From: a virus
Length of the DNA stretch: 43,522 nucleotides
IMG/VR virus record: IMGVR_UViG_3300006802_000176
Coordinates: 1-43,522 of that record
Strand: one strand, 5' to 3'
Shown: positions 1-43,522 of the stretch, piece by piece
Numbering within the stretch: position 1 is the stretch's first letter
Layout of the letters: each line of letters opens with the position of its first letter
Translations under genes and position numbers: made by a program
The notes under the pieces: generated by a model
Told to the model about the DNA's origin: nothing
The model's input: only the letters and a program-made list of their open reading frames with translations
Database searches by the model: none

Positions 1-133
1 CCCGGGCCTACCCCCTTGAAAGGACCCGCGTTTTTCCGGGGTCGGGCGGGGCGTAGGACCGGTCGGGCGGGGCGCGTCGGGCACCCCGGACGCAGTCCTG
101 GGACAGTATCGGGATCGGTGCCACGAAAATATC
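1..133. other. Non-coding left edge, possible packaging-site side
   Basis: No convincing gene. It lies downstream of the last leftward gene and, if the genome is circular or was opened at its ends, directly upstream of the small terminase gene at the right edge. The 14-base direct repeat noted separately is its main structure. In lambda-like phages the region before the small terminase holds cos and terminase-binding repeats, so that role is possible but not shown. Confidence 0.4.
40..74. repeat. 14-base direct repeat, spaced 21 bases
   Basis: GGTCGGGCGGGGCG occurs at 40-53 and again at 61-74. The spacing of 21 bases is close to two helical turns, which puts both copies on the same DNA face, as expected for a protein-binding array. 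The position before the terminase genes on a circular map makes a terminase (cosB-like) site a reasonable guess. In such GC-rich DNA a chance repeat cannot be excluded. Confidence 0.35.
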
Positions 134-781
134 TCACCTGTCAAGCCTCCGGATGCGTGGCCCCTCGTCGCGGGCGGCATAGAACTCCACCAGCCGGTCC
201 AGCATTGCCGACAGGTAGCCACGCGCCGCGATGGGATCGCGCTGGCTCTCCTGCGCCCACACGCCGAGGTCGGCACCGTCCAGCACCACGCGCTTGCAGC
301 ACGGCCACAGCGCGCCCAGCCACTCGCGCGCGCCACCGACCTCCGCCCGGCATCGGACCTGGTAGTCGATCGCGGCGATCTGTCGCTCAGCGATGTAGCC
401 CGTGGTCGGCGTGCTGTTCGCCCGCATCCCCAGCGGCGACGGCACGGTCCCGACACCCTCGCCACCGTCCTGCCACGCCTGGCACAGACGGCGCGCGCAC
501 ACGGCGTGGGCCGGCGTGACGGTGGGGTTCGCCTGCTTGCGGCCCAGCTGCACCATGCGGTCGATCGGGCTGGAGCGCACGAAGCCGACGCCCGAACGCA
601 CGACGCGGGGCGCACGGATCACCTGGCCGTTGGCATCAATCACCGGCAGGCGCTGTGCCGCCGGCGCAATGGCCTCGGCCTGGCGCTCCTCCCGCTCGGC
701 CCGGTCCTTCGCCTCCTGGGCACGGCGGGCACGGGCGGACTGGCGCTTGGCGGCGCGGCGGGTGGTGGCGGTGGTGGTCAT
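134..781 (-). CDS. Putative phage regulator at end of early operon (DUF6456-like)
   Basis: 215 residues. The N-terminal ~45 residues are strongly basic and helical (RRAAKRQSARARRAQ). The C-terminal half reads like a small all-helical domain (residues ~125-205) of the pattern seen in DUF6456-type proteins, here around CCKRVVLDG and ARGYLSAMLDRLVEFY; that match is from memory and is tentative. I start it at the ATG at 781, which overlaps the stop of the upstream gene by 4 bases; a longer reading to 1036 would run across that gene. As the last leftward gene before the terminase (across the genome ends) it holds the place where lambda-like phages carry a late regulator such as Q. That role is inferred from position only. 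Confidence 0.55.
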   Translation of the reverse strand: MTTTATTRRAAKRQSARARRAQEAKDRAEREERQAEAIAPAAQRLPVIDANGQVIRAPRVVRSGVGFVRSSPIDRMVQLGRKQANPTVTPAHAVCARRLCQAWQDGGEGVGTVPSPLGMRANSTPTTGYIAERQIAAIDYQVRCRAEVGGAREWLGALWPCCKRVVLDGADLGVWAQESQRDPIAARGYLSAMLDRLVEFYAARDEGPRIRRLDR

Positions 782-1242
782 GGCGATCCCCCGATCATCG
801 CAGCAGCTGCATCCGCAAGGTCGGCCCGTGCCACCGACGCCTCCAGGCGGGCCAACGCTTCCTCGGCGACGGTCCGGCCGCTGAACTCGGCGAGCAGCGA
901 CAAGGCCTCCAGCAGGTCGGCGGGCGCCGCGATGGTCAGGCCCGTGCCAGCCGGGGCGGGGCGCTCCAGGGCGTAGAGCAGGCGTCTCCGCATCGGCTTG
1001 GAAATCGGCGCTTCGTACGGGATCAGGTTGCCGCATCCGGCCTCACCTTTGGCCCGCGACCGCCAGCTGACGGCAGGCCCGGAGGTCTGCCAAATCGTGG
1101 TGAGCCTGATCTCGAACCGCCGCTCCTCGTTGCCCCACACCAAGCTGGGCCCGTCGTCTTCCGGCGCCATGACGCGATACTCGGCCGGCAGGCTGTTGCG
1201 CGCTGCCCAGTCCCGCAGGAGGTCGAGGGGGTCGGCGGTCAT
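778..1242 (-). CDS. Unknown phage protein, 154 aa
   Basis: I do not recognise this protein. It is soluble, with no signal peptide or membrane segment. The N-terminal half (to about residue 90) looks like a mixed alpha/beta domain with many aromatic residues; the C-terminal third is alanine- and leucine-rich helix. The ATG at 1242 is chosen because it overlaps the previous stop (ATGA), the junction type used through this operon. It sits between a 64-residue cysteine-bearing protein and the putative end-of-operon regulator. Confidence 0.6.
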   Translation of the reverse strand: MTADPLDLLRDWAARNSLPAEYRVMAPEDDGPSLVWGNEERRFEIRLTTIWQTSGPAVSWRSRAKGEAGCGNLIPYEAPISKPMRRRLLYALERPAPAGTGLTIAAPADLLEALSLLAEFSGRTVAEEALARLEASVARADLADAAAAMIGGSP

Positions 1243-1433
1243 GGCCCGCACTCCCAAACCCGCTCCCGTTCCGCCTCGATCTCCAGATACTCCCGCTCCA
1301 GCAGCGCGCCCGTGTGGGCGAACCCGAGCATCCCGACGTCAGTGCGACGTGCGGCCAGGACGTCGACCCAGCGGGCGCCGCAGTCGCAGACGCGGCCGGT
1401 GGGGCTGTCGTGGAAGGTGTGGCCGGCGATCAT
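1239..1433 (-). CDS. Small unknown protein with CDCG motif, 64 aa
   Basis: Small protein of unknown function. A CDCG pair near residue 18, preceded by HTFHDSPTGRV, could be half of a metal site. The rest is helical and acidic (LEREYLEIEAERERV). The ATG at 1433 overlaps the stop of the DUF1376 gene by 4 bases (ATGA), and its own stop overlaps the next start the same way, so translation is probably coupled. A 7-residue longer start at 1454 is possible but would reach into the upstream gene. Confidence 0.6.
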   Translation of the reverse strand: MIAGHTFHDSPTGRVCDCGARWVDVLAARRTDVGMLGFAHTGALLEREYLEIEAERERVWECGP

Positions 1434-2263
1434 GCGGCACCCCGCTTCCGACACCCAGCTCGCACCACCCCATCGAACCGGGCCAACGACGCAGTCACCC
1501 CGGACATCCCCGGCGCTGCGGCCTTGATGGCGGCGACGATCTCGTCACCCTCCAGCCCATCCCGTAGCCACCCGGCCAACGGCTTGAACCCACCTGCCAG
1601 CGTGGCGTTGAGCGGCAGGCCGGCCGCCTCCAGGACCTTGTCGCCGATGATGTCGATGTGCCAGCCGGCCACGACAGGTCGGGACTTGCCGCGGCGGTCG
1701 GGCTCCCACTTGTCGACCGGGATGCCCTCCCAATCCGGACAACCGCCACCACCTCCGCCCCCCTTGGGGGGTAGGGGGGTATTCTTATTCTCCCTCTCCC
1801 TCTCCATATGCGAATTTTCCGACGGAATTCCGGGGGGCTTTTCCGGTGGAATTCCGTCGGAACCGGACTTGGATTTCCGCGCCCGGTCCGCCGCTTTGTA
1901 TGCCTCGCGACGCTGCTTTTCCGCCGCTGCCGACAGGGCCGTCTTGCACAGGAAGGTGTGATAGAGCCGCCCGTCGCTGCACCGGACGAAGCCGTGCATG
2001 GCCGCGGCGCGGATGCGCTTCCAGGTCTTCATGTCACGGCCCAGGCCGGCAAGGTTGCACAGGGTAGCGTCGTCGTCCGGCAGCGATCCGGCGGGCACCT
2101 GGTGCCATGCCTTGCCCCACAGCGTGACGCCGGCGCGCCAGGCGGTATCGTCCGCTGTGGCGTTAAAGTCGCTGTTGAACAGCGCCGTCAGGTCCAGCTT
2201 CATCCAGCGGAAATCCCGCAGGTCCAGGTCGGCCGGCACCGGAGGTTCGGGAAGGTCGGTCAT
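1430..2263 (-). CDS. DUF1376 (YdaU-like) replication initiator-type protein
   Basis: 277 residues. The N-terminal ~110 residues match the DUF1376 pattern of phage replication proteins (FRWMKLDLTALF, then DDDATLCNLAGL and the aromatic run up to RLYHTFLC). These proteins commonly precede or follow DnaB-type helicase or DnaC-type loader genes and are taken to act like lambda O. A flexible, proline- and glycine-rich linker (residues ~140-180, with a run of seven or eight glycines) joins it to a smaller C-terminal helical domain that ends CRKRGAA. The DNA encoding the linker carries the iteron-like repeats described separately, as in lambda, where ori lies inside gene O. The start at 2263 overlaps the helicase stop (ATGA); the extra N-terminal reading to 2392 lies inside the helicase gene and is rejected. 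Confidence 0.8.
   Translation of the reverse strand: MTDLPEPPVPADLDLRDFRWMKLDLTALFNSDFNATADDTAWRAGVTLWGKAWHQVPAGSLPDDDATLCNLAGLGRDMKTWKRIRAAAMHGFVRCSDGRLYHTFLCKTALSAAAEKQRREAYKAADRARKSKSGSDGIPPEKPPGIPSENSHMERERENKNTPLPPKGGGGGGGCPDWEGIPVDKWEPDRRGKSRPVVAGWHIDIIGDKVLEAAGLPLNATLAGGFKPLAGWLRDGLEGDEIVAAIKAAAPGMSGVTASLARFDGVVRAGCRKRGAA
1758..1779. repeat. C6-TT-G6 hairpin followed by a second G6 run
   Basis: Six C (1758-1763), TT, six G (1766-1771), then another six G at 1774-1779. The first two runs can fold into a perfect 6-bp hairpin. It encodes the glycine and proline residues of the DUF1376 linker and abuts the candidate origin repeats. Such runs are also prone to slippage, so the reading frame through the linker depends on accurate sequencing here. 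Confidence 0.4.
1780..1880. repeat. Iteron-like repeats and AT-richer tract: candidate replication origin
   Basis: An 18-base repeat with two variable positions (TTTTCCG, 2 bases, GGAATTCCG) occurs at 1815-1832 and 1839-1856, a 24-base period. A third, degenerate copy (GGATTTCCG) follows at 1871-1879. The two good copies also form a 15-bp perfect inverted repeat (1817-1831 with 1848-1862). An AT-richer pyrimidine tract (1780-1805) adjoins them. The block is inside the linker of the initiator-type gene, the classic lambda ori arrangement. Function is inferred. Confidence 0.5.
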
Positions 2264-3630
2264 CGGGCATCCTCCTGGAATGAAGTCGTGGCGCCGTTGA
2301 ACAGGAGCGGGACGGTGCCGATCTCGCCGTCGCGCACCTTGGCGACGATCAGTTCCGCCTTGCCGGCGAGGTCGCGCTTGCGCTGCTCCCACTCGGACCG
2401 GCGGTCGGCCAGCTTGTCGGCACCCTCGCCTTCGCGCGTCTCGGGTTCCTGGCCCAGGTAGTATTCGGGCCGATAGACGAAGCTGACCGTGTCGGCGTCC
2501 TGCTCGATGTCGCCGGCCTGGCGCAGATCCGACAGCACGGGCCGCTTGTCGTCGCGGGATTCGACGCCGCGGGACAGCTGGGCGAGCAGCAGCACCGGGA
2601 TGTTGTGGCGCTTGGCGATCTGCTTTGCTGCGCGGCTGATCTTGCCCACCGCCCAGGTCGCGCCATTGCGTTCGTCGCGATCCTCCGGCCGCACGATGTG
2701 CAGGTGGTCGATGACCAGCAGTTGCACGCCGTGGCGGCGATGGGCGGCACGGGTCCGCATGTCGATCTGCGCCATCGTCAGCCCGCCGCCATCTTCGATG
2801 GTCATCGGTAGGCCGGACATTTCGCGCTGGGCGTTCAGCAGGGCTTCGGCCTGGCGGTTCGAGTAGTCGCCCGCCTTGATGGCCTTGACGGGCACGCCGG
2901 ATGCCGCGGCGAGCGCGCGCCGGCCGAGTTCCTTGCCGGACATCTCCAGGCTGATCGCCAGCACGCCGATCCCCTGGCGGGCGACGTTGAGGGCAATCTG
3001 CCAGCCCAGCGCCGTCTTCCCCATGCCGGGGCGACCGGCCAGGATGTTCAGCGTGGCGTCCTCCAACCCGCCGAGGATGGCGTCGATCGACGGGAATCCG
3101 GTGGACATGAGCGGCGCGCCGGCGGCATCCAGGGCAGCCTGCATGGCCTGGGCGAGCGACATGGACGCGCGGCCGGTGTCGGTGCCAACGGTATCGTCCA
3201 GGAGCGCCATCGCGCGGGCGTAGAGGTCGCGGGCGCCTTCGCCCTCCGGCGTGGGCATCATGGCCATCTCGGCCATCTCGTCGCCGATCGCGAGCAGCCG
3301 GCGCTTGAACCAGGTCTCGACAATCTCCCGCGAGTAGGTGCCGATGCTGCTGACGCCGACCACGGCCGCAACGGCATCGCCGATGATGGCCGTAGCCTGG
3401 AACGATTCCTCGCCGGCCAGGCGCCCAGCCAGCGTTACGGCATCGGCCATGCCTGTCTCAGCGACCAGGCGCTGCGCCTCGGCAAACACCCGGCCGTAGG
3501 CGGGGTGCAGGAAGTGGTCGGGCCGCAGGTCACCAACGCGGTCCAGCGCTTTCGGGTTGGCGATTATGGCGCCCAGAACGGCGCGCTCAGCGTCGACGTT
3601 GGAGGGGACATGGCGCGGGGCTTCGATCAT
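2260..3630 (-). CDS. dnaB: Replicative DNA helicase, DnaB family
   Basis: 456 residues, normal length for a DnaB-type helicase. It hexamerises on single-stranded DNA and unwinds the fork using ATP. Residues ~8-115 are the DnaB N-terminal helical domain (VDAERAVLGAIIANP). The RecA-like motor follows: Walker A GRPGMGKT at 199-206, the catalytic glutamate in ISLEM near 229, Walker B LLVIDHL at 304-310, and the late motif QLSRGVESR with RQAGDIEQDAD. The ATG at 3630 has an AGGAGG-like ribosome site just upstream and overlaps the previous stop by 4 bases. Being next to the initiator-type gene, it is probably loaded at the phage origin. It could replace the host helicase. Confidence 0.93.
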   Translation of the reverse strand: MIEAPRHVPSNVDAERAVLGAIIANPKALDRVGDLRPDHFLHPAYGRVFAEAQRLVAETGMADAVTLAGRLAGEESFQATAIIGDAVAAVVGVSSIGTYSREIVETWFKRRLLAIGDEMAEMAMMPTPEGEGARDLYARAMALLDDTVGTDTGRASMSLAQAMQAALDAAGAPLMSTGFPSIDAILGGLEDATLNILAGRPGMGKTALGWQIALNVARQGIGVLAISLEMSGKELGRRALAAASGVPVKAIKAGDYSNRQAEALLNAQREMSGLPMTIEDGGGLTMAQIDMRTRAAHRRHGVQLLVIDHLHIVRPEDRDERNGATWAVGKISRAAKQIAKRHNIPVLLLAQLSRGVESRDDKRPVLSDLRQAGDIEQDADTVSFVYRPEYYLGQEPETREGEGADKLADRRSEWEQRKRDLAGKAELIVAKVRDGEIGTVPLLFNGATTSFQEDAR

Positions 3631-3911
3631 CGCGGGGCCTCCTGGTCGGTGCCGTCCTGGAACTCCACCCGCCACGTCGCTAACGTGCGCCGCTCGACGA
3701 TCTCCGTCCCTTCGCGCACCGCGCGGACGACGTAGGTGTAGCCGTCCACGTCCACGGTCCCAGTGTTGTCGCGGCCCAAACGAGCCTCCTGGGCTTCGAC
3801 CCAGACAGCGGCGTTGGCGGGGACGTACCAGACCCGCTTCCGGCCGTGTGGCAGGTCCGCGTAGCCTTCAAAGACGCCGGCGATTGTGTGGTGGAGGATG
3901 GCGCCGCTCAC
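3627..3911 (-). CDS. Unknown small phage protein, 94 aa
   Basis: Function not recognised. It is a compact beta-rich protein: several strands are suggested by RKRVWYVPANAAVWVEAQ and by TVDVDGYTYVVRAV, and it ends RVEFQDGTDQEAPR. No membrane segment or metal site is visible. It begins with GTG at 3911, chosen because GTGA overlaps the stop of the preceding gene; the longer ATG reading to 3986 would lie inside that gene. Its position just upstream of the helicase gene suggests an accessory role in replication, but nothing in the sequence shows one. Confidence 0.55.
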   Translation of the reverse strand: MSGAILHHTIAGVFEGYADLPHGRKRVWYVPANAAVWVEAQEARLGRDNTGTVDVDGYTYVVRAVREGTEIVERRTLATWRVEFQDGTDQEAPR

Positions 3912-4087
3912 TTCGCCGCCCTCCCACCCAGCATCTCGTCCAACCGCAGCGCGTCCTCCGCGATCTGGTAGCCGTAGAGCCACCATGCCGACGCCCCGTC
4001 CTTCGGAGGCTCACCAGCGCGCGCGGCGGTTAGACCGGCGTTGTAATCGTTGACGGAATTGGGGTGCCAGGATGGTGAGCGAGGCAT
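3908..4087 (-). CDS. Small unknown protein, 59 aa
   Basis: A short protein beginning MPRSPSWHPN, followed by a helical, aromatic-containing stretch (SAWWLYGYQIAEDALRLDEML). Small proteins of this type, with a conserved WWLYGY-like helix, are common between nuclease and replication genes in GC-rich phages; their role is unknown. The ATG at 4087 overlaps the VRR-NUC stop by one base (TGATG). Longer readings to 4201 fall inside the nuclease gene. Confidence 0.55.
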   Translation of the reverse strand: MPRSPSWHPNSVNDYNAGLTAARAGEPPKDGASAWWLYGYQIAEDALRLDEMLGGRAAK

Positions 4088-4593
4088 CAGAACAGGACTC
4101 CCCTGCGAAGGCCTTCGACCTTCCGCACCCGCGCCGCGTTCGGCTTGGCGCTGGCGGACCGGCAAGACTTCGGCGCGCGCGCCTCGGCCTTCGCGATCCA
4201 CCCGTCGACCTTGCCGTCATACTGCTGCGCCTGCAGCAGTGCGTTCGGCAGCAACGGCACGCCGATGGCCTGGAGCCACAGCGCGTATTTCTCAACGCTA
4301 TCGACCCATGACCAAAAGCAGCCCAGCCGCATCAGGGTCTCGCCCATGACCTGCTGGCGTTCGGTTGGGCGGTTGCCGGGGGTCTTGATCTCGCACCAGA
4401 TCGGCGCGAGGCCTTCAACCAGCAGCAGGCAATCCGGAACCCCGCCGACGATCCCCCGAGCCGCGTCGCGCTGCTTGGCGTTGGCGGACGACTTGCGGGC
4501 CGCGTCAAACGACAGGAACAGGTGCGGCGCGGCGATCGCGGACTTGGTCCACTTATAGATTGCGGCCTGGGTGCGGTGTTCGCGCTGGATCAT
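4087..4593 (-). CDS. VRR-NUC domain nuclease
   Basis: 168 residues. The PD-(D/E)xK nuclease core is readable: GGVPD at 50-54, WCEIKTP with E68 and K70, and Q80 in the following helix (RPTERQQVM). This spacing fits the VRR-NUC family of phage Holliday-junction/flap-type nucleases. The N-terminal 30 residues contain the usual aromatic/basic start (HRTQAAIYKW). The C-terminal ~50 residues are basic and probably help bind DNA. It overlaps its neighbours by 1 and 4 bases in the replication operon, so a job in resolving phage replication or recombination intermediates is likely. The exact substrate cannot be read from sequence. Confidence 0.85.
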   Translation of the reverse strand: MIQREHRTQAAIYKWTKSAIAAPHLFLSFDAARKSSANAKQRDAARGIVGGVPDCLLLVEGLAPIWCEIKTPGNRPTERQQVMGETLMRLGCFWSWVDSVEKYALWLQAIGVPLLPNALLQAQQYDGKVDGWIAKAEARAPKSCRSASAKPNAARVRKVEGLRRGVLF

Positions 4594-5450
4594 GCAGCCT
4601 CCCGATTAAGAGCCGCGATCACGTCCTTGGCCTTCGTGCTGCTAAGCCACGCGATGACCTGCGGCAGTTCGTTCAGGTCCGTGCGCGCGTGCAGCCAGTC
4701 GGCAAAGTCCTTCGCCAACCCTTCGGCGATGGCCTTGTCGGCTTCCTTGTTCCGCTTGTGCGCCTCGGCCTGTTCGCGTTCGCGCTTGATGGCGGCGAGT
4801 TCGGCGGCAGCGCGGGCGTGCGCGTCTGCGTCGTCCTTGGCGGACCTTGCGGCCTTGGCGACGCGGTCTAGGACCTTGCCGTTGTCCAGATCGGTGCCGG
4901 CAATTTCCTGAAGCAGCGGCTCAGGGATGGACGCGCCTCGGGCTGCGTCGCGCTGGATTGTCTGTTCGGACACGCCGGTTTTCTTCGCCGCATCCAAAGT
5001 GAAACGGTCGACCGGAGTAGAGTCCTCATCTTGAGGACTCTTCGCGCGGCCGTTTCCTGTAGCGCCGTGCTTCGTCTCCGGATGGATCGCCTCGTAAGCC
5101 ACCTTCCGCCGCTTCGTGAACATCGACCGCTCAGCCGGCGACAAATTCGACCCGCACAGGTTCTCATCGCACTCCGCGATGATCGCCTGCGGGCCTTTCA
5201 CATCCAGCACCGTGGCCGGTATCTCGGTCGCGCCCATGCGGGTCATGGCTTCGAGCCGATGCAGGCCAGCGATCAGGAGGTAACCGTCTTGGGCGCGCCC
5301 GCCGCTGACCACGATGTAGGGCGCGACAGTAATCGGGTTGAGAAGGCCGCAATCCCCGATGCTGGCGACCAACGCCTCCACCTTCGCATCCACAACCGCG
5401 CGGATACGTTCGCCGCGGCAGATCAGGTTGATCGGGATTGCGGCGCTCAT
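4590..5450 (-). CDS. ParB-like protein with HTH and coiled coil
   Basis: 286 residues. Residues ~1-95 form a ParB/Srx-type N domain (VEALVASIGDCGLLNPITV, then LIAGLHRLEAMTRMG, the box II region). A middle helix-turn-helix follows (LDAAKKTGVSEQTIQRD, residues ~155-171). A charged coiled coil (AAELAAIKREREQAEAHKR) and a short helical tail complete it. This resembles chromosomal or plasmid ParB without the usual C-terminal dimer domain. No ParA is encoded nearby, so a transcription or replication regulator is as likely as a partition protein. The ATG at 5450 overlaps the upstream stop by one base (TGATG). Confidence 0.75.
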   Translation of the reverse strand: MSAAIPINLICRGERIRAVVDAKVEALVASIGDCGLLNPITVAPYIVVSGGRAQDGYLLIAGLHRLEAMTRMGATEIPATVLDVKGPQAIIAECDENLCGSNLSPAERSMFTKRRKVAYEAIHPETKHGATGNGRAKSPQDEDSTPVDRFTLDAAKKTGVSEQTIQRDAARGASIPEPLLQEIAGTDLDNGKVLDRVAKAARSAKDDADAHARAAAELAAIKREREQAEAHKRNKEADKAIAEGLAKDFADWLHARTDLNELPQVIAWLSSTKAKDVIAALNREAA

Positions 5451-6403
5451 CAGACGGACGCCTTTCCGTAGGGCGTGCCTTGGATCCGAATGTCCTTCAT
5501 GGCGCCGGGCTTCACGTACTGGAGCGTCCGTCCTCCGAAATGAGCGTTCCAGCACGCGATGGATATGAGCATGGTCGCACCGGCCGCGCCCTTGAACGAC
5601 CGCAGCATCAGCGAATCGACCAAAGTCCGCTCTGGCGTGCCCTTCTTCAGCGCGTCATTCGCAGCAACCAACGACCAAAAGGCGCGAGCCTTCTCTGGCT
5701 GATGTTTCAGCGTGACCAGAGCGACGGCCATCACACCTCCGTCCGCCATCTTCGGCCGCAGTACCGGGTCGCCGCTCTTGCTGACGATGTCGTCGTACTG
5801 CTTCACGACAGGCCACCACGGCGCAATAGCCTTGAGCCGACCGTCTGGCGTTCCGAGCTCGGGGTCGCGCAGGGTTCCCGCGACGTTGCGGAAGCCAAGG
5901 CTGATAATGACGCCGGCCGCGTAGGCGCCGCGCGCGATCCGATGAGCGATCTCCCACTGATCGGCGATCCCGGTAGACCGCAACACGACTTCACCGCTGC
6001 GGCCGCGCTGGACCGCGTCAAAGCTGTAGTAAAGGGCGTGCAGGGCGTTTCCATTGGCAACCGGCACGACGAGGAACTGGAACTCGACCGGTTGGCCCAC
6101 CTCGATCACAGCATTCAGCCGGTGCTGGCCGTTGACGAGTGTGACCTTATGGTCGAGCAGCCCAAAGGCGATCTGAGAACCCGGCGCCCAGGCTCCATTG
6201 CGCATCTGAACGGCGAGCTTGGCGACGTGGGACTTGGATACCGAACGCTGCCCCGAGTAGTTGCAGGTCTCCAAAATCTGCCGCGCCATCTCGGGCGTGA
6301 CGACGACGCGCCCTTCGGCGATCATGCCGCCTTGCGCCACCGTATCCGGGTGTTTTCCGTTGAACGGCAACGGCTGTTCCAGTATCAAGTTGGTTGTCTG
6401 CAT
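5450..6403 (-). CDS. ParB/Srx-fold protein with NGQHRL motif
   Basis: 317 residues. Residues ~30-115 resemble a ParB-like N domain: a helical segment (KSHVAKLAVQMRNGAW), then strand-loop VTLVNGQHRLNAVIEVGQPV, where the GxHR motif of the fold is clear. The C-terminal ~190 residues are helical and unknown. Proteins with a DGQHR/NGQHR motif occur in phages and in DNA-modification loci; here none of the other modification genes are present. It is the first of two ParB-like genes in a row, overlapping by one base, which suggests that the two products act together. The ATG at 6403 is preceded by GGAGAACC, a fair ribosome site. Confidence 0.65.
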   Translation of the reverse strand: MQTTNLILEQPLPFNGKHPDTVAQGGMIAEGRVVVTPEMARQILETCNYSGQRSVSKSHVAKLAVQMRNGAWAPGSQIAFGLLDHKVTLVNGQHRLNAVIEVGQPVEFQFLVVPVANGNALHALYYSFDAVQRGRSGEVVLRSTGIADQWEIAHRIARGAYAAGVIISLGFRNVAGTLRDPELGTPDGRLKAIAPWWPVVKQYDDIVSKSGDPVLRPKMADGGVMAVALVTLKHQPEKARAFWSLVAANDALKKGTPERTLVDSLMLRSFKGAAGATMLISIACWNAHFGGRTLQYVKPGAMKDIRIQGTPYGKASV

Positions 6404-6419
6404 TTCGGTTCTCCGTTGA

Positions 6420-6448
6420 AGCCGCGCTCTTGCACAGCGCGGCTTTTT
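6420..6448 (+). terminator. Strong terminator-like hairpin facing right
   Basis: AGCCGCGCT (6420-6428) pairs perfectly with AGCGCGGCT (6436-6444) around a 7-base loop and is followed by a T run (to 6448) on the plus strand. By sequence it terminates rightward transcription, although both flanking genes run left. On the leftward mRNA the same hairpin would sit in the short leader of the NGQHRL gene, without a U tract after it. See findings. Confidence 0.7.
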
Positions 6449-6477
6449 CGTTGCCGGCGACCGGCCGGGCGCGGTCG

Positions 6478-6684
6478 TCAGTGATCCCGCAGCACCACGC
6501 CGCGCGACACGCCCGCGATCTCCGCCCAGGTCCGGAAGTCGCCTTCCGTCTGTTCGATGACGCGCTCCGGCTGCCCATCGGGATGGAACCGGACCATGCC
6601 GTTGCCGACCGCGATGGTGATGCGGGCGGCCATTCGGGGCTTGCGTGGCCGGTAGCGGCAGTGGGGGCGGAGGGAGAAGCTCAT
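6478..6684 (-). CDS. Small basic unknown protein, 68 aa
   Basis: Unknown. A basic N terminus (CRYRPRKPRMAARI) is followed by a short beta segment (ITIAVGNGMVRFHPDGQPERV) and a helical end (FRTWAEIAGVSRGVVL). The ATG at 6684 overlaps the stop of the next upstream gene by 4 bases. The reading further upstream to 6852 lies inside that gene and is not used. A 74-base gap containing a hairpin separates it from the next gene in the operon, the longest gap in this block. Confidence 0.55.
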   Translation of the reverse strand: MSFSLRPHCRYRPRKPRMAARITIAVGNGMVRFHPDGQPERVIEQTEGDFRTWAEIAGVSRGVVLRDH

Positions 6685-6872
6685 GCGGCGACCCTCCGCT
6701 GCGGCAGCCACAACGCCAGCTGCGCGTCGCCGCGCGCCCGGCGCTTCTCGTTGTAGCGCTGGAGATCGCGCCAATCGTGCATCTGGTAGCCCTCGGCCTC
6801 GCCCATCGCCTTCGCGGTCTGCCAGAAGACTCGCTCCACGCGGTCGCGCCACTCGGGGCTGTCCGGGTTCAT
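6681..6872 (-). CDS. Small helical unknown protein, 63 aa
   Basis: Unknown. It is helical, aromatic and arginine-rich (EWRDRVERVFWQTAKAMGEAEGYQMHDW, shown in part, then RYNEKRRARGDAQLALW). The ATG at 6872 and the stop at 6681 both make 4-base overlaps with the neighbouring genes, which supports it as a real coupled gene rather than a chance frame. No domain recognised. Confidence 0.55.
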   Translation of the reverse strand: MNPDSPEWRDRVERVFWQTAKAMGEAEGYQMHDWRDLQRYNEKRRARGDAQLALWLPQRRVAA

Positions 6873-7486
6873 GCCGCCTCCGCGATCTGCGGCAGACCGC
6901 GGGCGGCGCGGGAGCGGTTCCAGCGGGCGAGGTCCTTGTGACTGGTGATGACCACGCGCTCGCGGTTGGCGAGATCGATGATGTCGTCCCAGCGCATCCG
7001 CTTCACCTCGGGGTTCGGCGAGGGGGGCAATGACGTCGACAGGCTGAGCAGGGCCGCCTCGACCGTCGCGGTTGCCTTGGCGTGCGACTGCACCGACCGA
7101 CGCACAGCCGGCTCCGGCTGGAGGGCCGAGAAGTCCGGCATCGTGACGACGATCAGATCGCCATCGCGGGTGAACTCGACGGGCGTGGCCGGGATGCGAT
7201 CGCCGGTGAACTGGACCGGGGAGGCAAACGCGGCCATCCAGGCGCGGGCCTTGGGGCCTGACTGGCGGAACCTCACCCGCGTCCCCGGCCGGAACGCCAG
7301 CTTGCCGGCGTCATCACCTTCGCCGAGGCCGATGTCGATCCGTTCCGGGCGCCAATCTTCCAGGCGGCAGGTAAAGATCATGGTCGCACCGCCGCTGCTG
7401 TTGCGGGTCAGGGTGAGCGTGACCATCGGCTTCTGCGGCGGCGCGGCGCGCCTCATGTCCGGAACCGTCATCCACTGGAACGCCAT
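6869..7486 (-). CDS. Unknown phage protein, 205 aa
   Basis: Not recognised. The first ~120 residues look beta-rich (VTLTLTRNSSGGATMIF; TRVRFRQSGPKA; DGDLIVVTMPDF). The C-terminal ~60 residues are helical, with RWDDIIDLANRERVVITSHKDLARWNRSRAA resembling a small DNA- or protein-binding helical motif (quoted in pieces: RWDDIIDLANRE and SHKDLARWNRS). The start at 7486 gives the full open frame; MVTLTL at 7426 and MIFTC further in are alternatives. It is followed by two very short genes in the same operon. Confidence 0.55.
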   Translation of the reverse strand: MAFQWMTVPDMRRAAPPQKPMVTLTLTRNSSGGATMIFTCRLEDWRPERIDIGLGEGDDAGKLAFRPGTRVRFRQSGPKARAWMAAFASPVQFTGDRIPATPVEFTRDGDLIVVTMPDFSALQPEPAVRRSVQSHAKATATVEAALLSLSTSLPPSPNPEVKRMRWDDIIDLANRERVVITSHKDLARWNRSRAARGLPQIAEAA

Positions 7487-7489
7487 CGC

Positions 7490-7636
7490 CTACTCCTCCC
7501 GATCCACGATCGCCCGCCGTTCCATCCACCGCCGCACCGCAAACTGGCGGCGGGCCCACCAGTCATAGATGCCGAGCCCGACGCGACAGCCGAGGGAACA
7601 GACGCGATCCAGCGCGATCAGGAAGGCAGCGGTCAT
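7490..7636 (-). CDS. Very short unknown protein, 48 aa
   Basis: A 48-codon frame starting at the ATG at 7636, which overlaps the stop of the preceding gene (ATGA), and ending TAG at 7490, three bases before the next start. The peptide starts MTAAFLIALDRVCSLG and continues with an aromatic/arginine-rich helix (YDWWARRQF, RRWMERRA). It may be an amphipathic or membrane-associated peptide. The perfect fit between neighbours is the main evidence that it is real. Confidence 0.5.
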   Translation of the reverse strand: MTAAFLIALDRVCSLGCRVGLGIYDWWARRQFAVRRWMERRAIVDREE

Positions 7637-7944
7637 TGGCTCTCCAGTTCGCGTATCCGCGCCCGCGCTTCTGCGGCCCGGCGCTCCAGGTCGCGCGCTT
7701 CCTCGTCCAGGAAGCGGCGGTATTCGGCTTTGAGCTTCAGGTGTTCGGCTGGCTCGATCGTGTAAGCCTCGCCGTAGACCAGCGCCCGGATACGCCGCGC
7801 CGTGACCCCAAGGGCCGACGCGGCATAGTTCAAAGCTATCTGACGCGTGTGACCACGGTTGCGGATACGGCTGACCGTATCGTCCGCCATGCTTTCGGCC
7901 TCCCGAAGCACGGAATTTTCACTCCAAGGCATTGTGCCCACCAT
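7633..7944 (-). CDS. Helical DNA-binding-like protein, 103 aa
   Basis: 103 residues if translated from the ATG at 7944, which has GAAGGA about 9 bases upstream. A second good start is at 7890 (85 residues), with GGGAGG 8 bases before it, so two products are possible. A helix-turn-helix-like stretch (IALNYAASALGVTARRIRALVYG) is followed by a long charged helix (YRRFLDEEARDLERRAAEA) that ends RIRELESQ. Small phage proteins of this layout are often regulators, but no family is certain. It is the first gene after the structured non-coding region, so its expression probably depends on read-through of that region. Confidence 0.6.
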   Translation of the reverse strand: MVGTMPWSENSVLREAESMADDTVSRIRNRGHTRQIALNYAASALGVTARRIRALVYGEAYTIEPAEHLKLKAEYRRFLDEEARDLERRAAEARARIRELESQ

Positions 7945-8221
7945 CCTCTACAGTCCTTCGCAGAGGTTGGAGGCACACATGCAGGAGGTAGCCACACACG
8001 TAACGACGACCCGCCCGGCAAGGCGGAACGCCCGGTATATGGAAGCCACCCACGTCGGTGGCTTGCACATGGCGAGCGAAAATCCCCCCGGCCCGTATCC
8101 ATCTTGCATAAGGCGGGCCGGGGGTAGGTTGTGGAGGAGACGTCCAAGTCCGCGCGTATCACCCCCCGCGCGCAAGGGGGTCGCGCCGCCGGTCAGCAGC
8201 GACGCAATGAAGGAGGAGGCG
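7945..8221 (-). promoter_or_regulatory. Structured non-coding stretch, possible attenuator or regulatory RNA
   Basis: 277 bases without a convincing gene between the regulatory genes and the replication operon, both read leftward. It contains at least four strong hairpins: 8162-8180 (CCCCC/GGGGG), 8085-8124 (11-bp perfect stem, 18-base loop), 8043-8064 (8-bp perfect stem, AAGCCACC/GGTGGCTT, 6-base loop) and 7945-7966 (CCTCT/AGAGG, enclosing the ribosome site of the next gene). On the leftward transcript the 11-bp stem is followed by UUUU (8082-8079). Leader control by premature termination, as in P4 or P1-C4 immunity, is a hypothesis. Confidence 0.45.
8079..8124 (-). terminator. Possible intrinsic terminator/attenuator, leftward
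   Basis: On the minus strand CCCCCGGCCCG (from 8124) pairs over 11 perfect base pairs with CGGGCCGGGGG (ending at 8085) and is followed two bases later by TTTT (8082-8079). The 18-base loop is long and the T run short, so termination is probably partial. It lies after the zinc-finger HTH gene and before the replication genes. Confidence 0.45.
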
Positions 8222-8509
8222 CTACGCACTAGACGCCTCCGAATTGGTGATGGGAGCCCGCAGGCCGCCCGGCGGGTGGCGCTTCAACAGGCTATTCAGC
8301 GCGGTTCGGCTGATGCCCAGCCGTTCGGCGATAGCCCACCGATGCAATCCCTGGTCACGAAGGGCGATAGCCTCCCGCGCGTGCTGCTCGGCCGCCAGGG
8401 TGCGCGGCTTATCGGGGCCGCACTCGACGCAGTACTTCGGCTCGATAGTCGAGCGGTAGTACTGCACCGACCGCCGGCACAGGACGCAGGTCGTAGTCGC
8501 CCAAGCCAT
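8222..8509 (-). CDS. Zinc-ribbon plus helix-turn-helix regulator, 95 aa
   Basis: 95 residues. An N-terminal four-cysteine zinc site (CVLC near residue 8 and CVEC near 29) is joined to a C-terminal helix-turn-helix of the resolvase/sigma type (AIALRDQGLHRWAIAERLG, then ISRTALNSLLKRH). The pairing suggests a DNA-binding regulator. The ATG at 8509 overlaps the stop of the 24-residue membrane peptide by one base (TGATG). It is the third gene in a short chain of Cro-like protein, membrane peptide and this protein, so it probably belongs to early lysis/lysogeny control. The target site is unknown. Confidence 0.7.
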   Translation of the reverse strand: MAWATTTCVLCRRSVQYYRSTIEPKYCVECGPDKPRTLAAEQHAREAIALRDQGLHRWAIAERLGISRTALNSLLKRHPPGGLRAPITNSEASSA

Positions 8510-8583
8510 CACGGCGTTACCTGCAACGCTGCCGCGCTCCAGATCAGCACGGCCGCCAGGAATGCGAAGATGAAGCCGGCCAT
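8509..8583 (-). CDS. 24-residue membrane peptide
   Basis: A 24-codon frame, too short for usual gene calling. The peptide starts MAGFIFAFLAAVLIW and ends ALQVTP: one hydrophobic segment with no charged residue. The start overlaps the stop of the Cro-like gene by one base and its stop overlaps the zinc-finger HTH start by one base, the same TGATG junction as the real genes around it. Two exact junctions in series make a chance frame less likely. It may be a small membrane peptide or mainly a coupling leader. Confidence 0.5.
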   Translation of the reverse strand: MAGFIFAFLAAVLIWSAAALQVTP

Positions 8584-8795
8584 CAGGCGGCCCTCGGGGA
8601 TGTGTGCTGGTCAACAAAGTCGTCAGCCGTGACCTGGCCGTCGGTTGCCTCACGGATGCGCTTCAGGTTCTCGGCCGAGGGAAAACGCAACCCGTGACGA
8701 TACTTGTGCACGGTCTGCTTCGATCCGATCCCAGCTATCTGGGCGAACTGAGCAGAGGTAAGGCCGGCCTGCCGGAGATAAGCGTCGAGCTTCAT
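8583..8795 (-). CDS. Cro-like HTH regulator, 70 aa
   Basis: Small helix-turn-helix protein: MKLDAYLRQAGLTSAQFAQI, then GIGSKQTVHKYRHGLRFPS as turn and recognition helix, and a short acidic tail. It is divergent from the CI-type repressor and separated from it by the palindromic operator, exactly where Cro sits. I use the ATG at 8795; ATGs at 8804 and 8813 would add 3 or 6 residues but lie inside the operator. None has a clear ribosome site, so a leaderless or near-leaderless message is possible. Likely role: repressor of CI and early transcription during lytic growth. Confidence 0.75.
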   Translation of the reverse strand: MKLDAYLRQAGLTSAQFAQIAGIGSKQTVHKYRHGLRFPSAENLKRIREATDGQVTADDFVDQHTSPRAA

Positions 8796-8804
8796 GGGGA
8801 CCAT

Positions 8805-8834
8805 GGTAACCATAAAGGTTACCCGTGGTCAACA
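8805..8834 (-). promoter_or_regulatory. Immunity operator element, copy 1
   Basis: On the minus strand: TGTTGACC (8834-8827), 3 bases, GGTAACC, TTTAT, GGTTACC (to 8805). The last 19 bases are a perfect 7+5+7 palindrome. The same 30-bp arrangement, including the 3-base gap, recurs at 10604-10633. It lies between the divergent Cro-like and CI-like genes and covers the possible Cro start codons and the -35 area of the cI promoter. It is the likely binding site for CI and/or Cro. Confidence 0.75.
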
Positions 8835-8860
8835 TAATGGTCGCGGACGACGGTCCCCAA
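8831..8860 (-). promoter_or_regulatory. Possible leftward early promoter
   Basis: Minus-strand TTGGGG (8860-8855), 18 bases, TATGTT (8836-8831). Transcription would start near 8824, so the operator palindrome would cover the start site. An alternative -35 is TTGACC (8832-8827) with a poor -10 inside the operator. Either way the operator would block it. Confidence 0.35.
8833..8838 (+). promoter_or_regulatory. Possible -10 of the cI promoter
   Basis: CATAAT, one mismatch from TATAAT, about 40 bases before the chosen cI start. Its -35 region would fall inside the operator palindrome (8805-8823), where no good hexamer is seen, as is usual for a promoter that depends on or is controlled by repressor binding. 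Confidence 0.4.
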
Positions 8861-8878
8861 ACCGGATACGCTCTCCAG

Positions 8879-9583
8879 ATGGAGGAGAAGTCGAAATATC
8901 CAAACGGGCTTGGAGCGGCGATGGAGCGCGCGGGAATGACCGATCCCGATCTCGCGGCACGGGCCGGCACCACCAAGCAGCAGATTTTCAAATTGCGCCG
9001 GGGTGAGCGGAAACTGACCGTGGACTGGGCGCACCGTCTCGCGCCGCACCTTGGCGCCTCGCTCCCCGAGCTGCTCCTGGGCGTGGCTGGCGCGCAGGTC
9101 AAAATGGGCGAAGACGGCCTACGGCGCGGCCCTCGGCCGGAGCCAACGACCGTGCCCGTTGTCATCCCCGAATACGATGTGCGGGCAATGGGCGGGGCCG
9201 GGGCCGAGGACATGGCGCTCGACGGGAACGGCAATCATGTCGTCCTTGCGGAATGGACCGTCCCCGAAGACTACCTCCGCTCCTACACCCCGTCGCCGGC
9301 CGCGGTCCGCATCATCCGCATCGTTGGCGACAGCATGGAGCCGCATTATCCGGCCGGCGATCGCGTGCTGGTCGATACCTCGCACGTCATACCGTCGCCG
9401 CCAGGAGTCTACGTGGTCTGGGACGGCCTTGGCCTGGTGCTGAAGCACGTCGAGGTGCTGGCCGGACGGGTGCCGCTGACGGCCCGCCTGTCGTCCGACA
9501 ATCCCGCCTATGCGCCCTACGAAGTCCCCGTGGCGGACCTGCGGGTTCAGGGGCGCGTCATGGGGAAGTGGATCTGGAAATGA
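8879..9583 (+). CDS. cI: CI/LexA-type phage repressor with S24 peptidase domain
   Basis: 234 residues from the ATG at 8879. The N-terminal helix-turn-helix (residues ~20-45, LAARAGTTKQQIFKLRRGER) binds operator. After a linker with the typical VRAMGGAGAED sequence (~101-111), where Ala-Gly cleavage sites lie in this family, comes the S24/LexA domain: GDSMEPHYPAGD with Ser152, and GLVLKHVEVL with Lys189 as the catalytic dyad. Both residues are present, so SOS/RecA-triggered self-cleavage and prophage induction are expected. Earlier ATGs (8825, 8837) overlap the promoter/operator region and are less likely. It keeps the lysogenic state and heads a four-gene operon. Confidence 0.92.
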   Translation: MEEKSKYPNGLGAAMERAGMTDPDLAARAGTTKQQIFKLRRGERKLTVDWAHRLAPHLGASLPELLLGVAGAQVKMGEDGLRRGPRPEPTTVPVVIPEYDVRAMGGAGAEDMALDGNGNHVVLAEWTVPEDYLRSYTPSPAAVRIIRIVGDSMEPHYPAGDRVLVDTSHVIPSPPGVYVVWDGLGLVLKHVEVLAGRVPLTARLSSDNPAYAPYEVPVADLRVQGRVMGKWIWK

Positions 9584-9900
9584 GCGAAGACGCCGCGCTC
9601 CTCCGGGCCGAAATCATCCGCTTGCGCGAGGAACTTGAGGCGATGCGCACCACACTCTACCACGCGGTGATGGCGCATTACGACGTTCGGCGCGCTTTTC
9701 GGGAGATGACGGAAGTTGTCGAATTAGACAGCTATTTGATGTCGAAACTCCGGCCGGACTACCCGGCGGAACGCATGACCTGGCGCATTGAGGGCGCGCG
9801 AGAAGCCGTGGATTCGTTGGCCCAGCGCCTTCGACAGATGCGGGGGGATGGCCTTTCCCCTGATGGCCGGAATCCTCCTATGCCGGAGAGCGGAGCGTGA
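9580..9900 (+). CDS. Coiled-coil unknown protein, 106 aa
   Basis: Unknown. A long N-terminal amphipathic helix (LLRAEIIRLREELEAMRTTL) suggests a coiled coil; another helix follows (REAVDSLAQRLRQMR), and the tail is proline-rich. The ATG overlaps the repressor stop (ATGA), so it is co-translated with cI and presumably made in the lysogen. That timing suggests a role in prophage maintenance or superinfection control, but no family is recognised. Confidence 0.6.
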   Translation: MSEDAALLRAEIIRLREELEAMRTTLYHAVMAHYDVRRAFREMTEVVELDSYLMSKLRPDYPAERMTWRIEGAREAVDSLAQRLRQMRGDGLSPDGRNPPMPESGA

Positions 9901-10187
9901 GCGGGAAACTGTTCCAGTCATCGGACTACGTGGCCGAGGTTGTCCGCCGCGTCCGCGCCAAGATCGCGCATGAACAGTGCCCGATGTGCAACCACAAAAA
10001 CTGGTATCTTTTCAACGAGCCAGGGACGGAAACGACTGGATCGATAGTCGCGGCGAGCGGCGAAAAAATCAACGCCTACACCTTCTTGTGCGCCCATTGC
10101 GGGTTTGTCCGCCAGCATGTGGCTAGCATCGTCGACGGCGATGTGCCGCTGCCGGACGATTGGAAGGACGCACCCGATGCAAAATGA
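9897..10187 (+). CDS. Four-cysteine zinc-ribbon protein, 96 aa
   Basis: Starts with GTG at 9897 (GTGA overlap with the previous stop). Two CxxC pairs, CPMC near residue 28 and CAHC near residue 65, are placed as in a zinc ribbon, with a hydrophilic beta segment between them (NHKNWYLFNEP, EKINAYTFL). No other domain is visible. It belongs to the repressor operon and so is probably expressed in the lysogen. Function unknown. Confidence 0.65.
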   Translation: MSGKLFQSSDYVAEVVRRVRAKIAHEQCPMCNHKNWYLFNEPGTETTGSIVAASGEKINAYTFLCAHCGFVRQHVASIVDGDVPLPDDWKDAPDAK

Positions 10188-10494
10188 GGCGAGCGCATCG
10201 AACATTCGGCAGTTCCCGGCAAGTCCGCCGTCGAGATCGCGGTCCGGCGACGGCGGCGGGAAGCTGCCGCCCCTTGATGGCGACGGCGGCGGTCCCCATG
10301 ATCCTGGTATGGAAGCTCGCATCAAGCGCCTGGAAGACGACTTCAAGGAGGTCCGAGGCGATCTCAAGGCGATCCGAACGGACCTGTCGGAACTGAAGGG
10401 GCGCATATCTCAAATGCCCACCACGCTTCAGTTGGTCGGCTTCGTGTTTGCGGTCCTGGTCGCCGGCGGCGTTATGAAGCACTTTTTCGGATAG
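10177..10494 (+). CDS. Coiled-coil protein with C-terminal membrane anchor, 105 aa
   Basis: 105 residues: a disordered glycine/proline-rich N terminus (~1-45), an amphipathic coiled coil (RIKRLEDDFKEVRGDLKAIR, ~47-80) and one C-terminal membrane helix (LQLVGFVFAVLVAGGVMKHF). This layout resembles haemolysin-XhlA-like and other small prophage membrane proteins. As last gene of the repressor operon, expressed in the lysogen, a superinfection-exclusion or cell-envelope role is plausible but unproven. It overlaps the zinc-ribbon gene by 11 bases. The terminator at 10520 follows. Confidence 0.65.
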   Translation: MQNEASASNIRQFPASPPSRSRSGDGGGKLPPLDGDGGGPHDPGMEARIKRLEDDFKEVRGDLKAIRTDLSELKGRISQMPTTLQLVGFVFAVLVAGGVMKHFFG

Positions 10495-10519
10495 CCGCCC
10501 CACCGGCCGCGCCCTCCTG

Positions 10520-10543
10520 AACCCGCCATATGGCGGGTTTTTT
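10520..10543 (+). terminator. Rho-independent terminator of the repressor operon
   Basis: AACCCGCCA (10520-10528) and TGGCGGGTT (10531-10539) form a perfect hairpin, followed directly by a run of T up to 10543. It ends the cI operon and insulates it from the early-right promoter that starts about 60 bases later. Confidence 0.9.
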
Positions 10544-10603
10544 GTTGCCAGCGTGCCGGATCGCAAAGCAGCGCCGAAAAGTCCCCATTGTGGTGTCGAT
10601 AAC

Positions 10604-10633
10604 TGTTGACCGATGGTAACCGATATGGTTACC
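10604..10633 (+). promoter_or_regulatory. Immunity operator element, copy 2, early-right control
   Basis: TGTTGACC (10604-10611), 3 bases, GGTAACC (10615-10621), GATAT, GGTTACC (10627-10633). It matches copy 1 in all three blocks and in spacing. TTGACC is a good -35 hexamer, but the sequence 17 bases later (TTACCT) is a weak -10, so the exact start is unclear. It sits 27 bases before the first gene of the rightward early operon, so CI bound here should shut off recombination and integration genes. Confidence 0.75.
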
Positions 10634-10660
10634 TTCTCCCACCACCAAGGGAGACCCCCG

Positions 10661-10957
10661 ATGCCCGGTCACTACCTCGATACCGAGTTCCCGTCCCGCC
10701 TTAGCGGCTACGAGCGGCGCCAGATTGCCGACAAAGCGCAAGAGGACGCACAGGCGGCAGAGACCGCCCGCGCGGCCTGCGCCGAGGCATTGGCCAAGCT
10801 GCGCGGCCTGACCTTCCACGCGAACATCACGATCGCGCCCGGGCACGACCTGGAGGACATCATCGGGGCCTTGGAGGCGGGTGCGGCGATCGACCCGACC
10901 GAGGTGGCACGCGCCAGTGCCGACGAGCTGACGTGCGATGCGATGGAGGTCGCCTGA
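10661..10957 (+). CDS. Unknown early protein, 98 aa
   Basis: First gene of the rightward early operon, with an AGGGAGA ribosome site 6-12 bases before the ATG. It is helical and alanine-rich (SGYERRQIADKAQEDAQAAE), then has a short beta stretch (GLTFHANITIAPGHDLEDI) and an acidic C terminus. Not recognised. Being directly behind the operator it will be the first product made on induction, the place where phages often keep antiterminators or host-takeover proteins; nothing in the sequence proves either. Confidence 0.6.
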   Translation: MPGHYLDTEFPSRLSGYERRQIADKAQEDAQAAETARAACAEALAKLRGLTFHANITIAPGHDLEDIIGALEAGAAIDPTEVARASADELTCDAMEVA

Positions 10958-11157
10958 TGAACGCTATCAGCGATCCCCTGTCGAACATCACCCGCCGCGC
11001 CGAGACCGAGACGGCCTGCGCCAGCATTCGCGCAACCCGGTTCGTGTCCGGCTATGTCCGGCTGGTCGTCTGCCACGGCGCGTTTGACGCCAACTTGTGC
11101 CTGACGCTGGCCGAGGCGCGGGAACTGGCGACGATGTTGAAGGAAGTCGTGGCATGA
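10957..11157 (+). CDS. Unknown small protein, 66 aa
   Basis: Unknown. The predicted fold is mostly beta with one helix (CASIRATRFVSGYVRLVVCHG, then AREL and ATMLKEVVA at the end). The ATG overlaps the previous stop by one base (TGATG); the upstream reading to 10933 lies in the previous gene. No motif found. Confidence 0.55.
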   Translation: MNAISDPLSNITRRAETETACASIRATRFVSGYVRLVVCHGAFDANLCLTLAEARELATMLKEVVA

Positions 11158-11516
11158 CCCTGCACCTGACGCACATCGAACCCGCTGCCCCAGATCTGGG
11201 CATCCTCTGCGTGGCAAACGACATCGCGCAGCTCATCCACGGCCGTTCCGACATCCCCGCCGATGTCTCGCGCCACCTGGCCGACATCACACGCCGGCTG
11301 ATGGACCGGTCCGGCGAAGTCCGCGCCGTCATGCAGGCGTGCCCGGCTGCGAACCTGATCGAGATCGTGCGGGCGTGTGGCACGAAGGGCGATCTGCTGG
11401 CGGCGGTTGCGGACCACCGGACGGCGCTGCGGTGCCTGCCGACAGCCGCGGCCGTGCGGGTGCTGATTGAGGGCGCGATTGCGTATGCGCTGCGGTCGGT
11501 TGGGGGGCGGGGATGA
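11154..11516 (+). CDS. Unknown early protein, 120 aa
   Basis: Unknown helical protein, beginning MTLHLTHIEPAAPDLGIL and rich in short helices (DIAQLIHGRSDIPADVSRHL). The start at 11154 overlaps the previous stop (ATGA). It shows no membrane segment, metal site or clear DNA-binding motif. Position in the operon: just upstream of the coiled-coil/exonuclease recombination genes. Confidence 0.55.
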   Translation: MTLHLTHIEPAAPDLGILCVANDIAQLIHGRSDIPADVSRHLADITRRLMDRSGEVRAVMQACPAANLIEIVRACGTKGDLLAAVADHRTALRCLPTAAAVRVLIEGAIAYALRSVGGRG

Positions 11517-12634
11517 TGAACGACAAGGATCATGACATGAGCGAGACCATCGAACGGACCGCGCTGGCGGTTATCCCGGCATCGGCGCTGCCGACCATCT
11601 TGGCAGCCGACACTGACGACATCCTGGGCAAGCTGGCCGCGAAGGTGAAGGCGTTCCGGCCGGACGTGTCGACCGAGAAGGGCCGGGCCGAGATGCGGTC
11701 GCTGGCGGCCCAAATTTCAAAGGCCAAGGTGGCGCTCGACAACATCGGCAAGGACCTGAAGGAAGAGGCCAAGAGGGTCACGGACGCAATCGACGCGGAG
11801 CGGCGCGTGCTGCGGTCGCGGATGGAAGACCTGCACGAACAGGTCCGCGCACCGCTAACCGCCTACGAGAATGCCGAAAAGCAGCGGGTTGCCGACAACG
11901 AAGCCGCTCTGGCCGCGATGGTCGAAAGCCCGACCTACGGCACGACTGAGACGGCGGCCGAGATCGCGGCGCGCATCGAATGGCTGACCAACTATCCGCC
12001 GCGCGACTGGCGCGAGTTTACCGATCGTGCCGCCGTGACACTCAAAGTGGAAATCCAGCGCATGGAGCGGCTGCACGCCGCTGCCGTGAAGCGCGAGGAG
12101 GAAGCCGCGGAGTTGGCTCGCCTGCGTGAGGAGGCCGCCCAGCGCCAGCGAGAGGCCGAGGAGAAGGCGCGGCAGGAGCGCGAGGAGCGGATCGCTGCCG
12201 AAGCCGCCGATCGCGCCAGAAAGGCCGCCCAGGAAGAAGCCGAGCGCAAGGCCCAGGCCGAGCGGGACGCCGCCGCCCGTCGCGAGCGTGAGGCGCAGGA
12301 GGCCGCCGCCCGTGCGGTGCGGGAGAAAGAGGATGCCGAGCGCCGCGCCCAGCAGGCGGCCGAGAAAGCGGAGCGCGACCGGATCGCCGCCGCTGAGAAG
12401 GCGGAGCGTGACCGCCAGGCCGCAGTGGAGGCCGAGCGGCGCCGCGTTGCCCAGGAGGCCGAGCGCAAGGCCCAGGAGGAGGAGCGGCGGGCCGCCGACA
12501 AGGCGCACCGGTCGCGGATCAACAACGAGGCGCTGGCTGGGCTGATCGCGGCCGGGCTGTCGGAGGACCAGGGCAAGGCCGTGGTTGTCGCGATCGCCAA
12601 GCGCGCCGTGCCGCACGTCAGCATCAACTACTGA
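11513..12634 (+). CDS. Long alanine/glutamate-rich coiled-coil protein of the recombination module
   Basis: 373 residues. Residues ~1-185 form a helical N domain (ILGKLAAKVKAFRPDVST; NIGKDLKEEAKRVTDAID). Residues ~190-335 are one long, highly charged coiled coil rich in A, E, R and K. The last 40 residues are a small globular end (EALAGLIAAGLSEDQGKAVV). Proteins of this build are often encoded just before YqaJ/lambda-exonuclease genes in phages and are thought to belong to the recombination module, but no activity is established. The ATG pair at 11513/11516 overlaps the previous stop; MSETIERT at 11537 is another possible start. Confidence 0.7.
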   Translation: MMNDKDHDMSETIERTALAVIPASALPTILAADTDDILGKLAAKVKAFRPDVSTEKGRAEMRSLAAQISKAKVALDNIGKDLKEEAKRVTDAIDAERRVLRSRMEDLHEQVRAPLTAYENAEKQRVADNEAALAAMVESPTYGTTETAAEIAARIEWLTNYPPRDWREFTDRAAVTLKVEIQRMERLHAAAVKREEEAAELARLREEAAQRQREAEEKARQEREERIAAEAADRARKAAQEEAERKAQAERDAAARREREAQEAAARAVREKEDAERRAQQAAEKAERDRIAAAEKAERDRQAAVEAERRRVAQEAERKAQEEERRAADKAHRSRINNEALAGLIAAGLSEDQGKAVVVAIAKRAVPHVSINY

Positions 12635-12642
12635 GGGCGGAT

Positions 12643-13323
12643 ATGGGCATTTTCTACCACACCGGCCTGATCCAAGGCACCGACGAATGGCTGGCCGCCC
12701 GCTGCGGCCTGCTGACGGCCAGCGAAATGAAGAAGGTCCTGACGCCGACCCTAAAACTCGCCGACAACGCCGACTCGCGCGGGCACGTCTACGAACTGCT
12801 GGCCCAGCGTATCAGCCGGTTCGTGGAGCCGTCATTCATCAGCGACGACATGCTGCGCGGCCATGAAGACGAACTGATCGCGCGGTCCCTCTACAGCGAG
12901 CGATACGCGCCGGTTGAGGAGGTCGGCTTTGTCACGAACGACCGATGGGGCTTTACGCTTGGCTGTTCACCCGATGGCTTAGTCGGAACGGATGGCATGA
13001 TCGAATGCAAGTCCCGCCGCCAGAAGTATCAGGTGCAGACCATCATTGATGATGCGGTCCCGCCTGAGCATTGGATGCAGGTGCAGACCGCGCTTCTGGT
13101 GACCGAACGCGAATGGCTCGATTACGTCAGCTATTCCGGCGGTCTGCCGATGGTGACGATCAGGGTCTACCCGGACGCCAAGACGCAAGCCGCAATCGTT
13201 GCCGCGGCTGCGGCTTTTGAGGCGCGGATTGTGGGGCTGATGGAAGCCTATCAAGGCAACGTCGGTAGAAGTGGCCGCTACATCCCGACCGAACGCCGCG
13301 TCGAACAGGAGATGCACGTATGA
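12643..13323 (+). CDS. YqaJ/lambda-exonuclease family recombinase
   Basis: 226 residues, the usual length for the family. It digests one strand from double-stranded DNA ends, leaving 3' tails for annealing, and forms a toroidal trimer. Motifs are clear: QGTDEWLAARCGLLTASE near residues 11-28, GHEDE with Glu75, the catalytic SPDG with Asp111, and IECKS with Glu121 and Lys123. It starts 9 bases after the coiled-coil gene and overlaps the next by 4 bases. Together with its neighbours it forms a Red-like recombination module, which phages use for concatemer formation and repair. A Bet-type annealing protein is not recognisable nearby. Confidence 0.9.
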   Translation: MGIFYHTGLIQGTDEWLAARCGLLTASEMKKVLTPTLKLADNADSRGHVYELLAQRISRFVEPSFISDDMLRGHEDELIARSLYSERYAPVEEVGFVTNDRWGFTLGCSPDGLVGTDGMIECKSRRQKYQVQTIIDDAVPPEHWMQVQTALLVTEREWLDYVSYSGGLPMVTIRVYPDAKTQAAIVAAAAAFEARIVGLMEAYQGNVGRSGRYIPTERRVEQEMHV

Positions 13324-13946
13324 ACGACATGACAATGACGGTGGTGCCGAAAAGCGACCAGATCAATGCCGATGATCTGATCGGCGGCCCCATCACCATT
13401 CAGGTTTCGCGCGTCGTCATTGGCGAAAGCGCGGAACAGCCGGTGTCGGTGTTCTTCGAAGGCAGCCAGAAGCCATATCGTCCGTGCAAACAAATGCGCC
13501 GCGTCATGATCCACTGCTGGGGTTCTGACGCGAAGGTCTACGCCGGTCGCCGCATGACCCTCTATCGCGACCCGACCGTAAAGTATGGCGGCTTTGAAGT
13601 CGGCGGCATTCGCATCTCGCATATGTCGGACATCGACGCCGAAAAGGTCATGGCGCTGACCGTGACCAAGGCCCAGCGCCGACCATTCACTGTGAAGCCG
13701 TTGCGGGATGCGCCGCCTGTTCAGGATACGCCGAAGCCGGATCGCGCGACGGCGACGACCGATGCACTGATCGAAGCCACCCGGACCGCGCCCGACTTGG
13801 CCGCGCTGCTGGCGAATGTGGATTTCGACAAGCGGCGCACGTGGCTGCGGGAGAACCGGCGCGAGCTGGCGGCGCGGTTGGAGGCGGCGATAGCGGAGGC
13901 TGAGGGGCGTGTTGCGCCTGGCCAGGATACGGAGGCGGGGGCATGA
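13320..13946 (+). CDS. Conserved partner of YqaJ exonuclease, function unknown
   Basis: 208 residues. The first ~125 residues form a beta-rich domain with a pattern I recall from proteins next to YqaJ exonucleases in alphaproteobacterial phages: SDQINADDLIGGPITIQVSR, GSQKPYRPCKQMRRV, AGRRMTLYRDPTVKYGG and GGIRISHMSD. The C-terminal ~70 residues are helical and probably a separate small domain. The partnership suggests a single-strand binding or annealing role, which would fill the missing Red-beta slot, but that is inference. The start overlaps the exonuclease stop (ATGA). Confidence 0.7.
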   Translation: MNDMTMTVVPKSDQINADDLIGGPITIQVSRVVIGESAEQPVSVFFEGSQKPYRPCKQMRRVMIHCWGSDAKVYAGRRMTLYRDPTVKYGGFEVGGIRISHMSDIDAEKVMALTVTKAQRRPFTVKPLRDAPPVQDTPKPDRATATTDALIEATRTAPDLAALLANVDFDKRRTWLRENRRELAARLEAAIAEAEGRVAPGQDTEAGA

Positions 13947-14257
13947 GCATCGAATGGACGGATGCGGCTGTGCGGGCCGCGATCAAGGCTTGGTATTTTG
14001 ACGGCTTGGTCGATGCGGGGGCGGAGGAATTTGAGGCGTCGCGCGCCGCCCTCACCGCCGCCGCCGAAGCGCAGGGCCTGACCGCGCCGACGCCGCAGCC
14101 GGTGGGGGAGCGGCGGTGGGTGTCGATGGTGCCGGACCCACATAATGCCGGAACGGTATTTGGCATCGCATCCGATGGCACGGCCTGGGTCATTCTGAAG
14201 AAGCCCCAACAACCGTGTGTAATTCGTCAACTGCCAGCCCCGGAGGCCACCCCATGA
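13943..14257 (+). CDS. Unknown protein, 104 aa
   Basis: Unknown. An N-terminal helical segment (AAIKAWYFDGLVDAGAEEFEAS as one region; key part AIKAWYFDG) leads into a beta-rich end (RRWVSMVPDPHNAGTVFG, then DGTAWVILKKP). Similar short proteins with an RWVSMVP-like segment are common among late-early phage genes. The ATG overlaps the previous stop by 4 bases. Confidence 0.5.
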   Translation: MSIEWTDAAVRAAIKAWYFDGLVDAGAEEFEASRAALTAAAEAQGLTAPTPQPVGERRWVSMVPDPHNAGTVFGIASDGTAWVILKKPQQPCVIRQLPAPEATP

Positions 14258-14571
14258 CCGACCTCGACGCGAAGGCGCTGGATGAGAAGGCATTGAGCGC
14301 CGCTATGTCTGCCGCTTATCGGCTTAGCGTGGGCAACCCTGTGGACATGATTTCCGATGCCATCCGCGCCTACCTCTCCGCCATCAATTACGACGCCACC
14401 GAGCGCGCGCGGCTGGAGGGGGAGGTCGCGAGGCTGCGGGAGGCGCTGGAGAAGGTGGCGGCAGAGTTTGACGCCATCGGCACGCTTCATGCGGCGATGA
14501 AAACTGAGGATGCAAACCGGATCAGCACAGTCGTCAAACTTGTTCGGGAGGCCCTGCGCCATGACCGCTGA
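14254..14571 (+). CDS. Unknown helical protein, 105 aa
   Basis: Helical throughout, with an amphipathic coiled-coil stretch in the middle (ATERARLEGEVARLREALEK). The ATG overlaps the previous stop (ATGA). It looks like one of the many short coiled-coil proteins of phage accessory blocks. No function can be named. Confidence 0.5.
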   Translation: MTDLDAKALDEKALSAAMSAAYRLSVGNPVDMISDAIRAYLSAINYDATERARLEGEVARLREALEKVAAEFDAIGTLHAAMKTEDANRISTVVKLVREALRHDR

Positions 14572-14797
14572 CCCAGCCATGCGCATCTTGAAATGCGAAG
14601 CCCATTACGCGCTTGGAGGCGAAATCGTCACCGCTGGCGTCGAGATGGAAAGCAGTCGAACCATGTATCCCTGGGATGGTCCCGAGGACGATCCTGACAA
14701 CCCCAATCGCCCGATAGCTTTGTGCCGAGAGTGCGCTAAGGACCACCACCAGCACTGGGATGCGATGTGGGCCGAATACCGCGCGGGGCTACTATGA
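14561..14797 (+). CDS. Small Cys/His-rich unknown protein, 78 aa
   Basis: Starts at 14561, 11 bases inside the previous gene. It has possible metal ligands: CEAH near residue 11, and CRECAKDHHQHW near residues 58-69. That spacing would suit a small zinc-binding fold. The context is a run of small accessory genes before the excisionase and integrase. Function unknown. Confidence 0.5.
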   Translation: MTADPAMRILKCEAHYALGGEIVTAGVEMESSRTMYPWDGPEDDPDNPNRPIALCRECAKDHHQHWDAMWAEYRAGLL

Positions 14798-15180
14798 CCA
14801 CCCCAGCCGCCCTGCGCGCGATGGCCGCCCGCGTCGAGACCGAGGAACCGAGCGCGCCGCTTAACAGCGACGTTGCGGAGGCATTTGGATGGGAGCCGGG
14901 CGAGCACGGCATCTGGTGGAAATCGCCTGATGGCGTGTGGCGTTCAGGATTGCCCGATTTCCTGTGCGACCTGACCGCCGCCGCCGGGCTGATGCCGGAG
15001 GGGTGGGAGATCACGATCATCCAACGTGGCGAGCGAATGGAATGCTACGCCGATCCAGTCGGATGCGAACACCCCAAGGGGCCGCAGTCGGTCGAAGCCA
15101 TAGCAGCCACCACCGAACCCCGCGCCCGCACGGCCGCCGCGCTGCGGGCGATGGCGGCGGGGATGGAGGCGGGGGAGTGA
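14794..15180 (+). CDS. Unknown protein with duplicated ALRAMAA motif, 128 aa
   Basis: The protein begins and ends with the same short helix: ALRAMAARVE near residue 5 and ALRAMAAGME at the C terminus. Between them lies a tryptophan-rich domain (AFGWEPGEHGIWWKSPDGVW; LPDFLCDLTAAAGLMPEGW). This middle part resembles short phage proteins that describe row/text-like beta-alpha folds, with no known activity. The duplicated helix may mark an internal repeat created by recombination. The start overlaps the previous stop (ATGA). Confidence 0.5.
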   Translation: MTTPAALRAMAARVETEEPSAPLNSDVAEAFGWEPGEHGIWWKSPDGVWRSGLPDFLCDLTAAAGLMPEGWEITIIQRGERMECYADPVGCEHPKGPQSVEAIAATTEPRARTAAALRAMAAGMEAGE

Positions 15181-15398
15181 GCGGCACCGGCATAGCGGGC
15201 GCCATCGACTACCAGCCCGCCACGGACCACCAGGCCGTCGCATGCGCGGTCTGCGGAAAGCCGATCGAGGAGGCGCCAGCGAGCGTCCGGGTCCTGCCAG
15301 GCCGGTTTGGACAGGCGTGCAGCCGCGATTGCGCAGCAACCCCGATGTGGCGCGCCAGGCTGGCGTTGCGGCCCGTCTACGGAGACGAGTGGATATGA
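15177..15398 (+). CDS. Small cysteine-motif protein, 73 aa
   Basis: Starts with GTG at 15177, overlapping the previous stop (GTGA). CAVCG near residue 28 and CSRDC near residue 52 make a likely four-cysteine zinc ribbon (CxxC ... CxxxC), as seen in many phage and ribosomal-type zinc proteins (VCGKPIEEAPASVR). It lies just before the excisionase gene. Function unknown. Confidence 0.55.
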   Translation: MSGTGIAGAIDYQPATDHQAVACAVCGKPIEEAPASVRVLPGRFGQACSRDCAATPMWRARLALRPVYGDEWI

Positions 15399-15658
15399 CC
15401 ACCCGCTGGCTAAACCGCGATGAAGTCGCCCGCTACCTAAGCCTGCGCGTGGAAGCCGTAGACCGCATGGCCCGCGACGGCCGCCTACCGCAGCCGTCCT
15501 ATGCCCTGGGCGACCGCAACCCACGATGGGATCGGGACGTGCTAGACGACCGCATGGCCCGCGGCATAGCGTCCACCGATCCCGACGTGGCAATCGAGGC
15601 TCTAATCAATGGCGAAAAAGCGCACCGTCAAGCGGCGGCTGGCAGACGGCACGGTTAA
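15395..15658 (+). CDS. xis: Excisionase-like winged helix protein (AlpA/MerR type)
   Basis: 87 residues. The first ~60 residues form the excisionase/AlpA-type helix-turn-helix: WLNRDEVARYLSLRVEAVDR, then MARDGRLPQPSYALGDRNPR and WDRDVLDD. Such proteins bend attachment-site DNA and direct the integrase towards excision, and some also act as regulators. The ATG overlaps the previous stop (ATGA). Its last 50 bases overlap the start of the integrase gene in another frame, so the two proteins are probably made in a fixed ratio. Confidence 0.75.
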   Translation: MTTRWLNRDEVARYLSLRVEAVDRMARDGRLPQPSYALGDRNPRWDRDVLDDRMARGIASTDPDVAIEALINGEKAHRQAAAGRRHG

Positions 15659-16568
15659 GACCTACCGCTACGGCCCGGCGAAGCCGCGCGCGCCGACTGC
15701 CGAAAGCCTCAACGCCATGATCCGCGCCTATCGCCGATCGCCTAACTACCGCGCGCTCAAACCGTCCTCGCGCTATCGCTATGACCTGTATCTCAGGCCG
15801 CTAGAGGAAATCGGCCACACGCCAGCCGCCAAGCTGTCCAAGCGGAACCTCAACACCTTGCGCGACTGGATAGCCGCCGAACGCGGCAACGGCGCTGCCT
15901 CGCTGTTCGTGGCCGTCTGCGGCGCGTTGTTCAATTGGGCACAAGAGAACGACTGGATCAAGGCCAACCCGGCGTTCAGGCTTAAGGCCCCGACGCTGGG
16001 CGAGATAACCGCTTGGACGCCAGCACAGGCCGAGGCAGCAGAGGCGGCATTGCCGGAACACCTACGCCGCGCCGTCGTGCTGGCGCGCTTCACGGCCCAG
16101 CGGCGGGGCGACCTGTGCGCCATGACATGGGCCGCCTATGACGGCGCGACCATCAAGGTGAAGCAGCAGAAGACGGGCGCGGAACTGGTGATCCCGTGCC
16201 ACCCGCGTTTGAAGGCTGAACTTGATGCCTGGCGCCGCACCGCAACCGCCGTCACGATCCTGACCGGTCAGCTTGGTCGCCCGCTGCGCCCGGCCGCGCT
16301 GGGCGAGGGCATCCGCAAGCATCTCGACGCGGCAGGCTTCCCGCGCGCGCTGTCCATCCACGGGTTGCGGAAGTTGGCCGCCACTGAACTCGCGCAGGCC
16401 GGATGCTCGACCCACGAAATCGCCGCCATCACGGGCCACAAGACGCTGGCCATGGTCCAGCACTACACGGCATCGGTGGATCAGGCCCAGCTAGCCAGCG
16501 CTGCCATCGTGCGTTTGTCGGAAAAGCAAAACGCGAAAAACGACCGAAAGATTAAGTCAGGGTCTTGA
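15609..16568 (+). CDS. int: Tyrosine-type phage integrase
   Basis: 319 residues. A basic, arm-binding-like N terminus (MAKKRTVKRR) is followed by a core-binding SAM-like domain (~35-120). In the catalytic domain (~135-300) all active-site positions are visible: Arg165 in TAQRRGDL, Lys188 in QQKTG, His251 and Arg254 in SIHGLRKL, His277 in TGHKTL, and nucleophile Tyr286 in VQHYTAS. It inserts the phage at attP/attB and excises it with the upstream xis product. It is the last gene of the early-right operon; the attachment site is expected nearby but could not be identified. Confidence 0.93.
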   Translation: MAKKRTVKRRLADGTVKTYRYGPAKPRAPTAESLNAMIRAYRRSPNYRALKPSSRYRYDLYLRPLEEIGHTPAAKLSKRNLNTLRDWIAAERGNGAASLFVAVCGALFNWAQENDWIKANPAFRLKAPTLGEITAWTPAQAEAAEAALPEHLRRAVVLARFTAQRRGDLCAMTWAAYDGATIKVKQQKTGAELVIPCHPRLKAELDAWRRTATAVTILTGQLGRPLRPAALGEGIRKHLDAAGFPRALSIHGLRKLAATELAQAGCSTHEIAAITGHKTLAMVQHYTASVDQAQLASAAIVRLSEKQNAKNDRKIKSGS

Positions 16569-16667
16569 TGTGCGGTAAGACCAGGTTAACGTCGAGGATT
16601 GAAATGATTGAGGAATTTGAGGCAAATGGGGGCGGCGTTGCTTGCTTTGTGCCTGCCGTATGACGCA
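16569..16667. other. Non-coding region after integrase, possible attP neighbourhood
   Basis: No gene seen. Compared with its surroundings the stretch at about 16597-16628 is AT-rich and has short repeats of GATTGA/ATTTGAGG (GATTGAAAT, GATTGAGGA, ATTTGAGGC in a row), as integrase arm sites often do. There is no tRNA-like sequence. Its place next to int is the usual location of attP, but the core cannot be defined without the host sequence. Confidence 0.3.
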
Positions 16668-16700
16668 GAAAAGGCGCCGGAGGCATAACCCCCGGCGCCT
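16668..16700 (-). terminator. Rho-independent terminator of the late operon
   Basis: AGGCGCCGG (16672-16680) and CCGGCGCCT (16692-16700) form a 9-bp perfect stem with an 11-base loop. Read leftward the stem is followed immediately by TTTT (16671-16668). It lies after the muramidase gene, so it ends the late transcript. It also separates this from the converging early-right operon. Confidence 0.85.
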
Positions 16701-16772
16701 GTGCTGGTGCATCCGCTCCACCCCGACCCAGCCAATGGAGGCGGCTCTGCGTGGGGCCGCAGCCCGTGGACT

Positions 16773-17291
16773 TTACTCGCGCAAGGCTGCCGCTTCCAAT
16801 GCCTTCGCCACCCGCCGCTCAGTCCGCGCCATCCACCCCCGGCCAAAGAAGCCGAAGTTGGCCAGCGTCGCGTAATACGTCCGCTGCAAATCCGACAGCA
16901 GCCGCACCATCTCAGCCGCCGGAACAGCCCGCACCGCCGCCAGTGTGACCGGCCCAATCGCGCCATCCTCGGCCACGCCCGCCGCGCGTTGCAGCATCTT
17001 CGCGGACCGGCCAGGCCCCGCGTTCACGGCGAAGTCGAACACCATCAGGTCTACGCCCGCCGGTAGGTCAGCGCCACGGATCGGCTGCCAATACCCGGCG
17101 CGGTAGATGCGGGCCACGTCGGCATCGCTGATATGGCGGAGCGCGTCCTCGGTCGCGTCTGGCACCCAGCGGCGATAGGTGGCGAGCGTGATGCCTTTGT
17201 TGGTCGCACCGCCGGGGTCGCGCGGATCGTCCACAAAGCAGCCTTCCTGCTGGAGCGTGAAGGCTAGGCAGGAGAGGAAGCGGTCGGTCAT
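16773..17291 (-). CDS. GH108 endolysin (N-acetylmuramidase)
   Basis: 172 residues. The N-terminal ~85 residues carry the glycoside hydrolase 108 signature: LQQEGCFVDDPRDPGG followed by ATNKGITLATYRRW, with catalytic Glu16. The usual EGG is EGC here. The C-terminal ~85 residues match the peptidoglycan-binding part typical of the family (FDFAVNAGPGRSAKMLQ, then EDGAIGPVTLAAV). It cuts cell-wall glycan strands to release virions. There is no signal peptide, so a holin is needed for export. It is the last late gene, ending before the terminator. A 700-base insertion of rightward genes separates it from the holin-like genes. Confidence 0.9.
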   Translation of the reverse strand: MTDRFLSCLAFTLQQEGCFVDDPRDPGGATNKGITLATYRRWVPDATEDALRHISDADVARIYRAGYWQPIRGADLPAGVDLMVFDFAVNAGPGRSAKMLQRAAGVAEDGAIGPVTLAAVRAVPAAEMVRLLSDLQRTYYATLANFGFFGRGWMARTERRVAKALEAAALRE

Positions 17292-17304
17292 GTGTCACCC
17301 GAAA

Positions 17305-17359
17305 AAGTGATGCACGGTGCAAATTATCCATTGACGCGGCCAGATGCACGGTGCATAGT
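17305..17359 (+). promoter_or_regulatory. Promoter with two identical operators for the moron cassette
   Basis: TTGACG (17331-17336), 17 bases, CATAGT (17354-17359). The 11-base near-palindrome TGCACGGTGCA occurs at 17311-17321, upstream of the -35, and at 17345-17355, between -35 and -10. Both copies are preceded by GA. Their centres are 34 bases apart, about three helical turns. This looks like an autoregulated promoter; the HTH protein at 17830 is the obvious candidate repressor. Confidence 0.75.
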
Positions 17360-17386
17360 GCGTTCATCAGAGAGGGAGATACGCAG

Positions 17387-17572
17387 ATGACCATCACCAC
17401 CTGGACCATCGTTCGTGAGGGCTTTTGCTTCCGGGCAGTCAACGCCGCCACCAACTACCGTTCTTCGCTGGTCACCTCCGCGTCGCAGGCTGGCTTGATT
17501 ATCGAACGGAAGGCCGGAAAGGACGCTCACCGCGCAGCCGCCGCCGAGTTTATCGCCAAGGCCAGCGCCTAA
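17387..17572 (+). CDS. Moron cassette protein 1, 61 aa, unknown
   Basis: Small protein of unknown function (begins MTITTWTIVREGFCFRAVNA, ends AAAEFIAKASA). A short beta region is followed by two helices. The ATG at 17387 has GAGGGAGA about 8-15 bases upstream. It is the first gene behind the promoter with twin operators, and it runs against the flanking late genes. No resemblance to known antitoxins or exclusion proteins could be recognised. Confidence 0.65.
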   Translation: MTITTWTIVREGFCFRAVNAATNYRSSLVTSASQAGLIIERKAGKDAHRAAAAEFIAKASA

Positions 17573-17574
17573 CC

Positions 17575-17590
17575 GGGGGCTTCGGCCCCC
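17575..17590 (+). other. GC hairpin with UUCG tetraloop
   Basis: GGGGGC, TTCG, GCCCCC: a 6-bp stem closed by the very stable C(UUCG)G tetraloop, two bases after the stop codon of the first cassette gene and 22 bases before the next start. There is no T run, so it is more likely a processing or stability element setting the ratio between cassette genes than a terminator. Confidence 0.6.
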
Positions 17591-17611
17591 ACCAACCGAG
17601 GGAGACGACAA

Positions 17612-17833
17612 ATGCGCCGCACCAATACCGCCACCGAAATCGTGCAGTCCGGTGAGTTCGTGAAGGCTGGCAAGAAGCGTTACATCCACGACGAAACCGG
17701 CCTGGAAATCGCCTACGATCATAACGCTTGGGTTTGGCGCACCCCGGACGGGCTGGGCTTCACGGTGCTGCATGGCGCGGTCTCTTGGCTTCGCCAGTGC
17801 ATCGCCAAGGCCGCCGCTCAGGTGGCTGCATGA
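17612..17833 (+). CDS. Moron cassette protein 2, 73 aa, unknown
   Basis: Small, beta-rich protein (FVKAGKKRYIHDETGLEIAY, then AWVWRTPDGLGFTVLHGAV) with a short helical end. The ribosome site GAGGGAGA is 8-15 bases before the ATG, matching that of the first cassette gene, so both may stem from one duplication or assembly. Its stop overlaps the start of the HTH gene (ATGA). Function unknown. Confidence 0.65.
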   Translation: MRRTNTATEIVQSGEFVKAGKKRYIHDETGLEIAYDHNAWVWRTPDGLGFTVLHGAVSWLRQCIAKAAAQVAA

Positions 17834-18063
17834 CCCCCGAAACCTTCCGAACCCGCCTGCAAGCCTTGGGTCTAACCACCCAAGGCTTCGCCGCGTTGGT
17901 CGGCATAGACCGGACCACCGTGGCGTATTGGGGCCGCGCGCGGTCTGGCCGTGGCGTGCAGGAGTTCCCTGCATGGGTCGGGCTGCTGCTGACCGCATGG
18001 GAGGCTAACCCTGCTTGCTCACCACCCCAATCCCACCAGCTACCAGCAGCCCAATCGTCGTAA
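17830..18063 (+). CDS. HTH regulator of the moron cassette, 77 aa
   Basis: 77 residues. Residues ~3-45 form a helix-turn-helix (FRTRLQALGLTTQGFAALVG, then IDRTTVAYWGRARSG), like those of small XRE-type or plasmid-stability regulators. The C-terminal 25 residues are probably disordered (PPQSHQLPAAQSS). It starts at the ATG overlapping the previous stop. The last 59 bases overlap, on the opposite strand, the 3' end of the holin-like gene at 18005. I infer that it binds the TGCACGGTGCA sites in the cassette promoter. Confidence 0.7.
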   Translation: MTPETFRTRLQALGLTTQGFAALVGIDRTTVAYWGRARSGRGVQEFPAWVGLLLTAWEANPACSPPQSHQLPAAQSS

Positions 18064-18175
18064 TCGCCTCCGCTTGGTCGGGCGCAAAAGCCCGGCCCAT
18101 GACGACGCCCGCCAGCGTCAGCAGCGCGCCCCATGTGTTGCGTTCCGTCAGCCGGTCGAGAATCCATGCCTTCAT
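18005..18175 (-). CDS. Holin-like small membrane protein, 56 aa
   Basis: 56 residues. Two hydrophobic segments, TWGALLTLAGVVMG (~14-27) and AITTIGLLVAGGIGVV (~37-52), separated by the polar loop RAFAPDQAE, fit a short class II-type holin or holin-like protein. It forms the membrane lesion that lets the endolysin reach the wall. It follows a coiled-coil membrane protein by one base and precedes, in the leftward direction, the muramidase. The start ATG at 18175 is used; the 5-residue longer frame overlaps the previous gene. Confidence 0.6.
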   Translation of the reverse strand: MKAWILDRLTERNTWGALLTLAGVVMGRAFAPDQAEAITTIGLLVAGGIGVVSKQG

Positions 18176-18176
18176 G

Positions 18177-18539
18177 TCAACGCCCTCCAAACAGTGGCCA
18201 GTGATCCCAAACCCACGCGCCGATTGCGGCGCACGCCCCGGCGAGCATCCATCCGATCTTGATGACCCAGCCGAACGCCTGCTGGTTGGCGAGCACGCGG
18301 TCTAGTTTGGCGTCCATCGCACCTGCGGTGGCTTCATGCCGGTCCTGGCGGGCGGCCATATCGTCCATGCGGGCCTGAAGCTGGCCGAGTTCGCGCGATA
18401 TCTGGCGCGTCGTTTCGACCTGTTGGCGAAGCAGCTCATCCACGGCAGCGGCCTCCTGCTGAGAGCGCGGCCACCATTCCGGTGCCCGCATCGCCGCCGC
18501 GCTCACGGCACGCGGCTGGTAACGTTCGGATGTCGGCAT
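18177..18539 (-). CDS. Coiled-coil protein with C-terminal membrane helix, 120 aa
   Basis: 120 residues. A coiled coil (~45-90; VETTRQISRELGQLQARMDD, then AMDAKLDRVLANQQ) leads into one C-terminal membrane helix (WVIKIGWMLAGACAAIGAWV). This build resembles lysis-associated XhlA-like proteins or antiholin partners. Being immediately upstream of the holin-like gene, a role in lysis timing is likely. The ATG at 18539 has GAGGA about 10 bases upstream. No Rz/Rz1 pair was found in the region. Confidence 0.6.
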   Translation of the reverse strand: MPTSERYQPRAVSAAAMRAPEWWPRSQQEAAAVDELLRQQVETTRQISRELGQLQARMDDMAARQDRHEATAGAMDAKLDRVLANQQAFGWVIKIGWMLAGACAAIGAWVWDHWPLFGGR

Positions 18540-18603
18540 GAGGGTCTGATCCTCAGTCGTGCGTGGGATCGCTGCCCGATTACCGCTGGACTCGGTTCCA
18601 GGG

Positions 18604-20733
18604 TTAGGTCTCGTCCGGCGGCGTTTCTTCTTCCGCTCCAGCCAGGTCGTCCTGCGGCAGTTCCAGCGTCGCGATGGATCGGTATGTCGCTTTTGCCGAC
18701 ACGGCCCGGACCGGCGAGGCGTTCGCTGGTATCGTAAGGCTGATCTGAATCGCAAAGTTGACGCTGTCGATGCTCCAGGCCGGCGTGATACCGTCGAGCC
18801 ACGACAAGCCGGTCCCATTCCCTTGCGTGAAGCTGGGCGTCGCTACCGACGAGCCAACGCGAAATTCAGGAGCGGCCGAAGATGAGATTCTTCGAAATGA
18901 CGCGCTAAACGTCCAATCTCGGAATCCTTGGCTATCATTGTCGAGAATTGTCAGCGTGCCGTCGATCCGCCCGCGCTGGGTGTTGCCGACGACCATCTGA
19001 TTGTCCGGTCCCGGCGCCGACCCGTCGGTCGTCAGGACAGCGACCGTGGAAGTTGTCGTATTTCCGGCGATGTTCCGAAATACCGGCACTGCGCCCTGGA
19101 TGACGCCCGTCTGCTGGAGCGTCGAATCCGGGATGACGCCATCGGAAAAGCCCCGGATGCCGAACCGGTAGTTCTCTGCCTGATTGAGGTTCCGCATGTG
19201 CGCGCGCCCGACCAGGTCGGACGATATGCCTTCCTCGGTCGTGCCGTTGTTCTCAAACCGCACTCCGTAGATGACGTTCCCGACAGGCTTCAGCGAGGCG
19301 GCCTTGCTGACATAGCTCCATTGCGTCAGCGTTGGCGGCGACACCCCATAGGCATAAGAGCCGTCTGTCGCCTCGCCGGATTCGTGGGTCATCCGCGTCG
19401 TGCCGAACGTGTCGGTTCCGGTGGCGCTGACATAGACCCGATAGACCTGACTGGCTGGGTCGTAGACGGCGATATATCGAGCGCGCGATGAATAGGCGGC
19501 CCCCGGCACCCACACCCGGAGGCCGACCTGCGACGTGACGACGCCCCAATAGCGGGAGTTCCGGATGTGCCCGCCGAAGATTTGATTGTAGGACCCGAAG
19601 CCGCCGAACGCCGACATCATGACCAGGCCGCGCCGGACGAATTTCGTCTCCAAACCATAAATCTGGTTGAACGATCCGAACATGCCGATACCGCCGCCCA
19701 GGCCGTAACTGGCACGGTGGCCGCGGATGATGTTGTGGTCACCGTTGATCGTGCCCGACCCGTCGCGACTGCCGATCGTCTCGTTGTCCTCAAAGGTGTT
19801 GTCGTAGCCTTCGGCCGTGCAACTGAAGATGTCGCCGCCGTAGGTCGTCACCTCGTCGCCGTTCTCGTCATAGACGTGCTTGTCGGGGAACAGGTAGTTG
19901 CCGGTTCGGAGAAGCTGTTCGGCGGTGAGGTAGTCTTCCTCAACCCACTTTTTGCCGCGGATGATCTTGTTCCCGTGCGGGCCGGTGCCAGTTCCGAGGT
20001 TCGTTGTGGCGTCCATGTTCAAGCCGGTCTGAATGTTCCGGCCGCCAAAACCATAGATCAGGTTGTCAGATGCCGTGCCGTCCAGCCTGATCAACGTGCC
20101 ATACAGTTCATTTGCATGGATGTTCTCAAACCGGCAGCGGTCGCCGAACGTGCGGATGAAGCTGTTACCCGTGTCCAGATACAGGTCCTGGAAGATGCAG
20201 TCGTCAGCGCCTTCGCTCAGCAGGATGGCGAAGTTGGTGGACGCCATCGAAGACGCGAACCGTAGGTTCTTCAGCACCATGCCAGGCCCTGCGATGGTCA
20301 GGACCGTAGATGTCACACTCATCCTGATGACTGGATTCCCGAGGCCGATGAACGTCGCGCCTTCAAGGCCGGTAAGTGCGGTTCCAAGACGATACTCGAC
20401 AGGCGCAGGGGGGACGTATATTGGCCGCCCGCCATTCTCCTTGGAATAGGTCGCAGCGCGCGCAAACATGGCGCTATCGTTGACCACGCCATCGCCGAAC
20501 GTGTCTCCGGCCCCGGCAAACCGCGCGATGTTCACGCCGTCCAGTAGGTCTTGAGCGAGCGAGCGGGCGTTCGTCGTGCCGCTAAACAGGACCGGCGTTG
20601 CGGCAGTCTGCGACTTGACTGTCGCGCCCGTGACCGAGCGATACGGTTGCCCGGTTGCACCGCGCTGCACCAGCAGAACGTCGGTGTCGAACAGGTCCGT
20701 CGTGGCCGAGTAGTCGCCGAATTGCTTGCCCAT
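18604..20733 (-). CDS. Tailspike with right-handed parallel beta-helix
   Basis: 709 residues. The N-terminal ~60 residues match the adaptor module of many tail fibres (DYSATTDLFDTDVLLVQRG). Next comes a pectate-lyase-like beta-helix (~68-430), visible as repeating strands with asparagine turns: DDCIFQDLYLD, DRCRFENIHANE, DNTFEDNETIGS, HNIIRGHRASYG, FNQIYGLETKF, YNQIFGGHIRN. The C-terminal ~250 residues are probably trimerisation and receptor domains. Such spikes bind and often cut capsule, LPS or exopolysaccharide. The catalytic residues cannot be pointed out from sequence alone. It is last in the tail-tip block, so it probably fixes host range. Confidence 0.85.
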   Translation of the reverse strand: MGKQFGDYSATTDLFDTDVLLVQRGATGQPYRSVTGATVKSQTAATPVLFSGTTNARSLAQDLLDGVNIARFAGAGDTFGDGVVNDSAMFARAATYSKENGGRPIYVPPAPVEYRLGTALTGLEGATFIGLGNPVIRMSVTSTVLTIAGPGMVLKNLRFASSMASTNFAILLSEGADDCIFQDLYLDTGNSFIRTFGDRCRFENIHANELYGTLIRLDGTASDNLIYGFGGRNIQTGLNMDATTNLGTGTGPHGNKIIRGKKWVEEDYLTAEQLLRTGNYLFPDKHVYDENGDEVTTYGGDIFSCTAEGYDNTFEDNETIGSRDGSGTINGDHNIIRGHRASYGLGGGIGMFGSFNQIYGLETKFVRRGLVMMSAFGGFGSYNQIFGGHIRNSRYWGVVTSQVGLRVWVPGAAYSSRARYIAVYDPASQVYRVYVSATGTDTFGTTRMTHESGEATDGSYAYGVSPPTLTQWSYVSKAASLKPVGNVIYGVRFENNGTTEEGISSDLVGRAHMRNLNQAENYRFGIRGFSDGVIPDSTLQQTGVIQGAVPVFRNIAGNTTTSTVAVLTTDGSAPGPDNQMVVGNTQRGRIDGTLTILDNDSQGFRDWTFSASFRRISSSAAPEFRVGSSVATPSFTQGNGTGLSWLDGITPAWSIDSVNFAIQISLTIPANASPVRAVSAKATYRSIATLELPQDDLAGAEEETPPDET

Positions 20734-20743
20734 GACGTGGCCC

Positions 20744-22072
20744 TCAGAACAGGGATGCGGTGAGGAGCGCCGTCGTCGGGCCGCTCGTGTAGATGACCGG
20801 CGCGTTCGCCGTCAGGCCGGTGAACCCGCCCCAGGTCAGGCCGATCGCGCCCGTGGTCGGTTCGTGGAACAGGACCGTCGGCGCCGTGCTGGACGTGTAG
20901 GGACCGGTGCCGGGGACCGAGATCGTCCCGGTGCCGGACCACGAGACCGAGGGGCCCGACCACATCGGAACCGGCAGATGCCCGGCAATCGAAACCGTGG
21001 TGGACGAGGAAGCCGCGCCGACAAGCCCGGTCGGGATCGGCGTGCGGAACCGCTGGCAGCGTTGCAGCGCCTCGGCATAGGTGCGCGGTTCGGCCATCGC
21101 CGCCGGCAGCGTCGCGCCTTCCATCAGCTGCACGTCGGCCAGCTCGACGGTCAGGGTCGTGTTCAGCGGCAGGCCGAACACCAGCCACAGGGAGTTGTTG
21201 TTGTTGGAGCCGAGCGTCTTGCCGCTGATCGAGGGCAGGGTCACGCTGCCCTGGAACCAGGTCCAGGTGCTGGTGACCGACCAGGTGCCGACCGAGGTCG
21301 ACACGTCTGATGATGGCGACCCGCCGGTGCCGAACTTCTGCGCCAGCAGGACCGTGACTGAGCGGTTCGTATCGGCCCGCACCCAGGCCCCGACCACGAC
21401 CGTCTTCCCGGCCAGCGTGTGGGCGCCTTCCACGAAGGTCTTCAGCTGCCGGTATGTCCCGCCCGAGCCGGCCACCGTCGCCTGGAGGGACAGGTAGCGC
21501 CGGTTGCCGGCGTTCAGGATGCTGTCCGAGGAGTAGAGCAGCGCGTCGCCTTGGAGGGCGTTGACGGTCGCGCCGGAGCCGTTATGGCTGAACCGCCAGC
21601 CGTCGCAGATGTCCGCCTCGCTGGCCAGCGACGACAGCGAGGTGCCGGACTGCCAGATGTCGAATTTCGGGTTCAGGATGCGGTTGCGGAACCCGCCGAT
21701 GGCCCCGCCGTGCACCGCGCCCAGGTTACGCAGATCGGCGCCCTGGGCATCGGCCCGGCTGGACCCGTCGATCGTGATCGGCTTCAGCGGCCAGGTGTAG
21801 ACCGCTGTCGTGCCGGCGAAGGCCAGCCGTGACGTGGTACCGATGGTGTTGCGGACGACCGTGGTGCGGGACAGCGTGTTCGGCGAGCCGGTGTTGTAGG
21901 TGCCGTAGCCCCACTCGGCCTGCGTGCTGTCCTGGAGGTAGTATTCGACCTCGGTCCCGTTGGTGAAGCCGCCGGTCGCAAAGGTGGTGAACGGCGCCGA
22001 AGCGCCGGCCAGGTTGATGGTCGTGCTTGTCCCCGGCGCACTGGCCGTTTCCTTGACGAATGGAGCCCACAA
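20744..22072 (-). CDS. Tail fibre/carbohydrate-binding protein
   Basis: 442 residues. The N-terminal ~130 residues resemble phage tail-attachment modules (TTINLAGASAPFTTFATG, then VEYYLQDSTQAEWGYGTY). Residues ~135-320 resemble a carbohydrate-binding (galactose-binding-like) jelly roll: NRILNPKFDIWQSGTSLSS, DGWRFSHNGSG, LWLVFGLPLNTTLTVELADVQL as a region. A C-terminal beta-rich domain follows. It starts with TTG at 22072, with AAGGAT about 9 bases upstream; no ATG is in the right place. It likely binds a surface polysaccharide and works with the tailspike downstream. Confidence 0.7.
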   Translation of the reverse strand: MWAPFVKETASAPGTSTTINLAGASAPFTTFATGGFTNGTEVEYYLQDSTQAEWGYGTYNTGSPNTLSRTTVVRNTIGTTSRLAFAGTTAVYTWPLKPITIDGSSRADAQGADLRNLGAVHGGAIGGFRNRILNPKFDIWQSGTSLSSLASEADICDGWRFSHNGSGATVNALQGDALLYSSDSILNAGNRRYLSLQATVAGSGGTYRQLKTFVEGAHTLAGKTVVVGAWVRADTNRSVTVLLAQKFGTGGSPSSDVSTSVGTWSVTSTWTWFQGSVTLPSISGKTLGSNNNNSLWLVFGLPLNTTLTVELADVQLMEGATLPAAMAEPRTYAEALQRCQRFRTPIPTGLVGAASSSTTVSIAGHLPVPMWSGPSVSWSGTGTISVPGTGPYTSSTAPTVLFHEPTTGAIGLTWGGFTGLTANAPVIYTSGPTTALLTASLF

Positions 22073-22127
22073 GGCTGTGATCCTTCGAAGGGCCGCGGCG
22101 TCATCTCGACGCTGCCAACCGGTGGTC

Positions 22128-22913
22128 TTAGAGCCGTTCGGTAATCCGCGCCGACCACGCCACCCGGGAGGCTGTCTTCAGCCCGTAGGTCAGCTGGTCC
22201 GAGGTCTGGAGCGTGCCGAACACCGCCTCGTAGGCGGATGTCGTGCTGTCGATGTCCTGGATGGCCAGGACGTTGCCGCCGCGCCGGGCCTGCGCGTCCA
22301 GGCCCATCGCGTATTGCCAGAGTTCATCCGTGGCGCTCAGGGCATCGAAGTCCAGCGACACCCAGCGGCGCGACCACCTGGCCGTGTTGAACTCCTGCCC
22401 GCCCAGCGTCTGTTGCGTATCGGTCCGGTGGTCCCGCGCGAAGGCCGAGCGGAATGTGCGGCCGTAGCTGGGCAGCCATAGGGGCCCGGCGAACACGAGC
22501 GGGATGTTCAGATGCCCGTCGGGGTTGTTCGTGTCGGTGACCGTGATCTTCAGGTAGTCGGCCGTCACCGCGGCGGCCAGGACGCTGACCACCTGCTGGT
22601 AGCCCGGCATCGGCCCGCCGACCGTCGCGCTGGTCACCAGCGTCCCGGCGTTGGTGTAATACTGGAACAGCACCGACGCGGCGGCCGTGAGATTCGTCCG
22701 GAACAGCCCGGCCGCGCGCCACGACTGCTGCGGCGTGGCCGGCGTGATCGTCAGCACCGCTGATACATCGCCCGCGGTCGTCTGCCAGGCGTATTGCGGC
22801 GAGCCTTGGTCGTTCTGCAGCTGCGACGGGTCGAGCCCCGAGGCGGCGGCGGCATCGGCCGTGAGGGTGGCGGCGGTGACGTAGTTGTCCCAGCCGAAAG
22901 CCGTCTTGCCCAT
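22128..22913 (-). CDS. Putative tail-tip protein, 261 aa
   Basis: 261 residues, beta-rich. It contains what looks like a galactose-binding-type fold (residues ~40-150, TTAGDVSAVLTITPATPQQS; ADYLKITVTDTNNPDGHLN) and a second part resembling a tail-hub-associated segment (GRTFRSAFARDHRTDTQQTL, RWVSLDFDALSATDELW). Its place, between the large hub-like protein and the fibre gene, supports a structural role at the tail tip. The start overlaps the previous stop by one base. It could also be the adaptor between hub and fibre. Confidence 0.6.
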   Translation of the reverse strand: MGKTAFGWDNYVTAATLTADAAAASGLDPSQLQNDQGSPQYAWQTTAGDVSAVLTITPATPQQSWRAAGLFRTNLTAAASVLFQYYTNAGTLVTSATVGGPMPGYQQVVSVLAAAVTADYLKITVTDTNNPDGHLNIPLVFAGPLWLPSYGRTFRSAFARDHRTDTQQTLGGQEFNTARWSRRWVSLDFDALSATDELWQYAMGLDAQARRGGNVLAIQDIDSTTSAYEAVFGTLQTSDQLTYGLKTASRVAWSARITERL

Positions 22914-25633
22914 CAGACCATCACCAGGAACGTGATATCGGACTGCGACCGGAACTGCTCGCGGTGGACGCGCGCCAGTGCGCCGTCGGTCAGCACGTCG
23001 AGCGGGTAGGTCAGCAGGATCGTGTCGCCCAGGTCGATGTCGAGCCCGACCGCCAGCGGCACCGTCACGGCGTAGAGCCGCCGCAGGGTCGAGACCATGC
23101 CGCCGATCCGTCCGGCCACCGCGGTCGCGTCGGTGGAACTGTCGAGGCAGCCGCCGAATGGGGCGAGGTCGTTGGGCTTGCGGTAGGCGGCCAGGACATC
23201 CAGGTCCGTGAAGGCCGAGTAGCGGTCAGCCGCGCCCATGAACTGCGCATGCGCCGCGGTGGCACTGGGCGAGACGTTCGTCTGGACCGTGTAGTTGTGC
23301 CGGTAGGCGACCCGCACCCGATACGGCGGCGGGTTCAACCCGGCCGGGAGCGCGATCGGCACGACCTTGACGACGTTGTGCGGCCCCAGGCTGGCGACCG
23401 GCGTGCCGGATGGCGCGGCCAGCGCGACGACCCGCAGCTTGCCGTCGCGGCTGGCTACCAGCTTGGCTCCGAACGACGACAGCAGCCGGTCGGCAGCCTG
23501 CGCGCCGGTTTCGTTCATCTGGAGCCAGATGCCGCCGGCGTAGGGGTAGTCGGTGGCTGCATCGCTGAACGAGGTCGTGTCGATGAAGTCGGAGGGGATG
23601 GCCAGGGTCTCGGTCAGCAGATACCGGGCGATGCCGGCCAGCACGGTCTTGCTGCCAGCCACCGGGAACTCGCCGGTGCCATCCACCGTGATCTGGCCCG
23701 CCGGCGCGGAGCCGAGTTGGAACAGGCCGCGGCTGTTGTCGGTCCGGTATTTGCCGGCCGAGGTCGTCCCGCTGAACAGGTCCGAGGTGTCGGAGTCGAA
23801 CGTGATCCCTGCGTTGCCGTTCTCATAGAGGGCCACCACCGTCCCGGCCGCCTTCGTGTGCTGATAGATCAGCTTGGCCGCGTTTATCAGGACGGGCTCG
23901 ACGTTGTAGTAGGTCCCGAATCCCATCGGCACCGGCTGCCCGGCCAGTGCGGCGTCGCCTTCGTAGGTGCCCGAGCCGGCGTAGACCGTGCCGCGGGCGA
24001 CCTGGTCGAGCCAGTAGTCGGGGCCGCGCAGGGGGAACGTGATGCCGGTCTCGGCCGCCTGCCAGGTGTCCGCCATCCCGACGAACACGGTGTCGAGGTC
24101 GCCATAGGCCGGCGAGTTCCAGATCTGCCGGGCCGTGTAGAGCTTGTCGGCATCGCGCGTCGTGGCGGCAGGCGATGCGGCGGGCGGCAGGATGACGGAC
24201 GTGACGGCGGCGGCCTGCTCCAGCTGGGGCGCGCCGATCCGGATCGTGGCGTCGATCTGCGAGGCGTTCGACACCGTGAGGGTCAGCTGCGGCGTCAGGG
24301 TCGCGGTCGCGGATAGCGTGCCGGTGGCCGATCGGCGTGTCAGGGTGCCGCCCGGGGTGTGCGTACCGGTGATCGTCGTCCCGCTGCTGGGCACGACCGC
24401 CAAGGCAACGGAGGAGATGTTCGACAGCGAGCCGCTGACCAGCTTTGTCCAGCCTGACACCGCCCAGGCGTCGCCCTTGGTGCCGCTGATCGTGTTGTCG
24501 AACTGGATCGCATACGAGGTCGACGACGAGAGGCCGAGGACGCGAATGTCGACGTATGGCACGCCGCTCTCGGTGCCGACCGCTGAGACGAACGCGCCGA
24601 GCGCGGTGCTGCCGGCCGATAGAGCCCAGTTCGTCGGCATGGTCCCGGCTTCGATGACCGACACGTTGTCGACCGTGAACGACGCCGCCGACCGGGCGAA
24701 GCGCATCCATGTCGTGGAGCCGGTGGCGGTGAAGACGCGCTTGCGGTTCGTGCCGGCCGAGACGGTCGCGCTGGAGATGCTGGTGTTGCCCTGCGACGTG
24801 CCGAACGACCAGGTGGGGGCCGATCCGGTGATGTCGCACGAGGCGACGTAGGTCTTGCCGGCAGTCGTGGCGAAGCTGGTGTCGATGCGCCCCTGGTTGG
24901 TGCCGTCCGTCGTGACCGTGACGAGGCCGCTGCCATAGGTGACGGTCGTCGTGCCGCCGTTCACCGACCAATACCATCCGTTCTGCAGCGTGTTCTGGCT
25001 GGCGTTGATCGGGTTCAGGGCGAAGGTGCCATTGGTGACAAGCTCTGTCCCGCTGGATGCCGCCGCGCCCTCGGCCCTCGGGTTCCGCACCCAGTTCTTC
25101 GACGCCGCCTCGTCCAGCGCGACCGGCGTTGCCCCGCCCGAGTAATCCCACCGGACCGTCTCGGCCGCGGCTTCCTGCAACACGCCGGCCGCGTCGATGT
25201 AGGTGCCTTTGGTGGCTCGCACGGTCCCGTAGCCGTCGAAGTCCTCGAACTCCTTCTCGCCGCGCAGGATCGTCACCGTCTGCCCGTCGATGTTCCACGA
25301 CTTCATCAGCGACGAAATGGTCGCACCGGGGTCGATGACCTCGATCGAGCCCCAGTTCAGGGTCGAACCCTCGGCCGGGGTCAAGGGCAGCGAACGGTCG
25401 ATCGAGATGCCGCCGTTGATGACGGGCGTGTAGACGACCACGCCATCGGGGTCCGTGGATTTGGTCGTGTAGCCGTCGTCGCTGATCGTCAGCGTGCCGG
25501 TTGCCTCCAGCGGTTCCGGGTCCAGGGCGAGCGCGCCCCACGGCGCGGCGCCGGCGGCGAAGACGTAGGACGAGACCGACCCGCCCGGGTGGTAAAGCCC
25601 GATCTCGGCCGCGATGAAGGGCTTCGTCGTCAT
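22913..25633 (-). CDS. Large tail-tip/hub protein with carbohydrate-binding insertions
   Basis: 906 residues. The first ~150 and the last ~250 residues look like a tail-hub/baseplate fold (SIEVIDPGATISSLMKSWNI; the end has RVAYRHNYTVQTNVSPSATA and LGDTILLTYPLDVLTDG). Between them are one or two carbohydrate-binding-like modules: WVRNPRAEG, VTNGTFALNP with GWYWSVNGG, and KTYVASCDITGSAPTWSFG. So the hub itself may bind sugar. It follows the tape measure gene with an ATGA overlap, the expected place for distal tail and hub proteins, and probably caps the tape measure. Separate lambda M, L, K, I and J genes are not seen. Confidence 0.7.
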   Translation of the reverse strand: MTTKPFIAAEIGLYHPGGSVSSYVFAAGAAPWGALALDPEPLEATGTLTISDDGYTTKSTDPDGVVVYTPVINGGISIDRSLPLTPAEGSTLNWGSIEVIDPGATISSLMKSWNIDGQTVTILRGEKEFEDFDGYGTVRATKGTYIDAAGVLQEAAAETVRWDYSGGATPVALDEAASKNWVRNPRAEGAAASSGTELVTNGTFALNPINASQNTLQNGWYWSVNGGTTTVTYGSGLVTVTTDGTNQGRIDTSFATTAGKTYVASCDITGSAPTWSFGTSQGNTSISSATVSAGTNRKRVFTATGSTTWMRFARSAASFTVDNVSVIEAGTMPTNWALSAGSTALGAFVSAVGTESGVPYVDIRVLGLSSSTSYAIQFDNTISGTKGDAWAVSGWTKLVSGSLSNISSVALAVVPSSGTTITGTHTPGGTLTRRSATGTLSATATLTPQLTLTVSNASQIDATIRIGAPQLEQAAAVTSVILPPAASPAATTRDADKLYTARQIWNSPAYGDLDTVFVGMADTWQAAETGITFPLRGPDYWLDQVARGTVYAGSGTYEGDAALAGQPVPMGFGTYYNVEPVLINAAKLIYQHTKAAGTVVALYENGNAGITFDSDTSDLFSGTTSAGKYRTDNSRGLFQLGSAPAGQITVDGTGEFPVAGSKTVLAGIARYLLTETLAIPSDFIDTTSFSDAATDYPYAGGIWLQMNETGAQAADRLLSSFGAKLVASRDGKLRVVALAAPSGTPVASLGPHNVVKVVPIALPAGLNPPPYRVRVAYRHNYTVQTNVSPSATAAHAQFMGAADRYSAFTDLDVLAAYRKPNDLAPFGGCLDSSTDATAVAGRIGGMVSTLRRLYAVTVPLAVGLDIDLGDTILLTYPLDVLTDGALARVHREQFRSQSDITFLVMV

Positions 25634-28600
25634 GCGGCGGGCCGCAGCGCATTCTGGCGAGTCTCGGCCAGCAGCGCGTCGAGGCGTTCGACCATCTTCG
25701 TCAACAGGTCGGTCATCGCCGCCGCTGCCGTCACCTGCGCCTGTAGGGCCGAGGCGATGATGCTTTCCACCGACTGTGACGCCACGCCCCGGATCGTGTC
25801 CTGCACGGCCGTGTAGTCGGTCGCGTAGGCAAAGCCCGATCCGTTCACCGTGCGGGAGGTGCGCAGGAACGTGTCGGCATAGCCGGACAGCTTGGAGATG
25901 CTGCTGAAGTCGCCCGCCCGCGCGGCACCGGCCACCGCCTGGAACTCGCGCTTGGCCTGGTCATACTGCGCCATCGGCGACAGCGGCGAGGCGTCCGAGT
26001 AGGTCAGGGACCGGGAGTAGTCGGACAGCGACTGCACGGTATTCAGGGCCGTGGACGTGGCCTGCTCGCGCGCCGCCGCGGCTGCCTGGGCCGCCGACTG
26101 GTCAACCGCGACCACTTCATCGGCATACTGCTTCGCGACGTTCAGCCGTTCCGCCGCGGTCGCCTGGTCCTGCGCGGTCAGCCGGCGGGCGTAGTCCGCG
26201 GTCGCCGCGTAGGCGTCGCCGAACAGGCCGATCAGCTGGTCCGAGTACGCTTGGCGCTGCTGGGAGGCCTGGAAGTCGAACGCCATCAGGGCTGCGTCGC
26301 GAATTTGCCCGCGGTCCCCCGATGCCGTGGCTTGCGCCTGGGCGATCCGGACCTGCATGGCCTGGTCGGACTGGTCCAGTTGCTTGCGGATCGAGTCCCA
26401 TGCTTGCCCGTAGGCCGTGTCCAGGGACGCGATGATGCTCTGCGCGCCGGCCATCAGTTGGTTCATCACGTCGGGCGTTTGCCCGGCCTGCATCAGGGCT
26501 TGGATTTGGCCGAACGCCTGGTTGTAGGGCGCCGCGATGGCGTCCATCTGCTGGGCCACCGACCCGCGCCGGTCCGCCACCTTCGTGAGTGCCGGGATGA
26601 CGTTGGTCAGCATGTCCGTCACCTGGGCGGACTTGTCGGCCACGGTCTGAAGCGCCTGCGCCAGTTCCGTGATCGACGCGAACGACTTGTCGGCAAGCGC
26701 CAGTTGCTTGGCCGTGTCCTCGCTGGTGAACCGGAACTGGCCGAACGCGGAAGCGATGTCGGCGAACTTCGTGGGGTCCGGGGTCTCGCCGGGTGTGTTC
26801 TGGCCGATCTGGCTCAGCGCGCCGATGCTGGAAAGCTGGATGCCGTTCTGCGCCAGGAGGGCGTTCAGCTGCTGGACCTGCTGGGTCGCGTTGGCGACTT
26901 CCTGCGCGGTATCCACCAATTGGGAAACGGTGCCGCCCAGGGACAGCTGGCCACCGGAGAGGGAGATGCCGGTGCTGCTGTAGGCGCTGGGGGCCTTGGG
27001 GCCGATCAGGCCGCCGCCGCCGCCGCCCAGTAGGCCGCCAAGGATGCCGCCGATCAGGGTTCCGACACCGGGGATGATGGAGCCGATCGCCGCGCCCGCC
27101 ATAGCACCGACGCCTGCGCCGATCTGCGGGGCCGGGCCGACCTTGCCGAGGGAATTCTGGAGGAAGCCGCCAGCCAGCGAGCCAAGGCCAAAGCCGGCGC
27201 CGACGCCGCCAATGAGGCCGCCGAGGGTGGTTGTAGTGCCGGAGGCCGCCACCTGCGCCGCGCTATAGGCGCCCTCAAGCGGCACGCCGCCCAGCCCGGT
27301 CGACCACAGCGGTGTCGAAAGGATGGAGTTGATGCCAGAGCCGATGCCGCTGAACAGCCCACCGCTGCCGTTCAGCCCCAACTGGCTGCCGATCCAGCCC
27401 TTGATGTTGGTCAGGCCGAGCGTGTCCAGCAGCCCGACGCCGGACAGCAGGTTGCCCCCCTGGTTTATGATGTTCAGCGACCCGGACGGGCTGTCGGACG
27501 TGCCCGCCCCGCCACCACCACCGAACGCACTGAACGCCCCGCCCAGCGTGCCGAGGTTCGTGCCGAACAGGGCGTTCTTCGCCGGGTTCAGAAACGCCAG
27601 CTTCGCGAAGTCGGACAGGAGCGAGGCCGCCGCCGCACGCGCGATGTTGCCGAAGTTCACCGCCGCGCCCTGGCCAGACACGAACGCATCGACCAGACCT
27701 TGCCCGAGCCGGTCCGCGACGTTGGACAGGCTGTCCATCACCGCCTGCACCGACCGCTGCGCCTGCTCGAAACCCGCCGCCGCGTCGCTGCTGCGCTGGT
27801 AGGCTGCGGCCATGCTGGACACCGCGTCGGTGAACTCGCGCGTGCCGGGGATCAGGTTCGCCTTGAGCGCGTCGGTATACGCCCGCTGTTCGTTCGTCGC
27901 CTTCGTGATGGACGCCTGCGTGCCGTCATAGGCCGCCGCGATCGCCAGCTGCGATTCCGTGGCCCGGTCCACCTCGGCCGCCTGCTTCGCCAGCCCGGAG
28001 TTGCCGGTTGCGGTCGAAAGCCGGATGTTTTGTTCCGTCGCTTCCTTGACGAACTCGATATATTTCTTGGTCCCCGGCACCAGCCCTTCGGAGATGGCCT
28101 TTTCCTGCGCCTTCTGCGCCGATGTCAGGCGCACGACCGCTTCAGGCCCGGCCCGATATGCCTCCGCCAGTTGCTCTTGCGTCTTGATCTGCGCGGCCAG
28201 GGTGTCGCCATACTTCTGAAGGCCGTCTCGGTGTTCCTCGCCTTTCTTCGTGGTCTCGGCGATCGCCTTGCCGGTCGCCGCAACGGCATTCTTCAGCAGG
28301 TCAAACCGAGCAGCATTTTCCTCGGTCCGGGGGCCGATGCGCGCCAGTTCGTCCTGATACCGCTTCATCTCCTGGGTGAGCTTCGCGACCTGGCCTTCGG
28401 TCGTTCCGCCCACCCGAGAGAAGGCCGCACGGTCGGTTTCCTTGGCCGCATAGAAGCCGCTCGCGTCCGGGCCGTAGGCTTCCCTGCCGTTCGTGATGCG
28501 AAGCGTGCCGGTGGCGCTGTCGGACGTGCCGGGCGCCACCTTCAGCCCGGCCATGGTATCGATCTGGCTTTGCGTCGCGCCGATCTGCGCGTTGGTCGCG

Positions 28601-29958
28601 TCGAGATTGCGCTGCAGGTTCGAGAGGTATTGCTTGTTCCCGCCCGCCGCGATGTCGCGCTGCAGCGCCGACGCTTCCCCCTGCAGCTGTGCCAGCTTGC
28701 CGGTCAGGTCGGATATGTTCGTGTTCCGCAGCGCGTTGGCCAGGCCGTCCACCAGCCGCAGCACCGGCGCGGACCGGGCGATGCGGTTCATGAAGTCGTC
28801 CCAGGCATTGCCCAGGTCGCGGAACGACTGTTCGGTCGGGGACAGGGCTTCCTTGTTCAGCCCCTTCACCCGGTCTTCCAAGGCCTTGAAGACGACTTCC
28901 AGCGCCCCGGCCTTGTCGCCGTGTTCCGCCATGATCCGCACATTCGCGGCCTGCGACGGCGACAGCAGGTTGAACGCATCGTCCAGCTTCTCGATCGCGT
29001 CCGCCGTGCCCTTCGCGGCATCGGCCAGGCGCGTCATCATCTCGGGGACGCCGGTGCCCAGCGCAGCCGCAGCATCGGGGGCCAGCGCCGTGATGCGGTT
29101 GATGGTCTGGCCCGACAGCGCCGGGTTCCGGGCCAGCGCCGCAACGCCCGCCGTCGCGTCGCCCGCCGCCACGCCCTGCCGCTTCAGTTCGGCCACGTAG
29201 CCCTGAAGCTGGCGGCTGGACAGTTCCGCCGAACGCCCGACGCCCGCGATGGCGACGGTCAGGGTCCGCTGCTGGGCTTCGAACTCGGATGCGCGGGAGA
29301 CGACCGAGTAGATCGCGGCGCCCAGGCCCGCGACTGCCGCAGCGCCGGCGATGATGCCCGCGTGCTGGGCCACGAACGAACCGACGCCGCGCGCCAGTTG
29401 GCCGAACGACACGCCGCCCTGGGCCGCCACCTGCGTGATCTGGCCACCCTGCTGGATGAACGTGGTCATGATCGGCGCGCCGCTGGCGAGCTGCTGGAAC
29501 ACGTCGATCGACTGGATGCCGAGCTGCCGGACCGCCATGGAGGCGCTGCCGGTGGCGCGGGTCAGGGTGTTGGTGGTGGTGGTCTGGCCGGCGAGCGCGT
29601 CGTTCAGCTTCTGCCCGGCCACGACAGCAGCCTGCGCGCGCTGATCGTGTAGCGCGATGGTGCGGGTCAGCAGTTCCTGGGCCCGCTGCTCGGTGATTAG
29701 CCCCCGCTCCAGCTCGCGGGTGATCTGCCTGATGCTCTCGGCGCGGCTGGCTTCGATCTTCGCCAGCCTGGTGCTGGCGGCCGAGACCCCGTCGAGCCGC
29801 GCTTCCCACCGGCTGAAGGTCTGCGTCGAGCGCGTGACCGTTTGTTCCGTCGACACGAGTTCGGTGCCGAGGCGGCGCACCTGATCGGCCGCAGCTTTCG
29901 CTACGGCTTCAGCATTCGTCTGAAACTGGATCTGGAGTGATTCCAGCGTTGCCGGCAT
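25630..29958 (-). CDS. Tape measure protein
   Basis: 1442 residues, the longest gene. Residues ~143-330 match the prophage tail-length tape measure pattern (RQLGIQSIDVFQQLASG, then MTTFIQQGGQITQVAAQGG). A membrane segment follows at ~198-220, then long helical and coiled-coil stretches, a glycine-rich hydrophobic section (~930-1010, PGVGTLIGGILGGLLGG) and more coiled coil to the end. It sets tail length and threads through the tail tube; a tail of roughly 0.2 micrometre is expected from its size. I use the ATG at 29958, which overlaps the previous stop by one base; the TTG just before it is not needed. Confidence 0.93.
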   Translation of the reverse strand: MPATLESLQIQFQTNAEAVAKAAADQVRRLGTELVSTEQTVTRSTQTFSRWEARLDGVSAASTRLAKIEASRAESIRQITRELERGLITEQRAQELLTRTIALHDQRAQAAVVAGQKLNDALAGQTTTTNTLTRATGSASMAVRQLGIQSIDVFQQLASGAPIMTTFIQQGGQITQVAAQGGVSFGQLARGVGSFVAQHAGIIAGAAAVAGLGAAIYSVVSRASEFEAQQRTLTVAIAGVGRSAELSSRQLQGYVAELKRQGVAAGDATAGVAALARNPALSGQTINRITALAPDAAAALGTGVPEMMTRLADAAKGTADAIEKLDDAFNLLSPSQAANVRIMAEHGDKAGALEVVFKALEDRVKGLNKEALSPTEQSFRDLGNAWDDFMNRIARSAPVLRLVDGLANALRNTNISDLTGKLAQLQGEASALQRDIAAGGNKQYLSNLQRNLDATNAQIGATQSQIDTMAGLKVAPGTSDSATGTLRITNGREAYGPDASGFYAAKETDRAAFSRVGGTTEGQVAKLTQEMKRYQDELARIGPRTEENAARFDLLKNAVAATGKAIAETTKKGEEHRDGLQKYGDTLAAQIKTQEQLAEAYRAGPEAVVRLTSAQKAQEKAISEGLVPGTKKYIEFVKEATEQNIRLSTATGNSGLAKQAAEVDRATESQLAIAAAYDGTQASITKATNEQRAYTDALKANLIPGTREFTDAVSSMAAAYQRSSDAAAGFEQAQRSVQAVMDSLSNVADRLGQGLVDAFVSGQGAAVNFGNIARAAAASLLSDFAKLAFLNPAKNALFGTNLGTLGGAFSAFGGGGGAGTSDSPSGSLNIINQGGNLLSGVGLLDTLGLTNIKGWIGSQLGLNGSGGLFSGIGSGINSILSTPLWSTGLGGVPLEGAYSAAQVAASGTTTTLGGLIGGVGAGFGLGSLAGGFLQNSLGKVGPAPQIGAGVGAMAGAAIGSIIPGVGTLIGGILGGLLGGGGGGLIGPKAPSAYSSTGISLSGGQLSLGGTVSQLVDTAQEVANATQQVQQLNALLAQNGIQLSSIGALSQIGQNTPGETPDPTKFADIASAFGQFRFTSEDTAKQLALADKSFASITELAQALQTVADKSAQVTDMLTNVIPALTKVADRRGSVAQQMDAIAAPYNQAFGQIQALMQAGQTPDVMNQLMAGAQSIIASLDTAYGQAWDSIRKQLDQSDQAMQVRIAQAQATASGDRGQIRDAALMAFDFQASQQRQAYSDQLIGLFGDAYAATADYARRLTAQDQATAAERLNVAKQYADEVVAVDQSAAQAAAAAREQATSTALNTVQSLSDYSRSLTYSDASPLSPMAQYDQAKREFQAVAGAARAGDFSSISKLSGYADTFLRTSRTVNGSGFAYATDYTAVQDTIRGVASQSVESIIASALQAQVTAAAAMTDLLTKMVERLDALLAETRQNALRPAA

Positions 29959-30572
29959 CAATACCCCGAAGATAAGGCCAGCGCGCGGTACAGCATTTCT
30001 TGGCCCGGGAAGGCCCCTTTACTGTCGCGCCGATAGGGAACGTCATACCCGGACACGCTGAACGAGGGCGGCAGATGGACGTAGGTCTTCTGCGCATCGA
30101 CGGTCGGGAATGACCGCCGCACCCGCTGGCGCACCTGCATGATGATGTTGGTCCTGATGTCGACCCGGTTGCCGTACGGGACCGGATCCACAAGCATCAC
30201 ATCAGCCGACCGTGGGATCGCCTTGAAGGCGCGGGGCCAGCGCATGCCGTTGACCGACACCAGAACCGACCGCCGGTAATCGCCGGTGTCGACTGGTGCG
30301 AGCCGATGCCACTCCTCCCACGCGTACTGCACCGCCATCGCCAGCAGGTTGAAGCGATAGACGATCACTCCGTTCGGCCGAACCGAGTCCTCTGCCGCCT
30401 CGGCCCGACCATCCACGAACGTATCGTAGCTGTCCGGTGCCTCGCCGCTCCGGATCGCCTCGTCGCGCAAGCGTCTGGCCGCCTGCGCCAGGTGCCGAGA
30501 TAGGGCCTCGGGCGACAAGGTCCGGTCCGCGAACAGCGCGATCGTGCGGGCGACCGTCTGGCCGTTGCTCAC
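29958..30572 (-). CDS. Putative tail protein with HK97 gp10-like motif, 204 aa
   Basis: 204 residues. The middle holds YAWEEWHRLAPVDTGDYRRS, the APVDTG signature of tail-completion proteins of the HK97 gp10 / minor tail Z type. The N-terminal 80 residues are helical (SPEALSRHLAQAARRLRDEA); the end is mixed. These proteins normally sit in the head-tail joining block, but here the gene lies between the tail chaperones and the tape measure. It may have moved, or it may be a different tail protein that shares the motif. It overlaps both neighbours by 1 and 4 bases. Confidence 0.55.
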   Translation of the reverse strand: MSNGQTVARTIALFADRTLSPEALSRHLAQAARRLRDEAIRSGEAPDSYDTFVDGRAEAAEDSVRPNGVIVYRFNLLAMAVQYAWEEWHRLAPVDTGDYRRSVLVSVNGMRWPRAFKAIPRSADVMLVDPVPYGNRVDIRTNIIMQVRQRVRRSFPTVDAQKTYVHLPPSFSVSGYDVPYRRDSKGAFPGQEMLYRALALSSGY

Positions 30573-31425
30573 TGGCGCGGCCTGTTCTTCTCAAGCCACC
30601 ACGGCAGATAGATGTCTTCCATCTTGCGGATGCAGACCTCCATCAGATCGCGGTCTTCAGGGGATTGGCCGGTGCGGTCGCAGTAGTCTTGCAGCACCGT
30701 CCAGGGGATCGGGCCGGGGACCGACATGATCAGGCTGCCACCCATCGGCGCGGCCATGCCCTGGGTTCGGTGCGGCCTGTCGGTATCGAGGCGCCAGAAC
30801 GCCTCCCAGATACACTCCCATCGGTCCGGCGGCGGTGTCTCGGCCACGATGGCTCGCAGGTCGGCAAGATCAGCGCCCAGGTTGTCGGCCGCCGCCGGTT
30901 CCGCCGCTACGATGGCTTCAAGGTCGGACAGCTTCGCCGCTGCCGATGCGCCACCGTCGAGATGCCACCGCAGCCGGTGCGTCAGTTTCCCACCGCGGCC
31001 TGGGTTTCCTGCTCGCGGACCTGGGCGACCGAACGGACCGCATCCAGGGCCAGCCGCATCGCGAACTCGCCCTCGATCGGGTTCAGCATCAGCGCCGTGA
31101 ACTCGTCCAGCGTGACGGCGCGCCCGTCCTCGTGCGACAGGCCCCGGATGCCCAGTAGGCAATGGGCGATGATCGCCTTGGCGTGGCACAGATCATCGGC
31201 CGAGGGCGGCAGGGTGTCGGGCGTGATGATCCGCTTGCCGGGGTCCATGCCGCGGTTCAGTTCGCGCGACGCTTCGGCCTTCAGCCGGGCCAGTTCGTCG
31301 CGGAACGCCGGGGTGAAGCCGCGGGTGTGCAGTTCGAACGAGTCGGTCTCGTTCGTGTGCACGGTGATCCAGGTGCCGCCCTTAATGCGGTCGGTATTCA
31401 GCATGATCGCGCTGAGCTTTGCCAT
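30569..31425 (-). CDS. Tail assembly chaperone GT-type fusion made by -1 frameshift
   Basis: Ribosomes that slip -1 on the heptamer at 30985-30991 continue into a frame that ends at 30569, giving a fusion of about 285 residues: 147 from the G-type part and 138 more. The downstream part has no start of its own and contains LRAIVAETPPPDRWECIWEA and YCDRTGQSPEDRDLMEV. Lambda gpGT bridges the tape measure and the tail tube during assembly, and the G:GT ratio set by slippage matters. The order chaperone, then tape measure is as in lambda. I infer that G alone and the fusion are both made. Confidence 0.85.
30982..31425 (-). CDS. Tail assembly chaperone, G-type
   Basis: 147 residues. A mixed alpha/beta protein (MAKLSAIMLNTDRIKGGTWI; ELHTRGFTPAFRDELARLKA) that stops TGA at 30982, three bases after the slippery site. 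AAGGAA is a clear ribosome site ahead of the ATG at 31425. Most ribosomes make this short form; a few shift -1 to make the GT fusion. It follows the tail tube and an 82-residue gene, with a rightward lipoprotein gene inserted between. Confidence 0.85.
   Translation of the reverse strand: MAKLSAIMLNTDRIKGGTWITVHTNETDSFELHTRGFTPAFRDELARLKAEASRELNRGMDPGKRIITPDTLPPSADDLCHAKAIIAHCLLGIRGLSHEDGRAVTLDEFTALMLNPIEGEFAMRLALDAVRSVAQVREQETQAAVGN
30985..30991 (-). promoter_or_regulatory. Programmed -1 frameshift slippery site GGGAAAC
   Basis: Read leftward the heptamer is G GGA AAC in the frame of the G-type gene, followed directly by its TGA stop. It fits the X XXY YYZ rule and differs only in the last base from lambda's GGGAAAG. 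The overlapping -1 frame stays open for 138 codons and ends in an ATGA junction with the next gene. Spacing and place, just before the tape measure, are as expected for G/GT. Confidence 0.88.
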
Positions 31426-31570
31426 GTCGGGATTCCTTTGTCGGGGGGTGTCGGGATGTCGGGATGGTGGCCGGCGGCGCTCCCGACGAACGCCACCGGC
31501 CGAGCCCGGCCGGGCTTCCTGTGATGCAGGTCATTGCGCGTGAAACCACGCGGTGGCACAGTTCCGGGTC
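31426..31570. promoter_or_regulatory. Intergenic region between chaperone and lipoprotein, palindromes
   Basis: Divergent region for the leftward chaperone gene and the rightward lipoprotein gene. It contains a 14-base perfect palindrome, AGCCCGGCCGGGCT (31503-31516), and a 6-bp hairpin with a 4-base loop, CGCGTG/CACGCG (31537-31552). No good -35/-10 pair is evident for the lipoprotein gene, though it must have its own promoter. Confidence 0.4.
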
Positions 31571-32122
31571 ATGAAACCCATCGTGTTGCTGCTGGCTGGC
31601 GCCGTCGCTGGGTGTGCGACAATCCAGCCTCAAGACTCACCGACGCACATGGCAGTATCCAGCGCCATGTTTCAGCGACAGGTCATCTTTGCGACGATCA
31701 CGGTGCCGGCTGGAGAGCCTTTTTGGCCGTCGAAAGTGGGTGGGGAGGACGCTTACTGTTCGTTGCGCCGCCTATATTCTGCGCCCGGCGAAACCCGCGG
31801 CATCTGCCTATTCGGCGACGGGCAGCGGTTTACTCGAGCCTACGTCGCCAACACCGCGAAGGGGACCGAGATCGATGTGTCGATCCCCTACACGACTATC
31901 GACATGGCGACGTTCAGAGCAGCCGAAGCGCAGATGCTGGCCCAACGCCAAGCCGAAGCCCCGCATATTGCTGCCGACCGCGCCGAATGCGCCTACGAAA
32001 TCACCGGCAACACCGAGGCTAACCGCGGCGGCTTTCTGTATTCCGGCGTGTCGTCAATGAACCTGATGAACCTCTGCATGCAGGCCAAGGCCGCACGCCG
32101 CGCCGCTTACTCGGGCGGCTGA
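31571..32122 (+). CDS. Moron lipoprotein, possible superinfection-exclusion factor
   Basis: 183 residues from the ATG at 31571 (a GTG at 31553 would add six residues). A short charged start, a hydrophobic core and a lipobox ending VAGC at Cys15 mark a signal peptidase II lipoprotein. The mature part holds several further cysteines (YCSLRRLY, RGICLFGDGQ, AECAYEITGN, NLCMQAKAARR) and is probably periplasmic. It is read against the tail operon that surrounds it and overlaps the end of the next leftward gene by 16 bases. Prophage lipoproteins in such positions often alter receptors or block superinfection; that is inferred from context. Confidence 0.75.
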   Translation: MKPIVLLLAGAVAGCATIQPQDSPTHMAVSSAMFQRQVIFATITVPAGEPFWPSKVGGEDAYCSLRRLYSAPGETRGICLFGDGQRFTRAYVANTAKGTEIDVSIPYTTIDMATFRAAEAQMLAQRQAEAPHIAADRAECAYEITGNTEANRGGFLYSGVSSMNLMNLCMQAKAARRAAYSGG

Positions 32123-32355
32123 ACCGCCTCCTGTATCCCGGTCAGAAGGTCGTTCTGCCGGGTGATAATCCGCGCCAGTTCCGCCCGCCCGGTCGGCTCC
32201 ATCGCGACCAGCTCGACAGCGATGCCCTGCTCGGCCATCTGCCGCACCACCTCGCACCACGCCGCACCGCAACGTGCCGAGGGCTGCTCGGCAAGCGTCG
32301 CGGCGATCACGCGGGCGATGCCGGCCGAGACCGACAGGGTTACGGGCTCGGTCAC
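32107..32355 (-). CDS. Unknown small protein between tail tube and chaperone, 82 aa
   Basis: 82 residues, starting with GTG at 32355 (GTGA overlap with the tail tube stop). Helical with three cysteines (ARCGAAWCEVVRQMAEQG; LARIITRQNDLLTGIQEAV). Its place after the tail tube and before the chaperones suggests a structural or assembly role in the tail. Its last 16 bases overlap the end of the oppositely read lipoprotein gene. No family recognised. Confidence 0.55.
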   Translation of the reverse strand: MTEPVTLSVSAGIARVIAATLAEQPSARCGAAWCEVVRQMAEQGIAVELVAMEPTGRAELARIITRQNDLLTGIQEAVQPPE

Positions 32356-33833
32356 GCTTCGACGTAGGCGAAACGCTGGAACCAGATCATGGCGTTGGTC
32401 ACCGTCTCGTCCTTCGAAGCCGTGAAGGACAGCGGCAGCATTACGTCCACGTTCCGGCCCGAGGCGTTCGGGTTCCCGTCTCCGGCGTAGATGATCCTGG
32501 GGACGTGGAACAGGATCGCCTGGTTCACCGCCGAGTTGTAGACGTAGCAGGCGAGCGATGTGGCCGTGCCGGCGAAATACTTGGTCAACAGGGTGTTGTC
32601 GCCGAAGTAGTCGTTCAGCGTTCCCGTCACCTCGACCGAGTGCCCGGTGATCCCCTGCGCGGCCTGCGCGTCGATGCTCTCGACCATGGTCGAGTTGTTG
32701 TTCAGGTTGATCGTCAGGCCGCGGACGAAGTTCGGCGACGTGATCGTGCTGCCGCCCTCGGTCACGCGCGCCACATGCACGCGGTTGACAAAGGCCGGGT
32801 AGGAGGCGATCGCCAGCGCGGAGTCGGGGATCGCGTCCTGGGCCGAGGTCGAATACGACCCGCCCATGCCCTGGAAGGTATAGTTCGCGATGATCGGCTG
32901 GTTCAGTTCGAAGCTGAACGATGCCTGCGACACCACCATGCCGGTCATGAGCCGATAGTTCGGCGTGCCCTGCCCGAGGAACCCGACCTCGATCGACTGC
33001 CCGGTCTGCGTGGTGCCGTTGTAGATGAAGTCGCCAGTCCAGACCTTGATGGTCTTGGACGTGCCGCTGTCCGTGGTCCAGCCGGTCGGGCGATGGTCCA
33101 GCGTCAGGGCGTTCGCAGCGATCGCCGTGATCCGGGCCGTGCCGTTCAGCGCCGCCGCGGCGAACTTGTCCGAGGTCGCGGTGCCGCCGATCTTAATCCA
33201 CTGACCAACCGACAGGCCGAGGGTCGTGAAGTCCAGCGCGGTCGAACCCAGGCCCGTCGCGGTCGCGGTGATGTCAGCCGACGCGCCCTGGAAGCCCACG
33301 ACCTTCATGCGCGCCGTGCCAGGCGGGACGGCTTCGTCGGTGATGCCCGAGCCGGTGAACGCCGGAACCGTGGCGCTGCCGGTCGTGCACTTGAACACGC
33401 CGTTGTTGCCGGTCACGCCGAAGCCGCTGAACAAGACCAGCTGCCCGGCCACGAACGCCGTCCCAGTCGTCACCGTCGCCACCGTGCCGGAGGTCGCGAT
33501 CCCGGTGATCACGCTGTCGGCGGTGCCGTCGTTGTAGCGTTCCGCCATCTTCGTGAACGTGTTGTAGAACGCGCTGCACAAGTCGACGTCGTTCGGGCTG
33601 TCGGGGAACGGGTAGATGAAGTCGTAGGCGATCGAACCGCCGGACTGGAGCCCGTTGCGCAGAACGTCCGACTGCATCCGGTCCGACCGCATCTCGTTCG
33701 ACGCGGTGAACGTCGGCACCAGGCTGGTGTTCTCGCTGTTCACCCGCCGGGTCCGCATACGCGGGGTGTTGGGCGTGGTTCCGACGGTCGTTTCCTTGAC
33801 GGAGACAACCTGGGTGCGGTTCGAGGATGCCAT
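32352..33833 (-). CDS. Major tail tube protein with inserted surface domain
   Basis: 493 residues, longer than most tube proteins (about 200-250). The N-terminal ~100 residues (VVSVKETTVGTTPNTPRMR; SLVPTFTASNEMRSDRMQS) and the C-terminal ~230 residues (TGMVVSQASFSFELNQPI; GLTINLNNNSTMVESID) look like the tube fold. The middle (~105-265, ITGIATSGTVATVTTGTAF and GQLVLFSGFGVTGNNGVFK, repeated as two similar beta units) looks like an inserted immunoglobulin-like or BACON-type surface domain. Many copies stack to form the tail tube. Upstream lie the tail terminator and connector genes. Confidence 0.85.
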   Translation of the reverse strand: MASSNRTQVVSVKETTVGTTPNTPRMRTRRVNSENTSLVPTFTASNEMRSDRMQSDVLRNGLQSGGSIAYDFIYPFPDSPNDVDLCSAFYNTFTKMAERYNDGTADSVITGIATSGTVATVTTGTAFVAGQLVLFSGFGVTGNNGVFKCTTGSATVPAFTGSGITDEAVPPGTARMKVVGFQGASADITATATGLGSTALDFTTLGLSVGQWIKIGGTATSDKFAAAALNGTARITAIAANALTLDHRPTGWTTDSGTSKTIKVWTGDFIYNGTTQTGQSIEVGFLGQGTPNYRLMTGMVVSQASFSFELNQPIIANYTFQGMGGSYSTSAQDAIPDSALAIASYPAFVNRVHVARVTEGGSTITSPNFVRGLTINLNNNSTMVESIDAQAAQGITGHSVEVTGTLNDYFGDNTLLTKYFAGTATSLACYVYNSAVNQAILFHVPRIIYAGDGNPNASGRNVDVMLPLSFTASKDETVTNAMIWFQRFAYVEA

Positions 33834-33909
33834 TATAGGGGCTCCATCTCAGGGAAAGGGCGTCTCACGACGGCCGGCGCGCTTGCCCAGGGCGCGAATG
33901 GGCGGGAAG

Positions 33910-34113
33910 TCAGGAAGCCGGCGGATCAGCCGGGCGCGACGCCTTCAGCTTCATCGTCGGGCGTTCCACAGGCTGCGACGGGTCGGTCAGGAACCCACCC
34001 AAGGCCCAGGTCTCGGCCGATATCGGGCCGTCGATCTCGTAGGCCATGACGCGGTCGCCGATGCCGAACCGGCGGCTCGCGGTCTTGAACGGGCGGGCGA
34101 CGATGTATTCCAT
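33910..34113 (-). CDS. Small tail/head-tail region protein, 67 aa
   Basis: 67 residues (begins MEYIVARPFKTASRRFGIGD; then GDRVMAYEIDGPISAETW), with a basic and proline-rich end. It looks like a small beta-barrel with a flexible tail. It sits two bases after its upstream neighbour and 76 bases before the tube gene. Similar tiny proteins accompany tail tube genes in other phages; the role is not known. Confidence 0.6.
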   Translation of the reverse strand: MEYIVARPFKTASRRFGIGDRVMAYEIDGPISAETWALGGFLTDPSQPVERPTMKLKASRPADPPAS

Positions 34114-34115
34114 GG

Positions 34116-34667
34116 TCAGGCGTCCCTTACGCTCAGGGTAATGGTGCGGTCCGCGGCCTGCGTGACCGGCGTGCCGGAGGTGCCCGACCTGATCTTCAGG
34201 TAGGGTATCCCGCCCCAGTTGTCGGGGTTGGCGATCTGCAACATCTTCGAAGCCGCCGCGGCCAGTTCGACCTCGTCGCCGGCTTCGTCGGTGATGTCGA
34301 AGTAGTCGGCGCCGTTGTAGCTGCCGAGGAAGGTGATGGACGCCGTCGTCCAGCCGGACGGGATCAGGATGCGCAGCACCGGCCGGCGATCCAGCGGAAT
34401 GGCAGCCGACAGCGAGGAACCGCTGGCGATGATTGCCGTCAGGTCGAAGTAGTTCAAGGCGATCTGTCCTCCAAGCACCAGGCTGTCGAACGGCTTTGCG
34501 CCCTCGATCTCCTCCGGCTGCACCAGCGTGCCCGCGTAGCCCAGGACCGGCTCGCCCGCGTCGTCCACCAGTTCGAAGCCGTCCGGGTCGACCAGCGCAT
34601 CGGTCGCGATGAAGTGGCGGTTGGAGCTGTCGAACTCGCCCGCCACACGCCAGGGGAAGTCAGGCAT
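34116..34667 (-). CDS. Structural protein of the head-tail/tail region, 183 aa
   Basis: 183 residues. Beta-rich throughout, with a jelly-roll-like second half (VLRILIPSGWTTASITFLGS; GGIPYLKIRSGTSGTPVT) like those in carbohydrate-binding or tail-decorating proteins. The start at 34667 overlaps the previous stop by one base; the extra upstream residues to 34685 lie inside that gene. It could be a tail tube decoration or a joining protein. The family is not clear. Confidence 0.55.
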   Translation of the reverse strand: MPDFPWRVAGEFDSSNRHFIATDALVDPDGFELVDDAGEPVLGYAGTLVQPEEIEGAKPFDSLVLGGQIALNYFDLTAIIASGSSLSAAIPLDRRPVLRILIPSGWTTASITFLGSYNGADYFDITDEAGDEVELAAAASKMLQIANPDNWGGIPYLKIRSGTSGTPVTQAADRTITLSVRDA

Positions 34668-35089
34668 CAGGTGTCCATCAGCCATTCGATCGACAGCGGC
34701 ACGCAGAAGAACGTCCCGCGCTCCGTGTCCTGCGACGCGCCCAGGCCGTCTGATTGGTCTCGGAATTCGATCGCCGGCGAGAGCGTCAGGCCGCGGAACA
34801 GCCGCTTCAGTTCACCCTGCAGCTCATAGGCGGACAGGACCCCGGTGTTGAGCGGCACGAACACCAGAAGGTGCAAGAGGCCTTCTTCACGCCAGAGGTT
34901 CCCGGCCCGAGGCTCGTCACCGATCGAGGCTTGGTAGAAGCTGTTTCCGGACAGGCGGACCTTCAGCCAAGGACGTGTCGCGCTGGCATCCGGTGGAATG
35001 CTGCCCTCGTTGTCGTACTCGACCAGCGTGAGGGACCAGTTGGCGTCCAGGTAGTCCTTGATTGCGATCCAGACAGTTGCGAGCGACAT
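34667..35089 (-). CDS. Tail terminator-like protein (lambda U / DUF4128 type)
   Basis: 140 residues, typical length. It begins with a helix (SLATVWIAIKDYLDANWSL), continues with strands in WLKVRLSGNSFYQASIGD and LLHLLVFVPLNTGVLSAYE, and ends with LSIEWLMDT. That alpha/beta order fits the tail terminator family, whose ring stops tube growth and joins the tail to the head. Its place between the Z-type joining gene and the tube gene is as in lambda. The start overlaps the previous stop by one base. Confidence 0.75.
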   Translation of the reverse strand: MSLATVWIAIKDYLDANWSLTLVEYDNEGSIPPDASATRPWLKVRLSGNSFYQASIGDEPRAGNLWREEGLLHLLVFVPLNTGVLSAYELQGELKRLFRGLTLSPAIEFRDQSDGLGASQDTERGTFFCVPLSIEWLMDT

Positions 35090-35628
35090 CAGGACCCTAC
35101 CGCCAGCAAGGACCAGGCGGTGCCAGCGGGATCCGCGCCGACCGACTTCACGGTCAGCACGTCGCTGCCAGAAACCACACGCCCGCCTATGACGGGTCGG
35201 GCCGACAAGCTGTCCGCAAGGACCGTCACCCGTGCCAGGCGCTGCCGCTGCGGCTCGGCAACCATCTCGGTCTGCTCAAGCCACTCCACCCACCCCAGGC
35301 AGGCTTCATCGGCTGCACGGACGATCTGCACCGGCGCACCGGAGGCCATCGCCGCGGTCAGCGACGGCGTGATAGGGGCCGCCGTGATGGACCCGCCAGC
35401 GGCAGCGGTGGCCGCGGTGAACTGGTAGGCACCGCCGGCGAAGGTGTCGCCCGCCTGCACCCCCGACAGGCCGCTGCTGAGCGTGCCCAGCGTCAGCGAG
35501 GTAGCGCCCAGCGCCGCGCCGCCCGAGACCTTCGCGGTGAAGGTCTCGACGGTGCGGTAGGCGAGGGCGGTGGCCTGCGGCGTGAACACAGCCTGAAGCC
35601 GCGCCGCGAGGCCTGGGAAGGCTGTCAC
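35089..35628 (-). CDS. Head-tail joining protein, 179 aa
   Basis: 179 residues, starting with GTG at 35628 (GTGA overlap). An N-terminal helix (GLAARLQAVFTPQATALAYR) is followed by an inserted beta domain (~32-100, VSGGAALGATSLTLGTLSSG) and a C-terminal strand region that includes LTVKSVGADPAGTAWSLLAV. The ends fit small head-tail adaptor proteins (FII type), with the middle as an extra domain. Upstream and downstream genes are also joining proteins. Confidence 0.6.
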   Translation of the reverse strand: MTAFPGLAARLQAVFTPQATALAYRTVETFTAKVSGGAALGATSLTLGTLSSGLSGVQAGDTFAGGAYQFTAATAAAGGSITAAPITPSLTAAMASGAPVQIVRAADEACLGWVEWLEQTEMVAEPQRQRLARVTVLADSLSARPVIGGRVVSGSDVLTVKSVGADPAGTAWSLLAVGS

Positions 35629-35897
35629 CTGGCCGTCCGGCGCGGGGCCGATGCCGCGACAGGCCGCTCCGGCACAGGCTGGTCGGCCGGCACCAGCCGG
35701 TCAGCCAGGCCCTTGCCGACATCGCCGGCCAGGACCTCGACAACCTCCCCGACCTTGAACTCGACCGGTTCGGCGACGGTGAACCCATCGGCGGCCGGCA
35801 TGAGCCGGTGCCGACGCGCGGCCGCCTGCTCGGCAGTCAGGCCCAGGACGATCCCGGGCCCGAACTGCACCGCGGCCTCTATGACCCGATACCGCAT
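35625..35897 (-). CDS. Small head-tail connector region protein, 90 aa
   Basis: 90 residues (begins MRYRVIEAAVQFGPGIVLGL; then VAEPVEFKVGEVVEVLAGDV), with a basic, proline-rich C terminus. It sits directly after the capsid gene, overlapping its stop by one base, in the place of lambda FI or a capsid-proximal connector protein. The sequence itself gives no clear family. Confidence 0.6.
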   Translation of the reverse strand: MRYRVIEAAVQFGPGIVLGLTAEQAAARRHRLMPAADGFTVAEPVEFKVGEVVEVLAGDVGKGLADRLVPADQPVPERPVAASAPRRTAR

Positions 35898-36862
35898 CAG
35901 GTCATCTGCACGCTGCAGGCGTGCTGCCAGTAGCCGTACCCGACGTTCCGCCAGGTATCGATCCCGAACTGCCAGGCGTCGTTGTCGAACTCGAACTCCG
36001 AGCCCTCCGCCTTCGCCTTCATCATCAGGTCCGCTTCCTGCTGGCGGATGAACGGCTTCACCGATCCGTCCGTCCGGAACACCGCGAAGGTGTCGGTCCA
36101 GCTGGCATTCAGCCGGACGTTCGGCAGAACCCCGACGCTGTAGACGTTCGTCGCAGCCAGCGGGTTGTTCATGCCCTGGGGCAGGAACGGCACCGCGACG
36201 GCGGCGGCGGCGACGTTCAGCAGCGTCGACGGCACCAGCACCAGGAAGTTGCGGGCGTTCTCGTTCATCGGCTCGCCCTGGTCGTCCTTGAAGCCGATGA
36301 TCTGCTGAATGCCGGCCTGGATCGACAGCGCCATCTCGCCCACGGACGGCGCCGTGACGGACCCGTGCGACCCGGTCGTATCGCCGGTGGGCAGAGCCGA
36401 GATGTCGACCGTGATCTTGTTCGACTGCGACCCGGAATTGCCCTCGGCATGGTCGGTGTCGAAGAAGTACTGGCCGTCGTAGCAGACCGTCGACGCGCCG
36501 TTCAGCATGAGCGTCGACAGCAGGCTGGCCCAGTGGGCGTTGGCGCGGTCGGCCATCTCGTTGACGCGCACCATCAGCTGCCCGGTCTTGTCCCGGCGCG
36601 CCTCGCGCACCAGCACCTCCAGCGTCGCCTCGAAGTGCTTGTTCGTGATCGTCAGGCCGTTCTCGCGGAAGCCCTTGGCGTTGCGGCCGCCGACCCATTC
36701 GCGCATGGCCGGCGCCATGCCGAGCCATTTGTAGGTCTCCGACTCCTGGTCGGAGTTGAACATCATCGAAACCGCGTTGATCCACTCGGTTCCGACATTC
36801 TGTTCCAGGCGGGCGTAGAACGAGCCGATGATTGCCCGGCTCGAAAGTCCGATTGCGGACAT
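35897..36862 (-). CDS. Major capsid protein, Mu gpT family
   Basis: 321 residues, normal for the family. Several signatures of Mu-like gpT capsids are visible: SETYKWLGMAPAMREWVGGR, GLTITNKHFEATLEVLVREA, and CYDGQYFFDTDHAEGNSGS near the middle; then FLVLVPSTLLNVA and a conserved late region (FAVFRTDGSVKPFIRQQE). It has the HK97 fold and forms the head shell. A strong ribosome site (AAAGGAG) precedes the ATG. The decoration protein lies upstream and the S49 protease before that. The head module therefore joins lambda-like packaging to a Mu-like capsid. Confidence 0.9.
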   Translation of the reverse strand: MSAIGLSSRAIIGSFYARLEQNVGTEWINAVSMMFNSDQESETYKWLGMAPAMREWVGGRNAKGFRENGLTITNKHFEATLEVLVREARRDKTGQLMVRVNEMADRANAHWASLLSTLMLNGASTVCYDGQYFFDTDHAEGNSGSQSNKITVDISALPTGDTTGSHGSVTAPSVGEMALSIQAGIQQIIGFKDDQGEPMNENARNFLVLVPSTLLNVAAAAVAVPFLPQGMNNPLAATNVYSVGVLPNVRLNASWTDTFAVFRTDGSVKPFIRQQEADLMMKAKAEGSEFEFDNDAWQFGIDTWRNVGYGYWQHACSVQMT

Positions 36863-36886
36863 GGTTGGGTGCTCCTTTCCGGGCGA

Positions 36887-37660
36887 TCAGGCTTCGCGCG
36901 CCCAGGTGCCGCGCAGACGCGTGACCATGTATCCGTCGGCGTCGCCGGCGATCAGGGTCACGAAGTCGCCGCGGCGGGCGGTGGCCTTGGTGAGGATCAG
37001 ATCCTTGTTGTCGGCGCCGGTGATGTCCGGCCCCAGGATCATGTCGGAGGCATTCGGGTCGACGGCGATCGCCGCCCCGCCGTAGGCCCCCACGTAGAGG
37101 ATCGTCAGACCCGACAGACCCGCCGCGATCGCCGGCAGGGTCAGGGCCGCGGCATCGGCCGCCGCCGTCACGGCGAACAGCTTGCCGCAGTCCTCCGCGT
37201 CGAAAGTCTTGGTCCCCGTCAGGGTCTCGCGCTTCGTGTATTCGCCCCAGGGATCGCGCCAGGTCGCGTCGTAGGCGACGATCGCCACGCCGGACGACAC
37301 GTAGCGGTGCACGTAGCCGACGAAGACCGCGCTGGTCGGGATGAACCCGAACGCCGCGTCGTCCGTGGCGTAGACCGGCTGGCCCACGTCCGTGATGGCC
37401 GCGCCCGTCACACTCAGTTGCACGCGCCCGCGGGTGCGGACCCGGACATTGATCGCGGCGGCGGCGCCGGTGCTGTTGTCGGCCTTCTGCTCGGCGAACC
37501 CGACGAAGCGGTCACCATCGGCCAGCGGCCGGGCGTGGCCGGACGCGGGCACCACACCAACGGCGGCGCCTTCGTAGATGATGTCCGAGGCGATGACGGG
37601 GAACTCGTTGATGTCCCCCGTGTCCATCACCAGCGGGGTATCGACTGCGAGAGTGGTCAT
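36887..37660 (-). CDS. Capsid decoration/cement protein (DUF2190-like)
   Basis: 257 residues. The N-terminal ~125 residues match the small beta-barrel seen in phage head stabilisers (GDINEFPVIASDIIYEGAAV; ADGDRFVGFAEQKADNSTG; RTRGRVQLSVTGAAITDVG). The C-terminal half is a second beta domain (TLTGTKTFDAEDCGKLFAV). Position directly before the capsid gene is where lambda gpD sits; it probably binds the outside of the head after expansion. GGAGGG precedes the ATG by about ten bases. Confidence 0.75.
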   Translation of the reverse strand: MTTLAVDTPLVMDTGDINEFPVIASDIIYEGAAVGVVPASGHARPLADGDRFVGFAEQKADNSTGAAAAINVRVRTRGRVQLSVTGAAITDVGQPVYATDDAAFGFIPTSAVFVGYVHRYVSSGVAIVAYDATWRDPWGEYTKRETLTGTKTFDAEDCGKLFAVTAAADAAALTLPAIAAGLSGLTILYVGAYGGAAIAVDPNASDMILGPDITGADNKDLILTKATARRGDFVTLIAGDADGYMVTRLRGTWAREA

Positions 37661-37664
37661 GATC

Positions 37665-38186
37665 TCAGCCCTCCTTCACCAGGCGCTTCACGCGGCCCGC
37701 CTCATCGGCGCGGCGGAAGGCGGCGAATGCCTCGAAGTTGTCGTTGAACTCGGCGCGTGCGGACGGCGTACGGTCCCATTCCGCCTTGATCCGGTCCGCC
37801 AGCGGCAGGTTCGGATCGACGGCCGGCGCAGCGGTCGCGACCGGCGCGGTGTCCGGCCGCAGCGCGGTCAGCGCCTGTTCGTCGGCCGCCAGCGCGGAAA
37901 GGTGCGCGGGGCCGGCGGCCTTCTGCGCCTTGGCCTGCGCCAGCGCGAAGGCTTCCGGCGTCAGGCCGTCCGCGATCGCGCTCGTGACCAGCGCGCCATA
38001 GCCGGGCAGCGCGGCCTCCTGGATCCCCAGGATGCGGGTGCGCTCATGCGCCGCGCCGTCCTGGCGCAGCGTGGCCGCGACCGTCGGATAGCGTTCGGCG
38101 ACGAACGCCGCGGTGATCTGTTCCGGCTGAATGCCGGGCGGCGCCGCAACGACCGGCTCGGCCGGTGCGGCAGTCTCGGTTGCCAT
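37665..38186 (-). CDS. Nested scaffold protein (lambda Nu3-like)
   Basis: An in-frame internal start at ATG 38186 (residue 288 of the protease gene), with a strong AGGGGGT ribosome site about nine bases before it, would give a 173-residue helical scaffold (begins MATETAAPAEPVVAAPPG). This is the same arrangement as lambda C/Nu3, where the scaffold is translated from within the protease gene. Capsid subunits assemble on it and it is then removed. Confidence 0.7.
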   Translation of the reverse strand: MATETAAPAEPVVAAPPGIQPEQITAAFVAERYPTVAATLRQDGAAHERTRILGIQEAALPGYGALVTSAIADGLTPEAFALAQAKAQKAAGPAHLSALAADEQALTALRPDTAPVATAAPAVDPNLPLADRIKAEWDRTPSARAEFNDNFEAFAAFRRADEAGRVKRLVKEG

Positions 38187-39047
38187 GGCGGCTACCCCCT
38201 GCTGAGTTGACGAAAGGAAGCCGGGAACCCCCGGCCGGGGCCTGCCGGACAAGCCGGCCAGAACTGAGTCGAGCGAGCCCAAGGCGTCGGCCATGCCGAG
38301 CTGCACCGCGTGCCGCCCGATCTCCATGCCGCCCTGCCCGAACTTCTCCATGACGTGCGCGGCCGATACGCCGCGGTGCCGCGCGATCGCCTCGACGAAG
38401 ACCTGCGCCATCGCGTCGACCTGCTTCTGGATCGCCGCCTTGCCCGCGTCGGTCTCGGGATCGAGCCGCTTGTTCGGCGACTGGCTGGAGACGATCTCCG
38501 TCACCCGCACGCCCGGCCGGTCAGGGTTCTTCACGTAGCGGGTCACGACGCCGATCGAGCCGACCGAGGCCGTGGCATCCATCACGATCCGGTCCGCCGC
38601 GCTCGCGATCCAGTAGGCACCGGATGCCGCCAGGTCGCCCACGTAGGCGACGATCGGCTTCATGCCGCGCGCTTGGTGGATAGCCGATGCAACCTCGTTG
38701 ACGCCCGCCGCCTCGCCGCCCGGGCTGCTGATGTCCAGCACCACAGCCCGCACCGACGGGTCTTCCAGGGCCGCCCGGAAGTCCTGCGCGAAGGCCTCCG
38801 TCGACGTCGCGCCGCTGACCTCGGTCAGCAGGTTCGCCCGCCGGAACATCGGGCCCGTCAGCGGCACCACCGCGACGCCATCGTGCATCTCGACCGTGCG
38901 CGTGTTCTCCAGCGGCCGGCCAAGCCGCATCGCAACCGCCTCGGGGCCTTCGCCCTCGCGCGCGGCGATCGTCATGAGCGTGAGCAGATGCTCCTCGGCC
39001 ATCGCCCATGCGCGGCCGGCAGCCAGGTCGAATGCTGTTTGCATCAT
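37665..39047 (-). CDS. S49-type prohead protease with fused scaffold (lambda C type)
   Basis: 460 residues. Residues ~55-265 are a SppA/ClpP-like S49 peptidase (LDISSPGGEAAGVNEVA; DLAASGAYWIASAADRI, with nucleophile Ser142; SVGSIGVVTR). It matures the prohead by cutting scaffold and itself. Residues ~288-460 are helical, charged and alanine-rich, and form the scaffold part, also produced separately from an internal start. The ATG at 39047 overlaps the portal stop by one base (TGATG). The order portal, C-type protease, D-type, capsid is lambda-like. Confidence 0.88.
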   Translation of the reverse strand: MMQTAFDLAAGRAWAMAEEHLLTLMTIAAREGEGPEAVAMRLGRPLENTRTVEMHDGVAVVPLTGPMFRRANLLTEVSGATSTEAFAQDFRAALEDPSVRAVVLDISSPGGEAAGVNEVASAIHQARGMKPIVAYVGDLAASGAYWIASAADRIVMDATASVGSIGVVTRYVKNPDRPGVRVTEIVSSQSPNKRLDPETDAGKAAIQKQVDAMAQVFVEAIARHRGVSAAHVMEKFGQGGMEIGRHAVQLGMADALGSLDSVLAGLSGRPRPGVPGFLSSTQQGVAAMATETAAPAEPVVAAPPGIQPEQITAAFVAERYPTVAATLRQDGAAHERTRILGIQEAALPGYGALVTSAIADGLTPEAFALAQAKAQKAAGPAHLSALAADEQALTALRPDTAPVATAAPAVDPNLPLADRIKAEWDRTPSARAEFNDNFEAFAAFRRADEAGRVKRLVKEG

Positions 39048-40654
39048 CAGCCCTGTGGTGGGACCGTCTCGCCGGGAATGTCTGGCCCGTTCGGGTCGGT
39101 GGATGTCGAGCTCGACGGCACGATCGTCGGCGGGATCAGCCCGCCCTCGACGCGCGCCCGATGCTCCTTCACGGACTGCGCGTGATTCCGCTCCCAGTCC
39201 TCGCCGGTCATCTCGGCCGTCTCGAATGCCAGCGTCGAGAACCCGCCCTCGACGCGATCGCGCGCGGCCTTCACCTCGACCTGCTGGTTGATCTGCCCGC
39301 GCGGCGGGCCCACCCATTGCGCGCCCAGGTAGGCGGCACGGATGAACGGGTCGCCCATGAACCCCGGCGCCGCCAGGTGCCCGCGGGCAACGGCCTCGTA
39401 GATCACCGCCTCGTAGACCGGCTGGCACAGCCCGGAGGCGAGCCACGCCCGGCGGGCACGGAAGAACTTCCAGGCCTCGACCAGCGCCGCCTGCGCGGCC
39501 GAATAGCTGGCCGTAAAGTGCTTGATCAGAATCTCGAACGGCAATTCCAGCGCCACGCCGATCTGCCGCAGGATCGCCTGCGTGAAGGGGTCGAACGCCA
39601 CGTTCGGCCGGCCCGGGTTGGCGAACTCGACCGACTCGTTCGGCAGCAGGTTCAGCATCGCGCCGGGTGACAGCTTGAAGTCCTTGTCCGACGCCGCGCC
39701 GCCCGTCTCCGCGGTCGGCTGCATCGGCGCCAGGCCCTCGCCGTCCTCGGTCTTGATGAACACCGTGAACATCGCGCCGATCACCGCGGCCATCATCTCG
39801 GCCTCGCGATACTGATCGAGCTGCTTCAGGCTCTCGATCACCGGCGCGAGGTAGGGCACGCCGCGGGTCTGGCCCGGTCGGGTCTTGTGGAACAGGTGGT
39901 AGACCTGCCGCAGCCCGCTCGGCCCGAATGCCGCGATCTCGTCCGCCTCGCTCAGGTTCGCCGGCGCGTCGCCCGGGTGCTGGCGGAGGATCCGATACGC
40001 CACCGGCGCGCCGTAGCTGTCCCGCTTCACGCCGCCCGCCATCTCCGGCGTGTCGCGGGTGCCCGCCGCGTTCGCCAGGCGGTCCCCCTCGATCACCTGC
40101 AAGGCCGTCGCGATCCGCTGCCCACGGTCCGGGAACCGGCGCGCCACCAGGGTATCGCCGCTCATCAGCACAGACCGCATGGCCAGCTCCTGGATGCCGG
40201 CGAAGTTCTGCGTCCGCGTCACGTCGCAGTCCGTCGACTCAGCCCAGGTCCGGAATTCCCGCTCCGCCGCCCGCTCCCAGGCGTCGAATTCCTCGTCGGT
40301 CGTGCCCAGCACGCCCGCCAGCGCATCGCGGTCCACACGCGCCTGCAGCTTCAGCCCGGTCCCGACGACGTTCGTCACCACGGTATTGACCGCGCCCGTC
40401 GCCAGCGGCGCATTCGACACCAGCGCCCGCGACCGCTCCCGCATCAGCGGCAGGTCGGGGAGGATGTCGCTGTCGGCCGATCCCGTTGCGGTCGACCAGC
40501 CGCTGGTCTGGCGACGATCACGCCGCCCGCCCGTGTAGCCGCCGGACATGGCCAACATGACCCGCGACCGATACCGCGCCAGGCCGCGCTCAGGGCTCAG
40601 CCACGTCACCAGCTTGTCTATCGCGTTCGGCTCGATGGCCGGCGGGCGCTTCAT
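39047..40654 (-). CDS. Portal protein, lambda B family
   Basis: 535 residues, usual length. Family signatures include TGAVNTVVTNVVGTGLKLQA, LMSGDTLVARRFP with QVIEGDRLA, VYHLFHKTRPGQTRGVPYLA, FAFEILIKHF-like ELPFEILIKHFTASYSAAQ, and FFRARRAWLASGLCQPVYE. Twelve copies form the ring through which DNA enters and leaves the head and which nucleates assembly. The C-terminal ~60 residues are flexible and partly removed in lambda. The start overlaps the gpW-like gene's stop (ATGA). Confidence 0.92.
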   Translation of the reverse strand: MKRPPAIEPNAIDKLVTWLSPERGLARYRSRVMLAMSGGYTGGRRDRRQTSGWSTATGSADSDILPDLPLMRERSRALVSNAPLATGAVNTVVTNVVGTGLKLQARVDRDALAGVLGTTDEEFDAWERAAEREFRTWAESTDCDVTRTQNFAGIQELAMRSVLMSGDTLVARRFPDRGQRIATALQVIEGDRLANAAGTRDTPEMAGGVKRDSYGAPVAYRILRQHPGDAPANLSEADEIAAFGPSGLRQVYHLFHKTRPGQTRGVPYLAPVIESLKQLDQYREAEMMAAVIGAMFTVFIKTEDGEGLAPMQPTAETGGAASDKDFKLSPGAMLNLLPNESVEFANPGRPNVAFDPFTQAILRQIGVALELPFEILIKHFTASYSAAQAALVEAWKFFRARRAWLASGLCQPVYEAVIYEAVARGHLAAPGFMGDPFIRAAYLGAQWVGPPRGQINQQVEVKAARDRVEGGFSTLAFETAEMTGEDWERNHAQSVKEHRARVEGGLIPPTIVPSSSTSTDPNGPDIPGETVPPQG

Positions 40655-40860
40655 ACCGGCGTGGCGCCCACGATCCGGATGCCGCCCCGCGCCGCGCGCT
40701 TGATGCGCTCCGTCAGCTTGTCCTTGCGGGCGTACAGCGCCTCCAGCCGGGCCTGCACCAGGCGCGCGCTTCCGATCTGCGCTTCCTGCCCGCCGGTCAG
40801 GATCTGCTCGATGGCCGAGTTGACGGCCGCCAGCTCCTGTTCGGCCGTCTCAACGGCCAT
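40651..40860 (-). CDS. gpW-like head-tail joining protein, 69 aa
   Basis: 69 residues, the size of lambda gpW. It is helical (AEQELAAVNSAIEQILTGGQ; LVQARLEALYARKDKLTERI) with a basic C terminus (KRAARGGIRIVG). It lies between the large terminase and portal genes, exactly as gpW does in lambda. gpW fills the portal hole and lets the tail connector bind. It overlaps the large terminase by 11 bases. Confidence 0.82.
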   Translation of the reverse strand: MAVETAEQELAAVNSAIEQILTGGQEAQIGSARLVQARLEALYARKDKLTERIKRAARGGIRIVGATPV

Positions 40861-42991
40861 ACGCCAACCCCCTCGATCTCACGCGCGACCTGGCCAGCAC
40901 GGCGGGATGCGGCACCTTCGGCACGATCTGCGCCTGTGCCTTCCCGGCAGTGATCCGATCGCCCTCCGACGTCCCGGCCAGCACCACGGGATCGGCCTTC
41001 GCGCCGACCTCCTCCGCCGCCCGGTTCAGCTTCAGGCCCCGGTGGATCAACCCGCACAGAGCCGCGTAGGCATAGACCCGGCAGTCCAGGGCTTCGTTCG
41101 CCCGACCAGGCCGCGGCTTCCACATCCGGAACGACCGGCCCGATATCGTCTTCAGCGTCAGCCGCTCGGCCGTCAGCTGGTCGAACCGCACCCGGTCCCA
41201 CTCGGCCGGGAAGTGCATGTAGCCGGGGCCCGGCGCCTCGATCGTCAGCCGGGCCGATATCGTGTCCTTCGCCGCGTTCGTGCCGATGATCACCGGCCGG
41301 AATCGCTCGGTCTTGAACCGCTTCACCTTTGCCACCGGCGGCCACACCGGCGACCGCTGCCCGGACCGCTCGGACTCGCCCTTGATGGCGTGAACCCCGC
41401 CCCGCAACAGCCCCGAATTCGCCCGGCAGAACTGGTAGACCGCCTGGGTGTGCGACCCGCCGCTGTCGAAGCACGCCGCAGCCGCCACGAACGGCGTTCC
41501 GTCGGCCCGCAGCCATTTCCGGGTCAGAAAATCCCGCACTCGCGCCCAGAAATCCGGGCTTTCCTGGTCGCCCTCGAACACCTCGTATCCGAGCGACCAC
41601 GATTCCTCGTCACGGCCCCAGCCGACAGCCTCCAGCTCGACGCGATCGCCCTGCGAATCCGCCCCGATTGTGATCACCGCCACGCCGTTCGGCACTTCGG
41701 CCGGATAGACCTCGCGCCGGGCCATCAGGGACGCCGGATCGACCTCTTTTCCGGCCCGCCGGCGGTACACGAGCCCCAGCTGCGTGTTCCACCAGGCCTG
41801 GAGCTTGTCTTCGTCGCCCTGCGCGTCGAGGAACTTCTTCGCAATGTCCCGCGGCCGGTCCTTCTGCCACGGGGAATACAGTTTCGAGGCCTGGAACCCG
41901 GCGTGTTCGTTGTCCACCGGCCATTCCCGGCACGTCGGGCACTTCGCCCGGTAGACCGCCCAGCGATCCGACGCCCACCAGTCCCATACCGCCCCGACCG
42001 GATCGGCATTTCCGTCCCGCCAGGCCGTCGCGTAGTCGTCCAGCGGCGAGCGTCGCACCCCGCAGCACTGAAACGGCCGCGTCTGATGCCACCGCGCCGT
42101 GCCCAAGGCCTTCAGGCGGTCGCCTTCGGACCATCCCGCGCCACAGGCCTCGCAGTAAATCCGCGCCGTCTCCGGGTGGTGCGTCCCGTCCGGCTCCTTC
42201 TCCCACTCCACATGCCGGAAGAAGTCCAGAAACTGCCGATGCTGGCAGTGCGGGCAGGCTACCGACGCCCGCCGCTGGTCCGAATCCCCATACGACCGCT
42301 CGATCCGGCTCTCGTCTTCCACCGTGGGCGAGCAGGCCCGCACCGACAGCCAGTTCGTACCGAATGTCGCGGTCCGCTCCTCGCCGAGCGTGATCGGATC
42401 CCCCTCTCGGGTGACCGGATACTTGTCGACCTCGTCGAAAAGCGTCACCCGAACCGGCCGGCGCGCCAGGTTGTCGGGGCTGCCTGCCCCCACCAGCGCC
42501 AGAAAGCCGCCCGGGAACGCCTTGTAGGTCAGGGTCTCCTCGGCCGTCCGGGTCTTCCCCGTGCCGACCAGCTCGCGCAGCGCCGGCGTGGCCTTGATCA
42601 GCGGGGTGATCCGCTCCTTGCTGAACTGCTCGGCCGCGTCATCCTTCGGCTGCACCAGCAGGATCGGGCAGGGATCGAGGTGCGCGTAGTAGCCGAACAC
42701 GTTCTCCAGCAGCGATGTCTTCAGCAGCTGCGTGCACGACATCGCCGTGACGACGTGAACCCCCGGCTCGGTCGGCGCCAGCATCGGCCCGCGCGCGATT
42801 TCCACCGTCTCCGTCCGCCACCGGCCCTGTGTGCTGCCCGCCTCCCGGGCCAGTCGCCGATATCGGTCCGCCCACTCCGGCACCGAGACCCGGGGCGGCG
42901 GGGTCGACCCGCGGCGCCAGGCCCTGCGAAGCGTGTCAGCCGGTGAAGTCAGCCTCCGGATCGCCGCGGCCGGCGAGTTCGGTGTGGACAT
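40850..42991 (-). CDS. Terminase large subunit, lambda gpA family
   Basis: 713 residues, near full family length. The ATPase part has an unusual Walker A-like loop (SCTQLLKT, residues 85-92) and Walker B VTLFDEVD at 182-189, as in gpA. Two zinc-like pairs follow (CPHC, CEAC). The nuclease part begins around GADSQGDRVELEAVGWG with its first Asp, and has DALDC-like NEALDCRVYAYAAL near the end. It cuts concatemers and pumps DNA into the head. The start at 42991 overlaps the small subunit gene by 56 bases; the next in-frame ATG is too far inside to be a better start. Confidence 0.93.
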   Translation of the reverse strand: MSTPNSPAAAIRRLTSPADTLRRAWRRGSTPPPRVSVPEWADRYRRLAREAGSTQGRWRTETVEIARGPMLAPTEPGVHVVTAMSCTQLLKTSLLENVFGYYAHLDPCPILLVQPKDDAAEQFSKERITPLIKATPALRELVGTGKTRTAEETLTYKAFPGGFLALVGAGSPDNLARRPVRVTLFDEVDKYPVTREGDPITLGEERTATFGTNWLSVRACSPTVEDESRIERSYGDSDQRRASVACPHCQHRQFLDFFRHVEWEKEPDGTHHPETARIYCEACGAGWSEGDRLKALGTARWHQTRPFQCCGVRRSPLDDYATAWRDGNADPVGAVWDWWASDRWAVYRAKCPTCREWPVDNEHAGFQASKLYSPWQKDRPRDIAKKFLDAQGDEDKLQAWWNTQLGLVYRRRAGKEVDPASLMARREVYPAEVPNGVAVITIGADSQGDRVELEAVGWGRDEESWSLGYEVFEGDQESPDFWARVRDFLTRKWLRADGTPFVAAAACFDSGGSHTQAVYQFCRANSGLLRGGVHAIKGESERSGQRSPVWPPVAKVKRFKTERFRPVIIGTNAAKDTISARLTIEAPGPGYMHFPAEWDRVRFDQLTAERLTLKTISGRSFRMWKPRPGRANEALDCRVYAYAALCGLIHRGLKLNRAAEEVGAKADPVVLAGTSEGDRITAGKAQAQIVPKVPHPAVLARSRVRSRGLAYGR

Positions 42992-43472
42992 GCCGTGTCA
43001 GCGCCTCGGTCATCTTGTCGGCCGCGATGCCGAACTCTGCCGCCAGCAGCGGACCGACCCGCGCCGGCCAGTTCATCCACGCATCCCGCTCGGCCCGCGC
43101 CACCTCGAAGAACACCGCCTCGGCGGCCTCTCGATCGACCAGCGCCCCGGCCTTGGTCTGCAACTCCAGCGCCCGCAGGCCTGCGAGGGCGTTTTCCTTG
43201 ATCCGCTCGGCCGCGGCCTGCGTGCCGAATTTTCCGTTCAGAAGCCCGTTCAGGAAGCCGTCGATCGTGTCGCGGTCGATGTGCGGCGTTGCCCCGTCGT
43301 TGCCATCGCGCCGATTCCCGGCCCGCCAGCCGGTGCCGATCAGCGCCGGATCAACCGTTCCGTCCTCGAAGGGCACGATGTGGCCGGTCTTGATGGCCTT
43401 CTGGACCAGCGTGTGCGAGCAGCCGTCGCGCCTAGCGAACTCGCGGACCGGGATGCCAAGGGGGGCTGGCAA
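42936..43472 (-). CDS. Terminase small subunit
   Basis: 178 residues. The N-terminal ~55 residues are a DNA-binding helix-turn-helix (IPVREFARRDGCSHTLVQKA), followed by a helical middle (FGTQAAAERIKENALAGLRA) and a C-terminal segment that should contact the large subunit. This is the Nu1-type arrangement. It recognises the packaging site. The only possible start is TTG at 43472, because a stop lies 33 bases upstream and no ATG or GTG fits; the ribosome site is weak. Its place at the very right edge, before the large subunit, is that of the first late gene. Confidence 0.75.
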   Translation of the reverse strand: MPAPLGIPVREFARRDGCSHTLVQKAIKTGHIVPFEDGTVDPALIGTGWRAGNRRDGNDGATPHIDRDTIDGFLNGLLNGKFGTQAAAERIKENALAGLRALELQTKAGALVDREAAEAVFFEVARAERDAWMNWPARVGPLLAAEFGIAADKMTEALTRHVHTELAGRGDPEADFTG

Positions 43473-43522
43473 CCTATTTCGGCCCCTGGAGCTGGTGTTT
43501 TCGCGCTACCGGGTGTCCGCCC
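43473..43522. other. Non-coding right edge, upstream of small terminase
   Basis: 50 bases with no gene. If the window is a whole genome opened at cos or at an arbitrary point, this joins the left edge (1-133) to form the roughly 180-base region before the small terminase gene. No -10/-35 pair stands out. Confidence 0.4.

Follow-up and report, generated by a model that had tools for sequence, protein, structure and literature searches.

A reversed, probably autoregulated cassette between the lysis genes of a temperate phage resembles acr-aca operons

Results

Three rightward genes among leftward lysis genes

The window, by which we mean the whole stretch of DNA that we analyzed, is a linear IMG/VR record of 43,522 bp. 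Across its length it has the content of a temperate phage: the terminase-to-tail genes and the lysis block are read leftward, and a repressor-to-integrase block is read rightward. At 17305-18063, three genes on the + strand (g1, g2, and g3, which encode 61, 73, and 77 amino acids) are flanked by a leftward GH108 endolysin and by a leftward gene of 56 codons (Table 1). We call this last gene holin-like on the basis of its position and homology only; it matches no family. There are no RNA families or tRNAs within the window.

Codon usage supports all three genes. With a score that was trained on 15 genes of the window, g1 scored +0.34, g2 scored +0.37, and residues 1-60 of g3 scored +0.17, while the antisense and alternative frames that we tested as whole ORFs had negative scores. 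A 224-amino-acid antisense frame (17324-17998) was ruled out as a gene by its score of -0.46. The ATG of g3, at 17830, lies in a 4-bp overlap with the end of g2 (ATGA), and g3 is the ATG-started portion of an open frame of 111 amino acids. The gap between g1 and g2 contains a hairpin whose stability is not above that of shuffled sequence (z = 0.51), and which could reduce downstream expression.

Table 1. Features of the cassette and its flanks (window coordinates), with comparable cassettes in other phages (coordinates within the named contigs)
Feature	Position	Strand	Description
GH108 endolysin, left flank	16773-17291	-	PF05838, E = 2.5e-26
Putative operator, IR2-like, upstream of -35	17311-17321	.	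TGCACGGTGCA, exact 5-1-5 palindrome
Sigma-70-like promoter	17331-17359	+	TTGACG-N17-CATAGT; by consensus only
Putative operator, IR1-like, inside core promoter	17345-17355	.	TGCACGGTGCA; occupies the spacer and shares 2 bp with the start of the -10
g1	17387-17572	+	61 aa, basic, pI 10.0; candidate counter-defense protein
Hairpin in g1-g2 gap	17575-17590	+	GGGGGC-TTCG-GCCCCC; T-run absent
g2	17612-17833	+	73 aa, pI 9.0; candidate counter-defense protein
g3	17830-18063	+	Small HTH protein of 77 aa with a predicted fold like that of Aca1; a probable autorepressor
Holin-like gene, right flank	18005-18175	-	56 aa; 3' end overlapped by g3
Aeromonas/Vibrio phage cassettes	L184 2788-3177; L187 2235-2677; L189 2229-2671; L188 2250-2719		Look like uncharacterized acr-aca-type loci

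A promoter-like site with a duplicated palindrome

The only sigma-70-like site within 16500-18700, where 0.3 are expected, lies just ahead of g1, and it is accompanied by two copies of the palindrome TGCACGGTGCA, 34 bp apart. An earlier note on this DNA had described three rightward genes within leftward lysis genes, and the gene calls, codon scores, and flanks bear this out. It had also placed one of two identical sites upstream of the -35, which is correct, and the other in the spacer, which needs amending: that copy takes up the spacer and continues into the -10.

Within the 43.5-kb window, TGCACNGTGCA occurs in these two copies only, as compared to 0.06 expected. Pairs of identical 5-1-5 palindromes no more than 60 bp apart are not so rare: the window has two, and 22 of 300 dinucleotide shuffles have at least one, so the pair by itself is not extraordinary. 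(The window's other pair, TTCCGACGGAA, has copies 35 bp apart at 1817-1862, within the leftward gene 1430-2392.) What gives the TGCACGGTGCA pair its meaning is its position, at the promoter ahead of a small HTH operon.

In the phage's own immunity region (8591-9583), the palindrome is a different one, GGTAACC..GGTTACC. Because of this difference, the cassette appears, from its sequence, to be controlled by a private switch, and we think it unlikely that the phage's main repressor controls it.

We also searched viral contigs for the operator pair. Sixteen contigs matched, some of them with tandem arrays, and none of the 16 encodes relatives of g1, g2, or g3. A phage repressor region (L008, 4668-5690) has TGCACAGTGCA palindromes around TTGACG that resemble the window's operator. 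Its HTH gene is unrelated, and we take the likeness to be convergence.

The cassette looks like an insertion

In two contigs (L093 and L071), relatives of the holin-like gene abut the GH108 endolysin, the stop codon of the one gene overlapping the start codon of the next. In the window, the start of the endolysin and the stop of the holin-like gene are 713 bp apart. By its tail genes, the closest annotated relative is Synechococcus phage MinM1 (one tail protein is 36% identical over 91% of its length); its integrase, endolysin, and next gene are arranged as in the window, and its lysis genes are contiguous, with no insert. Since the lysis genes touch in distant relatives and the three genes are supported by codon usage, the cassette looks like an insertion between the lysis genes. 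Because these relatives are distant, the empty site is deduced from gene order rather than from aligned DNA. We found no close empty or filled site: in 50 records with relatives of the major capsid protein, this endolysin is absent, and so is any credible g3. Nor did the whole cassette show DNA similarity to phages.

The end of g3 is also suggestive. Its last 17 codons (residues about 61-77) lie on the opposite strand of the holin-like gene and, at -1.09 per codon, look non-coding by the codon score. This suggests that the frame of g3 runs out of the insert and into its new neighbor, the holin-like gene.

As with morons, then, there is an extra unit of genes with its own promoter (by consensus) that is absent from the same place in distant relatives. 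We saw no intrinsic terminator of its own on the + strand. These features, together with the repeated palindrome, support the idea of a self-contained and probably autoregulated moron-type cassette in the lysis genes. A moron could be expressed in the lysogen, where it might exclude superinfecting phages or improve the fitness of the host. A promoter-like site, an orientation opposite to the late genes, and insertion among late genes would all fit, yet these are general features of morons, and with autorepression at two operators one would expect a short burst of expression that then falls to a low level. Also, there was no match in PADLOC, and no family match points to an exclusion protein. 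So we consider this function improbable. The earlier note had offered superinfection exclusion, lysogenic conversion, or anti-phage activity as guesses; we found nothing that speaks specifically for any of these, and they are less well supported than counter-defense.

The two small proteins

We found no match for g1 or g2 in Pfam, PHROG, NCBIfam, or PADLOC, and thus no Acr, toxin, or defense family, and no match among PDB sequences (the libraries that we used are not a complete Acr database). The absence of a family match says little, because known Acrs often lack one: AcrIF7 itself has no match in NCBIfam or Pfam in our hands. There were no close relatives of g1 or g2 in viral or genome contigs, as judged by pattern-based scanning, which is limited for short proteins, and none on plasmids. 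Any resemblance of g1 or g2 to AcrIF1 or to the proteins of the Aeromonas cassettes described below was not convincingly above that of shuffles. The model of g2, which is of low to moderate confidence, is a five-stranded sheet with a C-terminal helix, and structure searches with it gave nothing significant.

The one homolog of g1 is QIG68231.1 (EVB56_040) from Rhizobium phage RHph_Y1_10, which is 62% identical. The two genes differ at 9, 15, and 31 first, second, and third codon positions, respectively. As the differences are mostly at third positions, it appears that g1 is under selection at the protein level. The earlier view that the first two proteins belong to no recognizable family thus holds for g2, for which no search returned a relative, but not quite for g1. 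A search for the small proteins and the operator in other phages, as had been proposed, yields the g1 homolog and the 16 operator-pair contigs, but nothing for g2.

In RHph_Y1_10, the homolog is part of an early operon, with the repressor region on one side and the integrase on the other. This raises the question of whether the cassette is a displaced fragment of an early operon, with small early genes for housekeeping or host takeover and a Cro-like regulator, that recombined into the lysis region. To the extent that g1 is concerned, its homolog's location agrees with this idea, and with the earlier proviso that the genes might turn out to be ordinary parts of another operon. However, beside its g1 homolog RHph_Y1_10 has neither a convincing g2- or g3-like gene nor a palindrome of the TGCACGGTGCA type. 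Furthermore, the cassette has a promoter-like site of its own, and its operator is unlike the palindrome of the immunity region. We think that displacement from an early operon is unlikely, although we rank it ahead of an exclusion or fitness moron.

The HTH protein

Family matches for g3 are weak: PHROG 8898 (phrog_8898) with E = 1.6e-4 and, below the cutoff, the Pfam family Antitoxin Xre-like HTH with E = 0.0047. Pattern-based scanning, with the same limitation for short proteins, found no close relatives in viral or genome contigs, and plasmids gave generic HTH matches only. We modeled g3 with AlphaFold2 from its sequence alone; the model shows five helices, with a pLDDT of 74 overall and of about 80 over residues 1-60. 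When we compared this model to 350,542 PDB chains with Foldseek, Aca1 from phage JBD30 took ranks 1, 2, 4, 5, 7, and 11. The matches to 7vjm, 7fa3, 7c0g, and 7vjn have TM scores of about 0.65/0.68, with deviations of 2.2-2.6 Å over 58-60 columns. At 0.058, the Foldseek E value is weak, and the ranks just behind are taken by HigA2 antitoxins and restriction controller proteins, so the match is partly that of a generic small HTH fold.

An ungapped alignment of 59 residues between g3 and Aca1 has z = 5.1, which is reached by about 0.001 of shuffles. As for membership in the Aca1 family, hmmsearch gave E = 7.8, which is level with shuffles; BLASTP found no match to Aca1; and hhalign gave a probability of 28%, which is not significant similarity. 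Given that the structural E value is not significant and that family membership by sequence failed, we describe g3 as Aca-like and do not claim that it is an Aca1. From its model, g3 probably looks and works like an Aca.

Small HTH proteins are also found as antitoxins. If the cassette were a toxin-antitoxin or addiction module, then g2 or g1 or both would be small basic toxins, and g3 would be the antitoxin and an autorepressor that binds its own promoter. The 4-bp overlap of g2 and g3 would suit such a module, as would the HigA2 antitoxins among the next structural neighbors of g3 and its sub-threshold match to Antitoxin Xre-like HTH. Against this, type II modules have a recognizable toxin beside the HTH gene, and neither g1 nor g2 matches a toxin family; g2 does not have a toxin-like fold, insofar as its model can be relied on; and the homolog of g1 occurs without g2 or g3. 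Of the three alternatives we have discussed, this one seems to us the least probable, and quite improbable.

Among phages, the nearest relatives of g3 by primary sequence are HTH proteins of Aeromonas phages 56, 62AhydR11PP, and 4_D05 (the best is 56gp70, 40% over 48 amino acids). Each of these phages has a reversed cassette at one site among the tail genes, in which a constant HTH gene of 58 codons comes last and the gene before it is unlike in each of the three. As in the window, the HTH gene is terminal and the cassette is opposed to the late genes, and the gene ahead of the HTH gene varies at the same site. The differences are that these cassettes are in tail genes and that their function is putative. 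In acr-aca loci, a constant HTH gene usually stands behind exchangeable small genes, and the Aeromonas and Vibrio cassettes look like uncharacterized loci of this type. The 4_D05 copy of the HTH has a match to Aca2_YdiL that is below the cutoff (E = 0.002). A related HTH gene follows a small ORF in Vibrio phage IKEMa6-1.

Discussion

We infer that the closest functional match to the cassette is an acr-aca operon, and that it is a new autoregulated cassette of the Aca type, whose two small proteins are candidates for counter-defense. The anatomical case is strong. In acr-aca operons, small variable ORFs are followed by a terminal HTH gene, whose product has 55-79 amino acids in most Aca families (PMC9765179 Table 1). 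Aca proteins repress their own operons via inverted repeats (PMC9410906; PMC9410881): one repeat is always in the core promoter (PMC9410906), and for Aca1, 2, 4, 5, 9, and 10, a similar second repeat lies outside it (PMC9410906; PMC9410881). AcaFinder looks for genes on one strand with spacing under 250 bp that encode proteins of under 200 amino acids and end with an HTH protein of under 150 amino acids. The cassette has short genes on one strand that end in a small HTH gene. Judging by sequence only, it also has an inverted repeat in the core promoter and a similar second one outside. Neither g1 nor g2 is homologous to a known Acr.

The AcrIF1-Aca1 operon of JBD30 is a useful comparison. It encodes Aca1, which ranked first among the structural matches of g3, its cargo and aca genes overlap, and its promoter contains two near-identical odd palindromes that share a GCAC/GTGC core with the window's operator. 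The sites of JBD30 Aca1 are GGCACA-N-TGTGCC, twice, and AGGAACA-N-TGTTCCT occurs twice upstream of the Aca1 homolog of phage TC7. The JBD30, TC7, and window operators are all odd palindromes with a 1-bp center, like ATGCAC-G-GTGCA. On the other hand, the window's half-sites are one base nearer to the center, the copies are 34 bp apart rather than 25 bp, the JBD30 cassette lies in head genes and runs in the same direction as they do, and the similarity in sequence is too low for family membership. In TC7 (L196, 1209-1248), the near-identical palindromes AGGAACAATGTTCCT and AGGAACATTGTTCCT are 25 bp apart, which is the JBD30 spacing, and the half-site differs.

The location of the cassette has a closer parallel. 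In Pseudomonas phage vB_PaeP_Tr60_Ab31 (L195, 882-1284), AcrIF7-Aca1 is reversed relative to its two flanks, a lysis protein and the endolysin. As in the window, small cargo is followed by a terminal small HTH gene, and both run backwards at a junction of a lysis gene with the endolysin. That cassette has one cargo gene instead of two, its cargo is a known Acr, and its HTH protein is Aca1-like by sequence. We did not find a GCAC..GTGC repeat pair upstream of it, so the operator varies within the Aca1 family. Other Pseudomonas phages also carry Aca1-type cassettes reversed in or beside lysis genes, unlike the head-gene site of JBD30. For example, AcrIF1-Aca1 of Flu_PA14_4 (L193, 1170-2098) is reversed between the spanin and the holin/antiholin, and an Aca1-type cassette of VB_EV13 (L194, 1039-1725) adjoins a lytic enzyme gene.

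If the cassette works like these operons, then upon injection the promoter, with no repressor bound, would be active immediately, and g1 and g2 would be made and would inhibit a host defense, either CRISPR-Cas or another system. g3 would be the last product of the same mRNA; it would dimerize and bind the two TGCACGGTGCA palindromes. Bound g3 would block RNA polymerase, and the operon would stay low afterwards, including in the lysogen. Because the cassette is inserted backwards between the holin-like gene and the endolysin, late leftward transcription would pass through it in antisense.

Some parts of this scenario seem more secure than others. Very probably, g3 represses the promoter of the cassette. 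The case for g1 and g2 as counter-defense proteins has less support than that for binding and repression by g3. Still, we favor counter-defense, because the predicted fold of g3, the layout of the operators, the gene order, and the region and orientation of the insertion are like those of AcrIF7-Aca1 and AcrIF1-Aca1. By this analogy, we would give an even chance to the cassette being a moron-type operon for counter-defense. We are more tentative about whether g3 is the first member of a new Aca family that has TGCACGGTGCA as its operator and g1 and g2 represent two new families of counter-defense proteins, the first of them shared with a Rhizobium phage. That CRISPR-Cas specifically is the target of g1 or g2 is more doubtful again.

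Counter-defense genes for the most part lack sequence relationship to one another, and it is through their neighbors that they are discovered. Because the layout of the cassette is that of known anti-CRISPR operons, g1 and g2 are worth testing as inhibitors of bacterial immunity. The source phage has few close relatives in the collections that we searched. If our proposal is true, then this phage would provide a new autoregulator with its site on the DNA, as well as two candidate inhibitors that are also new, and the junction of the lysis genes would gain support as a recurring insertion site for reversed counter-defense cassettes. One could then search for more counter-defense genes with promoters of the TGCACGGTGCA type and terminal HTH genes like g3 as bait.
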